A stretch of 64,000 nt of DNA, from positions 6,069,001-6,133,000 of the forward strand of contig NZ_CP080519.1 in assembly GCF_019468465.1 (NCBI RefSeq), in the 5' to 3' direction. Positions 1 to 64,000 of this stretch are shown here, piece by piece. This stretch comes from Amycolatopsis sp. DSM 110486 (lineage in GTDB: Bacteria > Actinomycetota > Actinomycetes > Mycobacteriales > Pseudonocardiaceae). The translations under genes and the position numbers were made by a program. The notes beneath the pieces were generated by a model that was given only the letters and a program-made list of their open reading frames with translations, made no database searches and was not told where the DNA came from. Numbering within the stretch: position 1 is the first letter of the stretch; each line of letters starts with the position of its first letter.

Positions 1-183
1 GAGGTGTTCAAGGTCGCCGAGTCCGGCGTCCGCGGCCCCGGCGACCTGATGTCCTACGCCGGCCAGGGTGCCGACGCCGTGCTGGTCGGCGAGGGCCTGG
101 TGGCCTCCGGCGACCCGAAGGGCGCGCTGGTGAAGCTCGTCACCGCCGGTTCGCACCCCGCCTGCCCGAGGCCGTCGCGGTGA
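1..183 (+). CDS. trpC: Indole-3-glycerol phosphate synthase, C-terminal end (partial)
   Basis: The window opens inside this gene. The frame is open from base 1 and stops at TGA 181-183, leaving the last 60 residues. They include [11 protein letters not shown] and [11 protein letters not shown], the late beta/alpha-barrel strands that form the phosphate-binding end of indole-3-glycerol phosphate synthase, which closes the indole ring in tryptophan synthesis. The stop overlaps the GTG of trpB (GTGA), so translation is probably coupled. Identity rests on these motifs plus trpB and trpA directly downstream; the N-terminal part and promoter lie outside the window. Confidence 0.9.
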
Positions 184-1400
184 CCGAGGAGCACAGCAAG
201 CACGACCCGGACGAGCGGGGCTACTACGGCCCCTACGGCGGCCGGTTCATGCCGGAAGCGCTGATCGGCGTCGTCGACGAGGTCGCGGCTGAATACGAGA
301 AGGCGCGCCGCGACCCGGAGTTCACCGGTGAGCTGCGCCGCCTGCTCAAGGACTACGCGGGCCGCCCGTCGCTGCTCACCGAGGCCAAACGCTTCGGCGC
401 GCACGCCGGGGGCGCGCGGGTGTTCCTCAAGCGCGAAGACCTCAACCACACCGGTTCGCACAAGATCAACAACGTGCTCGGCCAGGCGCTGCTCACCAAG
501 CGCATGGGCAAGAAGCGCGTGATCGCCGAGACCGGCGCGGGCCAGCACGGCGTGGCCACGGCCACCGCGTGCGCGCTGCTCGACCTCGAGTGCCTGGTCT
601 ACATGGGCGAGGTCGACACCGAGCGCCAGGCGCTCAACGTCGCGCGCATGAAGCTGCTCGGCGCCGAGGTCGTGCCGGTCAAGACCGGTTCCCGCACGCT
701 CAAGGACGCGATCAACGAGGCCTTGCGCGACTGGGTGACCAACTCCGAGACCACGCACTACCTGTTCGGCACCGCCGCGGGCCCGTACCCGTTCCCGATG
801 ATGGTGCGCAACTTCCACAAGGTCATCGGCGAGGAAGCGCGCGAGCAGATCCTGGAGCAGGCCGGCCGGCTGCCCGACGTCGTCGCCGCGTGCGTCGGCG
901 GCGGTTCCAACGCCATCGGCATCTTCTCCGGCTTCTACGACGACCCGTCGGTGCGGCTGGTCGGCCTGGAGCCGGGCGGCGAGGGCCTCGACGGCGACCG
1001 CCACGGCGCCACGCTCACCAAGGGCACCCCGGGCAACCTGCACGGCGCGATGTCGTACCTGCTGCAGGACGAGGACGGCCAGACGGTGGAGTCGCACTCC
1101 ATCTCGGCCGGGCTCGACTACCCGGGCGTCGGCCCGGAGCACGCGTGGCTCAAGGACTCCGGCCGCGCCGAGTACCGCCCGGTCACTGACGCCGAGGCCA
1201 TGGACGCGTTCCGGCTGCTCTCGCGCACCGAAGGCATCATCCCGGCGATCGAGTCGGCCCACGCGCTGGCCGGCGCCCTGGTGCTCGGCCGTGAGCTCGG
1301 GCCCGAGGGCCTCATCGTCGTGAACCTCTCGGGGCGCGGCGACAAGGACATGGACACCGCGGCCAAGTGGTTCGGCCTCGTGGACGGGGAGGACCAGTGA
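180..1400 (+). CDS. trpB: Tryptophan synthase beta chain
   Basis: 406 residues, a normal length for TrpB. It joins indole and serine into tryptophan with pyridoxal phosphate (PLP) and works as an alpha2-beta2 complex with TrpA. The PLP lysine lies in HTGSHKINN (about residue 95), followed by the GAGQHG loop. The glycine-rich PLP phosphate-binding loop GGGSNAIG is near residue 240, and the C-terminus carries LSGRGDKD. The GTG start at 180 overlaps the trpC stop and matches the usual N-terminus with YYGPYGGRF. The stop overlaps the trpA GTG in the same way, so trpC-trpB-trpA form one tightly coupled operon. Confidence 0.97.
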
Positions 1401-2191
1401 GCGCGCTCGACGACCTGTTCGCGGCGACGCGGGCGGAAGGCCGGGCCGCGCTGGTCGGCTACCTGCCCGCCGGATTCCCGTCGGTCGACGGCTCGAAGGA
1501 TCTCCTGGCCGCCACCATCGACGGCGGTGCGGACCTGCTCGAGATCGGCGTGCCGTACTCCGACCCGGTGATGGACGGGCCCACGATCCAGGCCGCCGCC
1601 GAGTCGGCGCTGGCCGGTGGGTTCAAGCTCAAGCGGCTCTTCGAGGTCGTCGAGTCGGTGTCGGCGCGCGGCGGCAAGGCCGTGGTGATGACGTACTGGA
1701 ACCCGGTGCACCGCTACGGCGTCGATCGCTTCGCGCGCGACCTCGCGTCGGCGGGCGGGCTGGGCATGATCACGCCGGACCTGATCCCCGACGAGGCCGC
1801 CGAGTGGACGGCCGTGTCCGAGACCCACGGTCTGGACCGGATCTTCCTGGTGGCGCCGTCGTCGTCGGAGGAGCGCCTGGCGCTCACCACCGCCGCGTCG
1901 TCCGGCTTCGTCTACGCCACGGCGGTCATGGGCGTCACGGGCGCCCGTGACGCGGTGGGCGTGCACGCGGAGGACCTGGTCCGCCGCACGCGGGCCCACA
2001 CGCACCTCCCGATCGGCGTCGGCCTCGGCGTCCGCTCCGGCGACCAGGCGGCCCAGGTGGGTGGCTTCGCCGACGCGGTGATCGTCGGGTCGGCCCTGGT
2101 CACGGCCGCAGCCGAGGGCAGTGTCGACGGGGTGCGGAAGCTGGCGGAGGAGCTCGCGGAAGGCGTGCGCCGGGCTCCGGCCCGGGCCTGA
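1397..2191 (+). CDS. trpA: Tryptophan synthase alpha chain
   Basis: 264 residues. TrpA cleaves indole-3-glycerol phosphate to indole and glyceraldehyde 3-phosphate, and the indole is channelled to TrpB. Family motifs are GYLPAGFPS near the N-terminus, [15 protein letters not shown] with the catalytic Glu and Asp, and [11 protein letters not shown] in the phosphate-binding region. I chose the GTG at 1397, which overlaps the trpB stop (GTGA), over an in-frame GTG at 1367 that would add an unconserved arginine-rich extension inside trpB. It is the last trp gene here; the next gene begins about 50 bases downstream and is not a tryptophan gene. Confidence 0.96.
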
Positions 2192-2240
2192 CTTCGGCGT
2201 TCTGCTCCGGGGGCCACCTGTCGCTGGCACGATGCGGGCC

Positions 2241-3068
2241 ATGACCCGCACCGCCCGTCGCATGTTCGACCTGCTCGAACCGATCTGCCTGGTCACCTTC
2301 TTGTCCGACGAGTGCAACGACGAGCTGGCCGCGCTCGGCCACCGCACCTACTGGGACGGTTACTTCGCCAGCCGCGCCGCTCCGCTGGGGCGCGTGCCGG
2401 CGCAGGTCGTGCACGCGGCCTTCTACAACTTCGCCGACGGCGAGGTCGAGCGGCACATCCCGAGTGCGTGGGAGACGATCCCGCCCGAGGCCTCCTTCGC
2501 CGCGCGCGAGCGAGGCAGCGCGGCCTCGTTGCGCCGGATCCTCGGTGAGGAGCTGGCTTCCTCGCCGGGTTTGGTACGCGCCGCCGAGCTGACGACCCAG
2601 GCCGCGGTCAACACGCCCACCGCGGGCCGCGTGATGTTCGCCGGCATGCGCGCCCTCCCGGTGCCCACCGACCCTGTCGCCCGCCTGTGGCACTCGGCGA
2701 CCATGCTCCGCGAACACCGCGGTGACGGCCACATCGCCGCCCTCCTCGCCGCGGGCATCGGCGGCACGGAAGCCCACGTGCTCTCGGCGCTCGACATGGG
2801 CATCCACCCCCCGGAATCCTTCGGGCGTGTCCAGCACCTGCCGAAGGCTCGGCTGGCTGCGGTCATGGCCGGCCTGCGCTCACGCGGCCTCGTCGACGCG
2901 GCGGGCCATTTCACCGACGCGGGGCGCGAGACCAAGCAACGCATCGAGACCCTGACCGATGACCTCGCCGCGGCGCCGTACGACACGTTGTCGCCCGCCG
3001 AGCTCGACGAGCTGATCGCCGCACTCGAGCCGATCACGGCGAAGGTGGTGGCCACGGGGTCACAGTGA
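2241..3068 (+). CDS. SCO6745-family protein (SalK-like, HTH-like fold)
   Basis: 275 residues from ATG 2241 (an ATG at 2232 is equally possible). It matches the actinobacterial SCO6745 family, recognised by the N-terminal MFDLLEPI stretch, the early ELAALGHRTYWDGYFASRAAP segment, and helical halves with winged-helix character (for example MAGLRSRGLVDAAGHFTDAG). Members are predicted to fold like tandem helix-turn-helix domains. SalK of a lantibiotic cluster is grouped here, but no general biochemical role is established. No signal peptide or membrane segment is visible. It follows trpA by 49 bases with no clear terminator, so it could be read from the trp promoter. The function is unknown. Confidence 0.75.
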   Translation: MTRTARRMFDLLEPICLVTFLSDECNDELAALGHRTYWDGYFASRAAPLGRVPAQVVHAAFYNFADGEVERHIPSAWETIPPEASFAARERGSAASLRRILGEELASSPGLVRAAELTTQAAVNTPTAGRVMFAGMRALPVPTDPVARLWHSATMLREHRGDGHIAALLAAGIGGTEAHVLSALDMGIHPPESFGRVQHLPKARLAAVMAGLRSRGLVDAAGHFTDAGRETKQRIETLTDDLAAAPYDTLSPAELDELIAALEPITAKVVATGSQ

Positions 3069-3120
3069 CGAACGGGCCATTTGTATGGATCATGTACGCC
3101 CACCACCGACCCTCGGCGGC

Positions 3121-3789
3121 ATGACCTTCACCCACCTCCCTCGGCGTTCGTTCCTCCGTGGCGCCGCCGGCCTCACCGCCGCGACCGCCGCGGGCCTGAT
3201 CCTGCCTGGCCTTGCCCGAGCAGCCGGGCAAAGCCAACGACAAGAGCCCCGCATCTACAGCTGCGCCGAATGGGGTGCCCGGCCGCCCGCCGATCCGTTG
3301 ACGACGCTCGACCACCCGGCGAACCGCGTGCTCGTGCACCACATCGCGTGCCCCAACAGCACGGACTATTCGCTGGCCCACGCGTTTCAGGTCGCGCGCG
3401 ACGACCAGGCCGACCACATCGACAACAACGGCTGGTCCGACACCGGTCAGCACTTCACGATCTCCCGCGGCGGCTACCGCATGGAAGGCCGCCACGGCAG
3501 CCTCGACGCGCTGCGCAATGGCAACCAGATCGTGCGCGCCGCACACTGCCCGGGCCAGAACGACAACGCGATCGGCATCGAGAACGAAGGCACGTACACC
3601 TCGGTCGAACCGCCGCAAGCGCAGTGGGATTCGCTGGTCGTCTTCATCGCGTACGTCTGCGAGCAGTACGGCATCCCCGTCGAGGAGATCAAGGGCCACC
3701 GCGACTACTACAACACCGAATGCCCGGGCGACAAGCTCTACGCGAAGCTGCCGCAGCTGCGTGCGGAAGTCGGCGGCCTGCTCGGCTGA
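3121..3789 (+). CDS. Tat-exported N-acetylmuramoyl-L-alanine amidase (peptidoglycan-recognition type)
   Basis: 222 residues from ATG 3121; an upstream in-frame ATG at 3085 would place extra residues before the signal peptide. The N-terminus is a twin-arginine signal (PRRSFLRGAAGL) with a hydrophobic core ending near ARAAG. The mature part is an Amidase_2/PGRP zinc domain. RVLVHHIACPN supplies the first metal histidine, NAIGIENEG is the family strand, and KGHRDYYNTECPGDKLY carries the second histidine and the zinc cysteine. These enzymes cut the bond between muramic acid and the stem peptide outside the membrane, so a role in wall turnover or scavenging is likely. It converges on the ligase gene with only 2 bases between stops. 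Confidence 0.9.
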   Translation: MTFTHLPRRSFLRGAAGLTAATAAGLILPGLARAAGQSQRQEPRIYSCAEWGARPPADPLTTLDHPANRVLVHHIACPNSTDYSLAHAFQVARDDQADHIDNNGWSDTGQHFTISRGGYRMEGRHGSLDALRNGNQIVRAAHCPGQNDNAIGIENEGTYTSVEPPQAQWDSLVVFIAYVCEQYGIPVEEIKGHRDYYNTECPGDKLYAKLPQLRAEVGGLLG

Positions 3790-3791
3790 AC

Positions 3792-5156
3792 TCAGTGGAG
3801 CCAGCGCATCACGTCGCACAGCTCTTCGGCGTCGAGCCCGCCCAGTTCGTCGATCTCGCCGCGGCGCACGTCCATCAACGTCGTCGCCAGTTCCGCGCCG
3901 AAGGCCGATTTCAGCACGTCGTCGGCGACGAACGCGGCCACGGCCTGCTCCAGTGAGCGGGGGAGGCGCACCACTCCCGCGGCGGCGGCGTCCCCGGCCG
4001 ACAACGTCCCCGGATCCACCTCCACCGGCTCCGGCAACCGTGTCGCGGAATCGAGCCCCGCGATTCCCGCGAACAGCAACGCGGCCACGACCAGATACGG
4101 GTTAGCCGTGAGATCAAAACACTTCACTTCGAAATTCGCGGCTGTGTCCCGTTTCCCCGCCGGGCCGCGCACCAACCGCAGCGGTGCTTCCCGGTTTTCC
4201 AGGCCCCACGCGGTGTACACCCCGGCCCAGTGGTGCGGTTCGAGCCGCAGGTAGCTCACGACCGACGGAGCCCCGACGGCCAGCAACGCCGGCAACCGCC
4301 CGAAAATCCCCGCGGCGAACGACTCGGCGACCTCGCTCAGCCCGAACACCCCGGCGCCGCCGGCGCACAGGTTCCGCTCGCCCTCCCACAGGCTGCAGTG
4401 CACGTGCCCGCCGTTGCCCACGCCGCCGGGCGCGAACTTCGGCGTGAACGACGTTTTCAACCCGTGGTTCACCCCCACCGCGCGGATCGTCTCCCGCGCC
4501 AGCACCGCGACGTCCGCAGCCCGCACGGGATCGTCGGCGGCCACGGAAACCTCGAACTGCCCCGCCGCGTATTCCGGGTGCACCTGCTCGACGCCGAGGC
4601 CCTGACTGTCCAAAGCAGACACCAGATCCCGCACGTATGCCGATTGCTCGGCCAGCCGCGAATACCCGTACGCGGGCCCCGCCACCGGCGCCCCGCCCGG
4701 CCCGGCGACCACCCACTCGAGCTCGAACGCCATCCGCGCCGAGTACCCGCGGCCGGCCAGTTTTGCCACCGCCGTCGCCGCCAGCGCCCGCGAGTCCTGC
4801 GGGTGCGGCTCGCCTTCCTGGTCGTAGCGCAGGGCCGGCGCCCACGCCCACCCCCGCTGCGCGTCGAGCACCGTGAGCGCGTCGAGGTCCGGGTGCAGCC
4901 GCAGGTCGCCGACGGGGCCGAGCGAGTACGCGCCCGACGTGATCGTGTCAGTGCACAGGAAGAAGTCGAACGAGTTCGACGCGCCCACGCCCCACGCCGC
5001 GACCTCGGCGAGCCGGCTCACCGGCACCGCCTTCACACGGGAGATGCCGGAGTTGTCGACGAAGGTCAGCGCCACCAGCTCGACCCCCGAACGGCCCAGC
5101 AGCGCAGCCTCCTCGGCACCCCGCCTGGAAAGTTCAACCCGATCGAGCTGGCTCAT
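3792..5156 (-). CDS. Glutamine-synthetase-family gamma-glutamyl ligase (GlnA3/GlnA4-like)
   Basis: 454 residues, with the beta-grasp N-domain (VALTFVDNSGISRVKAVP) and the C-terminal catalytic domain. The nucleotide/metal region appears as GNGGHVHCSLWEG and the arginine loop as NREAPLRLVRG. It looks like the divergent actinobacterial GlnA3/GlnA4 group rather than true GlnA. Those enzymes attach glutamate to amines such as polyamines, ethanolamine or anilides for uptake-linked catabolism. Context agrees: it diverges from a permease / FluG-like amidohydrolase / M20 hydrolase operon, and mycobacterial glnA3 also sits beside an amidohydrolase gene. The actual amine cannot be read from sequence. 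No adenylylation-site motif was identified. Confidence 0.85.
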   Translation of the reverse strand: MSQLDRVELSRRGAEEAALLGRSGVELVALTFVDNSGISRVKAVPVSRLAEVAAWGVGASNSFDFFLCTDTITSGAYSLGPVGDLRLHPDLDALTVLDAQRGWAWAPALRYDQEGEPHPQDSRALAATAVAKLAGRGYSARMAFELEWVVAGPGGAPVAGPAYGYSRLAEQSAYVRDLVSALDSQGLGVEQVHPEYAAGQFEVSVAADDPVRAADVAVLARETIRAVGVNHGLKTSFTPKFAPGGVGNGGHVHCSLWEGERNLCAGGAGVFGLSEVAESFAAGIFGRLPALLAVGAPSVVSYLRLEPHHWAGVYTAWGLENREAPLRLVRGPAGKRDTAANFEVKCFDLTANPYLVVAALLFAGIAGLDSATRLPEPVEVDPGTLSAGDAAAAGVVRLPRSLEQAVAAFVADDVLKSAFGAELATTLMDVRRGEIDELGGLDAEELCDVMRWLH

Positions 5157-5170
5157 CCTGCCCCCGCGAT

Positions 5171-5188
5171 GTTCACTGTGTAGTTCAC
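5171..5188. promoter_or_regulatory. Direct repeat in the divergent ligase/permease promoter region
   Basis: The 89-base gap between the ligase (leftward) and the permease (rightward) holds two copies of GTTCAC separated by TGTGTA, a 12-base period. The repeat could be an operator for both promoters. It does not fit the spacing I know for GlnR boxes. The permease ribosome-binding site GAAGGAG lies just before GTG 5246. Confidence 0.3.
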
Positions 5189-5245
5189 GCCGTCGTCCTC
5201 GGCGGCCGTGGGACCACCTGCTGCTTCCGGACGAAGGAGCGCATC

Positions 5246-6685
5246 GTGTCAGACATCGTCGAAACCCGTCCAGCGCTGCGGCGCACCCTGTCGGTGTGGC
5301 AGGCCGTGGGCCTGTCCGTGGCGCTCATGGCGCCGAGTATGGCCGCCAACATCAACCCCCAGCAGACCGCGGCCGCCGCCGGGCGGGCCGTGCCGCTGGC
5401 TTTCCTGCTCTCGGCCGCCGGCGTGCTGCTGGTCGCCTACGGCTTCGTCCGCCTCTGCCAGCACTACCACCACGCGGGCTCGGTCTACGCGTTCGTCGGC
5501 GCGACGCTCGGCCCGCGCGCCGGTGTGGTGTCCGGCATCGGGCTGCTCGGCACGTACACCTTCTACGCCGTGGTCACGAGCTCGGCCGCGGGCACGCTCG
5601 GCACGGCGTTCCTCACGCAGGTGGGGATCTGGCCGAACCCGCCCTGGTGGGGGCCGTTCGTGCTCACGGGCGTCGCGCTCGTCGGCAGCTGGCTGCTCGC
5701 GGTGGCGCCCGCGCGCCGAGGCACGTCGACGCTGCTCGCCGTGGAAGGCGCGACGATCGCGGTGATCCTCCTGGTCACCGCCGTGATCCTGGTCCGCCTG
5801 ATCGCCGGCAACGCACCCAACGACGCCCACTTCACGATGTCCGTGTTCACCTTCACGCCGGACATCGGCCTGTCCGGCGTGTTCCTCGGCGCCGTGTTCG
5901 GCTTCCTGTCCTTCGCGGGCTTCGAAGCCGCCGCGACGCTCGGCGAGGAGACCCGCGACCCGCGCCGCAACATCCCGCGCGCCATCCTCGGCACGGCCAT
6001 CTTCGGCGGCGCCTTCTTCGTGATCGTGACGGCCGTGGAGATGATGGCGTTCCGCTCCGACGCCCAGGCCTTCCACGACTCGCCCTCCCTGCTCGGCGAC
6101 CTGGGCAGCACGTTCGTCGGCTCGTGGGCCGGCGACGTGATCAGTGTGGGCGCCGCGATCAGCGCGTTCGGCTGCTGCCTCGCCTGCGTGGTCGGCGGCT
6201 CGCGCCTGCTCTTCGCCCTGGGCCGCGACGCCTTCGACGGCCGCGGCATCGGCCGCACGTCCCCGAAGGGCACACCGGTCATCGCCGTCACGACCGTCGC
6301 CCTGGCGGCCGCGCTGATCATCGTCGTGTGCGCCGTGTTCTTCGGCGCGACGGCGGCGGACACCTTCGCGTGGTCGGGATCCATCGGCACGTTGATCCTT
6401 TTGGTCATCTACCTGCTGACCACCCTCGGCGCCATCCTGTTGCTCTTCGTGCGCCGCCGCATGCACGTCCCGTGGTGGCACCTGATCTTCCCCCTCGGCG
6501 CGCTCGCGCTGCTGGGCTACACGGTGTACGTCAACGTCGTCCCCTACCCGACCGAGGGCCCGGCCCGCTGGTTCCCCGTCGCGGCGGGCGCGGTGCTCGT
6601 GCTGGCCGTGGTCTTGGTCCTCGCGGCGCCCGGCTTCGCCCGTAGGGTGGGGGAACGGCTGGGCGTCACCGAAGGAGGCCGATGA
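5246..6685 (+). CDS. APC-superfamily amino acid/amine permease
   Basis: 479 residues with about 12 to 13 hydrophobic segments. The N-terminal pattern WQAVGLSVALMAPSMAAN and the later FLSFAGFEAAATLGEET are characteristic of amino acid/polyamine/organocation permeases. It sits in the cytoplasmic membrane and probably imports an amine or amino acid by ion coupling. GTG 5246 is preceded by GAAGGAG at good spacing. Its stop overlaps the ATG of the amidohydrolase (ATGA), and that gene in turn overlaps the M20 hydrolase, giving a three-gene operon. With the divergent ligase, uptake followed by gamma-glutamylation or hydrolysis is a reasonable reading. The substrate is unknown. Confidence 0.9.
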   Translation: MSDIVETRPALRRTLSVWQAVGLSVALMAPSMAANINPQQTAAAAGRAVPLAFLLSAAGVLLVAYGFVRLCQHYHHAGSVYAFVGATLGPRAGVVSGIGLLGTYTFYAVVTSSAAGTLGTAFLTQVGIWPNPPWWGPFVLTGVALVGSWLLAVAPARRGTSTLLAVEGATIAVILLVTAVILVRLIAGNAPNDAHFTMSVFTFTPDIGLSGVFLGAVFGFLSFAGFEAAATLGEETRDPRRNIPRAILGTAIFGGAFFVIVTAVEMMAFRSDAQAFHDSPSLLGDLGSTFVGSWAGDVISVGAAISAFGCCLACVVGGSRLLFALGRDAFDGRGIGRTSPKGTPVIAVTTVALAAALIIVVCAVFFGATAADTFAWSGSIGTLILLVIYLLTTLGAILLLFVRRRMHVPWWHLIFPLGALALLGYTVYVNVVPYPTEGPARWFPVAAGAVLVLAVVLVLAAPGFARRVGERLGVTEGGR

Positions 6686-7821
6686 GCGAGGTGCTGGACT
6701 TCGTCGCGGAGGCGCCGCTGGTGGACCACCACTGCCACGGAGTGGTGACGGGCGAGGTGGAACGCGAGGGCTTCGAGCGGATGCTCACGGAGGCCGACGC
6801 GGTGTCGCCGCTGGGAACGTCGCTGTTCGACTCGCTCATCGGGCTCGCCGTGCGCGAGCGGTGCGCGCCGGTGCTCGACCTGCCGAAGCACGCGCCGGCC
6901 GACGAGTACCTCGCACGGCGAGCGGAGCTGGGAGCCGACGAGGTCAACCGGCGGTTCCTGCGCGGCACGGGGACCACCGACTTCCTGCTCGACGGCGGTT
7001 TCCAGCCCGACGAGCTCACCGGCACCACCGAGTTCGCCCGCCTCGCCGGCGCCCGTGCCCACGACGTGGTGCGGCTCGAGCAGGTCGCCGAGGACGTGGT
7101 GCGCGCCGGCACGACCGCGAGCCGGTTCGCCGCGGACTTCGAGGCGGAGCTGGAAAAACGAGCGAAACACGCGGCCGGGGTGAAGTCGATCGCCGCGTAC
7201 CGGGTGGGGCTGGAGCTGTCGGGTGAGCGGCCCGACGCCGTCGAGGTGGTCGACGCGGCCGGGCGGTGGCTCTCGCGCTTCGGGGCCGGGCTGGGGCTGC
7301 GCCTGGCCGACGAGGTGCTGCACCGCCACCTCGTCTGGACGGGTATCGACCTCGGGCTGCCCGTGCAGTTCCACGTGGGCTACGGCGATTCCGACGTGGA
7401 CCTGCACCGGTGCGATCCCTTGCTGCTCACCGGATTCCTGCGTGCCACGCGCGAGACGGGCGTGCCGATCCTGCTGCTGCACAACTACCCGTTCCACCGC
7501 AACGCCGCCTACCTCGCGCAGGTCTTCGAGCACGTCTTCGTGGACACGGGCCTCATCACGCACAACGCCGGCTTCCGCGCGCCGGCGATCCTGGCCGAGA
7601 CGCTGGAGCTCGTGCCGTTCGGCAAGCTGCTGTTCTCGACCGACGCGTTCGGCCTCGCGGAGCTCTACCACCTCGGCACAACCCTGTTCCGCCAAGGACT
7701 TTCCGACTTCCTGCGGTCCGCTTTTGCCGCCGACGCACTGTCCGAAGTGGACGCGCGGCGCCTCGTCCGCCTCGCCGGCCACGAGAACGCCACCCGGATC
7801 TACCGCCTGGAGCCCCGATGA
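6682..7821 (+). CDS. Amidohydrolase of the FluG N-domain type
   Basis: 379 residues. The N-terminal PLVDHHCHG places a metal-binding HxH at residues 17 and 19. Later elements QFHVGYGD, LLLHNYPFHRNA and LLFSTDAFGLAELY supply the further histidines and aspartate of a metal-dependent TIM-barrel amidohydrolase. The sequence resembles the N-terminal half of fungal and bacterial FluG, whose C-terminal half is a glutamine-synthetase-like domain; here that domain is the separate divergent gene at 3792-5156. Mycobacterium has a similar amidohydrolase next to glnA3. A role in hydrolysing a gamma-glutamyl or related amide is inference. The ATG overlaps the permease stop and the gene's own stop overlaps the next start. 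Confidence 0.85.
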   Translation: MSEVLDFVAEAPLVDHHCHGVVTGEVEREGFERMLTEADAVSPLGTSLFDSLIGLAVRERCAPVLDLPKHAPADEYLARRAELGADEVNRRFLRGTGTTDFLLDGGFQPDELTGTTEFARLAGARAHDVVRLEQVAEDVVRAGTTASRFAADFEAELEKRAKHAAGVKSIAAYRVGLELSGERPDAVEVVDAAGRWLSRFGAGLGLRLADEVLHRHLVWTGIDLGLPVQFHVGYGDSDVDLHRCDPLLLTGFLRATRETGVPILLLHNYPFHRNAAYLAQVFEHVFVDTGLITHNAGFRAPAILAETLELVPFGKLLFSTDAFGLAELYHLGTTLFRQGLSDFLRSAFAADALSEVDARRLVRLAGHENATRIYRLEPR

Positions 7822-8993
7822 CCGACCTGGCCGCGCGCTGGCGTGCCGCTCTCGCCGACGAGCTGCCGGATGCCGTCGAGCTGCGCCACCGGCTCCACGC
7901 CGACCCGCGCGCGTCCGGCGACGAGGAGGACACCGCGCGCGTGGTGGCCGCCGCGCTGGGCGCCGGCGAAGGGGCGCGCGTCGCCAAGACGGGACGGCTG
8001 GTCGAGCTGCCCGGCGAGCACGCCGGCCCCGCCGTCGCACTGCGGGCGGAGATGGACGCGTTGCCGATCGTCGAGCGCACGGGTGCGGCGTGGGCCTCGG
8101 ACTCCGGACTGATGCACGCGTGCGGCCACGACGTGCACCTGGCCGCGCTGGTCGCCGTCTGCCGGGCGGCGCGGCGCGTCGGCGTGCCGCGGCGGCTGGT
8201 CGCGGTGCTGCAGCCGCGTGAGGAGACGTCGCCTTCGGGCGCGCTGGACATCGTCGAGTCGGGGGCACTGGAGGAGCTCGGCGTGGACACCGTCATCGGC
8301 GCCCACGTGCAGCCGCGGCTGGCGCACAACGTCGTCTCGGCCGCGCCCGGGCCGGTGAACGCGTCGACCGACGAGTTCGAGATCGTGCTCCACGGCCAGG
8401 GCGGCCACGCGGGGTACCCGCACCTCGTGCGCGACCCGGTGCTGGCGCTGAGCCAGCTCGTGGTGAGCCTGCAGCAGCTCGCGAGCCGCCGGATCGACCC
8501 CGTGCACGGCGCCGTCTGCACGGTCGGGCGCATCCACGCCGGCACGGCCGCCAACGTCGTCCCGAACACCGCGACCGCGCTCGGCTCGCTGCGGCTCATG
8601 CGCGCGACCGACCGCGTACACGCGCTGGAGGTGCTGGCCGAGATCGTGCACTCCACCGCCCGCGCGTACGGCTGCACCGCCGACCTGCAGATCAGCCCGT
8701 GCGAGCCCGTGCTGGTCAACGACCCGGCGCTCGCGGCGGCCGCCCAGACCTGGCTGCTCGACGGCGGCGCCGACGTCGACGTGGACTTCCGCTCCTTCGG
8801 CGCCGATGACTTCGCCCACTACTGCGGCACCGGCACCCGCGGGCTGATGCTGTTCGTCGGCCTCGGCGACACCGCGGGCGCACCCAGCCTGCACGACGAG
8901 GTGTTCCTGCCCGAGGACGCCGCCGTCGGGCAGGTCGCGCGGGGCCTGATGGCCGGGTACCTCGCCGCTCTGCAGCCGGGCGGCTACGAGTAG
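7818..8993 (+). CDS. M20-family metal-dependent amidohydrolase (hippurate hydrolase-like)
   Basis: 391 residues from ATG 7818, which overlaps the preceding stop (ATGA). Motifs of the M20D branch are ELRHRLHADP at the start, RAEMDALPIVE, the metal site MHACGHDVH, QPREETSPSG with the catalytic glutamate region, GQGGHAGYPH in the dimerisation domain and PSLHDEVF near the end. Relatives hydrolyse N-acyl amino acids or amide conjugates in the cytoplasm. In this operon it could release an amino acid or amine from the imported compound or from its glutamyl derivative. It is the last gene of the permease operon; a weak hairpin follows at 9008-9023. Confidence 0.9.
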   Translation: MTDLAARWRAALADELPDAVELRHRLHADPRASGDEEDTARVVAAALGAGEGARVAKTGRLVELPGEHAGPAVALRAEMDALPIVERTGAAWASDSGLMHACGHDVHLAALVAVCRAARRVGVPRRLVAVLQPREETSPSGALDIVESGALEELGVDTVIGAHVQPRLAHNVVSAAPGPVNASTDEFEIVLHGQGGHAGYPHLVRDPVLALSQLVVSLQQLASRRIDPVHGAVCTVGRIHAGTAANVVPNTATALGSLRLMRATDRVHALEVLAEIVHSTARAYGCTADLQISPCEPVLVNDPALAAAAQTWLLDGGADVDVDFRSFGADDFAHYCGTGTRGLMLFVGLGDTAGAPSLHDEVFLPEDAAVGQVARGLMAGYLAALQPGGYE

Positions 8994-9007
8994 TCACCTT
9001 CGCGACC

Positions 9008-9023
9008 GGACCGTGACCGGTCC
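9008..9023. terminator. Short hairpin after the M20 gene
   Basis: GGACCG and CGGTCC form a 6-bp stem around TGAC, just after the M20 stop and before lgt. There is no T-tract, so it is a weak terminator candidate at best. Confidence 0.3.
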
Positions 9024-9084
9024 TTCACGAACCCTTCGGCGGCGCCCTCACCACACCGGAGCATTGACGCGCTACGGTGACCGC

Positions 9085-10176
9085 GTGTATTCCGCCTCGG
9101 CAGCCTTCCTGGCCACGATCCCGAGCCCCGACCGCGGTGTGTGGCACCTGGGGTTCATCCCGATCCGTGCCTACGCACTGTGCATCATCGCCGGCATCAT
9201 CGTGGCGATCTGGTGGGGAGAGCGCAGGTGGGCCGCGCGCGGGGGCACCAAGGGGACCGTGATCGACGTCGCGGTGTTCGCCGTGCCGTTCGGCCTCGTC
9301 GGCGGCCGCCTCTACCACGTGATCACCGACCCCGAGCTGTACTTCACGGCCGGCAAGAACCCGTGGAACGCCTTCGCCATCTGGGACGGCGGCCTCGGCA
9401 TCTGGGGCGCCATCGCCCTCGGTGGCGTCGGCGCCCTGATCGCCTGCCGCCGCAAGGGCATCCCGCTGCCGGCGCTGGCCGACGCGCTCGCCCCCGGCAT
9501 CGTCACGGCCCAGGCCATCGGCCGCATCGGCAACTACTTCAACCAGGAGCTCTACGGCGCGCACACCGACCTGCCGTGGGGCCTGGAGATCTACCAGCGC
9601 ATCGACCCGGCGACCGGCTTGCCCGATGCCCTCACCGGTGTCGCCGTGGGCCACGTGCCGCTGGCAGACAGCCCGGTGCACCCGACCTTCCTGTACGAGC
9701 TGATCTGGAACCTGCTCGTCGCCCTCGTCGTCGTGTGGGCCGACCGCCGCTTCAAGCTCGGCCACGGCCGCGCGTTCGCCCTGTACGTGGCCGGCTACAC
9801 CCTCGGCCGCTGCTGGATCGAACTCATGCGCACCGACACGGCCAACCACATCCTGGGCCTGCGCGTGAACGTCTGGGTCGCGATCCTCGTGTTCCTGGGC
9901 GCGGTGACGTTCATGATCTTGGCGAAGAAGAAGGGCCCGCGCGAGCTGCCCGAGACGCTGCACAGCCGCGGGGACGAACGTGACGCGGTCGCGGAGCCTT
10001 CTGAAGCTTCGGGCTCTGCGGATTCTGCGGAAGCGGCTGAGTCTTCCCCGTCGGAGTCCGCTTCGGACACCGCCGCCCCACCGTCCGAACCCGACGCGGA
10101 CACCCGCGACGAAATCACAGTCGACGCAGGGTCCGCTTCCTCCGGTTCGGATCCGGACAAGCCTGAGAAGTCCTGA
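9085..10176 (+). CDS. lgt: Prolipoprotein diacylglyceryl transferase
   Basis: 363 residues from GTG 9085; the frame is open further upstream but without conservation. Lgt moves diacylglycerol from phosphatidylglycerol to the lipobox cysteine of prolipoproteins in the cytoplasmic membrane. The signature GRIGNYFNQELYG, the early RAYALCIIAGI helix, the VGGRLYHV segment and HPTFLYELIWN are all present, with about seven hydrophobic segments. After the last membrane helix there is a tail of roughly 80 residues rich in Ser, Ala, Glu, Asp and Pro, a common low-complexity extension in actinomycetes. trpA-lgt adjacency is typical of actinobacteria; here the pair is separated by about 7 kb of other genes. 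Confidence 0.96.
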   Translation: MYSASAAFLATIPSPDRGVWHLGFIPIRAYALCIIAGIIVAIWWGERRWAARGGTKGTVIDVAVFAVPFGLVGGRLYHVITDPELYFTAGKNPWNAFAIWDGGLGIWGAIALGGVGALIACRRKGIPLPALADALAPGIVTAQAIGRIGNYFNQELYGAHTDLPWGLEIYQRIDPATGLPDALTGVAVGHVPLADSPVHPTFLYELIWNLLVALVVVWADRRFKLGHGRAFALYVAGYTLGRCWIELMRTDTANHILGLRVNVWVAILVFLGAVTFMILAKKKGPRELPETLHSRGDERDAVAEPSEASGSADSAEAAESSPSESASDTAAPPSEPDADTRDEITVDAGSASSGSDPDKPEKS

Positions 10177-10192
10177 CCCTCGGTTTTTCACC

Positions 10193-10238
10193 ACGCACGA
10201 GGTCCCCGGCTCGAAGTCGAGCCGGGGACCTCGTGCGT
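10193..10238. terminator. Perfect 21-bp hairpin terminator between convergent genes
   Basis: Bases 10193-10213 pair without mismatch with 10218-10238 around the loop AAGT. The stem contains GGTCCCCGGCTCG and its complement. It lies between the stops of lgt (rightward) and the 280-residue gene (leftward). The T-run CGGTTTTTC sits just upstream at about 10181-10189, which would be the U-tract for leftward transcripts. It probably acts in both directions. Confidence 0.85.
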
Positions 10239-10245
10239 TGCGGGG

Positions 10246-11088
10246 TCAGCCGAGCGGCGAGCCGCCGAAGTAGTCGTCGTCTCCGGCGGAGCGGTCTTCG
10301 CCGCGGGGGCGGCGCGGGGAGGGCGGGTCCTGGCGCTTCGGGGTGCCGCGGCCGGCGAGGGGGTTGGTGAACTCGTCGTCGTCCGGGGTGGTGAAGCGCG
10401 AGCGCGGGTCCTCGTACCGGGGTACGGCGTGCCGGCCCTGGTCCGGCCCGGGCGAAGGCGGCGAATGCGGCGAATGCGGTGCCGGAGGCGCGGGCGGTGC
10501 CGACGGCTTGCGGTCGGCCAGCGGGTCGGCGAAGTCGTCGTCCGGCGGGGGAGCGCTGTGGCGGCCGGGCGGCGGCGGAGCCGGGCTCGACGGTGAAGCG
10601 CTGCTCGCCAGCGGGTCGTCCGTCGAGAAGCCCTTCGGCTCCTCCGCGGCGGCCGGGTAGGTCGAGCGGTTCGAGTCGGCGAGGAAGTCGCGCGAGCCCG
10701 TGCGGGCTTCAAGGACCTCCTCGGGCGACAGGCCCTCCTGCATCTCCTCGTACATGTCCTTCGCGTCGCCGAGCTTGGCGTCGGCCAGGGCGCGCACCTC
10801 GGGGTCGGCGAAGGCCTTGCCGGACGCGACGTCCTTCCACGTCAGCTCGCCGGCGTCGACCTTGCGCTTGACCAGGCGCAGCGCGGCCGGGGCGTCGGGC
10901 TTCGACGCGGCGGTCTTGAGCGCCTCGATGCGTTCGGGGGTGTCGGTCTGCGGCAGTGGCTTCAGGCGGATCTTCTCGAGGTCCTTCAGCAGCTGCCGCG
11001 ACTTGCTCACGGTGCTGTCGAGCGCCGATTCCGCCTCGCGGATCTCCGGCGTCTTCCACGCGTCCTGCGCGGGGGTGGGCCGTGACAT
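10246..11088 (-). CDS. Hypothetical protein, helical N-half and proline-rich C-half, in type VII cargo cluster
   Basis: 280 residues, not assignable to a named family by eye. Residues 1 to about 135 are charged and helical (for example EIREAESALDSTVSKSRQ and GLSPEEVLEARTGSRDFLADS). The rest is Pro/Ser/Asp-rich low complexity with recurring DDDFADPLADR / DDDEFTNPLAGR segments and ends DDDYFGGSPLG. There is no signal peptide or membrane segment. It starts 14 bases after the stop of the WXG-like gene, so it belongs to the same three-gene leftward operon. A chaperone, adaptor or co-secreted partner of the upstream proteins is plausible, but nothing in the sequence proves it. Confidence 0.65.
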   Translation of the reverse strand: MSRPTPAQDAWKTPEIREAESALDSTVSKSRQLLKDLEKIRLKPLPQTDTPERIEALKTAASKPDAPAALRLVKRKVDAGELTWKDVASGKAFADPEVRALADAKLGDAKDMYEEMQEGLSPEEVLEARTGSRDFLADSNRSTYPAAAEEPKGFSTDDPLASSASPSSPAPPPPGRHSAPPPDDDFADPLADRKPSAPPAPPAPHSPHSPPSPGPDQGRHAVPRYEDPRSRFTTPDDDEFTNPLAGRGTPKRQDPPSPRRPRGEDRSAGDDDYFGGSPLG

Positions 11089-11102
11089 GACGGCGGGTCC
11101 TC

Positions 11103-12497
11103 TCAGTCGTCGATGCGGCCGCTGATCCGGCCGCTGCCGGAGTGCGCCGGGGTACGGCTCTTGCGGCTGTCCCAGTAGTCCTTGTTGTCCTCGTGGTTGC
11201 CGCGGGACTCCTCGACGCCGTCCTTCACGGAGTCCTTGATGTCGCCCACGTCGCCGGCGATGTCGGAGGCGTTGTCCTTGATGTCGCCGACGTCGCCCGC
11301 GATGCCCTTGCCGATGTCGATCACGTCGGAGACGCTGCCGACGTCCTTGATCTTCGCCAGCTGCGACCCGATGTCCTTCACCGAGTTCCACAGGTCGCCG
11401 ACCTTCTGCACGATGTCCTTGATCATGTCGATGATCGAGATCAACGAGTTGATGAGCGGCAGGATCTCCGACAGCCCGGTGATCGCGTCGGCGATCCACC
11501 CCGCGATCGGCACGCACGCCTCGGCCGCCATCACCAGCAGCCGGTCGATCAGGCTCTTCAACAGGTCGAGCGCCTTGGCCGCCAGCTTCTGCGACGTGTC
11601 CGACAGCAGCTCGAACCCCTTGGCGATCAGCTCCGCGATCCCGGCCTCCGCGGCCAGCCCCGCGCGCCATCCGAGGTCCACGTACGCCTTGTGCGCCAGC
11701 GACGCCGGGCCCGACCAGCTGTCGCCGAGGATCTTCTCGTTCCCCACCATCACGGTCGAGAACGCCTTCATCGCCTCGGCGATGTTGCGCCACGCCTCGG
11801 CGTCGGCGGAGATCTTCGAGAAGTCACCCGTGATCGGCTCGATGAACATCTGCGTGAGCGTCTGGCCGGTGATCTGCTGGAAGATCCACTCGACCGCCAT
11901 GACCTCCACGCCGGCTTCCTTGACGAGGTCCTGGATGTCCTCGCCGGACGTGTCCTCGGGCGGCTGGAGCTGTTCGCTGATCGAGCTGCCCTCGTCGAAC
12001 CCGCTCGGCGATGTGGCGGCAGCGCCCGGATCCCCGCCTGACGACGACGGGGAATCGCCACCGTCATCGGAGTCGTCGTCCGAGTCGTCGTCTTCGTCCT
12101 CTTCTTTCTTCTTCTTAGGCTTTTCCTCTTCTTCATCATCATCGTCATGGTCGGGCGGTTCCGGAGGCGGACCGCCGGAACCGCCGTGCCCGCCGGGACC
12201 AGGAGGGTCGGGCGGACCGCCGGAACCGCCGTGGGGAGGGTCGGGCGGGGGCCACGGACCACCACCTCCGGGAGCTACGCGAGGACCATCCTCTTCACCG
12301 TGTGGTTGGGGTGAGCCACTGTGTCCTCCGGCCGGCGTGCCGGGGGTGTGCTGCTGCGGCGGCGAACCCGGCCGGTTCGGCGGCGTGTTCGGGTGCGGCG
12401 GCGGTGTGTTCGGGTGCCCTTGCTGGGGCGTGGCAGGGTGCGTCGGCGTGTGGTGCGTCGTTCCGCCGGACCCGCCCGGGTGGCTGTGCCTGGCCAT
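11103..12497 (-). CDS. Large WXG-like type VII secretion-type protein with Pro/Gly/His-rich and acidic N-terminus
   Basis: 464 residues in three parts. Residues 1-115 are Gly/Pro/His/Thr repeats. Residues 115-160 are a charged tract of Asp and Glu runs interrupted by KPKKKK. From about 190 the protein is helical and contains a WxG-type turn (GDSWSGPASLA) after a long helix, as in WXG100/PPE-like secreted proteins. The C-terminus repeats IAGDVGDIKD twice and ends in a charged tail. The helical region AACVPIAGWIADAITGLSEILP is hydrophobic and could touch membranes. It lies 41 bases downstream of an EspC-like gene. Export through an ESX system is inferred; no ESX core genes are in the window. 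Confidence 0.7.
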   Translation of the reverse strand: MARHSHPGGSGGTTHHTPTHPATPQQGHPNTPPPHPNTPPNRPGSPPQQHTPGTPAGGHSGSPQPHGEEDGPRVAPGGGGPWPPPDPPHGGSGGPPDPPGPGGHGGSGGPPPEPPDHDDDDEEEEKPKKKKEEDEDDDSDDDSDDGGDSPSSSGGDPGAAATSPSGFDEGSSISEQLQPPEDTSGEDIQDLVKEAGVEVMAVEWIFQQITGQTLTQMFIEPITGDFSKISADAEAWRNIAEAMKAFSTVMVGNEKILGDSWSGPASLAHKAYVDLGWRAGLAAEAGIAELIAKGFELLSDTSQKLAAKALDLLKSLIDRLLVMAAEACVPIAGWIADAITGLSEILPLINSLISIIDMIKDIVQKVGDLWNSVKDIGSQLAKIKDVGSVSDVIDIGKGIAGDVGDIKDNASDIAGDVGDIKDSVKDGVEESRGNHEDNKDYWDSRKSRTPAHSGSGRISGRIDD

Positions 12498-12538
12498 GTC
12501 GTTCCCCCTCGGTGGTGGTCGGAGTCAGTGGTGGGTGG

Positions 12539-12868
12539 TCACTTCGCGCCGACCTCGTCGATCGCGATGCCGAATTCCTTGAGGATCGCGGCGACCTGGC
12601 CGTCGTGGTGGTCGTAGGAGTCGGCGGCGGAGCGGACGCCCTGGCTCAGCGAGGTGAGGCGGTTGTCGCCGAAGTCGAGGGTGCTGCCGTAGAGGTTGCC
12701 CACCAGGTCCACCACGGGCTGCAGCAAAGCGAACAGGCCGGTGAAGCCCGACTTGTCGCACGCGGTGGTGCGCATGTAGTCCTTGATCTTGCCGACCTGG
12801 GCGTGCAGCCCGTCGACGACGTCCGCGTACTCGCGCATGACGTCGGTGTGTACGTCGAAGTCCGACAC
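12539..12868 (-). CDS. Small ESX/EspC-like secretion target
   Basis: 109 residues from GTG 12868, chosen because GGGGAGGG sits about 9 bases upstream; an in-frame start at 12922 would add an unconserved stretch. The protein is helical (FDVHTDVMREYADVVDGLHAQ) with a central Gly/Leu-rich turn and ends in a helix carrying YDHHD at residues 85-89. That fits the YxxxD/E export signal of type VII substrates. The overall pattern resembles the EspC group of ESX-associated proteins. It is the first gene of a three-gene operon and probably pairs with the larger WXG-like protein, as ESX substrates usually travel as helical dimers. Confidence 0.7.
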   Translation of the reverse strand: MSDFDVHTDVMREYADVVDGLHAQVGKIKDYMRTTACDKSGFTGLFALLQPVVDLVGNLYGSTLDFGDNRLTSLSQGVRSAADSYDHHDGQVAAILKEFGIAIDEVGAK

Positions 12869-13001
12869 CGATTCCCTCCCCGTGATCGTCGGTCGACGAA
12901 CACTATGGCAGGAAGTGATCACCCAGCGTGGGGTGTTTCGGGAAATCCACCGGATAGGAAATCGAAATCCGACAAATCAGACAAGTGTCTACAAAGGACG
13001 A

Positions 13002-13787
13002 TCAGAGGTCCGGCAGCCCGAGCTCGAGGTTCGGCGCCTGGAGCCCACCGTCCACTTCGAGTACCTTGCCCGTCACGTACGCGCCGGCCGGCGAAGCCAG
13101 GTACAGCACCGCCGAAGCCACGTCCTCCGCGGAACCGATGCGCTGCAGCGGGGTCGCGTTCTCCATCTTCACGCGGATCTCTTCGTTGCCCGCCACCAGT
13201 TCCAGTGCCGACGTGAGCACCGAACCGACGCAGATGGCGTTCACGCGCACCTTCGGCGCGAGGTCCACGGCGGCCAGCCGCGTGTAGTGCGACAGCGCGG
13301 CCTTCGCCGTGCCGTAGGCGAGAAAGCCGCGGCCCTGCACGCGGCCCATGATCGACGAGATGTTGACCACCGCACCGCCGCTTTCGAGCAGTGCCGGGGT
13401 CGCGGCGACGGTCAGCGCGTGGGCGGTCGCGACGTTGAACCGGAACGCTTCCTCGAGGAAGTCCGTCGTCGACTCGGTGAACGGCCTCGGGTACGTGCCG
13501 CCGACGTTGTTGACGACGATGTCAAGCCGTCCGAAAGCGGCCAGGGCTTCCGAAGCCAGCGCGCCGGCCGCGGCCGGGTCCGACAGGTCGGCCGCCACCA
13601 CATGCGCGCGGCGCCCGGCCGCGGCCACGCTGGCAGCCACCTCGTTCAGCTGGGACTCGGTGCGCGAGGCGATGACCACGTCGGCGCCCGCCTCGGCTAG
13701 CGCCACGGCGGTGGCCGCGCCGATGCCGCGACCGGCGCCGGTGACCACCGCGACCTTGTCCGTGACGCGGAACCGATCGAGGATCAT
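13002..13787 (-). CDS. Short-chain dehydrogenase/reductase
   Basis: 261 residues from ATG 13787. A classical SDR: the cofactor loop TGAGRGIG is near the N-terminus, [11 protein letters not shown] follows the NAG-like position, and the active site is ISSIMG with YGTAK, giving Ser-Tyr-Lys. The C-terminus has [21 protein letters not shown], typical of FabG-like enzymes. The basic residues of IASRTESQ after the second strand suggest NADP(H). The substrate is unknown. It stands alone, facing left, with the gltB promoter region upstream on the other strand. Confidence 0.88.
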
Positions 13788-13917
13788 GCGGCGGACGCTA
13801 ACACGTTTCACCGGCGAGCGGCATCGGTCACACAGGTGGTCGCGCGAGCCGGGAAGACCCCAGGAAAACGGCCGGAAACGGCTGTGTCAGGCCGGATGCG
13901 TAAAAGCCCGGTTACAC

Positions 13918-13947
13918 TTGACGGCAACCGCCCAGATCCGATAGTTA
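13918..13947 (+). promoter_or_regulatory. Candidate gltB promoter in a 372-base intergenic region
   Basis: Between the SDR start and gltB (13788-14159) I see TTGACG at 13918-13923 and TAGTTA at 13942-13947, 18 bases apart. This is a plausible but imperfect sigma-70-type promoter. Overlapping the -10 is the palindrome TTAGCTAA (13945-13952). Further down, GTTA (14061-14064) and TAAC (14074-14077) form another short inverted pair. A leader of about 200 bases separates this promoter from the gltB ribosome-binding site AAGGAGGT at 14143-14150. No site convincingly fits the GlnR consensus. Confidence 0.4.
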
Positions 13948-14159
13948 GCTAAGCGAACGACCTGGGTGCCATCAGGAACTACGTCGTTCCGCGCAGCCAG
14001 ATCGTTACCGTTCACCGCCGTCCGGGGCGCTCTGAGGTGCTGCTCCGGTGTTTCCCAGGTGTTAAAGTCGCGCTAACAAGCGGGCCATCGTCGTCCCGTG
14101 CGCTCCCCACGGCCGGTTCGCCGGTCTCGCACGAAGACGACGAAGGAGGTCCCTTTTCC

Positions 14160-18693
<4,534 letters not shown>

Positions 18694-18701
<8 letters not shown>

Positions 18702-20202
18702 CCCGACGGGTTTCATGAAGAACCGGCGCGAAGAGCCGAAGAAGAGGTCCAAAGAGGACCGTCTCGCCTCCTGGGGCGAGGTCTACGCCGATGTCGAACC
18801 GGCGCAGCGCAACGAGACCGTGCGCACGCAGGCCTCGCGCTGCATGGACTGCGGCATCCCGTTCTGTCACTCCGGCGGCACGGGTTGCCCGCTCGGCAAC
18901 CTGATCCCGGAGTGGAACGACCTCGTCCGCCGCGGTGACTGGGCCGCGGCGAGCGACCGGCTGCACGCCACCAACAACTTCCCCGAGTTCACCGGGAAGC
19001 TGTGCCCGGCGCCGTGCGAGGCCGGCTGCGTGCTGTCGATCTCGCCGCTGTCGGGCGGGCCGGTGGCCATCAAGCGGGTGGAGGCGACGATCGCCGACCA
19101 GTCGTGGGAATCCGGGTACGTGCAGCCGCAGGTGTCGGAGGTGTCCTCGGGCCGCCGCGTCGCCGTGGTCGGCTCCGGGCCGGCCGGGCTCGCCGCCGCG
19201 CAGCAGCTCACCCGCGCGGGCCACGAGGTCACGGTGTTCGAGCGCGACGACCGCCTCGGCGGCCTGCTGCGCTACGGCATCCCCGAGTTCAAGATGGAGA
19301 AGAAGGTCCTCGACCGGCGCCTCTCGCAGCTGCGCAAGGAAGGCACGCGGTTCGTCACCGGCTGCGAGGTCGGCGTGGACCTGACGGTGGAGGACCTGCG
19401 CGAGCAGTTCGACGCCGTGGTGCTCGCCGTGGGCGCGCTGCGCGGCCGCGACGACCAGACCACGCCGGGCCGGGAGCTGCGCGGGGTCCACCTCGCGATG
19501 GAGCACCTCGTGCCCGCCAACCGGTTCGTGGAGGGCGACGGCCCGTCGCCGATCGACGCGGCCGGCAAGCACGTGGTCGTGATCGGCGGTGGCGACACCG
19601 GCGCCGACTCCTACGGCACGGCCACCCGCCAGGGCGCGCTGTCGGTGACGCAGCTGGACCAGTACCCCGTGCCGCCGACGAGCCGCGACGACGACCGCTC
19701 GCCGTGGCCGACGTGGCCCTACATCCTGCGCACCTACCCGGCGCACGAGGAGGCCGGCGAGCGCAAGTTCGCCGTGGCCGTGAAGCGGTTCGTCGACGAC
19801 GGCGCCGGCAACGTCAAGGCCCTTGAGCTGCAGCAGGTCCGCGTGATGAAGGACCCGGAGACGGGCCGGCGCGAGGTCGTGCCGACCAGCGACGAGGTCG
19901 AGGTGCTGCCCGCCGACCTGGTGCTGCTGGCGATCGGCTTCGAGGGCGTGGAGCGGATGCCGCTGCTCGACGGTCTCGGCCTTTCCCTGACGCGGCGCGG
20001 CACTTTGTCGTGCGGCGCCGACTGGCAGACCGGGACGCCGGGCGTGTTCGTCTGCGGCGACGCCCACCGCGGCGCGTCGCTGGTGGTGTGGGCCATTGCC
20101 GAGGGGCGGTCCGTGGCCAATGCCGTGGACGCGTTCCTCATGGGCGACTCGGACCTGCCGTCGCCGGTGCACCCGACGGCGTTGCCGCTCGCCGTGGTCT
20201 GA
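18694..20202 (+). CDS. gltD: Glutamate synthase (NADPH) small chain
   Basis: 502 residues. GltD passes electrons from NADPH through FAD and iron-sulfur clusters to the large chain. Cysteines of the 4Fe-4S ferredoxin-like N-domain are seen in [18 protein letters not shown] and CPAPCEAGC. The FAD loop [13 protein letters not shown] and the NADPH loop [17 protein letters not shown] follow, then [18 protein letters not shown] at the end. GTG 18694 lies inside the gltB coding end (8-base overlap), so the two subunits are translationally coupled. A clear terminator follows at 20232. Confidence 0.97.
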
Positions 20203-20231
20203 CCCCTCGTCCTCCAGGCCCCACGTTCTGC

Positions 20232-20270
20232 AGGCCCCCAGCGCAATGGCGCGCTGGGGGCCTGTTTTTC
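20232..20270 (+). terminator. Rho-independent terminator of gltBD
   Basis: AGGCCCCCAGCGC (20232-20244) pairs with GCGCTGGGGGCCT (20251-20263) around AATGGC, followed by TGTTTTTC. Its position just after the gltD stop and the T-run make it a convincing terminator. Confidence 0.9.
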
Positions 20271-20288
20271 AGCGGTGCCCTGGCGCGG

Positions 20289-20886
20289 GTGAACTTCCCG
20301 GCACACACGGTGGTCGCCGCTGACCGTCGAGAGTGGAGCTTCGGCAAGACCGGTGCCGTTTCGGTGCTCGACCACGGCAAGCTGAAGCAGGTCGTGAAGA
20401 ACCTGCCGTCCGCGGCCGGGACCGACGGCAGGGCCGGCGCCGGCCCCGCGGACGTCGAGTTCGTCCGCGGCACCATGGCGATCCTCGGCCAGACGCTCAA
20501 CATCGACCCGAAGACCGGCGCCAACCTGTTCGGTGCACAGGGCGACGCCTTGGGCCGGCTCTCGTTCATCGATGGCAAGAAGCCCAAGCTGGGCCCCGAA
20601 GATCTACGCCGACGGGCTCACCGCGCTCACCGACCTGGCGTTCGACCGCAAGGGCCGGCTGCTCGTGGTGACCTTTGCCAAGGACGGCATCGCCGCGCCG
20701 CCCTCGGACGGCGTGCTGACGCGGATCGAGAAGAACGGCAAGAAGACCGTGCTCGCGTCCGCCGGCCTGGCCCAGGCCACCGGCCTCGCGATCGACGGCG
20801 ACGACGCGTACATCGCCAACCACGGTACGTCGCCGAGCACGGGAAAGCCGTCGGGCTCGATCGAGAAGCTGACGGTGCGCAACTGA
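20289..20886 (+). pseudogene. Decayed ScyD/ScyE-family (beta-propeller) gene
   Basis: Two reading frames together look like one secreted ScyD/ScyE-type protein. The first frame, from about GTG 20289, carries WSFGKTGAVSVLDHGKLK, QVVKNLPSAAGTDG, GPADVEFVRG and LGRLSFIDGKK. Around 20595-20605 it must shift by one base into the frame reading KIYADGLTALTDLAFD, LLVVTFAKDGIAAPPSDG, VLTRIEKNGKK and ATGLAIDGDDAYIANHG, which ends at 20886. The usual signal peptide and first propeller blades are missing and the start abuts the gltD terminator. Truncation plus frameshift point to a remnant; a sequencing error could explain the shift but not the lost N-terminus. Confidence 0.7.
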
Positions 20887-20951
20887 GGCCCGGCTCCGGG
20901 CGGACGGGGCCGTTCTCCCGGAGCCCGCCGTCGGCGGTGGGCGAAACGTGA

Positions 20952-22457
<1,506 letters not shown>

Positions 22458-22461
22458 GTCC

Positions 22462-23787
22462 CTAAACGGTGTTCAGCAGCACCGCGGTGGACTTCAGCAC
22501 CGCGTCGCGCAGGCCGCCGAGGTCGGGGACGGCCTCGGCGTTCGCCTGGAGTCCGATGTGGACGCCGTCGCGGTAGGTGGCGACGGCGATGCCCACGGCG
22601 TGGCGCGGGGCCAGCGGCACAAAGGGGTACACCTGCGCCAGGGGCGCGCCCGCGAGGGTGAGGCGCGCGGCCGGTAGCGGCACGGTGGTCACGACCAGGT
22701 CGAACAGCAGCGGCGTGGCCAGCCCGGCCGTTTTCGTGCCGAGGCGGTGCAGCACCGTGGGCACGCGGTCGGCGAGCAGCGGGAACGCGCCGGCGCCGCG
22801 GGCCGGGCCGGCGGCCTTGTTGCGGGTCATCGCGCGGCACACCAGGTGCAGGCGCTCGACGGGGTCGTCCTCGCCGATCGGCAGGTCGCACAGGTAGCCG
22901 GACAGTTTGTTGCCGCCGACCTGGCCGCTCGAACGGCCGCGCACGCTCACCGGGATCAGCGCCCGCAGGGTGCGCCCGTCGGCGCGTTTGCCGCGGTTGA
23001 CCAGCCACTCGCGCAGCGCCCCGGCCAGCACGGCGAGCACGACGTCGTTGCCCGTGCCGCCGTGTGCGCGGCGGATGCGGCGGATGTCGGCGGTGGGCAG
23101 CCGCACGAACCCCAGGCGCCGCTCGGCCGACGCGGGCGCCGATACGGGCGACAGGGGCGGCCGCGCCGCACGGACGAGCGACGTCGCGATCCCGGCCGTC
23201 TCCCCGGCGTGCGCGAGGGTGTCTTTCACGCTGTCTTTCACGCTGTGCAGCGCCGAACGCGGCCGCGGGATCGGCGCCGGTCCGGACGCACGGGCGAGGG
23301 TGCGGTCCGCGACGGCCAGGCCGTCGAGCAGGCCGACGGTCACCGCGTACGCGCCTTCGCCGTCAGTGAGGGCGTGGTGCAGCTTGAGCAACACGGCGAA
23401 ACCACCCTGGGGCAGCCCGGTCGCCACGGTCAGATCCCACATCGGACGGCTCGTGTCGAGCGGTTCAGCGATCCACTGCGCGGCGAAGTCCGTGAGCGGG
23501 TCGGGGTCGTACAGCGTGCTCAGCTCGTGGTGGTGGATATGTTGTGCCGCAACGAAATCCGGATCATCCGACCAAGTCGCGGAACCGGGCGGAAACAGCT
23601 CGGTGCGCATTTTTCGGCGCAGCTGCGGCATTTTTTCCGCGCGCGACGCGAGCAGCGCCGTGAGCTCCGCGCCGTCGGCTCGCCCGCGAGAGGTGAACAC
23701 CAGTACCGCACCCATGTGCATCGGCGCGGTTTCGCTTTCCAGGCACAGGAACGCGACGTCGAGCGGGCTGAGCGGGGTACGAACCAT
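22462..23787 (-). CDS. Wax ester synthase / diacylglycerol acyltransferase (WS/DGAT)
   Basis: 441 residues from ATG 23787 (MVRTPLSPLDVAFL); upstream in-frame starts lie before the conserved PLSPLD motif. The catalytic HHxxxDG is LHHALTDG, with histidines at 137 and 138 and Asp 142. Family motifs PMWDLTVA, GNDVVLAVLAGALREWL and the C-terminal PLLFDLVVTTVPLPA are present. These enzymes acylate diacylglycerol or fatty alcohols with acyl-CoA to make storage triacylglycerol or wax at the membrane or lipid-droplet surface. It is monocistronic and leftward. Confidence 0.93.
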   Translation of the reverse strand: MVRTPLSPLDVAFLCLESETAPMHMGAVLVFTSRGRADGAELTALLASRAEKMPQLRRKMRTELFPPGSATWSDDPDFVAAQHIHHHELSTLYDPDPLTDFAAQWIAEPLDTSRPMWDLTVATGLPQGGFAVLLKLHHALTDGEGAYAVTVGLLDGLAVADRTLARASGPAPIPRPRSALHSVKDSVKDTLAHAGETAGIATSLVRAARPPLSPVSAPASAERRLGFVRLPTADIRRIRRAHGGTGNDVVLAVLAGALREWLVNRGKRADGRTLRALIPVSVRGRSSGQVGGNKLSGYLCDLPIGEDDPVERLHLVCRAMTRNKAAGPARGAGAFPLLADRVPTVLHRLGTKTAGLATPLLFDLVVTTVPLPAARLTLAGAPLAQVYPFVPLAPRHAVGIAVATYRDGVHIGLQANAEAVPDLGGLRDAVLKSTAVLLNTV

Positions 23788-23896
23788 CGCGACCGTCCTC
23801 GTGCGGCTGGGCAAGAGTGGGATGCGCCCCACGACACCACCTTGACATGACGGGAGGGTGGTCACCGTGTTTCGCGGGCGCTAACGACCCGCGGTT

Positions 23897-25249
23897 TCAC
23901 TCACCCGGGTCACGCGCACCCCACCGCCGCGCCCACCCACCCCGTGCCGGCTTCTCCTCCTTCGCCGGCCTTGACGGCTGCGGCAACGCGGGCGGCTGCG
24001 CCACGGTGAGCGCTTCGCCGGGCGACTGCGGTGCCGACGGCTGGGGGAGTGGCGCGGGGGTGTGAGTGGCGGCGTTGCGCTGGGGCAGGGGCGGTGTATC
24101 GCCGGCCGACTGCGGCGGTGCCGGCCGGGACGGCTGCGGGAGCGGGTCGGCTGCGGCGGGTGTGGGCAGCGCGACTGTCGGGCTGTCGTCGGTGTTGCGG
24201 CGGGAAAGTGGTGGGGGCTCGGCGGGCGGGCGCGGAGGTGCCGTCTGCGCGGGGTGCGGCGGTGGCTCGGCCAGGCCGTTCGGGGGGTGTGCGATGAGTG
24301 GGCTGCCGGCGCGGGTGGGGGTGCGCCGGGGCAGCGGTGAGGCCGTGCCGGGCGGGCGCGGTACCGGGCGGTCAGGGCCGAGGGCGACGTTGCGGCGGGG
24401 GAGCAGCGAAGCTTCGCCGGCCAGGCGCGGAAGCAGCACCGAGGGAGACCGTTGCGGCAGGCGCTCGCCGGGTGCGGCGCTGTCGGCAGCGTCGCGGCGG
24501 GGAAGTGGCTCGGCGGACTCCGGGGCCCGCACCGGAAGCGCGCCGTCGGCCCCGGAACCGGAGGCCACACCAGGAGCCGCACCGGAACCGGAAGCCACAC
24601 CAGGAGCAGCACCGGAATCCGCGGCCGCGGCGTTCCGCAGCGCCACCCCGTTGCCCGGCCGCTTCGGCAGCCCAGGCCACAACTCCCCGGCCTCCTCCGC
24701 CGCCGCCCGAATCGCCGCGCCGTCCAGCTCCGTGTGCGTTTCCTTGATGTCGCGGTCGAGCCACTGGATCACCAACGTGAACGGCCCGTCCCCCGGCAAT
24801 GGCCACAAGAAGATCTGGTGGTCCAGGTGGAACTGCGTCCCGCCGCCACCCACGGCGCGCAGGACCGGCTGCGCGGGCTCCGAAGCCGACGGCACCGAGA
24901 TCGACTCGGAGCTGGCCCGGCTCCCGTCCGGGTACAGCACGCCGACGAGCAGCGCGTTGTAGTCCGGGATCCGCCGGTGGTCGATGAGGGAGCCGCTGCG
25001 GCCCTCCTGCAGGCTGTCTCGCGAGTACACCGCCAGGCGCAGCGTCAGGGCTTCCGGCCAGACCTCGATGCCGCGCAGGGCGACGATCGTGCGTTCGGAA
25101 CGGCCGAGCGGCCGCGCCCACGGCAGGAGCGCCGGGACGATGTGGTCGTTCGGCGGGCCCATCCACGGACGGCCCTCGTAGCCGAACAGCTCCTGCTCCC
25201 GCACGGGGAACAGGGGGCGTTCACGAGGACCGTCCGTGAAGAAGCTCAT
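23897..25249 (-). CDS. Hypothetical protein with globular N-domain and long proline-rich C-tail, last gene of kinase/flotillin operon
   Basis: 450 residues, family not recognised. Residues 1 to about 190 look globular (ERTIVALRGIEVWPEALTLR, QFHLDHQIFLWPLPGDGPF, LVIQWLDRDIKETHTELDG). The remainder is a Pro/Ala/Arg-rich tail with recurring PLPRR/PLPQR/LPQPSRP motifs and one exact 10-residue tandem duplication. No signal peptide or membrane helix is present, so it is probably cytoplasmic. Start ATG 25249 lies 3 bases after the flotillin stop, placing it in the same operon. The tail could serve as a scaffold or phosphorylation platform for the kinase of this operon, but that is inference. Confidence 0.6.
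   Translation of the reverse strand: MSFFTDGPRERPLFPVREQELFGYEGRPWMGPPNDHIVPALLPWARPLGRSERTIVALRGIEVWPEALTLRLAVYSRDSLQEGRSGSLIDHRRIPDYNALLVGVLYPDGSRASSESISVPSASEPAQPVLRAVGGGGTQFHLDHQIFLWPLPGDGPFTLVIQWLDRDIKETHTELDGAAIRAAAEEAGELWPGLPKRPGNGVALRNAAAADSGAAPGVASGSGAAPGVASGSGADGALPVRAPESAEPLPRRDAADSAAPGERLPQRSPSVLLPRLAGEASLLPRRNVALGPDRPVPRPPGTASPLPRRTPTRAGSPLIAHPPNGLAEPPPHPAQTAPPRPPAEPPPLSRRNTDDSPTVALPTPAAADPLPQPSRPAPPQSAGDTPPLPQRNAATHTPAPLPQPSAPQSPGEALTVAQPPALPQPSRPAKEEKPARGGWARRWGARDPGE
24552..24617. repeat. 30-base tandem duplication inside the proline-rich gene
   Basis: Two near-identical 30-base units, 24552-24581 and 24582-24611, plus six bases of a third, encode the peptide SGAAPGVASG twice. 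They differ at two positions. This is an in-frame coding repeat that should expand and contract easily. Confidence 0.85.
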
Positions 25250-25252
25250 GGG

Positions 25253-26755
25253 CTACTCGCGCGGGGAGAGGTCGCCGTTCGACAGCGCCTGCTCCGAGCC
25301 CGTGGGGGCCGACGGCTTCGAGGGGCTGCCCATGGCGTCCATCAGCTGGCGGGCCAGGCCGAGGCCCGTACCGCCGAGCGACAACGCCTTGGTGAACATG
25401 TCCGACATCCCGTCCGCGCCGTTCAGGACCACCATGTGGTCGACGTTACCGAACGCCTTCGCGCCGGCCTCGACGATTTCCGGCCAACGTTCGGCCAGCT
25501 GTTGTGCTACCACAGCTTCCTGGTTCTCCGCCAGTGCCGCGGCCCGCGCCTTGATGGATTCGGCCTCCGCCAGACCGCGAGCCCGGGCCGATTCGGCCTC
25601 AGCGAGACCCCGCGCCTTCGCGGCTTCCGCCTCCGCCAGACCGCGAGCCTGGGCGGCCGCCGCCTCGGCCTCGCCGGTGGCGCGCGTGGCCCCCGCCGAC
25701 GCCTCGGCCCGCGCCTTCGTGGCCTGGGCCTCCGCCTCGGCGGCCGTCTTCACGCGCGTTGCGTCGGCCGCGGCCCGCAGCTCGGTCTCCTTGGCCTCGG
25801 CCTGCGCGCGGGCGATCTGGGCGTCGCGGTCGGCGTCGGCCGTCGTGCGCGTCTCGTACGCCTTCGCGTCGGCCGGCTTGCGGACCTGCGACTGCAGCCG
25901 CTGCTCGGCCAGCGCGGCCTCCAGCTCGGCCGCCCGAGTCTCCTGGACCACGACCTCCTGCCGCGCCGTCGCCTCGGCCAGCGGGCCCGACTGGCTCGCC
26001 TTCGCCTTGGCCTGGTCGACCTCGGCCTGGTAGCCGGCCTGCTTGATCTGGCTCTCCCGCATCGCGCCCGCCTTCTGCGCGGCGGCCACCTGCTCGGCCT
26101 GCGTGGCCTCCTGGTCGCGCTGCGCCTCGGCGATCCGGGCCGAGGCCGCGATGGCCGCGGCGTGCGGCTTGCCCAGGTTGAGGATATAGCCGGACTCGTC
26201 GTCGATCTCCTGGATCTGCAGCGAGTCGACGATCAGGCCCAGCTTGATCATCTCCGTGGCCGACGACTGGCGGACCTCGCCGGTCAGCGCGTCGCGGTTG
26301 TGGATCATCTCCTCGATGGTCAGCCCGCCCACGATCGAGCGCAGGTGGCCCGAGAACAGCTCGTGGATGGTGTCGTTCATGCCCTTCTGCTGGTCGAGGA
26401 AGCGGCGGGCGGCGTTGGCGATCGAGGCGTAATCGTCACCCACCTTGTAGATCACCACCGCCCGCACGGTCACGGGCAGGCCCTGCTTGGTCACGCAGGA
26501 CACCTGGAGGTTGACGCCGCGCGTGTCGAGCGAGAGTCGCCGGGCGGTCTGGAAGCCGGGGATCACGTTGACGCCCCGGCCGGTCACGATCTTGAACCCG
26601 AGGCTGTCGGCGGTCTCGGTGCGCTCCACCCGGATCCCCCACCCGGAGATGATGAGCGCTTCGTTCGGCTCCGCGACCTTGTACAGGATTCGCAGAAGCC
26701 CGAAGAGCACGATCACGGCTACCACCGCGATCACGACGATGAGCCAGATTTCCAT
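25253..26755 (-). CDS. Flotillin-family (SPFH) membrane scaffold
   Basis: 500 residues from ATG 26755 (MEIWLIVVIAVVAVIVLFG), chosen over an upstream start because GAGGGG precedes it and the membrane helix should be N-terminal. A single membrane anchor covers residues 3-24. The SPFH/PHB domain follows (EPNEALIISGWG, GVNLQVSCVTKQGLPVTVRA, VRQSSATEMIKLGLIVDSLQ). A long Ala/Glu coiled coil contains the repeat ARGLAEAE several times, and the end is glycine-rich and flexible. Flotillins organise membrane microdomains and often pair with an NfeD-type protein, as here, where the NfeD-like gene lies 47 bases upstream. Confidence 0.93.
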   Translation of the reverse strand: MEIWLIVVIAVVAVIVLFGLLRILYKVAEPNEALIISGWGIRVERTETADSLGFKIVTGRGVNVIPGFQTARRLSLDTRGVNLQVSCVTKQGLPVTVRAVVIYKVGDDYASIANAARRFLDQQKGMNDTIHELFSGHLRSIVGGLTIEEMIHNRDALTGEVRQSSATEMIKLGLIVDSLQIQEIDDESGYILNLGKPHAAAIAASARIAEAQRDQEATQAEQVAAAQKAGAMRESQIKQAGYQAEVDQAKAKASQSGPLAEATARQEVVVQETRAAELEAALAEQRLQSQVRKPADAKAYETRTTADADRDAQIARAQAEAKETELRAAADATRVKTAAEAEAQATKARAEASAGATRATGEAEAAAAQARGLAEAEAAKARGLAEAESARARGLAEAESIKARAAALAENQEAVVAQQLAERWPEIVEAGAKAFGNVDHMVVLNGADGMSDMFTKALSLGGTGLGLARQLMDAMGSPSKPSAPTGSEQALSNGDLSPRE

Positions 26756-26802
26756 AACCCCTCGCAGCCCGATTTTCGGTTGTTGGTAGCTCTTCGACGC
26801 CG

Positions 26803-27012
26803 CTAAGGCTTCAGCGGTTGCCACCGTTCCACGTAAACCGTTCGCGGGGGTTCGAAATCCACCACAAGGACCTGAGTGCCGGTCGGGAAGCTCACCTCGG
26901 GGTCGGCCGCGTAGGCGTAGAAGGCCTCGGTGCCGCCGCGGACGCTGAGCAGCACCTCACCGATCAGGCCGGGGCCGACGGCGCCCGTGACGCGGCCTCG
27001 GTTGCCGATCAT
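26803..27012 (-). CDS. Soluble NfeD-type OB-fold protein (no membrane domain)
   Basis: 69 residues. The sequence GRVTGAVGPGLIGEVLLSV, then Tyr/Ala-rich strands and VLVVDFEPPRTVYVERW, resembles the C-terminal OB domain of NfeD proteins that bind SPFH partners. The membrane and protease parts of full NfeD are absent. Its ATG (27012) overlaps the kinase stop (ATGA) and it sits directly upstream of flotillin. Context therefore supports the weak sequence call: it likely binds or regulates the flotillin, perhaps linking it to the kinase. Confidence 0.7.
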   Translation of the reverse strand: MIGNRGRVTGAVGPGLIGEVLLSVRGGTEAFYAYAADPEVSFPTGTQVLVVDFEPPRTVYVERWQPLKP

Positions 27013-29066
27013 CCGCCGAAGCCCTGAATCTTCACCTTCGTGCCCTTCGGCACCAGCGAACCCGGTTGCGGGTCCTGCTGGAAGACGAAGTTGAAGCCGC
27101 CACCACCGTGGCCGCGGCCACCGCCGCCGCCCTGCTTGTCGACGTCGAGCCCGGCCTGCTTGAGGATCTTCTCGGCCTCGTCGAACTGCTTGAACCGCAC
27201 GTCGGGCACCTGCACGGCGTTGGAGACGAAGACCCTCACCTGCTTGCTGCCCGGCGTGTTCGCCGGCGGGTCCGTCCGGGTGACGCCGCCGGCGGGGATC
27301 GTCTGCGAGAACTCCTCGCCTCCGTCCACCGGCTGGAACCCGGCCTGCTGCAGCAACTGGAACGCCTCGTCCTTCGGCCGGCCCGTGACGTCGGGCACGG
27401 GTGGGAGCGGTTCCGGGCCCTTCGACAGGACCACGGTGACCTGGCCGCCGATGTTCACCGGCGTGCCGGCCGCGGGGCTCACGCTCACGACGGTGCCCTG
27501 GGGCGCGGTGTCGCTGAACGCCGGTGTGCCCTGCGTGACGTTGAGCTGCTGGCCCTGGATCGCCTTCGTCGCGTCGGCCAGCGAGGTGCCGACCTGGATG
27601 TTCGGCACCACCGGCTTGCCCTTGGACACGACGACGGAGACGTTCGCGTCCTTCTCCAGCTGCGTGCCCTCGGCCGGCGTCACCTTGACCACGGTGTTGG
27701 CCGGCACGGTGTTGCTGAACTCCTGGCTGTACTGCGGCGTCAGGTTCGCCGCGCGCAGCTTGTCGCCGGCCTCGGCCTGCGTCAGGCCCACGAGCTTCGG
27801 CACGGCCGACGTGGTGGGCGCCGATTCGCTGAGGATGAACGCGAACGCCCCGATCAGCCCGCCCAGCACCAGCACGCCCACTGCGATCAGGGCGAACATC
27901 TTCCGCCGGTCGCGCGGTTTCGGCTCGCCGGCCGGCGGACGCGGGCGCCGTGGCGGAGGCGGGGTGGCCGGCGGGGGCACCGCGACCTGCTGCGTCGGCA
28001 TCGGCTGGCCCGCGGGCGGCGACGGCGGCGGCCCGACCGGGACCGCCCGGGTCAGCGCGCGCGTGCCCTGCGGACCCGAGACCGGCATCGTCTGCTCGGT
28101 CACCGGGATGCGCGGCATGGTGCGCTCGGTGTCGGACATGCGGTCGCCGTCCGGCGGCGGGGGCACGGGCACCGGCACGACCGGCAGGCCCAGCTCCGTG
28201 CGCACGGCCTGCAGCTCGGCCAGGAACACGCCGGCGTCGGCCGGGCGCAGCTCGGAGTCGCGACGGGTGGCGCGCAGGATGAGGTCGTCGAGCGCGGGCG
28301 GCAGGTCGGGCCGCAGCTCGCTGGGGCGCGGCACGTCGTCATTCACGTGCCGGTAGGCGACCGACAGGGCCGTGTCGCCGGTGTAGGGCGCCTGGCCGGT
28401 GAGCATCTCGTACAGCAGGATCCCGGCCGAGTACACGTCGCCGCGGGCCCCTGTGACGCCCGTGGTGACCTGCTCGGGGGAGAGGTAGGCAACGGTGCCC
28501 AGGATGACGCTCGAGCTCGTGGTGCCCGCGCTGGCGACCGCGCGCACCAGGCCGAAGTCGCCGACCTTGACCACGCCGCCCGACAGGGCGCCGCTGCTGC
28601 GGCCGACGAGCACGTTCTCGGGCTTCACATCGCGGTGCACCAGCCCGGCGGCGTGCGCGGCGGCCAGGGCCGACAGCACGGGCTCGGCGATGCTCAGCGC
28701 GAGCGCGACGTCGAGCTTGCCCTGCTCGGACAGCAGGTCGCGCAGCGTCCCGCCGTCCACGAGCTCCATCACGAGGAACGCGAGCCCCGCGTCCTCGCCG
28801 GGCGGGACGTCGAAGCCCTGGTCGTGCACGGCCACCACGTTCGGGTGGTGCAGCTGGGCGGCCGAACGCGCTTCGCGCACGAAACGGTCCACGAACGAGC
28901 GGTCGTCGGCGAAGCGGGGATCCATGATCTTGATCGCGACCGCGCGGTCCAGCCGGGTGTCCATCCCCCGGTAGACCGACGACATCCCGCCCTGGGCGAG
29001 CAGCCTGTCCACGCGGTAGCGGCGTTCGAGCAGCGTGCCGACGAGGCTGGGGTGCGTGCGTGTCAC
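27009..29066 (-). CDS. pknL: Transmembrane Ser/Thr protein kinase with PASTA domains (PknL-like)
   Basis: 685 residues. The Hanks-type kinase domain spans about 10-290, with LLAQGGMSSVYRG (ATP loop), Lys46 in VAIKI, the catalytic loop HRDVKPEN (144-151), DFG (170-172) and the activation segment GTVAYLSPEQ. A Pro-rich juxtamembrane linker leads to one membrane helix at about 391-412. Outside are four PASTA repeats, which sense peptidoglycan fragments in related kinases. The last repeat is interrupted by a Gly/His-rich insert. The divergent neighbour at 29161 is an Rv2175c homologue, and in mycobacteria pknL sits beside Rv2175c near aroG, so PknL is the best match. It heads the operon with the NfeD-like protein and flotillin. 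Confidence 0.93.
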   Translation of the reverse strand: MTRTHPSLVGTLLERRYRVDRLLAQGGMSSVYRGMDTRLDRAVAIKIMDPRFADDRSFVDRFVREARSAAQLHHPNVVAVHDQGFDVPPGEDAGLAFLVMELVDGGTLRDLLSEQGKLDVALALSIAEPVLSALAAAHAAGLVHRDVKPENVLVGRSSGALSGGVVKVGDFGLVRAVASAGTTSSSVILGTVAYLSPEQVTTGVTGARGDVYSAGILLYEMLTGQAPYTGDTALSVAYRHVNDDVPRPSELRPDLPPALDDLILRATRRDSELRPADAGVFLAELQAVRTELGLPVVPVPVPPPPDGDRMSDTERTMPRIPVTEQTMPVSGPQGTRALTRAVPVGPPPSPPAGQPMPTQQVAVPPPATPPPPRRPRPPAGEPKPRDRRKMFALIAVGVLVLGGLIGAFAFILSESAPTTSAVPKLVGLTQAEAGDKLRAANLTPQYSQEFSNTVPANTVVKVTPAEGTQLEKDANVSVVVSKGKPVVPNIQVGTSLADATKAIQGQQLNVTQGTPAFSDTAPQGTVVSVSPAAGTPVNIGGQVTVVLSKGPEPLPPVPDVTGRPKDEAFQLLQQAGFQPVDGGEEFSQTIPAGGVTRTDPPANTPGSKQVRVFVSNAVQVPDVRFKQFDEAEKILKQAGLDVDKQGGGGGRGHGGGGFNFVFQQDPQPGSLVPKGTKVKIQGFGG

Positions 29067-29160
29067 GGCTGGCTATCGTACGGAACCACGCCCGCGTGGG
29101 TGAGGTGAGGCGGCGGGTCACCCGTGCGTACCAGTCGGGGAAGCGGTCGAATGTGGCACA

Positions 29161-29538
29161 GTGTCACGTGTGAGTGGGATTCCTGTCGCCGATGACGTCC
29201 TCGACTCCGCTGTCACCGTCCTTCCCCTGAACCAGGTGGCGGCCGTGCTCGGGATCTCGTCCAACAAAGTGCGCCAGATGCTGCGCGACGGTCATCTGAT
29301 CGCCGTGCGCCGCAAAGGTGACCTGTACGTGCCCAGCGACTTCTTCGTCAAAGACGGAGTGGTCAAGGGCCTGGCGGGCACCATCACGGTGCTCGCGGAC
29401 TCGGGGTTCAGCCGCACCGAGATGCTGCGCTGGCTCTTCGCGGCCGACGACACGCTGCCGGGCATGACACCCGTCAACGCGCTGCGGACGAGCCACGGCA
29501 CCGAGGTGAAGCGGCGCGCCCAGGCCATGGCTTTCTAG
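29161..29538 (+). CDS. Rv2175c-like DNA-binding protein
   Basis: 125 residues from GTG 29161, or 122 from GTG 29170 (start unresolved). The N-terminal half is a MerR/excisionase-like winged helix (LPLNQVAAVLGISSNKVRQM, then RDGHLIAVRR and GDLYVPSDFF). The C-terminal half (GLAGTITVLADSGFSRTEML, RWLFAADD) matches the fold of mycobacterial Rv2175c, a DNA-binding substrate of PknL that loses DNA affinity when phosphorylated. It diverges from the kinase gene, the same pairing as in mycobacteria, which supports a kinase-substrate relationship. A terminator follows at 29644. Confidence 0.88.
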   Translation: MSRVSGIPVADDVLDSAVTVLPLNQVAAVLGISSNKVRQMLRDGHLIAVRRKGDLYVPSDFFVKDGVVKGLAGTITVLADSGFSRTEMLRWLFAADDTLPGMTPVNALRTSHGTEVKRRAQAMAF

Positions 29539-29643
29539 GCTTTTCGCCTGATTCGCTCCGCGCCGGTCCGACCACGCGAGGTGATCGATCACGGCCTGCC
29601 GACGGCCGCCGTGTCCGCTGTCCGAAAGTTCTGTCCGAAACGC

Positions 29644-29679
29644 CCGAAGGCCTCCCCGCTCGCGCGAGGAGGCCTTCGG
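29644..29679. terminator. Hairpin terminator between convergent genes
   Basis: CCGAAGGCCTCC (29644-29655) pairs perfectly with GGAGGCCTTCGG (29668-29679) across a 12-base loop. It lies between the stops of the Rv2175c-like gene and the LLM oxidoreductase gene. No long T-run follows, as is common for actinomycete terminators. Confidence 0.75.
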
Positions 29680-29692
29680 CGAACTTCGCGTG

Positions 29693-30481
29693 TCAGCCGT
29701 TGCGCTTGTCGCGCCAAGCGACCCAGTTCTTGAGGGCCGTGAGGTCGTAGTCGGGACCGCCGACGCCCACCGTGAACGTGCTCACGCCCAGCTCGACGAG
29801 CTTCGGGCCGAGCTCGTCCGGGTCGCCCTGCACACCGCAGGAGCGCTCGATCTCGAGCGGGTCGCGGCCGAGGTCCGCGCAGTGCTGGTCGAGGATCTTC
29901 ACCTTGCGCTCGACGACCTCCGGGTCGCCGAAGCCGTGCCAGATGTCGGCGTGCTTGGCCACGAGCTTGAGGGTCTTCTTCTCGCCGCCACCGCCGATGA
30001 GCACGGGGATCTTGCGCGTCGGCGCCGGGTTCAGCTTGCCCAGGCGGGATTCGATGCGCGGCAGCGACTCGGCGAGGTTGTCGAGACGCCCGCCGGCGGT
30101 GCCGAACTCGTAGCCGTACTCGTCGTAGTCCTTCTCGAACCAGCCCGAGCCGATGCCGAGGATGAGCCGGCCGCCCGAGATGTGGTCGACGGTCCGGGCC
30201 ATGTCCGCGAGCAGCTCCGGGTTGCGGTAGCTGTTGCACGTCACCAGCGCGCCGATCTCGACCCGGGACGTCGACTCCGCCCAGGCGCCGAGCATGGTCC
30301 AGCACTCGAAGTGCATGCCGTCGGGATCGCCGTAGAGCGGGTAGAAGTGGTCCCAGTTGAAGACGATGTCGGCGCCGATGTCCTCGGCCGCCGAGGCGGT
30401 GCGGCGGATGGTGTCGTAGTCGGCGTGCTGCGGCTGGAGCTGGAGCCCGATTCGCAGCCGCCGGTTCGAAGCGGAAGTCAT
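29693..30481 (-). CDS. LLM-class (F420-dependent type) oxidoreductase
   Basis: 262 residues. Luciferase-like monooxygenase fold: LRIGLQLQPQHADYDTIRR at the start, FNWDHFYPLYG in the cofactor region, RVEIGALVTCNSYRNPELLA, and ISGGRLILGIGSGWFEKDY, the hallmark seen in F420-dependent members. The start is 3 bases after the crtB stop, making it the last gene of the carotenoid operon. It may modify a terpenoid or be a passenger; the substrate is unknown, and F420 rather than FMN is inferred from the family. Confidence 0.88.
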   Translation of the reverse strand: MTSASNRRLRIGLQLQPQHADYDTIRRTASAAEDIGADIVFNWDHFYPLYGDPDGMHFECWTMLGAWAESTSRVEIGALVTCNSYRNPELLADMARTVDHISGGRLILGIGSGWFEKDYDEYGYEFGTAGGRLDNLAESLPRIESRLGKLNPAPTRKIPVLIGGGGEKKTLKLVAKHADIWHGFGDPEVVERKVKILDQHCADLGRDPLEIERSCGVQGDPDELGPKLVELGVSTFTVGVGGPDYDLTALKNWVAWRDKRNG

Positions 30482-30484
30482 GGC

Positions 30485-31408
30485 TCAGAGCCTACGCACG
30501 CGGCCGCGGGCCCACACGGTGAGCAGCTGCGGCGCAGCCACGGCCAGCCGGCGGCCCTTGCCGACGACCGCGCGCCGGTTGAGCACGTCGTAGTCCAGCG
30601 CCTCGATCTCGTCGAGGATGCCTTCGTACAGCGTGATCGCCGTCCGCACGCAGGGCCGGGATTCGGGACGCAGCAACGGAATTCCGGCTTCGGCGCGCCG
30701 GTACACCGCGCGGGCGCGCGACACCGCGACGGCGAGCGCGCGCCGCACGCGCGGGTCGGGCAGCCCGCGCCGGCGTGCTTCCACCAGCAGTTCGCGATCC
30801 ACGCCGAACACCGAAAGTTCTTCCACGGGAAGGTAAAGCCGGCCGCGGTCGAGGTCTTCGCCGATGTCCCGTAAGAAATTCGTCAGCTGGAACGCCTCCC
30901 CGAGCGCCGCGGCGCCGGGTTCGGCTTCCGCCAAGGGACCGATGGTGCCGAACACCGGCAGCATCTGCAGCCCGATCACGCACGCCGAACCGTGGACGTA
31001 CTCCGCCAGATCCGCGTACGTGGCGTACTCGGTGACGGTGAGGTCCATCCGCATCGAGTGCAGGAACGCGTCCACGAGCTCACGCCGGATGCCGTAGCGG
31101 CGCACGGTGTCGGCGAGCGCGGCCAGCACCGGATCGGCGGGCGCGCCCCCGTCGTAGACCTCGTCGACCATCCCGGCCACGTTGTCCAGCGCCGCCTTGG
31201 GATCGGTGCCGGGTTCGGGGTTGTCCACGAGCTCGTCGGCCATGCGCGCAAAGCCGTACAGCGCGTGCGCGGCCGGCCGGGCGCGCGCCGGCAGGAGCCG
31301 GGTGGCGAGGAAGAACGTGCGGCCGTGGTGGGCGTTGATGCGGCGGCATTCGGTGTACGCGGCGCGCAGGCCGGGGTCCGAGATGCCGGCGGCGTCCAGT
31401 TCTGTCAC
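30485..31408 (-). CDS. crtB: Phytoene synthase
   Basis: 307 residues from GTG 31408, which overlaps the crtI stop (GTGA). Joins two geranylgeranyl diphosphates head to head to make phytoene. The first aspartate-rich motif is ADELVD (Asp58 to Asp62) and the second is RDIGEDLDRGRLYLP. HGRTFFLATRLLP and FQLTNFLRDI are also family signatures. A squalene/dehydrosqualene-type product cannot be excluded by sequence alone, but CrtI and a prenyl diphosphate synthase next door argue for phytoene. Confidence 0.93.
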   Translation of the reverse strand: MTELDAAGISDPGLRAAYTECRRINAHHGRTFFLATRLLPARARPAAHALYGFARMADELVDNPEPGTDPKAALDNVAGMVDEVYDGGAPADPVLAALADTVRRYGIRRELVDAFLHSMRMDLTVTEYATYADLAEYVHGSACVIGLQMLPVFGTIGPLAEAEPGAAALGEAFQLTNFLRDIGEDLDRGRLYLPVEELSVFGVDRELLVEARRRGLPDPRVRRALAVAVSRARAVYRRAEAGIPLLRPESRPCVRTAITLYEGILDEIEALDYDVLNRRAVVGKGRRLAVAAPQLLTVWARGRVRRL

Positions 31409-32883
31409 CGGCCGGTGATCCTTTCCGCGGCGAGACGTCCGGAGATCAGCACCGGCGGGATGCCGACGCCGGGGGTGGTGCCGCAGCCGGCGAGCACCAC
31501 GTTGCCCGCGGCCCGCACGAGGTTGGCGGGCCGGAACGGGCCGGTCTGGGTGAACGTGTGGGCCAGCGAGAACGGTGTGCCCGCGGACATTCCGCGCGCG
31601 GCCCAGTCGGCGGGGGTCACGACCTCGTCGACGGTGAACTCGTCGGCGAACCCCGTGAGCCCGCGGGATTCCAGCGTGCGCAGCAGTTCCGCGCGGTAGG
31701 CGGGGCCGACGCGCGGCCAGTCGATGCGGCCGCGGCGCAGGTTCGGCGCGGGCGCGAGCACCGACACGATCTCGCCGCCGTCGCCCGCCAGCTCCGGTTC
31801 CGTCGCGGTGGGACGTGTGACGAGCAGCGAAGGATCGCTCATCAGCCGGCCTTCGCGCACGACCTCGGCGAACGTCCGGTCCCAGGCGCGGCCGAAGAAG
31901 ATCGTGTGGTGCCCGAGCTGCGGCCACGACCGCTTCGCGCGCCCGTGCAGGACCACGGCCGAAGGCGAGTAACGCAGCGGAAGCACCCGGCTGGGCCGGG
32001 CGCCCAGCAGCCGGTACGCGGTGCCGAGCTCTGTGGCGAGCACCACCGCGTCGCACTCGATCCGCTCGCCCGAGCGGGTGCGCACGGCCCGCACCCGCGA
32101 CGACACCCGTTCCAGCCATGCCGCTTCGGTGCCGAAACGCAGGTCGGCGCCCGCTTTCGCGGCGGCCGCGGCCATCGTGCGCGCGACCGCGCCCATGCCG
32201 CCGCGCGGGTAGTAGACGCCGCCGACGGTGTCCATGTACGCGATCACGCCGTACGCGCCGAGCGCCCGCGCCGGGTCCAGCCCCGCGTAGAGCGCCTGGA
32301 AGGAAAACAGCCGGCGCACGCGTTCGTCGCGCAGGAACCGCGCGACTTTCGGGCCGAGCCGCCCGAACCCGCCCAGCGCGGCGAGCTTCACCAGCTCCGG
32401 GCGCGCGAGGTCGAGCGGTGAATCGAAGTTGGCGCCGATGAAGTGGTCCTTCTGCGCCGCGTACAGGTCGGTGAGCCAGCGCCGCAGCGCGCGATAACCG
32501 GCGGCCTCGGCGGGGCCGGCGAACGCGCGGATCTCGGCCTCCATCGCGTCGCCGTCAGTGCGCAGCGCGAGCGTGCTGCCGTCGGCGAAGCGGGCGTGGT
32601 AGGCGGGGTCGAGCTGGGTGAGCGGCAGCGTGTCCGCCAGCGATTCGCCGACGGCGTGCAGCGCCTCCTCCACCAGTTCCGGCATGGTCAGCACGCTCGC
32701 GCCGGTGTCCACGACGTTGGCGCCGAAGTCCTGCTGCCCGGCGCGCCCGCCCGGCACCTTGCCCTGCTCCAGCAGCGTCACGCGACGGCCCGCGCCGAGC
32801 AGGTGCAGCGACGCCGAAAGACCGGCCAGCCCCGCTCCGACCACCACCACGTGGTCGGTGGGTCCGGAGACGGTCTTGGTCAC
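31405..32883 (-). CDS. crtI: Phytoene desaturase
   Basis: 492 residues from GTG 32883, overlapping the preceding stop (GTGA). The N-terminal FAD loop is VVVVGAGLAGLSASLHL followed by the LLEQGKVPGGRAG segment. MDTVGGVYYPRGGMGAVAR and the C-terminal NLVRAAGNVVLAGCGTTPGVGIP are diagnostic for bacterial CrtI. It introduces the conjugated double bonds of phytoene, typically giving lycopene, at the membrane. No cyclase or hydroxylase gene is in the window, so the final pigment cannot be predicted. Confidence 0.95.
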   Translation of the reverse strand: MTKTVSGPTDHVVVVGAGLAGLSASLHLLGAGRRVTLLEQGKVPGGRAGQQDFGANVVDTGASVLTMPELVEEALHAVGESLADTLPLTQLDPAYHARFADGSTLALRTDGDAMEAEIRAFAGPAEAAGYRALRRWLTDLYAAQKDHFIGANFDSPLDLARPELVKLAALGGFGRLGPKVARFLRDERVRRLFSFQALYAGLDPARALGAYGVIAYMDTVGGVYYPRGGMGAVARTMAAAAAKAGADLRFGTEAAWLERVSSRVRAVRTRSGERIECDAVVLATELGTAYRLLGARPSRVLPLRYSPSAVVLHGRAKRSWPQLGHHTIFFGRAWDRTFAEVVREGRLMSDPSLLVTRPTATEPELAGDGGEIVSVLAPAPNLRRGRIDWPRVGPAYRAELLRTLESRGLTGFADEFTVDEVVTPADWAARGMSAGTPFSLAHTFTQTGPFRPANLVRAAGNVVLAGCGTTPGVGIPPVLISGRLAAERITGR

Positions 32884-33971
32884 GAGGTCCGCCGCGTCGC
32901 CTTGCCGACGAGGTCGGCCAGCGCGGCCGGAGCCGGCTCGGCCAGGTGCGCGCGCTCGAGGGCGGCCATCGCCGAGGCGGTGAGGTCGTCGATGCGGTGC
33001 TCCACGGCGTCGACCGCGCCGACGCCGGTCAGGGCTTCGCGCACGGCGTCGACGGCCGTGTCGGACAGGTCGGCCTTGCCGATGGCGCCGGCGATCACCT
33101 TGGCGGCGGTGCGGTCGCCCCGCTCGTCGGCCAGCTGCAGGCCCAGGGCCACGAGCAGGGTGCGCTTGCCCTCGCGCAGGTCGTCGCCCGCGGGTTTGCC
33201 GGTCACGGACGGGTCGCCGAACACGCCGAGCAGGTCGTCGCGCAGCTGGAACGCCACGCCGACGTCGCCGCCGAACTCGAGCAGCGTGTCGACGAGCCGG
33301 TCGTCGGCCCCGGCGAGGGCGGCGCCCAGGTGCAGCGGGCGCTGCACGGTGTAGGCGGCGGTCTTCAGCCGGTCGATGCGCAGCGCGGCCTCGGGCGACG
33401 CGTCGCCGACGGCCTGCGTGCGGACGTCGAGGTACTGCCCGGCCAGCACCTCCGTGCGCATGGCGCGCCAGGCCGGGCGGGCCTTCGCCAGCGTCTGGGC
33501 GGGCAGCGGGGCCTCGGCGAACATGTCGTCGGCCCACGCGAGCGCGAGGTCGCCGACGAGCACCGCCGTGGCCAGCCCGAACGTCGCGGGCGAACCCAGC
33601 CAGCCGTGGTCGGCGTGCACCTTGGCCGACGCGACATGCACGGTCGGGTTGCCGCGGCGCGAGTCGGAGGAGTCGATGAGGTCGTCGTGGATCAACGCGC
33701 ACGCCTGGATCAGCTCGAGGCTCGCCACGACCTGCAGCGCGCCCTCGGCGGCTTCCCCGGACGCCGCCCCGCCGGCTCCGCGCCAGCCCCACCACGCGAA
33801 CGTCGGCCGGATGCGCTTGCCGCCGCACATCACGAAGCCCGACAGCACGTCGATGCCCGCCGCGACACTCGGCTCCGTGCGCACGATCTCGTCGCCCGCA
33901 CGGTCGAGGAACGCGGTCAGCGCACGCTCGACGTGGGCAGGCAGATCGTCGTCGAAACCGGGCACGTCCAT
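32880..33971 (-). CDS. idsA: Polyprenyl (geranylgeranyl) diphosphate synthase
   Basis: 363 residues from ATG 33971; the frame is open further upstream, but that extension is low-complexity and unconserved. Trans-isoprenyl diphosphate synthase motifs: GGKRIRP at 50-56, the first aspartate-rich motif DDLID (96-100) and the second in FQLRDDLLGVFGD. It extends allylic diphosphates with isopentenyl diphosphate; with crtI and crtB directly downstream it most likely supplies GGPP and could equally be named crtE. It occupies the position of idsA2 in mycobacterial gene order. The operon continues crtI, crtB, LLM with GTGA overlaps. Confidence 0.93.
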   Translation of the reverse strand: MDVPGFDDDLPAHVERALTAFLDRAGDEIVRTEPSVAAGIDVLSGFVMCGGKRIRPTFAWWGWRGAGGAASGEAAEGALQVVASLELIQACALIHDDLIDSSDSRRGNPTVHVASAKVHADHGWLGSPATFGLATAVLVGDLALAWADDMFAEAPLPAQTLAKARPAWRAMRTEVLAGQYLDVRTQAVGDASPEAALRIDRLKTAAYTVQRPLHLGAALAGADDRLVDTLLEFGGDVGVAFQLRDDLLGVFGDPSVTGKPAGDDLREGKRTLLVALGLQLADERGDRTAAKVIAGAIGKADLSDTAVDAVREALTGVGAVDAVEHRIDDLTASAMAALERAHLAEPAPAALADLVGKATRRTS

Positions 33972-34166
33972 GCCGCCATCATCCGGGGCGCGGGCCCGGC
34001 CGGTCGCGCCGGGTGCCCCCGATGTGGCGCACGAGACGCCGGATGCGGCTGACCGCCCGCGGGTGCTCAGGCCCACCCGGCCTGGCGTCGTCCTGGTGGT
34101 GGGCATCGGCGGCCGGGTCCCGCCCGCCGACGTGATGCCGGGTCTCCGGGAGCCCGGCAGGCCCGC

Positions 34167-34847
34167 TCAGCCGGTCCAGAACTCGCCGGGCAGCCCGGCG
34201 GCGGTGAAGTACGCGGCGGCTTCGGCCGGTTCCCGGCGCTGGTAGCCGTACTCCAGCCGCCCGGCGTACCAGCCTTCGGCCAGGCGCCACAGAGCCGGGA
34301 GGTCGAGCACGGCGCCCTTCTCCATCCCCGTGCGCTCGGTCCATTCGTCCACACAGGACTCGCCGCAGAACAGGCGCTGCACGGAACACGTGTGGCGCAC
34401 GTCGTCCCACATCCGGGCGGTCGGCACGGGGAAATGGGCGACCTGCGGCCCTTCAGGCGGCGCTTCGCGGCTCACGACGAGGGCCGTGGGCTCGGTGCAG
34501 CACGGGCAGCGCGTGGCGACCAGCACTTCGGGCTCGGCGCGCACCAGGTGCGGGATCGCGAACGAGTCCCACGCGCAGCCGCCCCACCACAGCGTGCGCT
34601 CGCCCATCACGGAGAAACCCAGCGGAATCGCCGCGAACGGGTGGGCCAGCACCACGTGCTCGCACTCGTCGAGGACCAGGTGGCGGGCGTCGGCGAGGCG
34701 GTGCAGCGCCTGCTTGGCCACGGCGAGCGAACCGTGGGCCGCGTCGGCCAGCTCCGGTGCTGTGGGCGCGCGTCCGTGGGCGGCGAAGGCCTGGTACACG
34801 GCCACTCGCACGTCTTCGTCCCAGGCGGTGTCGTCTTCGCGGCTCAT
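34167..34847 (-). CDS. Alkylmercury lyase (MerB)-like protein
   Basis: 226 residues from ATG 34847, preceded by GAGGAG. An N-terminal winged-helix-like part (LADAAHGSLAVAKQALHRLA) is followed by the MerB-type domain. GGCAWDSFAIPHL provides Cys91 and Asp94, and HTCSVQRLFC provides Cys154. The Cys91-Cys154 distance of 63 and the Cys-x-x-Asp unit equal those of the MerB active site (Cys96, Asp99, Cys159), so cleavage of a carbon-mercury bond is chemically possible. No merA, merR or mer transporter is nearby. It diverges from metF. Function as a real organomercurial lyase is plausible but unproven. Confidence 0.8.
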   Translation of the reverse strand: MSREDDTAWDEDVRVAVYQAFAAHGRAPTAPELADAAHGSLAVAKQALHRLADARHLVLDECEHVVLAHPFAAIPLGFSVMGERTLWWGGCAWDSFAIPHLVRAEPEVLVATRCPCCTEPTALVVSREAPPEGPQVAHFPVPTARMWDDVRHTCSVQRLFCGESCVDEWTERTGMEKGAVLDLPALWRLAEGWYAGRLEYGYQRREPAEAAAYFTAAGLPGEFWTG

Positions 34848-34886
34848 GACTGGCTCCTCGCCGGAGGGTGCGAGTCCGACGGTACC

Positions 34887-34902
34887 CGTGGCCAAGGCCA
34901 CG
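34887..34902. promoter_or_regulatory. Perfect inverted repeat between merB-like gene and metF
   Basis: CGTGGCC and GGCCACG are separated by AA in the 101-base divergent promoter region. It may be an operator or a hairpin in the merB leader. GC-rich palindromes arise easily in this genome, so the call is weak. Confidence 0.25.
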
Positions 34903-34948
34903 CGCCGCGGCTCCCAGCGTCCGGTTCCGCCCACTAACATGTCCTTTC

Positions 34949-35833
34949 ATGACGTCGGTGATCGAGCGGTTGCAGGGGGACGGGCCCCGGTTCTCCATCG
35001 AGTTCTTCCCGCCCCGCGACGAGGCCGACGAGGCTGTGCTGTGGCGCTCCATCCGAGAGCTCGAGCCGTTCGACCCGGCGTACATGTCGATCACCTACGG
35101 CGCGGGCGGCTCGAGCCGCGACGGCACGATCCGCAGCATCGCCCGCGTCGCCACGGAGACCACGCTCTGCCCGATGGCGCACCTGACCGCAGTCGACCAC
35201 TCGGTGTCGGAGCTGCGCAACGTGATCGGCTGGTACGCGGCCGTCGGCGTGCGCAACATCCTCGCGCTGCGCGGCGACCCGGCAGGCGAGGTCTACGGCG
35301 ACTGGGTGCCGCACCCCGAAGGCCTGACGTACGCCGAGGAGCTGGTGGAGCTCATCCGCTCGCTGGGCGACTTCTGCGTCGGCGTGTCGGCGTTCCCCTA
35401 CGGCCACCCGCGGTCGCCGGATCTGGAGTCGGACACCAAGTACCTCGTGCGGAAGTTCCGCGCCGGGGCCGATTTCGCCATCGCACAGCTGTTTTTCGAG
35501 GCCGAGGACTTCCTGCGGCTGCGCGACCGCGTGGCCGCCGCGGGCTGCGACGCGCTGGTGCTGCCCGGCATCATGCCGCTGACCACGCTGCGCACCCTGC
35601 ACACCACGATCAAGCTCTCCGGCGCGCCGGCGTCGCAGCGGCTGCTCGACCGGCTGGAACCCCTTTCGGACGATCCGAAGGCGTTCCGCGCGGCCGGGAT
35701 CGACGCTGTCACCGAATTGGGTGAGAAACTGATCGCCGAAGGCGTGCCGGATCTGCACTTCTACACGTTCAACCGGTCCAAGGCCACGCGCGAGGTGGTG
35801 ACGCGCCTCGGGCTCGTGCCGGCGCGCGCGTAA
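34949..35833 (+). CDS. metF: Methylenetetrahydrofolate reductase
   Basis: 294 residues from ATG 34949 (MTSVIERLQGDGPRFSIEFF); an earlier in-frame ATG at 34868 would add an unconserved arginine-rich leader. The enzyme reduces 5,10-methylene- to 5-methyl-tetrahydrofolate with FAD, feeding methionine synthesis. Barrel motifs are FSIEFFPPRDEADEA with the catalytic Glu, MSITYGAGGSSRDGT, RNILALRGDP, FCVGVSAFPYGHP and FAIAQLFFEAEDF with the folate-binding Gln. The gene lies on the metF side of the idsA block, the same neighbourhood as in mycobacteria. Confidence 0.93.
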   Translation: MTSVIERLQGDGPRFSIEFFPPRDEADEAVLWRSIRELEPFDPAYMSITYGAGGSSRDGTIRSIARVATETTLCPMAHLTAVDHSVSELRNVIGWYAAVGVRNILALRGDPAGEVYGDWVPHPEGLTYAEELVELIRSLGDFCVGVSAFPYGHPRSPDLESDTKYLVRKFRAGADFAIAQLFFEAEDFLRLRDRVAAAGCDALVLPGIMPLTTLRTLHTTIKLSGAPASQRLLDRLEPLSDDPKAFRAAGIDAVTELGEKLIAEGVPDLHFYTFNRSKATREVVTRLGLVPARA

Positions 35834-35875
35834 GTCCGTACCCCCGGCAGGGCCCAGGCCGGTACGGTTCGGCCC

Positions 35876-37547
35876 ATGGCTTCCACCGAACACAGCGTGC
35901 ACGGGATTTCCGACCGGTACGTCGACGACTACGCGGCCGTGGACCCGGTCGCCGCCACCATGCTCGGCGTCGCGGGATACGACGACCAGCTCACCGATTA
36001 CTCGCCCGCCGGCCACGCGGCCCGGGCCGCGCTCGCGGCGAAGGCGCTCGCGGAGGTCACCGCCGCCGAGCCCGCCGACGCGGGGGAGCGGGTCGCGAAG
36101 GCGGTGTTCACCGAGCGCGTGGGCCTGGACGTGGAGATCCACGACGCCGGTCTCGACGTCGCCGCGCTGAACGTGATCGCGAGCCCGGTGCAGGACCTGC
36201 GCATGGTGTTCGACCTGATGCCGATGGACACGCCCGAGCAGTGGGCCGACATCGCGGCCCGCCTGAAGAAGGTGCCCGACGCACTCGCGGGGGTGCGCGC
36301 GTCGCTGCTGACCGCGGCCGACGCGGGGCGTGTGTCGGCACTGCGGCAGGTGGGCAAGGTCGCCGAGCAGTGCGAGACCTACGCCGGCCTCGGCGAGGGG
36401 CCGAGCTTCTTCACCGGCCTCGTGGGCAGCGCCGGCGAGGTGGGTGCTGCGTTGTCCGGCGACCTGCGGGCGGGCGCCCGCGCGGCCGACGAGGCGTTCG
36501 CGGAGTTCGCGGGCTTCCTCCGCGCCGAGCTCGCGCCGAGGGCTCCGGCCAAGGACGCCGTGGGCGAGGACGTCTACCGGCTGTGGTCGCGCTACTTCAT
36601 CGGTGCCGAGCTGGATCTGCGCGAGGCGTACGAGTGGGGCTGGCACGAGTTCGCCCGCATCGACACCGAGATGCGTGCGGTGGCCGAGCGGATCCGCCCG
36701 GGCGCGTCCGTCGCGGAAGCCGCCGAGGCGCTCGACGCCGACCCGCGCTACCGCGTTCAGGGGCGTCCGCAGTTCGAGGCCTGGATGCAGTCGCTGTCCG
36801 ACGAGGCCCTGAAGTCCTTGCGCGGCAAGCACTTCGACATCCCCGACCGGCTCATGGCGCTGGAGTGCCGCATCGCCCCGCCGGGCGGCGGCGTCGGCGC
36901 GTACTACACCGGGCCGAGCGAGGACTTCACCCGTCCGGGGCGGATGTGGTGGTCGCTGCCGGCGGACAAGGACGAGTTCACCACCTGGCGCGAAGTGTCC
37001 ACTGTGTACCACGAGGGCGTGCCGGGCCACCACCTGCAGATCGCGACGGCCGTCAACCAGGCCGCGTCGCTCAACAAGTACCAGCGGCTCATGACCTTCA
37101 TCTCCGCCCACGGCGAAGGCTGGGCACTGTATTCCGAGCGCCTCATGCAGGAACTCGGCTACTTGTCGGACGACGGCAACCTCCTGGGCATGCTCTCGGA
37201 GCAACTGTTCCGCGCCGCCCGCGTCGTGGTCGACCTCGGCATGCACCTGGAACTGGAAATCCCGCGCGGCACGGGTTTCCACGAGGGCGGACCTCGGCCT
37301 GGAGTTCCTGCTCACGCGCACCATCACCGACCAGGCCCACGTCCGCGACGAGATCGACCGCTACCTCGGCTGGCCCGGCCAGGCCCCCGCGTACAAACTC
37401 GGCGAACGCCTCTGGCTCGCCGCCCGCGACGACGCTCGCCGGCGGCTGGGGGACGCGTTCGACATCAAGCAGTTCCACACGCGGGCGCTGGAGATGGGCG
37501 GGATGGGGCTGGACACGTTGCGGGAGCAGCTGGCTTTGCTGAACTGA
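35876..37547 (+). pseudogene. DUF885-family metal-dependent hydrolase gene, frameshifted near the 3' end
   Basis: From ATG 35876 the frame encodes about 471 normal DUF885 residues, including the metal motif YHEGVPGHHLQ and FISAHGEGWALYSERLMQ. At about 37286-37290 the homology jumps frame. Upstream reads LGMHLELEIPRGTGFHEG; one extra base later a second frame reads DLGLEFLLTRTITDQAHV, then IDRYLGWPGQAPAYKLGE, and ends LREQLALLN at TGA 37545-37547. Homologues as I recall them carry ERWTP at the junction, so a 14-base deletion would explain both the lost residues and the shift. Read as is, the protein continues into an arginine-rich tail ending at 37690. The metal site is intact but the C-terminal helices are lost. 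Confidence 0.8.
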
Positions 37548-38005
37548 GTCGCCGGGGTTTCCGCGCGGGGTGTCCAGCCTGGTTTGCCCGCGCAGCCCCG
37601 AATTCCCGAGTTGTCCACAGCTGCCTCGAGTTGTGGACAGCTCGGCCCCAGATCGGCTCGACGCCGGGTTTTGTCGGTGGGGGCCGATAGAATGGACATG
37701 GGCGCGCCCCCCTCGGGGAGGGCGGGGGAGGTCCGCCGCTGGTGGTGGCCTTGCAATAGGGCTGCGAGCGCCATCTTCCCTTGCTCCACCCCAAAACCCA
37801 TGGCCCCACCATCGCCCCACCCCCTAGACTCCCGCCCGTGCACCGGATCTTCCTCGTCACCCCACCCCCCGCGCTCTGAGCGGGGTGGTGTCCGCCGCGT
37901 GAGTCCGCCACAGGACCCCGCGGCTGATCAGTGCTGCACGAAACTGCACGAAAAACCGCCCCGCGTCGTCGATGTCCGAAATCCTTCGACGCTGGAGCGT
38001 TGTCC
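37548..38005. other. 458-base intergenic region with no supported gene
   Basis: I see no convincing coding frame. It contains a DnaA-box-like pair: TTGTCCACA at 37611-37619 and TGTGGACA at 37632-37639, which also form an 8-bp inverted repeat with a 12-base spacer. A G-rich stretch runs around 37700-37740. The right part must hold the promoter of the EamA gene. Confidence 0.5.
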
Positions 38006-38920
38006 ATGTCTGTTGTCCTGTCCGAGCGCGCCCGTGGGTCGGTCGCGCTCGTCGTCGCCGGGGTGTTGTGGGGGACCGGGGGGTTGGCCGGGTCGTTGCT
38101 CGGGCAGCTCGCCGGGTTGCACCCGCTGGCCGTCGCCGCGTATCGGTTGCTGCTGGGGGGTGCGGCGGCGATCGCGGTGTCCGGCAAGGGGATTCCGCGA
38201 ACGCGCACGCAAATCAAGCGCGTGCTCGTCGTCGGCGCGTTGTTCGCGTTTTTCCAGACGACCTACTTCGCCGCCGTCGCGCTCGGGTCGGTCGCCACGG
38301 CGACCATGACCACCATCGGCGCCGCGCCCGTCATGCTGACCATCGCCACGGCGATCCGGAAGCGCCGGGCACCGCGGTCCTGGACCGTGCTGTCGGTCGT
38401 CGGCTCGCTGATCGGCCTGGTGCTGCTGTCCTGGGAGCCGCACGTCGAAACGTCGAATGCAGCCATCGTCCTGGCCCTCGCCGCGGCCGCCGGGTTCGCC
38501 GTCCTCACCACCCGCCCGGTCGACGACCCCCTGGCCACCACCGCGTACGGCTGCCTCACCGGCGGCCTGCTGCTCGCCCCGGCCGCCCTCACGCTGGGCA
38601 TGGCGCTGCCCGCCCGGCCCGACGTGCTGCTCGTCGCCGTCTACTTCGGCGTCGTGCCGACTGCGCTCGCGTACGCCGCGTACTTCAAGGGCCTCACCAC
38701 GGCCCACCCTGTGCTCGGCGCGCTTTCGGCGCTGCTCGAACCACTCACGGCGACGATCGTGTCCGTCGCCTTCCTCCACGAGCACCTGAGCCCGCAGGCC
38801 TGGGGCGGCGCGGCTCTCCTGACCGCGGCGCTGGCCGTCGGCTACTGGCGCCCGGAACCTACTTCGGGTCGAGCGGCAGCGGACGGCCGAGGATCGCGAA
38901 CGGACGCGGGTCGCCCGTGA
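38006..38920 (+). CDS. EamA/DMT-family exporter
   Basis: 304 residues from ATG 38006; upstream in-frame codons precede the first membrane segment. Ten hydrophobic segments in two EamA repeats: the first with VALVVAGVLWGTGGLAGSLL and the second with AAAAGFAVLTTRPVDD and ending LGALSALLEPLTATIVSVAF, the family signature. Drug/metabolite transporters of this type usually export amino acids or small metabolites across the cytoplasmic membrane. Its last 62 bases overlap the 3' end of the opposing GNAT gene. The substrate is unknown. Confidence 0.88.
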   Translation: MSVVLSERARGSVALVVAGVLWGTGGLAGSLLGQLAGLHPLAVAAYRLLLGGAAAIAVSGKGIPRTRTQIKRVLVVGALFAFFQTTYFAAVALGSVATATMTTIGAAPVMLTIATAIRKRRAPRSWTVLSVVGSLIGLVLLSWEPHVETSNAAIVLALAAAAGFAVLTTRPVDDPLATTAYGCLTGGLLLAPAALTLGMALPARPDVLLVAVYFGVVPTALAYAAYFKGLTTAHPVLGALSALLEPLTATIVSVAFLHEHLSPQAWGGAALLTAALAVGYWRPEPTSGRAAADGRGSRTDAGRP

Positions 38921-39431
38921 ACTGGTAGTCGCGCAGCACGTCGAGGAAGCCGGTGCGCCGGTACAGCTTCCACGCCCGGCTGGTGCCTTCGGGCGTGGAC
39001 AGCAGCACGTGGGCGTTCGGGACGCCGTCGAGCAGCCGGCGCAGCAGATCCTCGCCGATCTGCTTGCCCTGGCTCTCGGGGCGCACGTGGATCTCGGTGA
39101 GCTCGAAGTAGTCGCTCATCCACCGCTCGGCCTCCTCGGGGCCGGAGCGGCGGGTGAGGCCGTGGCGCACCTGCTCGTGCCACCACTGCCCGGCGCGGCC
39201 CTTGTACCCGTAGGCGAGGCCGAGCAGCACGTCGTCGGCGTCGAGGGCGGCCACGCAGCGCCAGCCCTCGCGCAACGCGTGGGTGAGCCACATCGGCGCA
39301 CGCTGCTCGGCCGTGCCTTCGGGGTACTGCATGGCCTTCACGTAGATGGCCAGGGCTTCGGGCAGGCGTGTGCGGAACTCGTCCGCGGACAACTGCACGT
39401 ATCGGGAACACCCGGAGGACATGGCGGTCAC
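38859..39431 (-). CDS. GNAT-family acetyltransferase
   Basis: 190 residues from GTG 39431, which overlaps the YbaK stop (GTGA); ATG 39422 is an alternative. GNAT features: FELTEIHVRPESQGKQIGED is the acetyl-CoA loop (R/Q-x-x-G-x-G/A form QGKQIG) and LLSTPEGTSRAWKLYRRTGF is the closing motif. The substrate is unknown. It is probably co-expressed with the YbaK gene. Its C-terminal end is read antisense to the end of the EamA gene. Confidence 0.85.
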   Translation of the reverse strand: MTAMSSGCSRYVQLSADEFRTRLPEALAIYVKAMQYPEGTAEQRAPMWLTHALREGWRCVAALDADDVLLGLAYGYKGRAGQWWHEQVRHGLTRRSGPEEAERWMSDYFELTEIHVRPESQGKQIGEDLLRRLLDGVPNAHVLLSTPEGTSRAWKLYRRTGFLDVLRDYQFTGDPRPFAILGRPLPLDPK

Positions 39432-39952
39432 GGCTGTCCATCCTCCACTCCCGCCGCGAGCGCGCCCGGGGTGCCCCCGGTCAGCTCGACGAGCCCGTCG
39501 AACGTCGTCGGGAACACCGACTTCGGGTGCCCGGCCGCGGCCCACACCTCGTCGTACGCGCGCAGGGCCGTGTCCACGAGCGTCACGAGCCGCCGGGGGT
39601 GCCCGACGGGGGCGACGCCGCCGATGGGCTGGCCGGTGTGCTCACGCACGAAGTCCGCGTCGGCCTTGCCCACCTCGGCGAGGCCGGCGAGCGCGGCCAG
39701 ACGGGCCGGGTCGGCTCGGTGCGCGCCGGAGGTCAGGGCGAGCAGGGCCGTCTCCTCGCCACCGGCCGTGCGGGCGCGGAACACGAGGCTGTTGGCGATC
39801 GCGCCGACCTCGACCCCGAGCGCTTCGGCGGCCTGGGCCGCGGTGCGGACCTCGGCCGGCAACACGCGCACACCCTCGGCGGCGGCCTGCTGGCCTGCTT
39901 CGCTCAGAGCGGCTGTGACCTTGGCGACGGCGGGATGGTCGAGGGAGCTCAT
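39428..39952 (-). CDS. YbaK/EbsC-family aminoacyl-tRNA deacylase
   Basis: 174 residues. YbaK/ProX fold: QAAEALGVEVGAIANSLVF near the N-terminus, LALTSGAHRADPARLA, the conserved GQPIGGVAPVGHP loop and the end AAAGHPKSVFPTTFDGLVELTGG. Family members hydrolyse mischarged tRNAs (for example Cys-tRNA-Pro) in the cytoplasm. The specificity here cannot be told. Start ATG 39952; the stop overlaps the GNAT start, so the two are a coupled pair. Confidence 0.9.
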   Translation of the reverse strand: MSSLDHPAVAKVTAALSEAGQQAAAEGVRVLPAEVRTAAQAAEALGVEVGAIANSLVFRARTAGGEETALLALTSGAHRADPARLAALAGLAEVGKADADFVREHTGQPIGGVAPVGHPRRLVTLVDTALRAYDEVWAAAGHPKSVFPTTFDGLVELTGGTPGALAAGVEDGQP

Positions 39953-40056
39953 CCGGTTATGAGATCACGCCGACGGCACCGTGTCCCGCACCACGTCCCC
40001 GGATTCCACCGGCGGGGTTGAGAGAACGCGGCACCGGGGGTTACTCTGGAAATCGT

Positions 40057-40072
40057 TCGAACAGACGTTCGA
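40057..40072 (+). promoter_or_regulatory. LexA/SOS box
   Basis: TCGAAC-AGAC-GTTCGA is an exact match to the actinobacterial LexA consensus TCGAAC-N4-GTTCGA. It lies 100 bases before the HEPN gene and 104 bases before the divergent YbaK start at 39952, so it could serve either, but the HEPN side has the long leader and ribosome-binding site. Confidence 0.88.
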
Positions 40073-40090
40073 CATCCGGTGAGTGTTCAC

Positions 40091-40144
40091 CGGCAGGTGC
40101 CCGGCGAGGGGCGGGGGAAGCGCCCCGCAGCCGAGCACCTGCCG
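40091..40144 (+). promoter_or_regulatory. Long hairpin in the leader of the SOS-controlled gene
   Basis: CGGCAGGTGC (40091-40100) pairs with GCACCTGCCG (40135-40144). Inside, CGGC (40102-40105) pairs with GCCG (40130-40133), and GGGGCG (40108-40113) pairs with CGCCCC (40121-40126). The strong ribosome-binding site GGGAGGAGGG begins some 14 bases after the hairpin. It could protect the mRNA or act on translation or elongation. Confidence 0.55.
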
Positions 40145-40172
40145 GACTCGCCCGAGCGGGAGGAGGGTCGTC

Positions 40173-40634
40173 ATGTCCGTCTCGGTCGTGTCCCCTGACC
40201 CCGGGCAGCCCCAGCTGCCCCTGTCGCTGCGCCCGCCGGCACCCCCGGCGGCGGCCACCCTGCTCGCCCAGGCCAAGCGTGGTCTGGCCGACGCCGAAAA
40301 CGAACGTGATCCCGCCGAGCGGTTCATCGGCGCCTACCTCTCGGCTCTGCGCGGTGCGGCGGCGGTGCTCGCCGTGCGCGGTCGGCCACGCCGGGGCCGC
40401 GGCCGTCCCGCCAGCGGCTGGGTGCTGCTCGACGCCGTGGCGCCGGAGCTGCAGGAGTGGTCTGCCTTCTTCGCGGCCAACTCGGCCACGCGCGCGGCCG
40501 CCGAAGCCGGCATCACCGGAAAGGTCACGGCCGAGTCGGCCGCGAACCTGCTGCGCGCCACCGGTCTGTTCCTCGAGCTGGTCCGCCGGCTCGTCCACGG
40601 CCTGCCCATCTCCGGCCAAGCCCATGTCGCGTGA
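40173..40634 (+). CDS. SAV_6107-family HEPN-domain protein
   Basis: 153 residues from ATG 40173 with GGGAGGAGG upstream. After a Pro-rich N-terminus the protein is helical: LLAQAKRGLADAENERDPAE, RFIGAYLSALRGAAAVLAVR and AANLLRATGLFLELVRRLVH. It matches the actinobacterial SAV_6107 family, annotated as HEPN, a fold often found in RNases and nucleotidyltransferase partners. The classical HEPN RNase Rx4-6H is not evident, so catalysis is doubtful. An exact LexA box upstream implies DNA-damage induction. The next gene starts within its last codons (11-base overlap). Confidence 0.8.
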   Translation: MSVSVVSPDPGQPQLPLSLRPPAPPAAATLLAQAKRGLADAENERDPAERFIGAYLSALRGAAAVLAVRGRPRRGRGRPASGWVLLDAVAPELQEWSAFFAANSATRAAAEAGITGKVTAESAANLLRATGLFLELVRRLVHGLPISGQAHVA

Positions 40635-41391
40635 GCTCGGTCCGGTCGACCACGGCCGGTTGCTCGAAGCGCTGGAGATCGAAGCGCGCGTGCTGGGGGA
40701 GGTGGCGCACGCGGCGTCGGCCGAGGCGCCGGTGCCCACGGCCCCCGGCTGGACGCTGGGGGAGCTGCTGCGCCATGTCGGCAGCGTCCACCGCGTTACC
40801 CTCGGCTGGCTGCGCGAGGGCCACAAGCCCGCGCAGTGGCAGCGCATGCCGCGCCAGGACGAAACGGTCGCGGAGTACTACGCCTCGGGCTGCGACGCGC
40901 TGATCGCCGAGCTGGCCGCCCACGACCCGGCCGACCACGCGGCCACCTGGTGGGCTGCCGACCCGACCTACGGCTTCTGGCGCCGCCGCACGCTCCACGA
41001 AACGCTCGTCCACCGCGTCGACGCCGAGCGCGCCGCCGGCGTCGACCACCCGGCCGTGCCCGCCGACCTCGCCACCGACGGCGTCGACGAGGCCCTCACC
41101 CTGTACTTCGGCCACAAGCTCGCCCTGCTCGGCCTCACCGGCACCCGCCACGGCACCGTCGGCATCCGGACCGGCGGGCACAGCTGGATCGCCCGCGCAG
41201 GCCCCGAAACCATGGACGCGTGGCGCTGCTCGCCCGAGGAGGCCCAGTCCGCCGACGAACTCGTGAGCGGCGACCCGGCCAACGTCTACCTCTGGCTGTG
41301 GGGCCGCGCCGCCCCGACCGCCGTCGTCTCCTCGCGCGGCCACGACCTGGCCGCCCAACTCTGGGCCTTGCTGCGGCTGGCCACCCGCTGA
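40624..41391 (+). CDS. Maleylpyruvate isomerase-family mycothiol-dependent enzyme
   Basis: 255 residues from ATG 40624, overlapping the HEPN gene by 11 bases. The N-terminal DinB-like four-helix domain contains APGWTLGELLRHVGSVHR with a metal histidine and WRRRTLHETLVHRVDAE with further metal ligands (HxxxHR/VD). The C-terminal MDMPI domain ends SADELVSGDPANVYLWLWGR. Relatives use mycothiol as cofactor or transfer it to electrophiles, so detoxification is the usual guess. Overlap with the HEPN gene suggests SOS co-induction. Confidence 0.88.
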   Translation: MSRELGPVDHGRLLEALEIEARVLGEVAHAASAEAPVPTAPGWTLGELLRHVGSVHRVTLGWLREGHKPAQWQRMPRQDETVAEYYASGCDALIAELAAHDPADHAATWWAADPTYGFWRRRTLHETLVHRVDAERAAGVDHPAVPADLATDGVDEALTLYFGHKLALLGLTGTRHGTVGIRTGGHSWIARAGPETMDAWRCSPEEAQSADELVSGDPANVYLWLWGRAAPTAVVSSRGHDLAAQLWALLRLATR

Positions 41392-41449
41392 ACCGGAAAG
41401 TGGGGAAGCTTCCCCGGTTCCTGTCGGTGGTCGCCGCTACCTTCGGCTC

Positions 41450-42106
41450 ATGACGACGCCCCGCCGGACCGTCGACAGCCTGATCTTCGACAGCCTCGCC
41501 GTCGACGCAGTGCGGCCCCTGGACCTCGCCGGGTTCTGGGCCGCGCTGCTGGGCTGGCAGCAGCACGGCCCGGACGTGCGGCCCCCGGACACCGACGGCT
41601 GCGAGTTCGCGCTCGCCTTCGTCCCCGAAACGACCGCCAAAACGCACAAGAACCGGCTCCACCTCGACCTCGCCAGCCGCACCCTCGGCCACCAGCGCGA
41701 GGTAGTGGCCGAGGCTCTTGCGCTCGGTGCGCGGCTGGTGGACCTCGGTCAGGGCGACGTCCCTTGGGCGGTTCTCGCCGATCCCCAGGACAACGAGTTC
41801 TGCGTGCTGGAGCCCCGCCCCGAGTACGCCGACACGGGCGCTCTCGCCGCGCTCGTCGTGGACTCCCGTGGCCCCATCGGCCTCGCCGGCTTCTGGTCGG
41901 CGTTGATCGGGTGGCCGGTGACGTCGACCCTCCCGGAGATCACCGGTGTGCGCAGCCCTTCGGGGCGCGGGCCGGCGATCGAGTTCCTGCTCTCGTCGGA
42001 CGCCAAGCACGGCCGCAATCGCCTGCGCCCCGTGCTGCGCACCTCACCGGGTGAGCCGGCCGAAGCCCGCGATCCCGAAGGCAACGAGTACACGCGCACG
42101 CCCTGA
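41450..42106 (+). CDS. VOC-superfamily protein (two glyoxalase-like domains)
   Basis: 218 residues. Two tandem vicinal-oxygen-chelate modules: RPLDLAGFWAALLGW with KTHKNRLHLDLAS and FCVLEPRPEY in the first, and GPIGLAGFWSALIGWP with KHGRNRLRPVLRT and DPEGNEYTRTP in the second. This is the actinobacterial Glyoxalase_6 type. The second module has Arg-Pro where the first has the metal-type His (RLHLDL versus RLRPVL), so at most one metal site is likely. The reaction is unknown. It follows the isomerase gene by 58 bases. Confidence 0.82.
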   Translation: MTTPRRTVDSLIFDSLAVDAVRPLDLAGFWAALLGWQQHGPDVRPPDTDGCEFALAFVPETTAKTHKNRLHLDLASRTLGHQREVVAEALALGARLVDLGQGDVPWAVLADPQDNEFCVLEPRPEYADTGALAALVVDSRGPIGLAGFWSALIGWPVTSTLPEITGVRSPSGRGPAIEFLLSSDAKHGRNRLRPVLRTSPGEPAEARDPEGNEYTRTP

Positions 42107-42262
42107 AAGTGCACGGTTTCGGTACTGCCGGGAGGACGTCGGTCGGCGAATTCCTGCGCACGATGCTGGAGTCGCACGCGCGGCGAACCTGACCGCGCGG
42201 CCGCTTCCGGCGTGAACCCACCGCCGCTGACCACCTTCGCGGCCACCACCCTGCCGATGGCT

Positions 42263-42275
42263 ATTGTCCGACAAT
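42263..42275. promoter_or_regulatory. GntR-type palindromic operator
   Basis: ATTGTC-C-GACAAT is a perfect 6-1-6 palindrome 28 bases before the first gene of the catabolic operon, of the form bound by FadR/FCD-type GntR regulators. The operon's own GntR gene at 43985 is the natural candidate. A TTGACT at 42282-42287 nearby may be a -35 element. Confidence 0.6.
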
Positions 42276-42303
42276 CGACAGTTGACTGCCTCACCGTCGA
42301 GCA

Positions 42304-43200
42304 ATGACAGTGTGCGTCATGGTGACCAGCAGTGATCACGGAGTCCGCGCCGTCCGAGCGCGGATGCGGGAGCTCCTCGCGCGGCCCGGGTGTGTGGTGG
42401 CGCCCGGGTGTCATGACGCGCTCGCGGCGCGGATCGCGCAGGACGAGGGGTTCGAGGCCGTCTACCTGTCCGGCAACGCGGCGTCCGCGGGGCTGCTCGG
42501 GCGGCCGGACGTCGGGCTCGCGGATCGGCACGAGATGACCGAGCGAGCACGCTGGGTGACGAGTTCGCTCGATCTCCCGGTGCTCGCCGACGCCGACGCC
42601 GGGTACGGCGACAGCCACGCCGTCGCGCGCACGGTGCGCGAGTTCGAGGCGGCGGGCGTTGCCGGGATCCACGTCGAGGACCAGGATCTGCCCAAGCGCT
42701 GCGGAGCGATGGAGGGCGTCCGGATCGTCCCCTTCGAAGACGCCGTCGCGAGGCTGCGCGCGGCCCTGAAGGCCCGCACTGACCCCGACTTCCTCATCAT
42801 CGCCCGCACCGACGCGCTCGCCCTCGGCGACGAGGCCGAAGCCGTGCGGCGGGCCGAGGCGTTCGCCGAGGAGGGCGCCGACCTGGTGATGGTCGAGGAC
42901 GTCCGGTCCGAGGATCAGGTGCGCCGGCTGCCGAAGCTGCTGCCCGGCGTGCCGCTGCTGTTCGACGCGTTCGAGGTGTGGCCCTGGACGCTGCGGGACA
43001 CGGCCGAGCTCGGCGAGCTGGGTTACAAGATCGCGATCATGTGCCTGTCCACCACGCTCGCGTACGCGCAGGCCGCCCGCACGGTCCTGCGCGCCATCCG
43101 CGACGAGGGGTCCACTCGCGGCGTACTCGACACCCTCATGCCGCTGGCCGAGTACGAACGCGTGCTCGGCATCGCAGAGTTCGAGAGCGAGGCGAAATGA
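42304..43200 (+). CDS. PEP mutase / isocitrate lyase-family enzyme
   Basis: 298 residues from ATG 42304, or 293 from ATG 42319; neither has a strong ribosome-binding site. The family barrel is clear: APGCHDALAARIAQDEGFEA, YLSGNAASAGLLGRPDVGL, the metal motif DADAGYGD, HVEDQDLPKRCGAMEG with the catalytic Cys loop, and LIIARTDAL. Members include 2-methylisocitrate lyase, oxaloacetate decarboxylase, dimethylmalate lyase and carboxy-PEP mutases, all acting on C-C or C-P bonds of small carboxylates. The loop KRCGAMEG differs from the usual KKCGH form, so the substrate may be non-standard. It heads the operon SDR-GntR-MHS-hydrolase. Confidence 0.87.
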   Translation: MTVCVMVTSSDHGVRAVRARMRELLARPGCVVAPGCHDALAARIAQDEGFEAVYLSGNAASAGLLGRPDVGLADRHEMTERARWVTSSLDLPVLADADAGYGDSHAVARTVREFEAAGVAGIHVEDQDLPKRCGAMEGVRIVPFEDAVARLRAALKARTDPDFLIIARTDALALGDEAEAVRRAEAFAEEGADLVMVEDVRSEDQVRRLPKLLPGVPLLFDAFEVWPWTLRDTAELGELGYKIAIMCLSTTLAYAQAARTVLRAIRDEGSTRGVLDTLMPLAEYERVLGIAEFESEAK

Positions 43201-43988
43201 CCGTCACCCTCGTCACCGGCGGAGCCGGCGGCTTCGGCCGCGAGATCGGCGCCCGCCTGGCCGCCCGCGGCGACGACGTTGTGCTCGTCGACCGCGGTGA
43301 CGCCGCCGCGGCCGCCGCCGAGCTGCCGCGCAGCCCGGGGCAGCGCCACCTCGGCCTGCACTGCGACCTGCGCGACGAAGGTTCCGTCGCCGCCGTCTTC
43401 GCCGTGACCGAACGCGAGCTCGGCAGCGTGGACACGCTCGTGAACAGCGGCGGCGTCCGCGAAATCGTCAGCATCCTCGACATCACCCTGGCCGAGTGGG
43501 ACGACGTGCTCGCGACCAACCTCACCGGCACCTTCCTCACCTGCCGTGAGTTCGCCCGCCGCGCGGTGTCCGAAAAGGACGGAAAACCCCGCGCCATCGT
43601 GAACATCGCCTCGGTCGCCGGCCTCACGGGCATCAGCAACCGCCCGGCGTACTCCGCGAGCAAACACGGCGTCATCGGCCTGTCTCGCAACCTTTCCACG
43701 GATCTGGGCCGCTTCCGCATCCGCGTGAACGTGGTCGCGCCGGGCACGATCCGCACGCCGATGACCGAGAGCTACTACCACGACCAGGACTTCGTCGACT
43801 CGCTCACCGCCGTCGTGCCGCTCGGCGCGGGCGGCACGGCCCGCGACGTCGCCGACGCCGTCGCTTTCCTGTCCGGCCCGGAGAGCGGCTTCATCACCGG
43901 AGCCGTGTTGCCCGTCGACGGCGGCTGGTCGGCGGAGAAGAGCTACAGCGTCAACACCAACAGCGCCTACCACGGGAACAACCGATGA
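43197..43988 (+). CDS. Short-chain dehydrogenase/reductase
   Basis: 263 residues from ATG 43197, overlapping the preceding stop (ATGA). Classical SDR with TGGAGGFG cofactor loop, DTLVNSGGVRE at the NNAG position, ATNLTGTF, NIASVAGLTG, YSASKHG with the catalytic Tyr and Lys, and the closing FITGAVLPVDGG. Acidic VLVDRG after the second strand suggests NAD(H). Its place in the operon suggests oxidation or reduction of an intermediate linked to the lyase-family enzyme. Its stop overlaps the GntR start. Confidence 0.9.
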   Translation: MTVTLVTGGAGGFGREIGARLAARGDDVVLVDRGDAAAAAAELPRSPGQRHLGLHCDLRDEGSVAAVFAVTERELGSVDTLVNSGGVREIVSILDITLAEWDDVLATNLTGTFLTCREFARRAVSEKDGKPRAIVNIASVAGLTGISNRPAYSASKHGVIGLSRNLSTDLGRFRIRVNVVAPGTIRTPMTESYYHDQDFVDSLTAVVPLGAGGTARDVADAVAFLSGPESGFITGAVLPVDGGWSAEKSYSVNTNSAYHGNNR

Positions 43989-44680
43989 GCGGGCTCCTCG
44001 AACGGCGGACGCTGCGCCAGCAGCTCGTGGACAGCCTCCGAGCCGAAATCGCCTCCGGTGAGCTGGGCGCGGGCAGCGCGCTGGTCGAAAACGCGCTCAG
44101 CGAACGGTTCCAGGTCAGCCGCGGCACGGTCCGCGAGGCGCTGCGCGAGCTGCACGACCAGGGTCTGGTGGTGCAGCGGCCGCGCACCGGCACGTTCGTG
44201 CGCCGGCTCAGCCCGGCCGACATCACCGAGATCTACGACGTGCGCGCCGCGCTGGAAGGGCGCGCGGCCGTGGCGATCGCGCGCTCACCCCTGTGGGACG
44301 ACTACGCCGACCAGCTCGAACGCCACGTCGACGAGATGCACCGCGCCCGCGCCGGCACGTTCCTCGACCGCATCCGCCTCGACCTCGAGTTCCACCGCCT
44401 GCTGTGCAAGCTGTCCGGCAACAACACGCTCGCCCAGGCGTGGGAGCACCTCGTGACGCAGATGCTCTCGGTCCACGCCGGCATGGGCGAATCGCTGGTC
44501 CTTCCGCTGATGGCCGCGGAAGACCACCTGGTGTTCGTCGACGCCATCCGCTCGCGCGAACCCGCCCGGATCCAGGCCACCTTCGACGAGATCATGGCCC
44601 ACTCCGCGGCCCAGCTGCTCGCTTCGATGCGCGACCCGGCCCGCGGCACCACCGGCTACTCCGATTCCACCCTCCACTAG
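43985..44680 (+). CDS. GntR-family regulator (FCD/FadR type)
   Basis: 231 residues from ATG 43985 (ATGA overlap). The N-terminal winged helix has LVENALSERFQVSRGTVREA and RPRTGTFVRR. The all-helical FCD effector domain follows (IYDVRAALEGRAA, DLEFHRLLCKLSGNN, DHLVFVDAIRS) with Asp and His residues that bind metal and carboxylate ligands in relatives. As part of the operon it probably binds the palindrome at 42263 and represses the genes until a small carboxylic acid is present. Confidence 0.9.
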   Translation: MSGLLERRTLRQQLVDSLRAEIASGELGAGSALVENALSERFQVSRGTVREALRELHDQGLVVQRPRTGTFVRRLSPADITEIYDVRAALEGRAAVAIARSPLWDDYADQLERHVDEMHRARAGTFLDRIRLDLEFHRLLCKLSGNNTLAQAWEHLVTQMLSVHAGMGESLVLPLMAAEDHLVFVDAIRSREPARIQATFDEIMAHSAAQLLASMRDPARGTTGYSDSTLH

Positions 44681-44709
44681 ATCCCCGGTACTCGACGAGG
44701 AGACCGACC

Positions 44710-46041
44710 ATGGACCCCGAAACCCCCACCACCCCCGTGCCGCAGAGACCCCGTGAGGACGAACCACCCGGCTCGGCCCCGGCCAAGGTCGTCGCCGCCA
44801 GCATGATCGGCACCACGCTGGAGTTCTACGACTTCATCGTCTACGGCACGGTCGCCGCGCTGGTCTTCAACAAGCAATTTTTCCCGGCGGCGGCGCCCGG
44901 TGTCGGGACGCTGCTCGCGCTCTCGACGTTCGCCGTCGGCTTCCTGGCCCGCCCGCTCGGGGCCGCGTTGTTCGGTCACCTCGGTGACCGCGTCGGCCGC
45001 AAGCGCACGCTGATGCTCACGCTCGTGATCATGGGCGGCGCCACGGTCGCGATCGGTGTCCTGCCGCCGTACGCGGCCATCGGCTACTGGGCACCGCTGC
45101 TGCTGGTCGTGTTGCGTGTGCTCCAGGGCGCGGCGGTCGGCGGCGAATGGGGCGGCGCGGTGCTGCTGATCGGGGAACACACGGCGAAGGGCCGCCGCGG
45201 CTGGGCGACGAGCTTCGCGCAGCTCGGTTCGCCGCTGGGCCTGCTGCTGTCCAACGGCGTTGTGCTCGGCACGGTCGCGCTCGCCGGCAGCGACCGCTTC
45301 GCGAGCTGGGCCTGGCGGATCCCGTTCCTGCTCAGCTTCGTGCTCATCGTGATCGGTGTCGTGCTACGCCGCACCGTCGAGGAATCCCCGGTGTTCCAGC
45401 AGATGCAGGTGCGCCAGAGCACCGCGAAGTCACCCGTGGCCGAGGTCCTGCGCCGCCACTGGGCGCGGCTGCTGCTCGCGATCGGCGTCACCGTGGTGTC
45501 CTTCGGCGGCTATTACGTCTTCACCACCGTCGGGCTGGCGTACGTGAGCTTGAAGAAGATCCCCAGCTCCTACGGCCTCTACGGCACCGTGATCGGCGCC
45601 GCGCTCACCGTGCCGGTGATCCTCGGCTCCGGCGCGCTGTCCGACCGCGTGGGCCGCCGTCCGCTCTACGCGGTGTCGGCGGTGCTCATGGCCGGTTGGG
45701 CGTTCGCCTTCTTCCCCTTGCTGGACACAGGTTCCGCAGCGCCGGTCGTGATCGCCTTCGCCACCGGCATCGTCGCCTGGAGCGTGCTCTACGGCGCGCA
45801 GGGAGCGTTCCTGTCCGAGCTGTTCCCGTCGCGCGTGCGCTACACCGGCGCGTCGATCGCGTACCAGGTCACCGGTGCGCTCGGTGGGCTCGTGCCGCTG
45901 CTTTCCCTGTCCCTGCTGCAATCCCTGGGCACTACGGTCGCGATCTCGGTGTTCGTGGCGCTGACGGCGGTCGTCACGCTCGTGGCGCTGCGGCTGGCAC
46001 CGGAGACCTACCGGATGCCCGACGACGGGGGCCGCGCATGA
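44710..46041 (+). CDS. MHS-family MFS transporter
   Basis: 443 residues from ATG 44710 with an upstream GAGGAG. Twelve membrane segments; the metabolite:H+ symporter group is marked by GTTLEFYDFIVYGTVAALVF, GHLGDRVGRKRTL, LRVLQGAAVGGEWGGAVLL and LSDRVGRRPLYAVSA. Such carriers import dicarboxylates, alpha-ketoglutarate, proline/betaine or shikimate with protons. It is the likely importer of the compound degraded by this operon. The stop overlaps the hydrolase ATG. Confidence 0.92.
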   Translation: MDPETPTTPVPQRPREDEPPGSAPAKVVAASMIGTTLEFYDFIVYGTVAALVFNKQFFPAAAPGVGTLLALSTFAVGFLARPLGAALFGHLGDRVGRKRTLMLTLVIMGGATVAIGVLPPYAAIGYWAPLLLVVLRVLQGAAVGGEWGGAVLLIGEHTAKGRRGWATSFAQLGSPLGLLLSNGVVLGTVALAGSDRFASWAWRIPFLLSFVLIVIGVVLRRTVEESPVFQQMQVRQSTAKSPVAEVLRRHWARLLLAIGVTVVSFGGYYVFTTVGLAYVSLKKIPSSYGLYGTVIGAALTVPVILGSGALSDRVGRRPLYAVSAVLMAGWAFAFFPLLDTGSAAPVVIAFATGIVAWSVLYGAQGAFLSELFPSRVRYTGASIAYQVTGALGGLVPLLSLSLLQSLGTTVAISVFVALTAVVTLVALRLAPETYRMPDDGGRA

Positions 46042-46901
46042 CCGCCGGCCTCACCCACCACCACGCCGACCTGGGCGACGTGCGCCTGCACTACGTCACG
46101 GCCGGGCACGGGGAACCCGTGGTGCTGCTGCACGGCTGGCCCCAGACGTGGTTCTGCTGGCGCCACGTGCTGCCCCTGCTCGCCGGCGACTTCACGATCG
46201 TCGCCCCTGACCTGCGCGGGCTCGGCGACTCCTCGCGGCGCGCGGGCGGGTACGACACGCGCACGGTCGCGTCGGACATCGACCGCTTGATGCGGGAAGA
46301 GCTGCGAGCCGAGCGGTTCCACGTGATGGGTCACGACTGGGGCGGGCTCGTGGCCTACGCCCTCGCCGCGCACTTCCCGGGCCCGGTCCGCACCCTGACC
46401 ATCGTCGACGTCGCGATCCCCGGCGACGGCAGTCCCGGCATCAACCAGGGCGGCCGCCGCTGGCACCACGAGTTCCACCGGACGCCCGGCCTGCCCGAGG
46501 CGCTGATCGCCGGGCGGGAAGAGCTCTACCTCGGCTGGTTCTACGACCACTACGGCCATCGCGCTGACGTGATCACCGCTGAAGACCGTGTGGAGTACCT
46601 GCGCACCTATACGCGGCCCGAGACGTTGAGCGCGGGGTTCGAGTACTACCGCGCGATCGACCAGGACGCCCGCGACAACGCCGCCCGAGCCGCCGAACAA
46701 CGCGTCGACGTGCCGGTGCTGGCCGTCGGCGGCGCGAGCGGCTGGGGCCGGGGCGCCGAGGTCGAGGCGTCGGTCTCCCGGCTGGCCGACGATGTCACCG
46801 GCGCCGTCGTGGCCGAAGCCGGGCACTGGGTGCCGGAGGAGCAGCCGGGCGAGCTGGTGCGGTTGTTCCGCGAGTTCACCGCGCGGAACGCTCCACAGTA
46901 G
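46038..46901 (+). CDS. Alpha/beta hydrolase (epoxide hydrolase/dehalogenase-like)
   Basis: 287 residues from ATG 46038 (ATGA overlap). The oxyanion loop HGWPQTWFCWR, LRGLGDSSRRAGGYD, and the nucleophile elbow VMGHDWGGLVAYALA with Asp, as in epoxide hydrolases and haloacetate dehalogenases, are present; the closing histidine is in EAGHWVPEEQP. An aspartate rather than serine nucleophile indicates hydrolysis of an epoxide or C-halogen bond rather than a plain ester. Last gene of the catabolic operon, ending 5 bases from the opposing flavoprotein gene. Confidence 0.88.
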   Translation: MTAGLTHHHADLGDVRLHYVTAGHGEPVVLLHGWPQTWFCWRHVLPLLAGDFTIVAPDLRGLGDSSRRAGGYDTRTVASDIDRLMREELRAERFHVMGHDWGGLVAYALAAHFPGPVRTLTIVDVAIPGDGSPGINQGGRRWHHEFHRTPGLPEALIAGREELYLGWFYDHYGHRADVITAEDRVEYLRTYTRPETLSAGFEYYRAIDQDARDNAARAAEQRVDVPVLAVGGASGWGRGAEVEASVSRLADDVTGAVVAEAGHWVPEEQPGELVRLFREFTARNAPQ

Positions 46902-46906
46902 ACGGT

Positions 46907-48604
46907 TCACCGCCCCACGGACTCCACCGGTTCCTGCGGCCGCCCCCGCGGCCGCAACGCCTCTGCCGCGAACATCCGGTGCAGCAGCTGGATCGCGACC
47001 GAGCCCTCTCCCACCGCCGACGCCACCCGCTTCACCGAACCGTGCCGCACGTCGCCCGCCGCGAACACGCCGGGCAGGCTCGTCTCCAGTGGCAACGGGT
47101 CCCGCGAGAGCGGCCAGGCGCGCAGGTCCGGGCCGGTCACGATGAAGCCGCGGTCGTCGCGCTCGACCTCCGGGGGCAGCCAGTCGGTGTGGGGGTGCGC
47201 GCCGATCATGACGAAGAGGGCGTCGGCGGGGGCGGTGGCCGAGCGGCCGGTCCGGCGGTCGCGAAGCACGAGGTGGTCGAGCCAGCCGGTGCCGCCTCCG
47301 TCGACGATCTCGGTGGCGAGGCGAACGCTGAGCCGGGGCGTGGCCTCGATTTCCCGCGCGAGGTAGTGCGACATGCCGGACCCCAGCGACTCACCGCGGA
47401 TCACGAGTGTGACCTGGCCGGCGTACCGCGCCAGGTACAGCGCGGCCTGGCCGGCCGAGTTCCCGCCGCCGACGACGTAGACCTCGCGGTCGGTGACACC
47501 GGGCGCCTCCGAAGCCGGACCGCCGTAGTAGACGCCGGCCCCGTTCAACGCCTCGAGGGCCGGCACGCCCAGCCGGTGGTAGGTGGCGCCCAGCGCGAGC
47601 AGCACCGCGCGGGACCGCACCCGCGTGCCGTTGGACAGCGTGATCGAGAGCTCGTCGTCGCGCCGCAGCTCGGCCGCCCGCTGCATGAACACGAACTTCG
47701 CCCCGAACACCCACGACTGGTCGTACGCCTGCTGCGCCAGCCGGCGGCCGCTGACGCCCCGGGGGAAACCGAGGTAGTTGCGGATCAGTGAACTGGACGT
47801 CGCCTGGCCCCCGAGCCCGCCCTCGTCGACGACCAGCGTGCCGAATCCTTCCGACGCGCCGTACATGGCCGCCGACAGCCCGGACGGGCCCGCCCCGATG
47901 ATCACGAGGTCGAACTCCATGCGGTCCGGGTTGACCGGGGCGCCCGAGGCCACGGCGATGTCGGCGTCGGTGGGGTTGCGCAGGACCGTGCCGTCGGGGA
48001 AGACGACGATCGGGAGCTCGCCCGGCCCGGCCTGGGCGATGCGGGCGCGTCCTTCGTTCGAGTCGGCGAGGGAGAACGAGTGCGGGATCGCGCACCGCCC
48101 GAGGACCTCCCGCAGCCGGTAGGCCCGGCCGGACCAGGTGTCGCCGACCACGTGGATCGTGTAGGGCGACGTCCGCCGCAGCTCGGTCCATTCGAGCAGC
48201 AGGTTCGAGATCGCGTGGTGGAACACCTCGTCCGGCGCGGCCAGCGGCCTGAGCACGTAGTGGTCGATGTGCCCGCGCGCGATCGCGTCGAAGATCGCCT
48301 CGCCCGTGGCCCGGTCTCCCCATTCGCCCCAGGCGATCAGCAGTCCGCGTTTCGCGTGCGGGTGCAGCCGACGCGCCTGGGCCAGCAATTCGCTGCCCGT
48401 CGTACCGGAAAGCCATTGACCGGCAAGGACGAGCGCGACGTCTTCACCATCCGCGGCGAGTTCTTCGAGCAGCGACAACGCTTCCTGCGCCGAGCCCAGG
48501 CTCACGATGCGGTAGTGGCGCGCGTAGCGCTCGCGCAGTTCCCGGTCGACGTCACGCAGCGCATCCGCGTTCTCGTCGACGGCGAGAAGCACGGCGCCGG
48601 ACAT
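46907..48604 (-). CDS. Three-part flavoprotein: receiver-like + glutaredoxin-like + thioredoxin-reductase-like
   Basis: 565 residues from ATG 48604. Residues 1-135 look like a response-regulator receiver domain (VDEN at 10-13), but the phosphoacceptor position is Ala61 and the conserved Lys is Arg119. Residues 148-220 resemble a thioredoxin/glutaredoxin fold (YTIHVVGDTWSGRAYRLREV) without CxxC. From about 232 there is an FAD/NAD(P)H oxidoreductase (IIGAGPSGLSAAMYGASEG, VVGGGNSAGQAALYLARY, GVFAAGDVRHGSVKRVASA). Where thioredoxin reductases carry CATC this protein reads YYGGPASEAPG. It is thus not a classical disulfide reductase; a stress-sensing or other NAD(P)H oxidase role is open. Confidence 0.85.
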   Translation of the reverse strand: MSGAVLLAVDENADALRDVDRELRERYARHYRIVSLGSAQEALSLLEELAADGEDVALVLAGQWLSGTTGSELLAQARRLHPHAKRGLLIAWGEWGDRATGEAIFDAIARGHIDHYVLRPLAAPDEVFHHAISNLLLEWTELRRTSPYTIHVVGDTWSGRAYRLREVLGRCAIPHSFSLADSNEGRARIAQAGPGELPIVVFPDGTVLRNPTDADIAVASGAPVNPDRMEFDLVIIGAGPSGLSAAMYGASEGFGTLVVDEGGLGGQATSSSLIRNYLGFPRGVSGRRLAQQAYDQSWVFGAKFVFMQRAAELRRDDELSITLSNGTRVRSRAVLLALGATYHRLGVPALEALNGAGVYYGGPASEAPGVTDREVYVVGGGNSAGQAALYLARYAGQVTLVIRGESLGSGMSHYLAREIEATPRLSVRLATEIVDGGGTGWLDHLVLRDRRTGRSATAPADALFVMIGAHPHTDWLPPEVERDDRGFIVTGPDLRAWPLSRDPLPLETSLPGVFAAGDVRHGSVKRVASAVGEGSVAIQLLHRMFAAEALRPRGRPQEPVESVGR

Positions 48605-48661
48605 GCACCCGACAGTAACGGCGATCCACACTCGCGCGAACGCGTGGTTTTTCAGAGGCCG

Positions 48662-50017
48662 TCAGGCCCGGAACACGAACACCCCGCCGTCCTCGCCGTG
48701 CCGCGGCCACCCCGGGTCACCGGTCGTGGCGAAAGCCACCCACGCCGCCTGCACCCGATCCGCCAGCTCACGCGGCGGCGTCGGCCCTTCGAGGCCGGAC
48801 AACCCGAGGTTGCCGAACACGAACCCCAGCTCCAGCCCGTGCGCCGCGCCCACACCGGGCAACGGCGAGGGCCACGCGAACTCGTACACGAAAGCCGGCC
48901 GCGCCCGGGCGATCTCCGCGACCGGACGGCGGAACAGGGCGTCGGTCAGCACGTCGGCGTAGAGCTCGACCGGCGTGGTCCCTTCAGGAGCGGCTTCGAC
49001 CGCAAGACCCAGCTGCCCCAGTAGCTCCGTCACGTCCGAGTGCGAAACACCGTCCGGAAGTGACGCGCCGGCCAGCGCCAGCAGCTCGTCGGCGTTCGTC
49101 CCGATCAACAGATCCACCCCGCCGCCGCGCACGACCACGTCGAACGGCGGTTCGGCCAGTACCTCCCCGTCCACCACCGGCAGGAACGGCTGCGCGGCGG
49201 CCACGGTCGTCGCACCCCAGCGAGCGGGGTCGAGGTCGGCCGTGAGGTCCGCGACGGCCGCCGTCGACAGCGCGGCGAGCTGCTCCGGCTCGACGCGCGC
49301 GAACCCCGCCGCCGTCGGCTCCACGCCGGCCGCGCGGGCGATCTCGCCGGTGACCAGAAGCGCGTCGGACGCGGAAAGCGCGGCCCGCGCGCTGGCACTC
49401 TGCACGATCGCCCGCCGGAACAGGCCGCGGTCCGTCGCCACGTGCGCCAGCGTCGCGCCCGCGCCCGCCGACGTACCGAACAACGTCACCGCGTCCGGAT
49501 CCCCGCCGAACGCCGCGATACTGGAGCGCACCCACTCCAGCGCCGCGACCTGGTCGAGCAGCGCGCGGTTCGCGACCGCGTCCGGCAGCAGCGCGAAGCC
49601 TTCCGCGCCGAGCCGGAAGTTCACCGACACGAACACGACCCCGCGCCGCGCGAAGGCGGCGCCGTCGTAGATCGGCATCGCCGACGAACCGGTGACGTTC
49701 GAGCCACCGTGCAGCCACACCAGCACCGGCAGTCCGGCCGCGTCCTGGTCGGGCGTCCACACGTTGAGGTTGAGGCAGTCCGGCCCCTCGACCACCGGCT
49801 CCGCCAGGAACGAACCCGGCAACGGCACCGAAGGCGCGGTCGGCCCGAACTCGAGCGCGTCACGCACGCCGTCCCACGCCTCCGGCGCGCGCGGCGCCCG
49901 GAACCGCGCCTCGCCGAACGGCGCGGCCGCGTAAGGGATGCCGAGGAACCGCGTGACGCCTTCGCGCACGCTGCCCCGCACCCGGCCGTACGGGGTGGTG
50001 ACGACGGGATCGGTCAT
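48662..50017 (-). CDS. Type B carboxylesterase
   Basis: 451 residues from ATG 50017. Carboxylesterase signatures are GVTRFLGIPYAAAPFGEARF, EGPDCLNLNVWTP, VLVWLHGGSNVTGSS (oxyanion hole) and the nucleophile elbow TLFGTSAGAGATL, where Thr replaces the common Glu before Ser. The acid/base part is degenerate but includes GTNADELLAL and GAAHGLELGFVF with the catalytic His. No signal peptide is visible, so it is probably cytoplasmic. The substrate is unknown. It is separated from the phosphoesterase gene upstream by a hairpin. Confidence 0.88.
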   Translation of the reverse strand: MTDPVVTTPYGRVRGSVREGVTRFLGIPYAAAPFGEARFRAPRAPEAWDGVRDALEFGPTAPSVPLPGSFLAEPVVEGPDCLNLNVWTPDQDAAGLPVLVWLHGGSNVTGSSAMPIYDGAAFARRGVVFVSVNFRLGAEGFALLPDAVANRALLDQVAALEWVRSSIAAFGGDPDAVTLFGTSAGAGATLAHVATDRGLFRRAIVQSASARAALSASDALLVTGEIARAAGVEPTAAGFARVEPEQLAALSTAAVADLTADLDPARWGATTVAAAQPFLPVVDGEVLAEPPFDVVVRGGGVDLLIGTNADELLALAGASLPDGVSHSDVTELLGQLGLAVEAAPEGTTPVELYADVLTDALFRRPVAEIARARPAFVYEFAWPSPLPGVGAAHGLELGFVFGNLGLSGLEGPTPPRELADRVQAAWVAFATTGDPGWPRHGEDGGVFVFRA

Positions 50018-50099
50018 CCCCCCATCGTTACCAGCGCCGGGCCCGCACCGGGGCGCGGCTGCCCGAATCGCCAGGGATTCCTGTCCCGAACGCACGAAC

Positions 50100-50128
50100 C
50101 CCCGGCCGGCGGTGATGCCGGCCAGGGG
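50100..50128 (-). terminator. Hairpin after the phosphoesterase operon
   Basis: CCCCGGCCGGC (50100-50110) pairs with GCCGGCCAGGGG (50117-50128) with one bulged base and a 6-base loop. It sits after the leftward stop at 50154. There is no clear U-tract on the minus strand, so termination efficiency is uncertain. Confidence 0.55.
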
Positions 50129-50153
50129 CCCGTGTCATGACTCAATAAGTGAC

Positions 50154-52898
50154 TCAGCCGTCCGACTCGGCCGACGGGATGTACGCACCCGGCACCTGAT
50201 CCGGCGAGAAGACCTTGTTCTCGCCGGGGTACGGGGTCTTGAACCCGTGCGTCTGGTACCACGTGAAGTGGTTCATCTGCGCGGGGTTGGCGTAGTCCGC
50301 CGTCGCGTTCGGACCGGTGAGGCGCTGGTTCTTCTGCCACGCCGACCACTGCGAAGCGACCTGCTGCTTGTCCGCCGGCACCGCGGTGTCGGGCTGGACG
50401 GACGCGAACTGCGGAGCCACCACGTCCGGACCGCACGACGGCTGCGTCGCGAGGCCGCCCGTGAGCGACGTGCGGTTCGCCACCGCGTTGAACGGCGTGA
50501 GGTTCGGCTTGCTCGTGAACGCACTCGCCATCGGGGTGGCCGCGCTGTCCTTCTGGTTCATCGGCTGGATCCCGAGGATCTGCTCGATCGTGCGAACCAT
50601 CGTGATCTGCGAGTAGTACGTGCTGTCCACGGCACCGTGCTGGGCGTACGGGCTGATGATCTGGATCGGCGCCCGGTGCCCGTCGACGTGGTCCAGCCCG
50701 GCCTGGGAGTCGTCCTCGACCACGAAGATCGCGGAGTCCTTCCAGTACTGGCTGTGTGAGATCGTGTCGACGATCTTGCCCACGGCGAGGTCGTTGTCCG
50801 CGACCTGCGCGGCGGCGTTCGCAGGACCACCGGTGTGGTCACTGGAAAGCCAGAACATGTTCAGGTTCGCGGGACCGTTCTTCTCGAAGTCCTGCTGCCA
50901 GATCTGCTCCCGGTAGACGTCCGGCACGCTGGTGTCGAACTTCGGGAAGCCGTGCACCGACACGTCGTTGAGCGACGGGATCGGCGACGACGACACGAGC
51001 GGGTAGGCGCTGGGCTCACCCGTCGCGGCCATGTTCTTGCTGTCGCAGTACAGGTTCTGCCACGACGCGCCCGAAGGCTTGGTCAGGAACTGCTGGAACT
51101 CGCCGAAGTCGCGGACGGTGTTGCCCGCGGCCTCCGCGCCCGACCACAGCGTGCCGGAGGCCTGGTGGCCCAGCACGTCGTCCTCGGTGTCGTAGCTGCG
51201 CAGGTACTCGCCGGCCGAGGACTCGGTGTACTCCGGGTCGTCGGCCTGCATGAGCCAGTTGTGGCCCTCGGCGGAGTTCGTGCCGATGTCGTACGTGTTG
51301 TCGTACAACCCGAACTGCTGCGTCAGCGCGTGCTGGTTCGGCGTCACGTTCTCGCCGAACTGCGCGAGCGCCGCGTCGCCGTTGCCAGCCGCGATGTCAC
51401 CGAAGACCTGGTCGTAGGTCCGGTTCTCCTTGACGAGCAGGAACACGTGCTTGATCGGGGACGGGTCGCCGAGGCGAGCCGGCACCGGCACGGGCTTCTT
51501 GTTCTTGCCGTTCGCCACCTGGACGGCGTTGTTCGTCCAGCCGTTCTGCTTGAACACCTTCGGCGTGTACGACTTGATCGTCCGGTCGTCGGGCAGCTGG
51601 AAGCGCTGCACGCTGGACGTCGTGTCGTGCGTGCCGTGCCCGGCGGCCGTGGTCGGGCGCTGGGCGTCGATGCCGCGGGTGTTGGACACGACGATGTCCT
51701 TGCCCACCGTGGCGATCGCGGTCGGGAAGTAGTCCGTGGGCAGCAGGCCGATGTAGCTGGCCGGGTCCTTCGGGCTGTCGTACTTGTACACGGCGATCGC
51801 GTTGGCGCGGCCCAGGGTCACCAGCAGGTGCCCGTCCTTGGTGAGCGTGATGCCGTCGGGCTCGTACCCGACTGTGGCCTCGGGCCACGGCTGGGTCGCG
51901 ATGGTCTGGGTGACCTTGTCCTTGCCCGAGTCGATCACGGACACGTTGTTGCTCGACGTGTTCGCGACGAACACCGTGCCGTTGCTGGCGTACACCGCGG
52001 TGGGGTGGAGCCCGACGTTGATGGTGGCCACGGCGGCGGCCTGCTTCGCGGTGTTGATCACCGAAACCGTGCCGGTGGTGGAGGCACCCGTGAACGGGTC
52101 GGCCGGCACCTGGGTGTTGTACGAGTTGATCGTCGTCTCACCGGGGAGCGGCATCCGCCCGCCCTCGTTGCTGACGTAGAGCTTGTTGCCCACCAGCACG
52201 AGGTCGCGCGGCGCGATGCCGGTGTTCCAGCTCTGCTGGACGGCGCCGGTCGACGCGTTGATGGCGACCACGCGGTTCTGGCCGTTCACGGCGGCGTACA
52301 CGACGGCGCCGTCGGGCGAGAACACCGCCTGGGCGACCAGGGCGTGCTTGGGTCCGTCGGCGGGGATCTTGACGGAGACGGGGTTGGCGAGCGAGCCGTC
52401 GGCGTTCACCGAGAACTTGGTGTAGCCGTCGGTCTGGGCGAGCCACAGGAACTTGCCGTCGGGGGAGTACGACGGGCCTTCCTGGCCGACGTCGCTGCCG
52501 GCGATCTTGAGGTTGACCTTCGCCGAGGTGCCGATCAGCTGCTGGACCTTGTAGCTCTTGAGGTCCACGATCGTCAGCGCGGCGTCGCCGTCGGTGGTCA
52601 GCGCGGCGAGGTGCGTGCCGTCCGGGCTGATCTTCGACGCCATGATCTTGCCGTCGTTCACGACCAGCCGGTCGCCGATCGGGTCGAGGTACTGGTCGCT
52701 CGAGACGACCAGCCCGTCCTTGGTGTTCTGGCCGACATGCTGCTGGCCGAACTCCTGCGTCGACGCGGTGCCGATGCCGGAGCCCGTCACGACCAGGGCG
52801 AGCGTGGCGGTTCCGGCGGTGACGAGGCGGATCTGACGCGATCTGCCGGTGCCGGACCTGGCTCTCCCTGCACGCCTGCGGCGGCGTGTTACCTGCAT
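50154..52898 (-). CDS. Exported YncE-like beta-propeller fused to a phosphoesterase (acid phosphatase/phospholipase C type)
   Basis: 914 residues. A basic N-terminus with many arginines precedes a hydrophobic stretch (LVTAGTATLALVVTGSGIGTAS) that looks like an export signal. Residues about 60-440 form a seven-bladed propeller of the YncE/NHL kind with recurring VVAINASTGAVQQSWNTG-like blades. Residues about 480-900 carry the phosphoesterase signature LLVKENRTYDQVFGD, NWLMQADDPEYTESS, VEDDSQAGLDHVDGHR and IISPYAQHG, which provide metal ligands. The architecture equals bifunctional YncE/alkaline phosphatase-family proteins. The start is 4 bases after the ABC permease stop, so the three form an operon. 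The substrate is unknown. Confidence 0.9.
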   Translation of the reverse strand: MQVTRRRRRAGRARSGTGRSRQIRLVTAGTATLALVVTGSGIGTASTQEFGQQHVGQNTKDGLVVSSDQYLDPIGDRLVVNDGKIMASKISPDGTHLAALTTDGDAALTIVDLKSYKVQQLIGTSAKVNLKIAGSDVGQEGPSYSPDGKFLWLAQTDGYTKFSVNADGSLANPVSVKIPADGPKHALVAQAVFSPDGAVVYAAVNGQNRVVAINASTGAVQQSWNTGIAPRDLVLVGNKLYVSNEGGRMPLPGETTINSYNTQVPADPFTGASTTGTVSVINTAKQAAAVATINVGLHPTAVYASNGTVFVANTSSNNVSVIDSGKDKVTQTIATQPWPEATVGYEPDGITLTKDGHLLVTLGRANAIAVYKYDSPKDPASYIGLLPTDYFPTAIATVGKDIVVSNTRGIDAQRPTTAAGHGTHDTTSSVQRFQLPDDRTIKSYTPKVFKQNGWTNNAVQVANGKNKKPVPVPARLGDPSPIKHVFLLVKENRTYDQVFGDIAAGNGDAALAQFGENVTPNQHALTQQFGLYDNTYDIGTNSAEGHNWLMQADDPEYTESSAGEYLRSYDTEDDVLGHQASGTLWSGAEAAGNTVRDFGEFQQFLTKPSGASWQNLYCDSKNMAATGEPSAYPLVSSSPIPSLNDVSVHGFPKFDTSVPDVYREQIWQQDFEKNGPANLNMFWLSSDHTGGPANAAAQVADNDLAVGKIVDTISHSQYWKDSAIFVVEDDSQAGLDHVDGHRAPIQIISPYAQHGAVDSTYYSQITMVRTIEQILGIQPMNQKDSAATPMASAFTSKPNLTPFNAVANRTSLTGGLATQPSCGPDVVAPQFASVQPDTAVPADKQQVASQWSAWQKNQRLTGPNATADYANPAQMNHFTWYQTHGFKTPYPGENKVFSPDQVPGAYIPSAESDG

Positions 52899-52902
52899 GG
52901 GG

Positions 52903-54285
52903 TCATCCCTTCGGGGTGTTGGACAGCAGTTCGACGCTGGCGTCGAACTGCCACAGCGGGTTGGGTTGGTCCCCGATCGGGGTCCGCACCTGGAAGTAGC
53001 CGTTCACTTCCTTCGGCCCGTCGCCGTCGGCGACGAACCGCCCGTCTGAGGTGACGTCGAGCTGGTAGATGGCCTGACCAGTCGCTTCGACGCCGGGGAG
53101 ATGCCAAGAGACGACGCACCGCCAGTCGTTGCCCGGTCCTTCCTGGGCGACGAGGCCGCCGCCCTTCTGGCACTCCGACGTGACGCCGAGCTGGGCTTCG
53201 GTCACGGCGGGGCGGTGCAGTTCGTCGGTCTGCAGGCGGTAGAGGTGCGCGAACGTGGTCGAAAGCGACTGCTGCACTTTGTCCTGCGTCACGCCGGAGC
53301 CGAGCGACGGCGTGGCCACGGCGATCACCGCGAAGGCGACCACGATCAGCCCGACCAGCGGCAGCGCGCCGGCGGTGATCGTGCGGCGGGCCGAGCCGTC
53401 GTAGCTCAGGTTGGTGAAATCGCGGCGCAGGAACAGGAAGTAGGCCAGCGCGGTCGCCACGACTGTCCACACGAGACAGACGAGGATGCTGACGAGCAGC
53501 GGCCCGGCTTGCGCGGGACTGGTGAACAACCCTTCCCACGCGATGAACGAGTACGTCGGCAGCGCGAGCCGCACGGCCACGGGCAGCGGCAGCAGCTGGG
53601 CCACCGCCATCCCGAGCGCGACGACGGCGGGCAGCAGCAGGCCCATCGGCGACCGGCCCAGCGCGACGGACCCGAGCAGCCCGACCGCGGCCAGCGCGAG
53701 CGTCGGGGCCAGCGCGCACACCCAAGCGAGCAGCACCTGACCGGCGGCGGCGCCGGGGGAGAGCAGGTGCCCGTCGAGGCCGACGAGCTGATGGTTGCCG
53801 GCGCCGAGCACTCCGCCGATGATGCTGGACACGGCCAGGCCGGCCACGAGCACGAAGATCACGGTGAGGCTGGCCAGCACCTTGGCCACGAAGATCCGCC
53901 GGTACGAGCGCACGGCCACCAGCAGGTGCCGCCAGGTGCCGAGCCGGTCCTCGGACGCGAACACGTCACCGGCGACCACCGACGTGAGCAGCGGGAGCGC
54001 GTAGCTGCCGGCGAACCCGAGCATCACGAGTGAACCCGCCCAGCCGGTGGCGTTCATCCAGCGGCCGAAGACGGTGTCCACGGGCAGGTCGCTCTGCTGG
54101 CTCACCGCGGCGACGAACAGCGCCGGGGCGATCCAGCAGGCGAGCACCAGCAGGCGGACGCGCCACTGGGAGACGAGTTTGACCAGCTCGAAACGGTAGC
54201 CGCGGGCCACCGAGGCAGGTGCTTCGCGTGCGGTCGGGGTTTCCGGTGTGCCCGGCGTGCCGGGTTCGGTGAGGGTCGCGGTCAT
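52903..54285 (-). CDS. ABC transporter permease with C-terminal extracytoplasmic domain
   Basis: 460 residues from ATG 54285, overlapping the ATPase stop (ATGA). After a Thr/Pro-rich N-terminus come about six membrane segments of ABC-2 type (VRLLVLACWIAPALFVAAV, LPLLTSVVAGDVFASEDRLG, the last near LYFLFLRR-like ALAYFLFLRRDF). A further hydrophobic segment GALPLVGLIVVAFAVIAV leads to a soluble domain of about 130 residues (about 330-460) containing a Cys pair (TSECQKGGG and DWRCVVSW) and ending in a beta-rich part. Fusion of such a domain to an ABC-2 permease is uncommon; it may face the outside near the secreted phosphoesterase. Confidence 0.82.
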   Translation of the reverse strand: MTATLTEPGTPGTPETPTAREAPASVARGYRFELVKLVSQWRVRLLVLACWIAPALFVAAVSQQSDLPVDTVFGRWMNATGWAGSLVMLGFAGSYALPLLTSVVAGDVFASEDRLGTWRHLLVAVRSYRRIFVAKVLASLTVIFVLVAGLAVSSIIGGVLGAGNHQLVGLDGHLLSPGAAAGQVLLAWVCALAPTLALAAVGLLGSVALGRSPMGLLLPAVVALGMAVAQLLPLPVAVRLALPTYSFIAWEGLFTSPAQAGPLLVSILVCLVWTVVATALAYFLFLRRDFTNLSYDGSARRTITAGALPLVGLIVVAFAVIAVATPSLGSGVTQDKVQQSLSTTFAHLYRLQTDELHRPAVTEAQLGVTSECQKGGGLVAQEGPGNDWRCVVSWHLPGVEATGQAIYQLDVTSDGRFVADGDGPKEVNGYFQVRTPIGDQPNPLWQFDASVELLSNTPKG

Positions 54286-55247
54286 CGAGCGGACTCCTGC
54301 TGCTGAGACGCGGTTTCGGGCGCCTCTTCGGATTCGGTGAGGGCGAGGAACGCGGCTTCCAACGGGGACACCACGGGCGCGAGCTCGCGAAGGGCCACGC
54401 CCGCGTGGACGAGGCGCACCACGAGGTCGTCGAGAGCGGGCACCAGCGCGCGCACCACGAGGACACCACTGTCCTTTCCGGACTCATCGCCGAGCCGGAT
54501 GCCGGGGGTTTCGGCGGCGAGCTTCCGCGCGGACTCGCGATCGGAAGTCACGAGCCGGTAGTCGAGCTCCTGGCTCTCCGAAGAGAGCTTGCCCAGCGGG
54601 CCGGTGAAGACGACGCGGCCGGTCGCGATGATCGTGACCTCCGAGCACAGCGCTTCGAGGTCGTCCATGCGGTGGCTGGACAGCACGACGGTGGCGCCTT
54701 CGGCCGCGAGCCGCTTGAGGACCCCGTGCACGTGCTTCTTGCCGGCGGGGTCGAGGCCGTTGGCGGGCTCGTCGAGCACGAGCAGCCGCGGGCGGGTGAG
54801 CAGGGCGGCGGCGAGGCCGAGCCGTTGACGCATGCCGAGGGAGAAGCCGCGCACGCGGTCGTCGGCGACGTCGGTGAGCCCGACCTGGGCGAGCGCGTCG
54901 TCGATGTCGGCGGTGCGGGTGTCTCCGCCGCGCAGGGCGGCCAGCGCGGCGAGGTTCTTCCGCGCCGTGAGCGAGGGGTAGAGGCCGGGGCCGTCGACGA
55001 ACCCGGCAACGCCGCCGGGAGCGTCCAGGGTCCGCCCGACGGGCGAGTCGAGGATCTCCAGGCGGCCCTCGTCCGCGACGGCGAGGCCCAGCAGCAGACC
55101 CAGCAGCGTGGTTTTGCCCGCGCCATTCGGCCCGGCCACTCCGTGGATCTGCCCCTGGGCGACGTCGAGATCGATTTCGTCGAGCGCGACGACTTCGCCG
55201 AAACTTTTGGTGATTCCCCGAGCCCGGACTGCCAGAGGTGTGTCCAT
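54282..55247 (-). CDS. ABC transporter ATP-binding protein
   Basis: 321 residues. Walker A is GPNGAGKTT, the Q-loop region and signature SLGMRQRLGLAAALL follow, Walker B is LLVLDEPANGLDP and the H-loop is VVLSSHRMDD. It looks like the DrrA/CcmA group of export-type ATPases. It couples ATP hydrolysis to the permease encoded next. First gene of the operon; its promoter lies in the 171-base gap up to 55418, which holds an imperfect repeat. Confidence 0.94.
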   Translation of the reverse strand: MDTPLAVRARGITKSFGEVVALDEIDLDVAQGQIHGVAGPNGAGKTTLLGLLLGLAVADEGRLEILDSPVGRTLDAPGGVAGFVDGPGLYPSLTARKNLAALAALRGGDTRTADIDDALAQVGLTDVADDRVRGFSLGMRQRLGLAAALLTRPRLLVLDEPANGLDPAGKKHVHGVLKRLAAEGATVVLSSHRMDDLEALCSEVTIIATGRVVFTGPLGKLSSESQELDYRLVTSDRESARKLAAETPGIRLGDESGKDSGVLVVRALVPALDDLVVRLVHAGVALRELAPVVSPLEAAFLALTESEEAPETASQQQESAR

Positions 55248-55375
55248 GGTCCCTTTGCTTTCGTCGTGAAACGTGCGTCAGGAACTTAGGGACAGCAAAT
55301 TAATCTCGAACCGGTGCCGGGTGAACGATCGGGGAACGGGGCTCGGACGAAACAAGTCGCACTCGTGGATTGTCC

Positions 55376-55417
55376 GAGTTAAATCGTGATCTTGCCTTGA
55401 GTTAACTGTCACCTTGC
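55376..55417. repeat. Imperfect direct repeat upstream of the ABC operon
   Basis: GAGTTAAATCGTGATCTTGC (55376-55395) and GAGTTAACTGTCACCTTGC (55399-55417) share GAGTTAA and CTTGC ends at a 23-base period. They lie about 130-170 bases upstream of the ABC start and directly after the amidohydrolase stop. This is a possible regulator site; the local AT content is higher than the surroundings. Confidence 0.4.
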
Positions 55418-55418
55418 A

Positions 55419-56396
55419 TTAGGAGAGCCGGAACAGGGCTCGCGCGTTGTCCCTGCCGATCTTGCGACGGTCGGGTTCGTTCAGGGGTGCGGAGTCGAAC
55501 CAGCCGGCCGCGTGGTCGACGTTTTCGAACGGCCAGTCGGTGGAGAAGAGCACGCGATCGGCGCTGAGTTCCGACATCGCGGCGAGCAAGGACTGGGTGT
55601 GGAAATTGCCGGACGTCGTCACGTAGAAGTGCTCGGTGAAGTATTCGGTGATCGGCCGTGCGGCGGGATAGGGGAGCGCGGCATTGGTCCATTTGTTGTG
55701 GTGGTCGATCCGCCAAAGGGAGTAGGGCAGACCTTCGCCGAGATGACCGAGAATGATGGTGACACCGGGGTGGCGGTCGAACAGCCCCGACGCGGCCAGG
55801 CGCAGTGCGTGCACCGCCGTCTGCTGGCCGAACGCCCAGGCCGGGCCGAGCAGCCACTCGTGGCCGGCGTACACGCGGGCGTCCTGCGGCAGCGGGTTGC
55901 GCGGGTGCAGGTAGAGCGGCACGCCGAGGCGTTCGACCTCGGCCCAGAACGGCAGGTACTCGGGGGTGTCGTAGTAGGTGACGGTGCCGGCGTCGTCGAG
56001 CTCGGTGAAGCTGTTCACGAGCGCGCCGACGAACCCGAGCTCCGTGACCGCGCGGCGCAGCTCTGCCGTCGCGAGGTCCGGGTCCTGCAGCGGCAGTGCG
56101 GCGAACCCGCGGAACCGGTCGGGCCGCGCGGCGACGTGCTCGGCGAGGGTGTCGTTGGCGCGCCGGGCGAGCTCGGCGGCCTTCATCGCGTCCGGGATCC
56201 CTTGCACGGCAGGGGAGTTGAGCGACAGCAGCATCAGCTCGATGCCGTGGGTGTCCATCAGGCGCAGCCGCTGGCCGTCGAGGTCGAGCAGGCGGGCGCG
56301 CAAGGTGGGCCACAGCGCGGGAGGAGCGTAAGGCTCGGAGTCGCCGAGTGTGTCCTCGGTGGCGAAGTGTTCTTCGAGGGCGATCTTGCCGTCCAC
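55419..56396 (-). CDS. Amidohydrolase-2 decarboxylase, gamma-resorcylate decarboxylase-like
   Basis: 325 residues from GTG 56396. The N-terminus DGKIALEEHFATEDTLGDS is very like gamma-resorcylate (2,6-dihydroxybenzoate) decarboxylase, including the metal-binding Glu-x-His. Further ligands are in LYLHPRNPLP, ILGHLGEGLPYSLWRIDHH and LFSTDWPFENVDHAAGWF. The length equals that family. It should remove (or reversibly add) a carboxyl group on a phenolic acid in the cytoplasm with a divalent metal. It lies 19 bases after the membrane protein gene and downstream of the IclR gene, so aromatic-acid catabolism is the likely context. Confidence 0.87.
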   Translation of the reverse strand: MDGKIALEEHFATEDTLGDSEPYAPPALWPTLRARLLDLDGQRLRLMDTHGIELMLLSLNSPAVQGIPDAMKAAELARRANDTLAEHVAARPDRFRGFAALPLQDPDLATAELRRAVTELGFVGALVNSFTELDDAGTVTYYDTPEYLPFWAEVERLGVPLYLHPRNPLPQDARVYAGHEWLLGPAWAFGQQTAVHALRLAASGLFDRHPGVTIILGHLGEGLPYSLWRIDHHNKWTNAALPYPAARPITEYFTEHFYVTTSGNFHTQSLLAAMSELSADRVLFSTDWPFENVDHAAGWFDSAPLNEPDRRKIGRDNARALFRLS

Positions 56397-56415
56397 AGTG
56401 GAGGTCCTTTCCGGA

Positions 56416-57018
56416 TCAGGCCTGTTCGCGCTGCGCGTCTTCGAGCTGGATCTGCCTGACGCGCACGGGGTTGTGCAGCGCGGCGATGTGGACGCCGAAG
56501 AACAGGTGCCACACGAGGATCGCGAACGGGAACTTCCAGCCGTGCCCGAACGAGAAGAACCCGAGCCCGGTGCCCGGCCGGTAGATCAGCGGCGCGAGCA
56601 GGCCCGCGGCGACGAGGGCGAGGATCGTGCAGAAGGTGAGTGCTTTCAGTAGGTTTCCGGTGTTCGTGGCGCGGAAGGGCAGCTTCGGGTACGCGAGCAG
56701 CGCGAAGACGAACACGAACGCGATCCCGTTGAAGTAGTGCATGAACTGCCCGGCGAAGTACGACGCGGCCGTGCCCTCGGGGGTTGCCGGCGCGGCGACG
56801 TGCCCGTTGTGCAACGGCCACGGCAGCTCCGGCAGGCCGATGGCCGGCATGAAGTAGCCGGCCGTCGTGGCCATTTGTGTCGCGACGAACGCGGTGACCA
56901 GCAAGGCGCCGACGGGGTGGCGCCCCGACCAGCGGAACCACTCCCGGTCCGGGCGGAGGTCGGTGAGGCCGCGTGACGTGGCGCGTTCAGGCCGGGGCGC
57001 GACGATGCTCGTGGACAC
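56416..57018 (-). CDS. Small membrane protein with four helices and conserved-looking histidines
   Basis: 200 residues from GTG 57018, preceded by GAAGGAG; an ATG at 57042 is in frame but lies inside the 34-bp element. Four hydrophobic segments: HPVGALLVTAFVATQMATTA, FVFVFALLAY, ALTFCTILALVAAGLLAPLI and FPFAILVWHLFFGVHIAALH. Histidines fall in or near helices (FMHYFNG, FGHGWK, WHLFFGVH), which could bind metal or heme. I do not recognise a family. Placed directly before the decarboxylase gene, it may be an importer or electron-transfer partner, which is inference. Confidence 0.7.
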   Translation of the reverse strand: MSTSIVAPRPERATSRGLTDLRPDREWFRWSGRHPVGALLVTAFVATQMATTAGYFMPAIGLPELPWPLHNGHVAAPATPEGTAASYFAGQFMHYFNGIAFVFVFALLAYPKLPFRATNTGNLLKALTFCTILALVAAGLLAPLIYRPGTGLGFFSFGHGWKFPFAILVWHLFFGVHIAALHNPVRVRQIQLEDAQREQA

Positions 57019-57037
57019 TGGAGTCTCCTTCGGCTCG

Positions 57038-57071
57038 TCCACTTATGTGCAGCGAGTTTACGAAAAGTGGA
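57038..57071 (-). promoter_or_regulatory. 34-bp element, copy 1 (before membrane protein/decarboxylase genes)
   Basis: Read on the minus strand it begins TCCACTTTTCGTAAACTCG and ends TGCACATAAGTGGA. Its ends form the inverted pair CCACTT/AAGTGG. It matches copy 2 at 58059-58092 at 29 of 34 positions in opposite orientation, and lies 20 bases before GTG 57018, where a repressor would block transcription. Confidence 0.7.
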
Positions 57072-57150
57072 TAACGGTGTCCAGGGGTGGGCGCGCTCGG
57101 GCGACGACCGGCGTGCTTTTGGGTGGTGTGGCTGAGGATTCGGGCTGGGG

Positions 57151-57945
57151 TCAGCCGGCCGCGGGGCCGCGTCCGCCGAGCTCTGCCGACGCGGCGGTGG
57201 TCGTGCGCAGCAGTTCCTCGGTGGCGCTCGCGACCTGCTCCGGGCTCGCGTGGCCGACGGGCATCGCGAGCGCGACGGCCAGCGGCAGCGGCGTGGCCTC
57301 GGAGAACACGGGGGCGGCGACCGTGGTGACGCCGGGGATCATGGCGTCCGTGGTCACCGCGGCGCCGGAGCGGCGGACGTCGCGGATGACGCGGGTGAGC
57401 TGGGCCGGCGAAGGGACTTCGGGTGCCGCGCCGGGGTCGAAGTCGCCGCGCAGGACGGGGGCGGTGATCGTCTCCGGCAGGTGGGCGAGGAAAACGCGGC
57501 CGACCGACGTGGACATCAGCGGCAGGATCGCGCCGACCCGCACGGTGATCGGCAGCACGTGGGAGCCGTAGTGCCAGCCGACGATGACCGGCCCGTGGTC
57601 GCCCCACACGGCGAGGTTCACGGAGTGGCCGGTCCGGTCGCGCAGGCCCGGCAGGTGCTCGGAGACGACCTCGACCTCGTCCATGCGCCGCAGCGCTTCC
57701 ATGCCGAGGCGGCGCAGTGCGGGGCCGAGGTCGTAGCGGCCGGAGTTCGGCGACTGCGCGACCAGGCCTTCTCGCGACAGGCTGACCAGGTAGCGGTGCA
57801 CCTTGCTCGGCGCCATCCCGCTCGCCTCGGCGACCTGCTTGAGGCTCATGGGACCCGGGCCCTGCTCGAGGGCGCGCACGACCGTCATCGCGATCTCGAC
57901 CGACTGGATGCCCTGGCGGTCGTCTTCGGGTTCCCGGGCTGCCAC
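57151..57945 (-). CDS. IclR-family transcriptional regulator
   Basis: 264 residues from GTG 57945. The N-terminal winged helix contains QSVEIAMTVVRALEQGPGPM, SLKQVAEASGMAPSKVHRYL and REGLVAQSPNSGRYDLG. The effector domain follows (GHSVNLAVWGDHGPVIVGWH, VGAILPLMSTSVGRVFLAHL, AAVTTDAMIPGVTTVAAPVF). IclR regulators typically sense aromatic acids or glyoxylate and act on catabolic operons. The 34-bp element occurs on both sides of this gene, once before the downstream membrane/decarboxylase genes and once in its own divergent promoter region. Confidence 0.93.
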   Translation of the reverse strand: MAAREPEDDRQGIQSVEIAMTVVRALEQGPGPMSLKQVAEASGMAPSKVHRYLVSLSREGLVAQSPNSGRYDLGPALRRLGMEALRRMDEVEVVSEHLPGLRDRTGHSVNLAVWGDHGPVIVGWHYGSHVLPITVRVGAILPLMSTSVGRVFLAHLPETITAPVLRGDFDPGAAPEVPSPAQLTRVIRDVRRSGAAVTTDAMIPGVTTVAAPVFSEATPLPLAVALAMPVGHASPEQVASATEELLRTTTAASAELGGRGPAAG

Positions 57946-58058
57946 GTTCTGGACTATACGGCCGGTCCGGTGCCGGACCCGGTGGGGTGAGCCGCCTCGG
58001 CGAGCCGTGGTCTGCCCTTGTGTACGGCGGTGGTTCCCGGGCGCACCTCGACAACTCG

Positions 58059-58092
58059 TCCACTTTCCATAAACTCGATGCAGATAAGTGAA
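58059..58092 (+). promoter_or_regulatory. 34-bp element, copy 2 (IclR / NTF2-like divergent promoter)
   Basis: On the plus strand it starts TCCACTTTCCATAAACTCG and ends TGCAGATAAGTGAA. It differs from copy 1 (reverse complement of 57038-57071) at five positions. It lies between IclR GTG 57945 and the Tat-protein GTG 58130, so it can control both. See copy 1. Confidence 0.7.
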
Positions 58093-58129
58093 TTCTGTGG
58101 CCGCGCGGGCGGCCCACGAGGAGGTAGTG

Positions 58130-59131
58130 GTGAACGAGCGGAATCTGGGTCGCCGGGCGTTGCTCAAGGGTGTCGCGATCACCGGGGCCGCGGCGGCAGT
58201 CGCGACGGTGCTGCCGGCGGGGACCGCGGGCGCGGCTTCTCGGGGGTATGGCTCGGGTGGGGGTGTGCGGCAGGTTCCCGGCATCGGCACGGTCATCGAC
58301 ACCTCCCACGCGACGCCCGGCGTCTCGCGGGTGCTCAGCGCGTACTTCCTGGCCAAAACCGGGAAACAACCCGAAGCGACGATGGCGCAGATCAACCGCG
58401 CGCAGATGAACTACCTCGACGCCGTGACCGGCGAGATCTGGCCGTCGTGGCAGTCGCTGCACGATCTCTTCGCGAAGAACATGCCGAAGTGGCCCGCCGA
58501 CGGGAAGTCCTACGCCACGCGCATCCTCGGCGACGACCGCAGCGCGATCGTCTTCTTCTCCAACACCCCCGGCCTGTTCGCGCCCGGCGAGATCCGCGCC
58601 ACCGGCGTGGTCAACCTGCAGGGCGGCAGGATCGCGCGCTGGGTCGACTACTGGGACGGCCGCCACGTCGGCATCGACTACGTGCGCGGCAAGCGCGAGC
58701 CGTTCCCGGCGGATTTCAAGGAGGGGACCGTCGGCGAGACGGCCGCCTCCGTGATGCGCCGCGCGGTCGACGGCCTCGCCGGCGCGCTGGCCACCGGCGC
58801 GTCGACGCGGCAGTTCTTCGCGGAGGACGCGGTGTTCGAGGACGTCGCGGCGCACGTGTTTCTCGTGGGCCCGGCCGCGATCACGCGGTTCCTGACCTCG
58901 GCGCGTGACCTGCTCCCGTACGCCGGCCCGGGCTCGGCCGTGCGCCACACCTTGGGCGGCGCGCTCGGCGGCGGGTACGAGTGGACCTCTCGCGGCCCCG
59001 CGCCCCACGGCGTCACCGGGCTCGAGCTCGACGCGCGCGGCCTGATCACGCGCGCGACCGCCGTCTGGGACGGCTCCTTCGTCGACGACGCGACGCTCGC
59101 CGCATTGGCGCAGAAGGCGGTCGAGCACTGA
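58130..59131 (+). CDS. Tat-exported protein with two NTF2/SnoaL-like domains
   Basis: 333 residues from GTG 58130, chosen because GAGGAGG lies just upstream; an in-frame GTG at 58088 overlaps the 34-bp element. The N-terminus is a twin-arginine signal (GRRALLKGVAITGAAAAVA ending TAGAAS). The mature part appears to contain two SnoaL-like folds. The first ends in VNLQGGRIARWVDYWDGRH. The second contains FFAEDAVFEDVAAHVFLVG and LDARGLITRATAVWDGSF. Such domains bind or isomerise small hydrophobic molecules. Divergence from IclR and the shared element suggest a role outside the membrane in the same aromatic pathway; the reaction is unknown. Confidence 0.72.
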   Translation: MNERNLGRRALLKGVAITGAAAAVATVLPAGTAGAASRGYGSGGGVRQVPGIGTVIDTSHATPGVSRVLSAYFLAKTGKQPEATMAQINRAQMNYLDAVTGEIWPSWQSLHDLFAKNMPKWPADGKSYATRILGDDRSAIVFFSNTPGLFAPGEIRATGVVNLQGGRIARWVDYWDGRHVGIDYVRGKREPFPADFKEGTVGETAASVMRRAVDGLAGALATGASTRQFFAEDAVFEDVAAHVFLVGPAAITRFLTSARDLLPYAGPGSAVRHTLGGALGGGYEWTSRGPAPHGVTGLELDARGLITRATAVWDGSFVDDATLAALAQKAVEH

Positions 59132-59176
59132 TGGCGGCGGGCGATCCGGATTGGCGCCGGTGAGGTTGCCGGGCGG

Positions 59177-59216
59177 GAGAAGGGGGTTCGGCGTTCTTCG
59201 GCCGAACCCGCTTCTC
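59177..59216. terminator. 16-bp hairpin terminator between convergent genes
   Basis: GAGAAGGGGGTTCGGC (59177-59192) pairs with GCCGAACCCGCTTCTC (59201-59216) with one mismatch and an 8-base loop. It lies between the stops of the NTF2-like gene and the leftward Tat-GNAT gene, and can serve both. Confidence 0.85.
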
Positions 59217-59223
59217 CGCGTGA

Positions 59224-59949
59224 TCAAGCGTGGGCGATGGTCCAGGTGTCCACGGTGTGGAAGCCGAGCGTCCGGGCGAGCTGCTCGTTGGCCGGGTCGA
59301 TCGCCAGCAGCCCGCCCCGCAGTCCGAGCCCGACGGCCACGACCTCACCGCCCACTTCGACCACATACGGCGACGCCGCGGGCAGATCGAGCGCGGCGCC
59401 GCTGAGCAGATCGCGCACACTGTCGGCCGGCACGCCTGTGGCCGCGACGGAAACGTCGAGGAACGTCTGCGCGTAAGCCCCGTCGACGCGCCGTACTGTC
59501 GCACCGGGCGGGGTTGTGTCGAATGGTGTGGTGTTCTTCTCGAGAACGGCGAGCGCACGCTGATCCTGCACCGTGAGCCCGTGACTTTCCGCGAGCTCCG
59601 TGAATTCCGGCGTCGCGGCACCCCTGGTCCGCAACACCCACGGCGCCCCGTACTTCGGCATTTGTGCGGCGAATTCCGCCATTTCCGCGACGCTCGCGTT
59701 TTCCGCGATCCCGAACACGCCGTTCATCCGGGCCTGGCTCTGGAAACTGACCAGCAGCGCGCTGCCTTTTCCGGCTTGATCGACTGACCTCGGCAACGCG
59801 CTGAGCAGGTGTTCCGTGGCCTGGAGCCAGCTACTGTTCGCCGCGTCGGCCAGACCTCGGCCCCGCGGCGCGGCCATCGCGGGTGCCGCCATCAGCACCA
59901 CCCCGGCACCGTCGGCCAGGCCTGCCTTGAGCACGTCCCGTCTTTTCAC
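59224..59949 (-). CDS. Tat-exported GNAT-like protein lacking the usual acetyl-CoA loop
   Basis: 241 residues from GTG 59949, with GAGGAGG upstream. The N-terminus KRRDVLKAGLADGAGVVLMA reads as a twin-arginine signal. The body resembles a two-part N-acetyltransferase (APWVLRTRGAATPEFTELAE, TVRRVDGAYAQTFLDVSVAA, SPYVVEVGGEVVAVGLGLRG, QLARTLGFHTVDTWTI). Between GLGLRGG and ARTLGF the normal V-x-P-x-x-R-G-x-G-x-A acetyl-CoA segment is missing; only about a dozen residues remain. Export together with this deletion makes acetyl transfer unlikely. It may be a binding protein or a decayed enzyme. Confidence 0.65.
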   Translation of the reverse strand: MKRRDVLKAGLADGAGVVLMAAPAMAAPRGRGLADAANSSWLQATEHLLSALPRSVDQAGKGSALLVSFQSQARMNGVFGIAENASVAEMAEFAAQMPKYGAPWVLRTRGAATPEFTELAESHGLTVQDQRALAVLEKNTTPFDTTPPGATVRRVDGAYAQTFLDVSVAATGVPADSVRDLLSGAALDLPAASPYVVEVGGEVVAVGLGLRGGLLAIDPANEQLARTLGFHTVDTWTIAHA

Positions 59950-60053
59950 GTCATTCCTCCTCGGGGTTCTCGCCTTCGAACCTAAGGCGCCAGAGGAGGA
60001 TTTCGCCGCGACCGAGGACTGCAGGGCTCCGGCACTGCCCTTTCTCTCATTTC

Positions 60054-60069
60054 AGCGGAATATTCCGCT
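60054..60069. promoter_or_regulatory. 16-bp perfect palindrome upstream of the Tat-GNAT gene
   Basis: AGCGGAATATTCCGCT reads identically on both strands. It lies in the 207-base gap between the def stop and the Tat-GNAT start, 105 bases upstream of that start, and is unusually AT-rich at its centre for this genome. Confidence 0.45.
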
Positions 60070-60107
60070 TGCGATCTTCAAGAGTGTGAACAAATCTCGG
60101 TGGTGCC

Positions 60108-60132
60108 GTTCGTGGAAAACGTTTCCGCGAAC
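60108..60132. promoter_or_regulatory. LacI-like operator candidate between def and Tat-GNAT genes
   Basis: GTTCGTGGAAA (60108-60118) and TTTCCGCGAAC (60122-60132) are inverted around ACG with one mismatch. The core GGAAAACGTTTCC resembles LacI-type operators centred on CG. It starts 25 bases from the def stop. Confidence 0.4.
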
Positions 60133-60156
60133 ATGAATGCACTTCGCCGATGGTGC

Positions 60157-60657
60157 TCAGCGGTTCCAGAACCAGTCCTTGCCCCGCGCCTGCTTGAGGG
60201 CCTGCTTCTTGCGCTCTGGCGTCAAGCGGTCCAGGTAGAGCATGCCGTCCAGGTGGTCGGTCTCGTGCTGCAGACACTGGGCCAGCACGTCGACCCCCTC
60301 GACCTCGATCGGCTCGTTGCGCAGGTCGACGCCCCGCACCACCGCGTGCTTGGCCCGCACGGTCGGAAACCACAGCTCCGGCACCGACAAGCAGCCCTCG
60401 TCGATCTCGTGCGTCTCCTCCGACAACGAGACGATCTCGGGGTTGATCACGTAACCCGTCAGGCCGCCCACGTCGTAACTGAAGACCCTCAGCCCCACCC
60501 CGATCTGCGGCGCCGCCAACCCCGCGCGCCCGTCCGGCTTCACCGAGTCCATGAGATCCGTGACCAGCGCCTCGACCTTCTTGTCGAAAGTCGTCACGGG
60601 ATCGCAGACCGTCTTGAGCACCGGGTCCCCGAAGTAGCGCAGAGCGCGCATCGCCAT
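60157..60657 (-). CDS. def: Peptide deformylase
   Basis: 166 residues from ATG 60657 (a second ATG at 60651 is possible). It removes the formyl group from new proteins. All three motifs are present: GLAAPQIG, EGCLSVP with metal ligand Cys89, and QHETDHLDG with HExxH at 131-135. GAAGGA lies upstream. Length is normal. It is the only gene between the Tat-GNAT gene and the helicase on this strand. Confidence 0.95.
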   Translation of the reverse strand: MAMRALRYFGDPVLKTVCDPVTTFDKKVEALVTDLMDSVKPDGRAGLAAPQIGVGLRVFSYDVGGLTGYVINPEIVSLSEETHEIDEGCLSVPELWFPTVRAKHAVVRGVDLRNEPIEVEGVDVLAQCLQHETDHLDGMLYLDRLTPERKKQALKQARGKDWFWNR

Positions 60658-61094
60658 GATCGAACGTCCTTCTTCCCGCCGGGTATCCGGACGAAGTGTA
60701 ATGACCACCGGGTCCGCCCCCACCCGGCACCCGCGCTGGTCAGCCCCGCAGCACGAGCCCTTCGACGCCTGCCGCCGCTCGCGGCGATGCGTCCGCCACC
60801 GGGTGCCGCCTCGGTGGCGGCCAGGGCCCGCGCCACGCAGCCGGCCGGCCACAGCCTCTGCGGGCAGGCCGACGCATGCGGCGGTCAGGCTGATGGCTGC
60901 GGTCGCTTCGGCGCCGATCGGACTCCGCGGTGGCCAGGCTCGCGCTCGCGGGGCTTCGGTTTCGCCGTTGCCCGTGGAGCACAACTGCGCACCGGCAGGC
61001 CTTCGGCGTCGCGGCTTCTTGCCTGCGGCTGCCAGGCGTGTTGCCGCGGCTTTGGCGTCCGTCCGGACACTCGAATACTTGGACACTCGAATAC
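60658..61094. other. 437-base intergenic region with no supported gene
   Basis: The minus-strand frame is open into def, but its translation is Arg/Ala-rich and unconserved in appearance, so I do not call a gene. It contains a 9-bp hairpin (CCGCCACCG at 60793-60801 with CGGTGGCGG at 60812-60820) that might end the helicase transcript, a plausible def ribosome-binding site, and the direct repeat listed separately. Confidence 0.45.
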
Positions 61095-61095
61095 T
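61065..61095. repeat. 15-base direct repeat next to the helicase stop
   Basis: GGACACTCGAATACT occurs at 61065-61079 and 61081-61095, one base apart. The second copy ends at the stop codon of the helicase gene. Only two copies exist. Confidence 0.8.
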
Positions 61096-64000
61096 CAGGC
61101 GCGCAACCGCAGCCCCTTCGGTGTCGCCCGGAAGCCGGCTTCACGGAGGATGTCGGCGAGTTCCGAGGTGAGGGCTTGTTCGCCGTCGGCGCGTTGGACG
61201 GCCAGCTGGCCCAGCCAGCCCTCGCGGACGGCGGTGGAGAGGCCCGCCGCCGCGGCTTGGAGGGGGGCGCGGTCCTCGGTGAAGCTGAGCAGGGACCGGC
61301 CGCCGCGTTCGACGTAGAGGGCGGGGACGCCGTCGACGAGGACCGCGAGGGCGCCCGCCTTGCGCGCCGGGCGGTGTTTCGTGTCGCCTGTGGCGGCCGG
61401 CCAGGGCAGGGCCGCGCCGTAGGGCTGGGCGGGGTCGGCGGCGGCCAGCACCACCGCGCGGTCGCTGCCGGCCCGGGCCGGGGAACCGGACCAGCCGTCC
61501 GCGCCGGGCGCAGGACCGGACAGGGCACGCAACCGGTCGACCGCACCCTTCGCCGCGAACTGCGCCGCGCCGAGGCCCTCCACCACGTACCCGCGCACGA
61601 CCTGGCCCGAATCCTCCATGCCGCGCAACACCTTGTAGATCCCCGAAAACCCGCCTGTGACCCGTTCGGTGTCGAGCGCACCGCGCGTGAGCACGCCGTG
61701 CCGTTCGAGGAACGCCTCGGTGCGCGCGTGGGCCCGGCGCGTCGGATCGGTCTCCCGCGCCGGCGTGAGAGCCCAGCGGCCCGCGACCGTCGGCGGTCCC
61801 GTGCGCGACGGCATCGCCGGGCGCCCCGCCCGCAGTCGCGCATACCGGCCGCGCGGAGCCTGCCGCCGCGGTTTGTGGGCGCCGTGGCCCGCGACCTGCG
61901 CGCGCAGCGGCGCCAGCGTGTCGCCCGTGACCAGGCCGGCCCACACGAGGTCCCACAGCGCACCGGCGATGTCGCCGTCGTTCGGCGGCGACTCCAGCTG
62001 CGGCGAAACCCGGTCCACCAGCTGCCGGAAGAACAGTGCACCACCCTCCAAAGTGGACAGCAGGGCCTCGTGGACCGGGCTCGACGGCGCGTTCTCCTCG
62101 ACCTCCGGCAGCAGCAGGTCGGCCACGTCCGTCGGCGCCAGCGCCAGCCACCCGTCCCCGCCGGACAGCGCGCCGCAGCCTGCCCACGTGACCTCGCCGG
62201 CCGTGGTGAGCTCGTCGAGCAGCGCGGGGGAGTAGCCCGGCAGCCGGCTCGGCAGGATCAGCGACTCCACGGCGCTGGCCGGCAACGGCGCGCCCGCCAG
62301 CTGCTCGACCACTGACAGCACGTCGTCAGCCGTCGGCGCCGAGCGCATCCGCGCGCCGATCCCATGCCACGACGGCAGGAACCGGCCCAGTGCCGCGGGC
62401 TCCACCGGCTCGACTTCCGCCCGCAGCTTCGCCAGCGACGCTCGCCGCAGCCGCCGCAGCACTGCCGCGTCGCAGTATTCGAGCCCCACACCGTGGGTGT
62501 CCGGGTGCCCGACCGGGCTCAGTTCACCCCGGACCAGCCGGCCCTGCCCAGTCATCCGCTCCAGCACGCCCGTGACCACGGCCGAACCGAGCCCGAACCG
62601 AGCGGCCGCCGCCGAAGCCGGGAACGGTGCGCGGATCCGCGCGTACCGCCCGAGCAGGTCGCCCAGCGGATCCTCCACCGGTTCCGTGAACGCCTCGGGC
62701 ACCCCCACCGGCAGCGCGACCCCCAGCGCGTCGCGCACCCGCCCGGCGTCCTCGATCGCCAGATACCGTTCCTCGCCGGCGATCCGCACCCGGATCGCCC
62801 GCCGCGCGGCTTCCAGCTCCTCCAGCCACTCGGGCTGGATCCCTCGTTCCAGAGCCTCCGCAGTGGACAGATCACCCAGGAATCGCAACAGGTCGGCCGC
62901 GTCCTCGGCCGAACGCGCGTGCCGATCGGGATCGAGCCGCTGCAGTGACCGCTCCACCTCGCGCACGGCATCGGGATCCAGCAGCTCCCGGATCGCCTCC
63001 GTGCCGAGCAGTTCGGCCAGCAAACCGGAATCCAGCGACAACGCGGCCGCCCGCCGCTCGGCCAGCGGCGCGTCGGTCTCGTAGAGGAACATCCCGACGT
63101 AACCGAACAGCAGGCTCCGCGCGAACGGCGACGCCGCCGGCGTCTCCACCTCGACCAGCCGTACCCGCCGCGCCCGGACGTCGGCCATCAGCTCCCGCAG
63201 CCCGCCCACGTCGTAGACGTCCTGCAGGACCTCCCGCATCGCCTCCAGCACCACGGGGAACCGCTCGTACTTCGCCGCCACCGACAGGAGCTGCGACGCT
63301 CGCTGCCGCTGCTGCCACAACGGGGTCCGCCGCCGCGGATCGCGCCGCGGCAGCAGCAGCGACCGGGCCGCGCACTCGCGGAACCGCGCGGCGAACACCG
63401 CCGACCCGCCGACCTCCGCCACGATCAGCTGCTCGACCTCCTCCGGGTCCAGCAGCACGTCGTCGGCGCCGATGGTGACCTCGCCGCCCTCGGCGTCGAG
63501 CGCGTCGGGCAGCCGCAGCACGATGCCGTCGTCGGAATGCGCCACCTGCGCGTCGACACCCCGGTTCTCCCGCAGCCGCGCGGCGATCGCCAGCGCCCAC
63601 GGCGCGTTGACCTGCGCCCCGAACGGCGAGTGCACCACGATCCGCCAGTCGCCCAGCTCGTCGCGATAGCGCTCCAGCAGGATCGTCCGGTCGTTCGGCA
63701 CGTGCCGCGTTGCCGATTTCTGCTCTTCCAGGTACGCCAGCAGGTTGTCGCACGCCCGTTGGTCGAGCCCCGCCGCCGCGGCCCGGTTCCGCGCCGCCTC
63801 GCTGTCCGAAGTGGACAGCTCCCGCACGAACGCGCCCAGCGCCCGCCCCAGCTCCAGCGGCCGCCCGGCCGCGTCGCCCTTCCAGAACGGCATCCGCGCG
63901 GGCTCGCCCGGCGCCGGCACCACGATCACGCGGTCGTGGGTGATGTCCGTGATCCGCCACGACGACGTGCCCAGCAGGATGGTGTCGCCGACGCGCGACT
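61095..64000 (-). CDS. lhr: Lhr-type ATP-dependent helicase, C-terminal two thirds (partial)
   Basis: 967 residues are visible; the frame stays open to base 64000, so the start and the DEAD helicase core lie outside the window. The visible part matches the post-helicase region of Lhr: SSWRITDITHDRVIVVPAPG (beta-barrel entry), RHVPNDRTILLERYRDELGD, VVHSPFGAQVNAPWALAIAA and LLPRRDPRRRTPLWQQRQRA, typical of actinobacterial Lhr. The C-terminal extension includes GGFSGIYKVLRGMEDSGQVV and GALAVLVDGVPALYVERGGR. Lhr is a 3'-5' DNA/RNA-hybrid helicase linked to DNA repair. A first ATG visible at 63929 is internal, not the true start. Confidence 0.93.
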   Translation of the reverse strand, partial: SRVGDTILLGTSSWRITDITHDRVIVVPAPGEPARMPFWKGDAAGRPLELGRALGAFVRELSTSDSEAARNRAAAAGLDQRACDNLLAYLEEQKSATRHVPNDRTILLERYRDELGDWRIVVHSPFGAQVNAPWALAIAARLRENRGVDAQVAHSDDGIVLRLPDALDAEGGEVTIGADDVLLDPEEVEQLIVAEVGGSAVFAARFRECAARSLLLPRRDPRRRTPLWQQRQRASQLLSVAAKYERFPVVLEAMREVLQDVYDVGGLRELMADVRARRVRLVEVETPAASPFARSLLFGYVGMFLYETDAPLAERRAAALSLDSGLLAELLGTEAIRELLDPDAVREVERSLQRLDPDRHARSAEDAADLLRFLGDLSTAEALERGIQPEWLEELEAARRAIRVRIAGEERYLAIEDAGRVRDALGVALPVGVPEAFTEPVEDPLGDLLGRYARIRAPFPASAAAARFGLGSAVVTGVLERMTGQGRLVRGELSPVGHPDTHGVGLEYCDAAVLRRLRRASLAKLRAEVEPVEPAALGRFLPSWHGIGARMRSAPTADDVLSVVEQLAGAPLPASAVESLILPSRLPGYSPALLDELTTAGEVTWAGCGALSGGDGWLALAPTDVADLLLPEVEENAPSSPVHEALLSTLEGGALFFRQLVDRVSPQLESPPNDGDIAGALWDLVWAGLVTGDTLAPLRAQVAGHGAHKPRRQAPRGRYARLRAGRPAMPSRTGPPTVAGRWALTPARETDPTRRAHARTEAFLERHGVLTRGALDTERVTGGFSGIYKVLRGMEDSGQVVRGYVVEGLGAAQFAAKGAVDRLRALSGPAPGADGWSGSPARAGSDRAVVLAAADPAQPYGAALPWPAATGDTKHRPARKAGALAVLVDGVPALYVERGGRSLLSFTEDRAPLQAAAAGLSTAVREGWLGQLAVQRADGEQALTSELADILREAGFRATPKGLRLRA

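Follow-up and report, generated by a model that had tools for sequence, protein, structure and literature searches.

The window, a 64,000-nucleotide stretch of contig NZ_CP080519.1 from Amycolatopsis sp. DSM 110486, contains a small gene cluster in which a gene for an IclR-family regulator lies between two copies of a 34-bp element, which we call O1 and O2 (Table 1). O1 reads TCCACTTTTCGTAAACTCGCTGCACATAAGTGGA on the minus strand (57071-57038) and O2 reads TCCACTTTCCATAAACTCGATGCAGATAAGTGAA on the plus strand (58059-58092). Direct reading of the sequence bore out the original prediction that the two copies agree at 29 of 34 positions and share their ends and the core TAAACTCG, as well as its placement of O1 before the membrane protein/decarboxylase genes and of O2 between iclR and an NTF2-like gene. 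The copies are inverted because the genes behind them are transcribed divergently; relative to its own gene, each has the same orientation. O1 ends 19 nt ahead of GTG 57018, the likely start codon of the membrane protein with AAGGAG upstream, and no ribosome-binding site was seen for the longer frame from 57042 that overlaps O1 by 5 nt. O2 lies 37 nt from the likely start of the NTF2-like gene and 113 nt from that of iclR.

Table 1. Genes, elements and predicted promoter boxes of the iclR locus, in window coordinates.
Feature	Position	Strand	Remarks	Basis
Amidohydrolase-2 family decarboxylase, gamma-resorcylate decarboxylase homologue	55419..56396	minus	Pfam PF04909	
Small helical membrane protein, 200 aa	56416..57018	minus	six predicted helices, two short	
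Operator O1, 34-bp element (candidate)	57038..57071	minus	precedes membrane protein/decarboxylase operon	sequence
O1 half-sites	57071-57067, 57061-57057, 57051-57047, 57042-57038	minus		sequence
Predicted promoter over O1	57055..57083	minus	-35 TGGACA 57083-57078, 17-bp spacer, -10 TAAACT 57060-57055	
iclR, IclR-family regulator	57151..57945	minus	likely start GTG 57945	inferred start
Predicted promoter over O2	58048..58075	plus	-35 TCGACA 58048-58053, 16-bp spacer, -10 TAAACT 58070-58075	
Operator O2, 34-bp element (candidate)	58059..58092	plus	between iclR and NTF2-like gene	sequence
O2 half-sites	58059-58063, 58069-58073, 58079-58083, 58088-58092	plus		sequence
NTF2/SnoaL-like protein, probably Tat-exported	58130..59131	plus	likely start placed from GGAGG 58120-58124	inferred start

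The iclR product matches both domains of its family, PF09339 HTH_IclR at 56.8 bits (cut-off 22) and PF01614 IclR_C at 66.8 bits (cut-off 24), and its helix-turn-helix region is highly conserved in 8 orthologues. The stop codon of the membrane-protein gene is followed after 19 nt by the decarboxylase gene, whose product aligns over residues 1-324 with residues 1-324 of PDB 2dvt (E 2.1e-146) and also matches 3s4t (E 4e-146); these alignments clearly make it a homologue of gamma-resorcylate decarboxylases. For the membrane protein, neither Pfam nor NCBIfam gave a match and no similar solved fold was found, the best Foldseek match of its AlphaFold model (mean pLDDT 81) in the PDB having an E of 2.1. 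Histidines and tryptophans are conserved in its family of roughly 200-aa proteins, of which 15 were found at E≤0.001 in 5.8 billion; the closest relative, from Amycolatopsis sp. NPDC047767, is 97% identical. The NTF2-like protein matches SnoaL_2 and a TAT-target model weakly, with scores under the cut-off.

Rarity of the element and its distribution across genomes

When every 34-mer of the window was compared with every other without gaps, three inverted, non-overlapping pairs emerged at 29/34 or better, namely O1/O2 and one other locus pair, 13675-13676/42853-42854, which appears in two registers, together with direct repeats at 29/34 or better in 22 registers from three locus pairs that score as high or higher. 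Because these other pairs score as well or better, 29/34 identity alone is not unique in so GC-rich a window, and the length of non-coding identity, offered in the original prediction as the sign of an operator, is weak when taken by itself; conservation across genomes is what settles the matter. The same scan picked up short direct repeats of up to 30/34 at 25543-25658 and 11227-11308, with spacings of 66 and 42. Across the 10.98 Mb of the genome, O1 and O2 are the only places that fit the shared pattern when up to 3 mismatches are allowed, and a reversed-pattern control gave 0 matches in the same genome. A sequence model built from nine sites, O1 and O2 included, found only these two at E≤10 among the best 150 of 541 first-look candidates in its own genome, and thus no third site. 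A looser pattern of the boxes alone with free spacers, drawn after seeing the sites, matched twice in the window against 0.03 expected.

We sought the membrane protein in 249 genomes of the family (6 matches) and in the genome_contigs set (2 loci), and scanned every position of 11 loci on both strands with the window copies O1 and O2 as the only queries. The sister species G010 (locus L010) has its top match, 33/34, before the membrane-protein gene; three genomes of one other genus (L020, L021 and L022) have matches of 28, 25 and 27 of 34 in the same place; and in Actinacidiphila guanduensis (L025) a 27/34 match stands before a row of aldehyde dehydrogenase, membrane protein and decarboxylase. 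In all five loci the membrane protein is accompanied by an orthologue or remnant of the regulator, and their other matches reach at most 20. Equivalents of O1 precede the same operon in G010, G134, G215 and G230. Two family loci with a distant membrane protein and no orthologue of this IclR in the locus, L023 (G199) and L024 (G242), reach only 21 and 20 of 34, and L026, with a short distant membrane-protein match only, reaches 22/34 at best. Among the remaining loci, L011 (G056) has a match of 23 against a next best of 20, the L012 (G052) matches of 25 and 24 exceed a background of 21, and the 23 of L013 (G051) equals its background of 23, so that the latter locus stands out only when scored with the trained matrix, in which L012 and L013 are represented by one site each.

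At the regulator loci of G051, G052, G406 and G603 the element is present and no membrane-protein homologue was detected; taken with the lack of a site at L023 and L024, this distribution shows the element following the regulator and not the membrane gene. G406 and G603 were held out of training and picked by IclR homology, being two of the four genomes with a regulator match at E≤1e-65 among 397 of the order; the other two are the genome studied here and G052. Applied to 16 whole genomes, the trained model gave a match at E≤1 in 9 and none in the other seven (G056, G047, G199, G242, G137, G247 and G220). The best whole-genome match in G406 (E=0.0066, weak alone) lies before an FAD hydroxylase - transporter - iclR row, and that in G603 (E=0.11, weak alone) lies between iclR and an FAD hydroxylase - decarboxylase pair. 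In both, the modelled element points away from the FAD hydroxylase, the reverse of O1 and O2 with respect to their genes; as the element is an imperfect palindrome, it may work in either direction. Across other genera, then, the element stands beside IclR orthologues, and the genes near it are the membrane-protein/decarboxylase operon, an aldehyde dehydrogenase or an FAD hydroxylase.

Weak matches elsewhere, at E 0.26 in G215 and, as a second match, at E 0.98 in G603, look like background, as does a partial, weak match at L052 in G207, a family member of another genus (E 0.026); the model scan of the family gave matches at E≤0.05 in 6 of 249 genomes. Weaker secondary copies were seen at L012:4452-4485 and L013:10824-10857, upstream of FAD hydroxylase genes (L012:4662-6359 and L013:8882-10714), and at L013:17259-17292, which has a perfect TTGACA upstream; the model did not report the secondary G052 and G051 sites at E≤1.

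Within the genus, an orthologue or remnant of IclR was found at E≤1e-30 in 5 of 80 genomes, and the site, at a model E≤0.1 under stricter filters with 88 candidates scored per genome, in four, all of them among those five. Since these four all supplied training sites, the informative part is that the site was found in none of the 75 same-genus genomes in which no IclR orthologue was seen at E≤1e-30. The exception among the five is G056, in which iclR is frame-broken and the site is degenerate (23/34) and went unreported by the model. A class-wide search for the regulator returned, among 394 genomes and with 6 candidates scored in each listed genome, only the own genome at E≤1e-65. No plasmid relatives were found by DNA comparison, and in a search of plasmids with the IclR protein all 1284 records fell below 60% identity.

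These distributions bear on two explanations that would need no operator. That the 29/34 match of O1 and O2 arose by chance could draw on the other locus pairs of the window that score as high or higher, one inverted and three direct, but the conservation of the element before the same operon in other genera, and its presence at two held-out genomes, make this very improbable, and for O1 we reject a chance origin on the strength of that conservation. More improbable again is that the inverted pair marks the ends of a mobile element carrying iclR. One gene flanked by two inverted copies is what such an element would look like, yet other genomes have single promoter copies with no second strong copy across iclR, no further genomic copies were found, and iclR with its short flanks fills the space between O1 and O2; a transposon with terminal inverted repeats was rejected on account of the single promoter-bound copies in other genomes. 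The idea that the two copies are a shared operator of the adjacent IclR protein and mark out a small local regulon has by comparison fared well, the element being both rare in the genome and conserved in relatives with the same genes.

Half-site architecture and promoter placement

The element is composed of four alternating 5-bp half-sites, TTCAC, GTRAA, TGCAC and GTGAA, beginning at positions 1, 11, 21 and 30 and forming two imperfect palindromes whose centres lie about 19.5 bp apart. We derived this architecture from 10 sites (O1, O2, those of G406, G603, G134, G215, Actinacidiphila and G052, and two of G051, one of them the weaker site L013:17259), leaving out the near-duplicates G010 and G230 and the weaker or degenerate sites L011:7724, L012:4452 and L013:10824. 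The 10 sites hold about 42 bits of information over an assumed 70%-GC background, and 1/11/21/30 is the best four-box arrangement, with a score of 21.4, which none of 1000 column shuffles (12.1±1.3) reached. The three best symmetry centres of the 10 sites are 8, 27.5 and 18; centres 8 and 27.5 taken singly fall below the 95% null limit (4.26 and 4.02 against 4.29). The whole 34-mer is an imperfect palindrome too, its symmetry being reached by 14 of 5000 shuffles.

This arrangement can be set against the survey of IclR-family sites by Suvorova and Gelfand (2021; PMC8222616), which describes half-sites of the form TYCRY-W3-4-RYGRA, reports tandem sites 18-22 nt apart in 94 protein groups, explained by tetramers, and places site centres in a zone from -20 to -80 relative to the start. 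The outer boxes of our element, TTCAC/TCCAC and GTGAA/GTGGA, fit TYCRY and RYGRA, the spacing of its palindromes falls within the published tandem range, and its centres, about 36 and about 54 nt before the likely starts, fall inside the published zone. It departs from the group-1 half-site of that survey in the second box, where 6 of the 10 sites, O1 and O2 among them, carry A instead of G, and in the third, TGCAC, which is off by one base; its spacers are 5 bp in the first palindrome and 4 bp in the second, against a published 3-4. As the element is a tandem of two palindromes, two IclR dimers would bind it, together making up a tetramer on one DNA face of each copy.

Both elements overlap a predicted promoter, with TAAACT at element positions 12-17 as the candidate -10 box in O1 and in O2. 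Among the 49 TANNNT places on the two strands of the window, a -35 box with five of six consensus bases stands 16-18 bp away in three cases, two of which are O1 and O2; random window positions satisfy the same -35 criterion in 0.43% of cases. Seven sites, not all independent, have the promoter register of O1 and O2, and six of them carry such a 5/6 box at 16-18 bp; at the G010 site the -35 box has four of six consensus bases. A perfect TTGACA stands 16-18 bp before a hexamer at the element's first bases in two sites of G051 and one of G052, where the element thus has a different offset from the promoter, and the weaker sites L013:10824 and L012:4452 have -35 boxes of 4/6 at best. In this comparison, from which the G406, G603 and G056 sites were left out, the element lies downstream of the -35 box wherever that box is good. 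Covering the -10 box and the start region is the usual place for a repressor. Because the element lies over just these parts of the predicted promoters, downstream of -35, its placement favours repression by occlusion.

We put at roughly 85% the probability that O1 and O2 are operators of the IclR-family protein encoded between them, which would probably act as a repressor. That the protein would bind the same operators as an activator, in the manner of PcaR/PcaU-type members, seems unlikely to us. The family includes activators and dual regulators (PMC8222616), and a published title has PcaR activating and repressing from -35 and -10 elements; here, however, the -35 box lies ahead of the element, which spans the -10 box and start region, and promoters with -35 boxes as good as 5/6 do not look activator-dependent. 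We consider it distinctly less probable that the 34 bp represent no more than a strong promoter common to both copies, or are bound by another regulator, with iclR a bystander. Such an explanation would account for the -35/-10 pair that overlaps both O1 and O2, but not for the symmetric ends of the element and its reach well past the -10 box, nor for the shift of the promoter boxes relative to it in G051 and G052, and the element tracks the IclR orthologue across genera and is absent from the two family loci that have only a distant membrane gene.

Targets, effector and decay in sister genomes

As a repressor, the IclR protein would act through O1 on the operon of the membrane protein and the gamma-resorcylate-type decarboxylase, and through O2 on the putative target encoding the exported NTF2-like protein. 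Occupancy of O2 may also affect the divergent iclR promoter, and autoregulation from a site 113 nt upstream of the likely iclR start is possible. Given the homology of the decarboxylase to gamma-resorcylate enzymes, the signal is likely to be gamma-resorcylate or a related phenolic acid, or else the product of its decarboxylation, and it would probably act on the C-terminal domain of the regulator to release repression. The surroundings of the element in other genomes extend this picture. The cluster of Actinacidiphila is followed by a hydroxyquinol 1,2-dioxygenase-like gene, and FAD hydroxylases occur together with the regulator in G603, G406, G051 and G052, so that a route from phenolic acid via a resorcinol-type phenol to hydroxyquinol appears likely. 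The own genome holds five homologues of the Actinacidiphila dioxygenase elsewhere, four of them at 43-49% identity.

The original prediction had grouped the regulator, the decarboxylase, the membrane protein and the NTF2-like protein in one regulon. This is supported for the side of the membrane protein and decarboxylase and is less certain for the NTF2-like gene, which has the element in the own genome only: homologues at E≤1e-40 occur in 7 of 200 genomes, the own one included, and none of the other six has a site nearby. As its element is seen in one genome only, the membership of the NTF2-like gene depends on a single site; we regard it as the least certain target and reject it as a general member of the regulon. 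That all four proteins serve one pathway is something we infer.

Two sister genomes are consistent with a common fate for these parts. G010, whose flank aligns at 93.5% over window positions 50001-56057, retains only the C-terminal third of iclR and keeps O1 at 33/34; it has lost the region with O2 and the N-terminus of the NTF2-like protein, and carries a truncated membrane protein and a disrupted decarboxylase. Both iclR and the NTF2-like gene are disrupted in G056, where the decarboxylase has left only traces, O1 is degenerate, and neither the membrane protein nor O2 was found at the locus. The decay of the iclR/decarboxylase/NTF2-like cluster by deletions and frameshifts can be followed over L010:5290-7980 and L011:5830-7910, and the flanking ABC-transporter and deformylase genes in both loci still align over nearly their full length. 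Judged by these sequences, regulator, operators and targets are lost together in the two sister genomes.

Taken as a whole, the circuit is probably a real but fairly ordinary case of local control by an IclR-family protein, serving phenolic-acid use. We also consider, with evenly balanced confidence, a wider proposal: that the locus belongs to an undescribed actinobacterial IclR regulog whose own four-box operator controls variable sets of phenolic-acid genes (decarboxylase, FAD hydroxylase, aldehyde dehydrogenase) and a decarboxylase-tied membrane family without recognised relatives, and in which an Amycolatopsis-like lineage captured the exported NTF2-like protein. Our analysis supplies an operator with a precise half-site grammar, its putative regulator and a likely substrate class for one local circuit, so that one protein and two short DNA probes would suffice for a direct test. 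The analysis further connects an unannotated membrane-protein family with phenolic-acid decarboxylation, and the sister species offer an apparent example of the joint loss of a regulator, its operators and its targets.

Relation to known systems

In the open-licence literature, we found nothing closer to a regulog of the O1/O2 type than PMC8222616 and PMC9732521, and no paper on an Amycolatopsis IclR protein with an amidohydrolase decarboxylase or on a Rhodococcus IclR protein with a resorcylate decarboxylase; the main text of PMC8222616 does not mention Amycolatopsis. In Table 1 of that survey, TsdR of Rhodococcus jostii RHA1 is an IclR-family regulator of gamma-resorcylate use with the motif GTGTGRYTSSMRTCAYAC. 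By description, the regulator here resembles TsdR in family and in its probable association with gamma-resorcylate use. The TsdR motif had 0 matches in the window at up to 3 mismatches, with 2.48 expected by chance, and we reject the identity of O1 and O2 with the TsdR operator, given the lack of a match.

The tsdA-containing gamma-resorcylate cluster on plasmid pRLG202 of Rhizobium leguminosarum WSM2304 encodes a decarboxylase 66.7% identical to ours over 100% of the query, clustered with a flavin reductase, an acyl-CoA dehydrogenase-family protein, a maleylacetate reductase and a dioxygenase. Unlike the locus described here, it adjoins a MarR-family regulator, and no homologue of the membrane protein was found at E≤1e-5 in 72,556 plasmid records. 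GylR of Streptomyces clavuligerus, an IclR-family repressor with two footprinted regions that is said to hinder RNA polymerase at its target promoter (PMC9732521), is likened to our regulator by description: both are actinobacterial members of the family, but GylR controls a glycerol operon. In the broader family, as described by Suvorova and Gelfand (2021; PMC8222616), sites adjoin the regulator gene and genes for aromatic acids are common targets, as they would be at O1.
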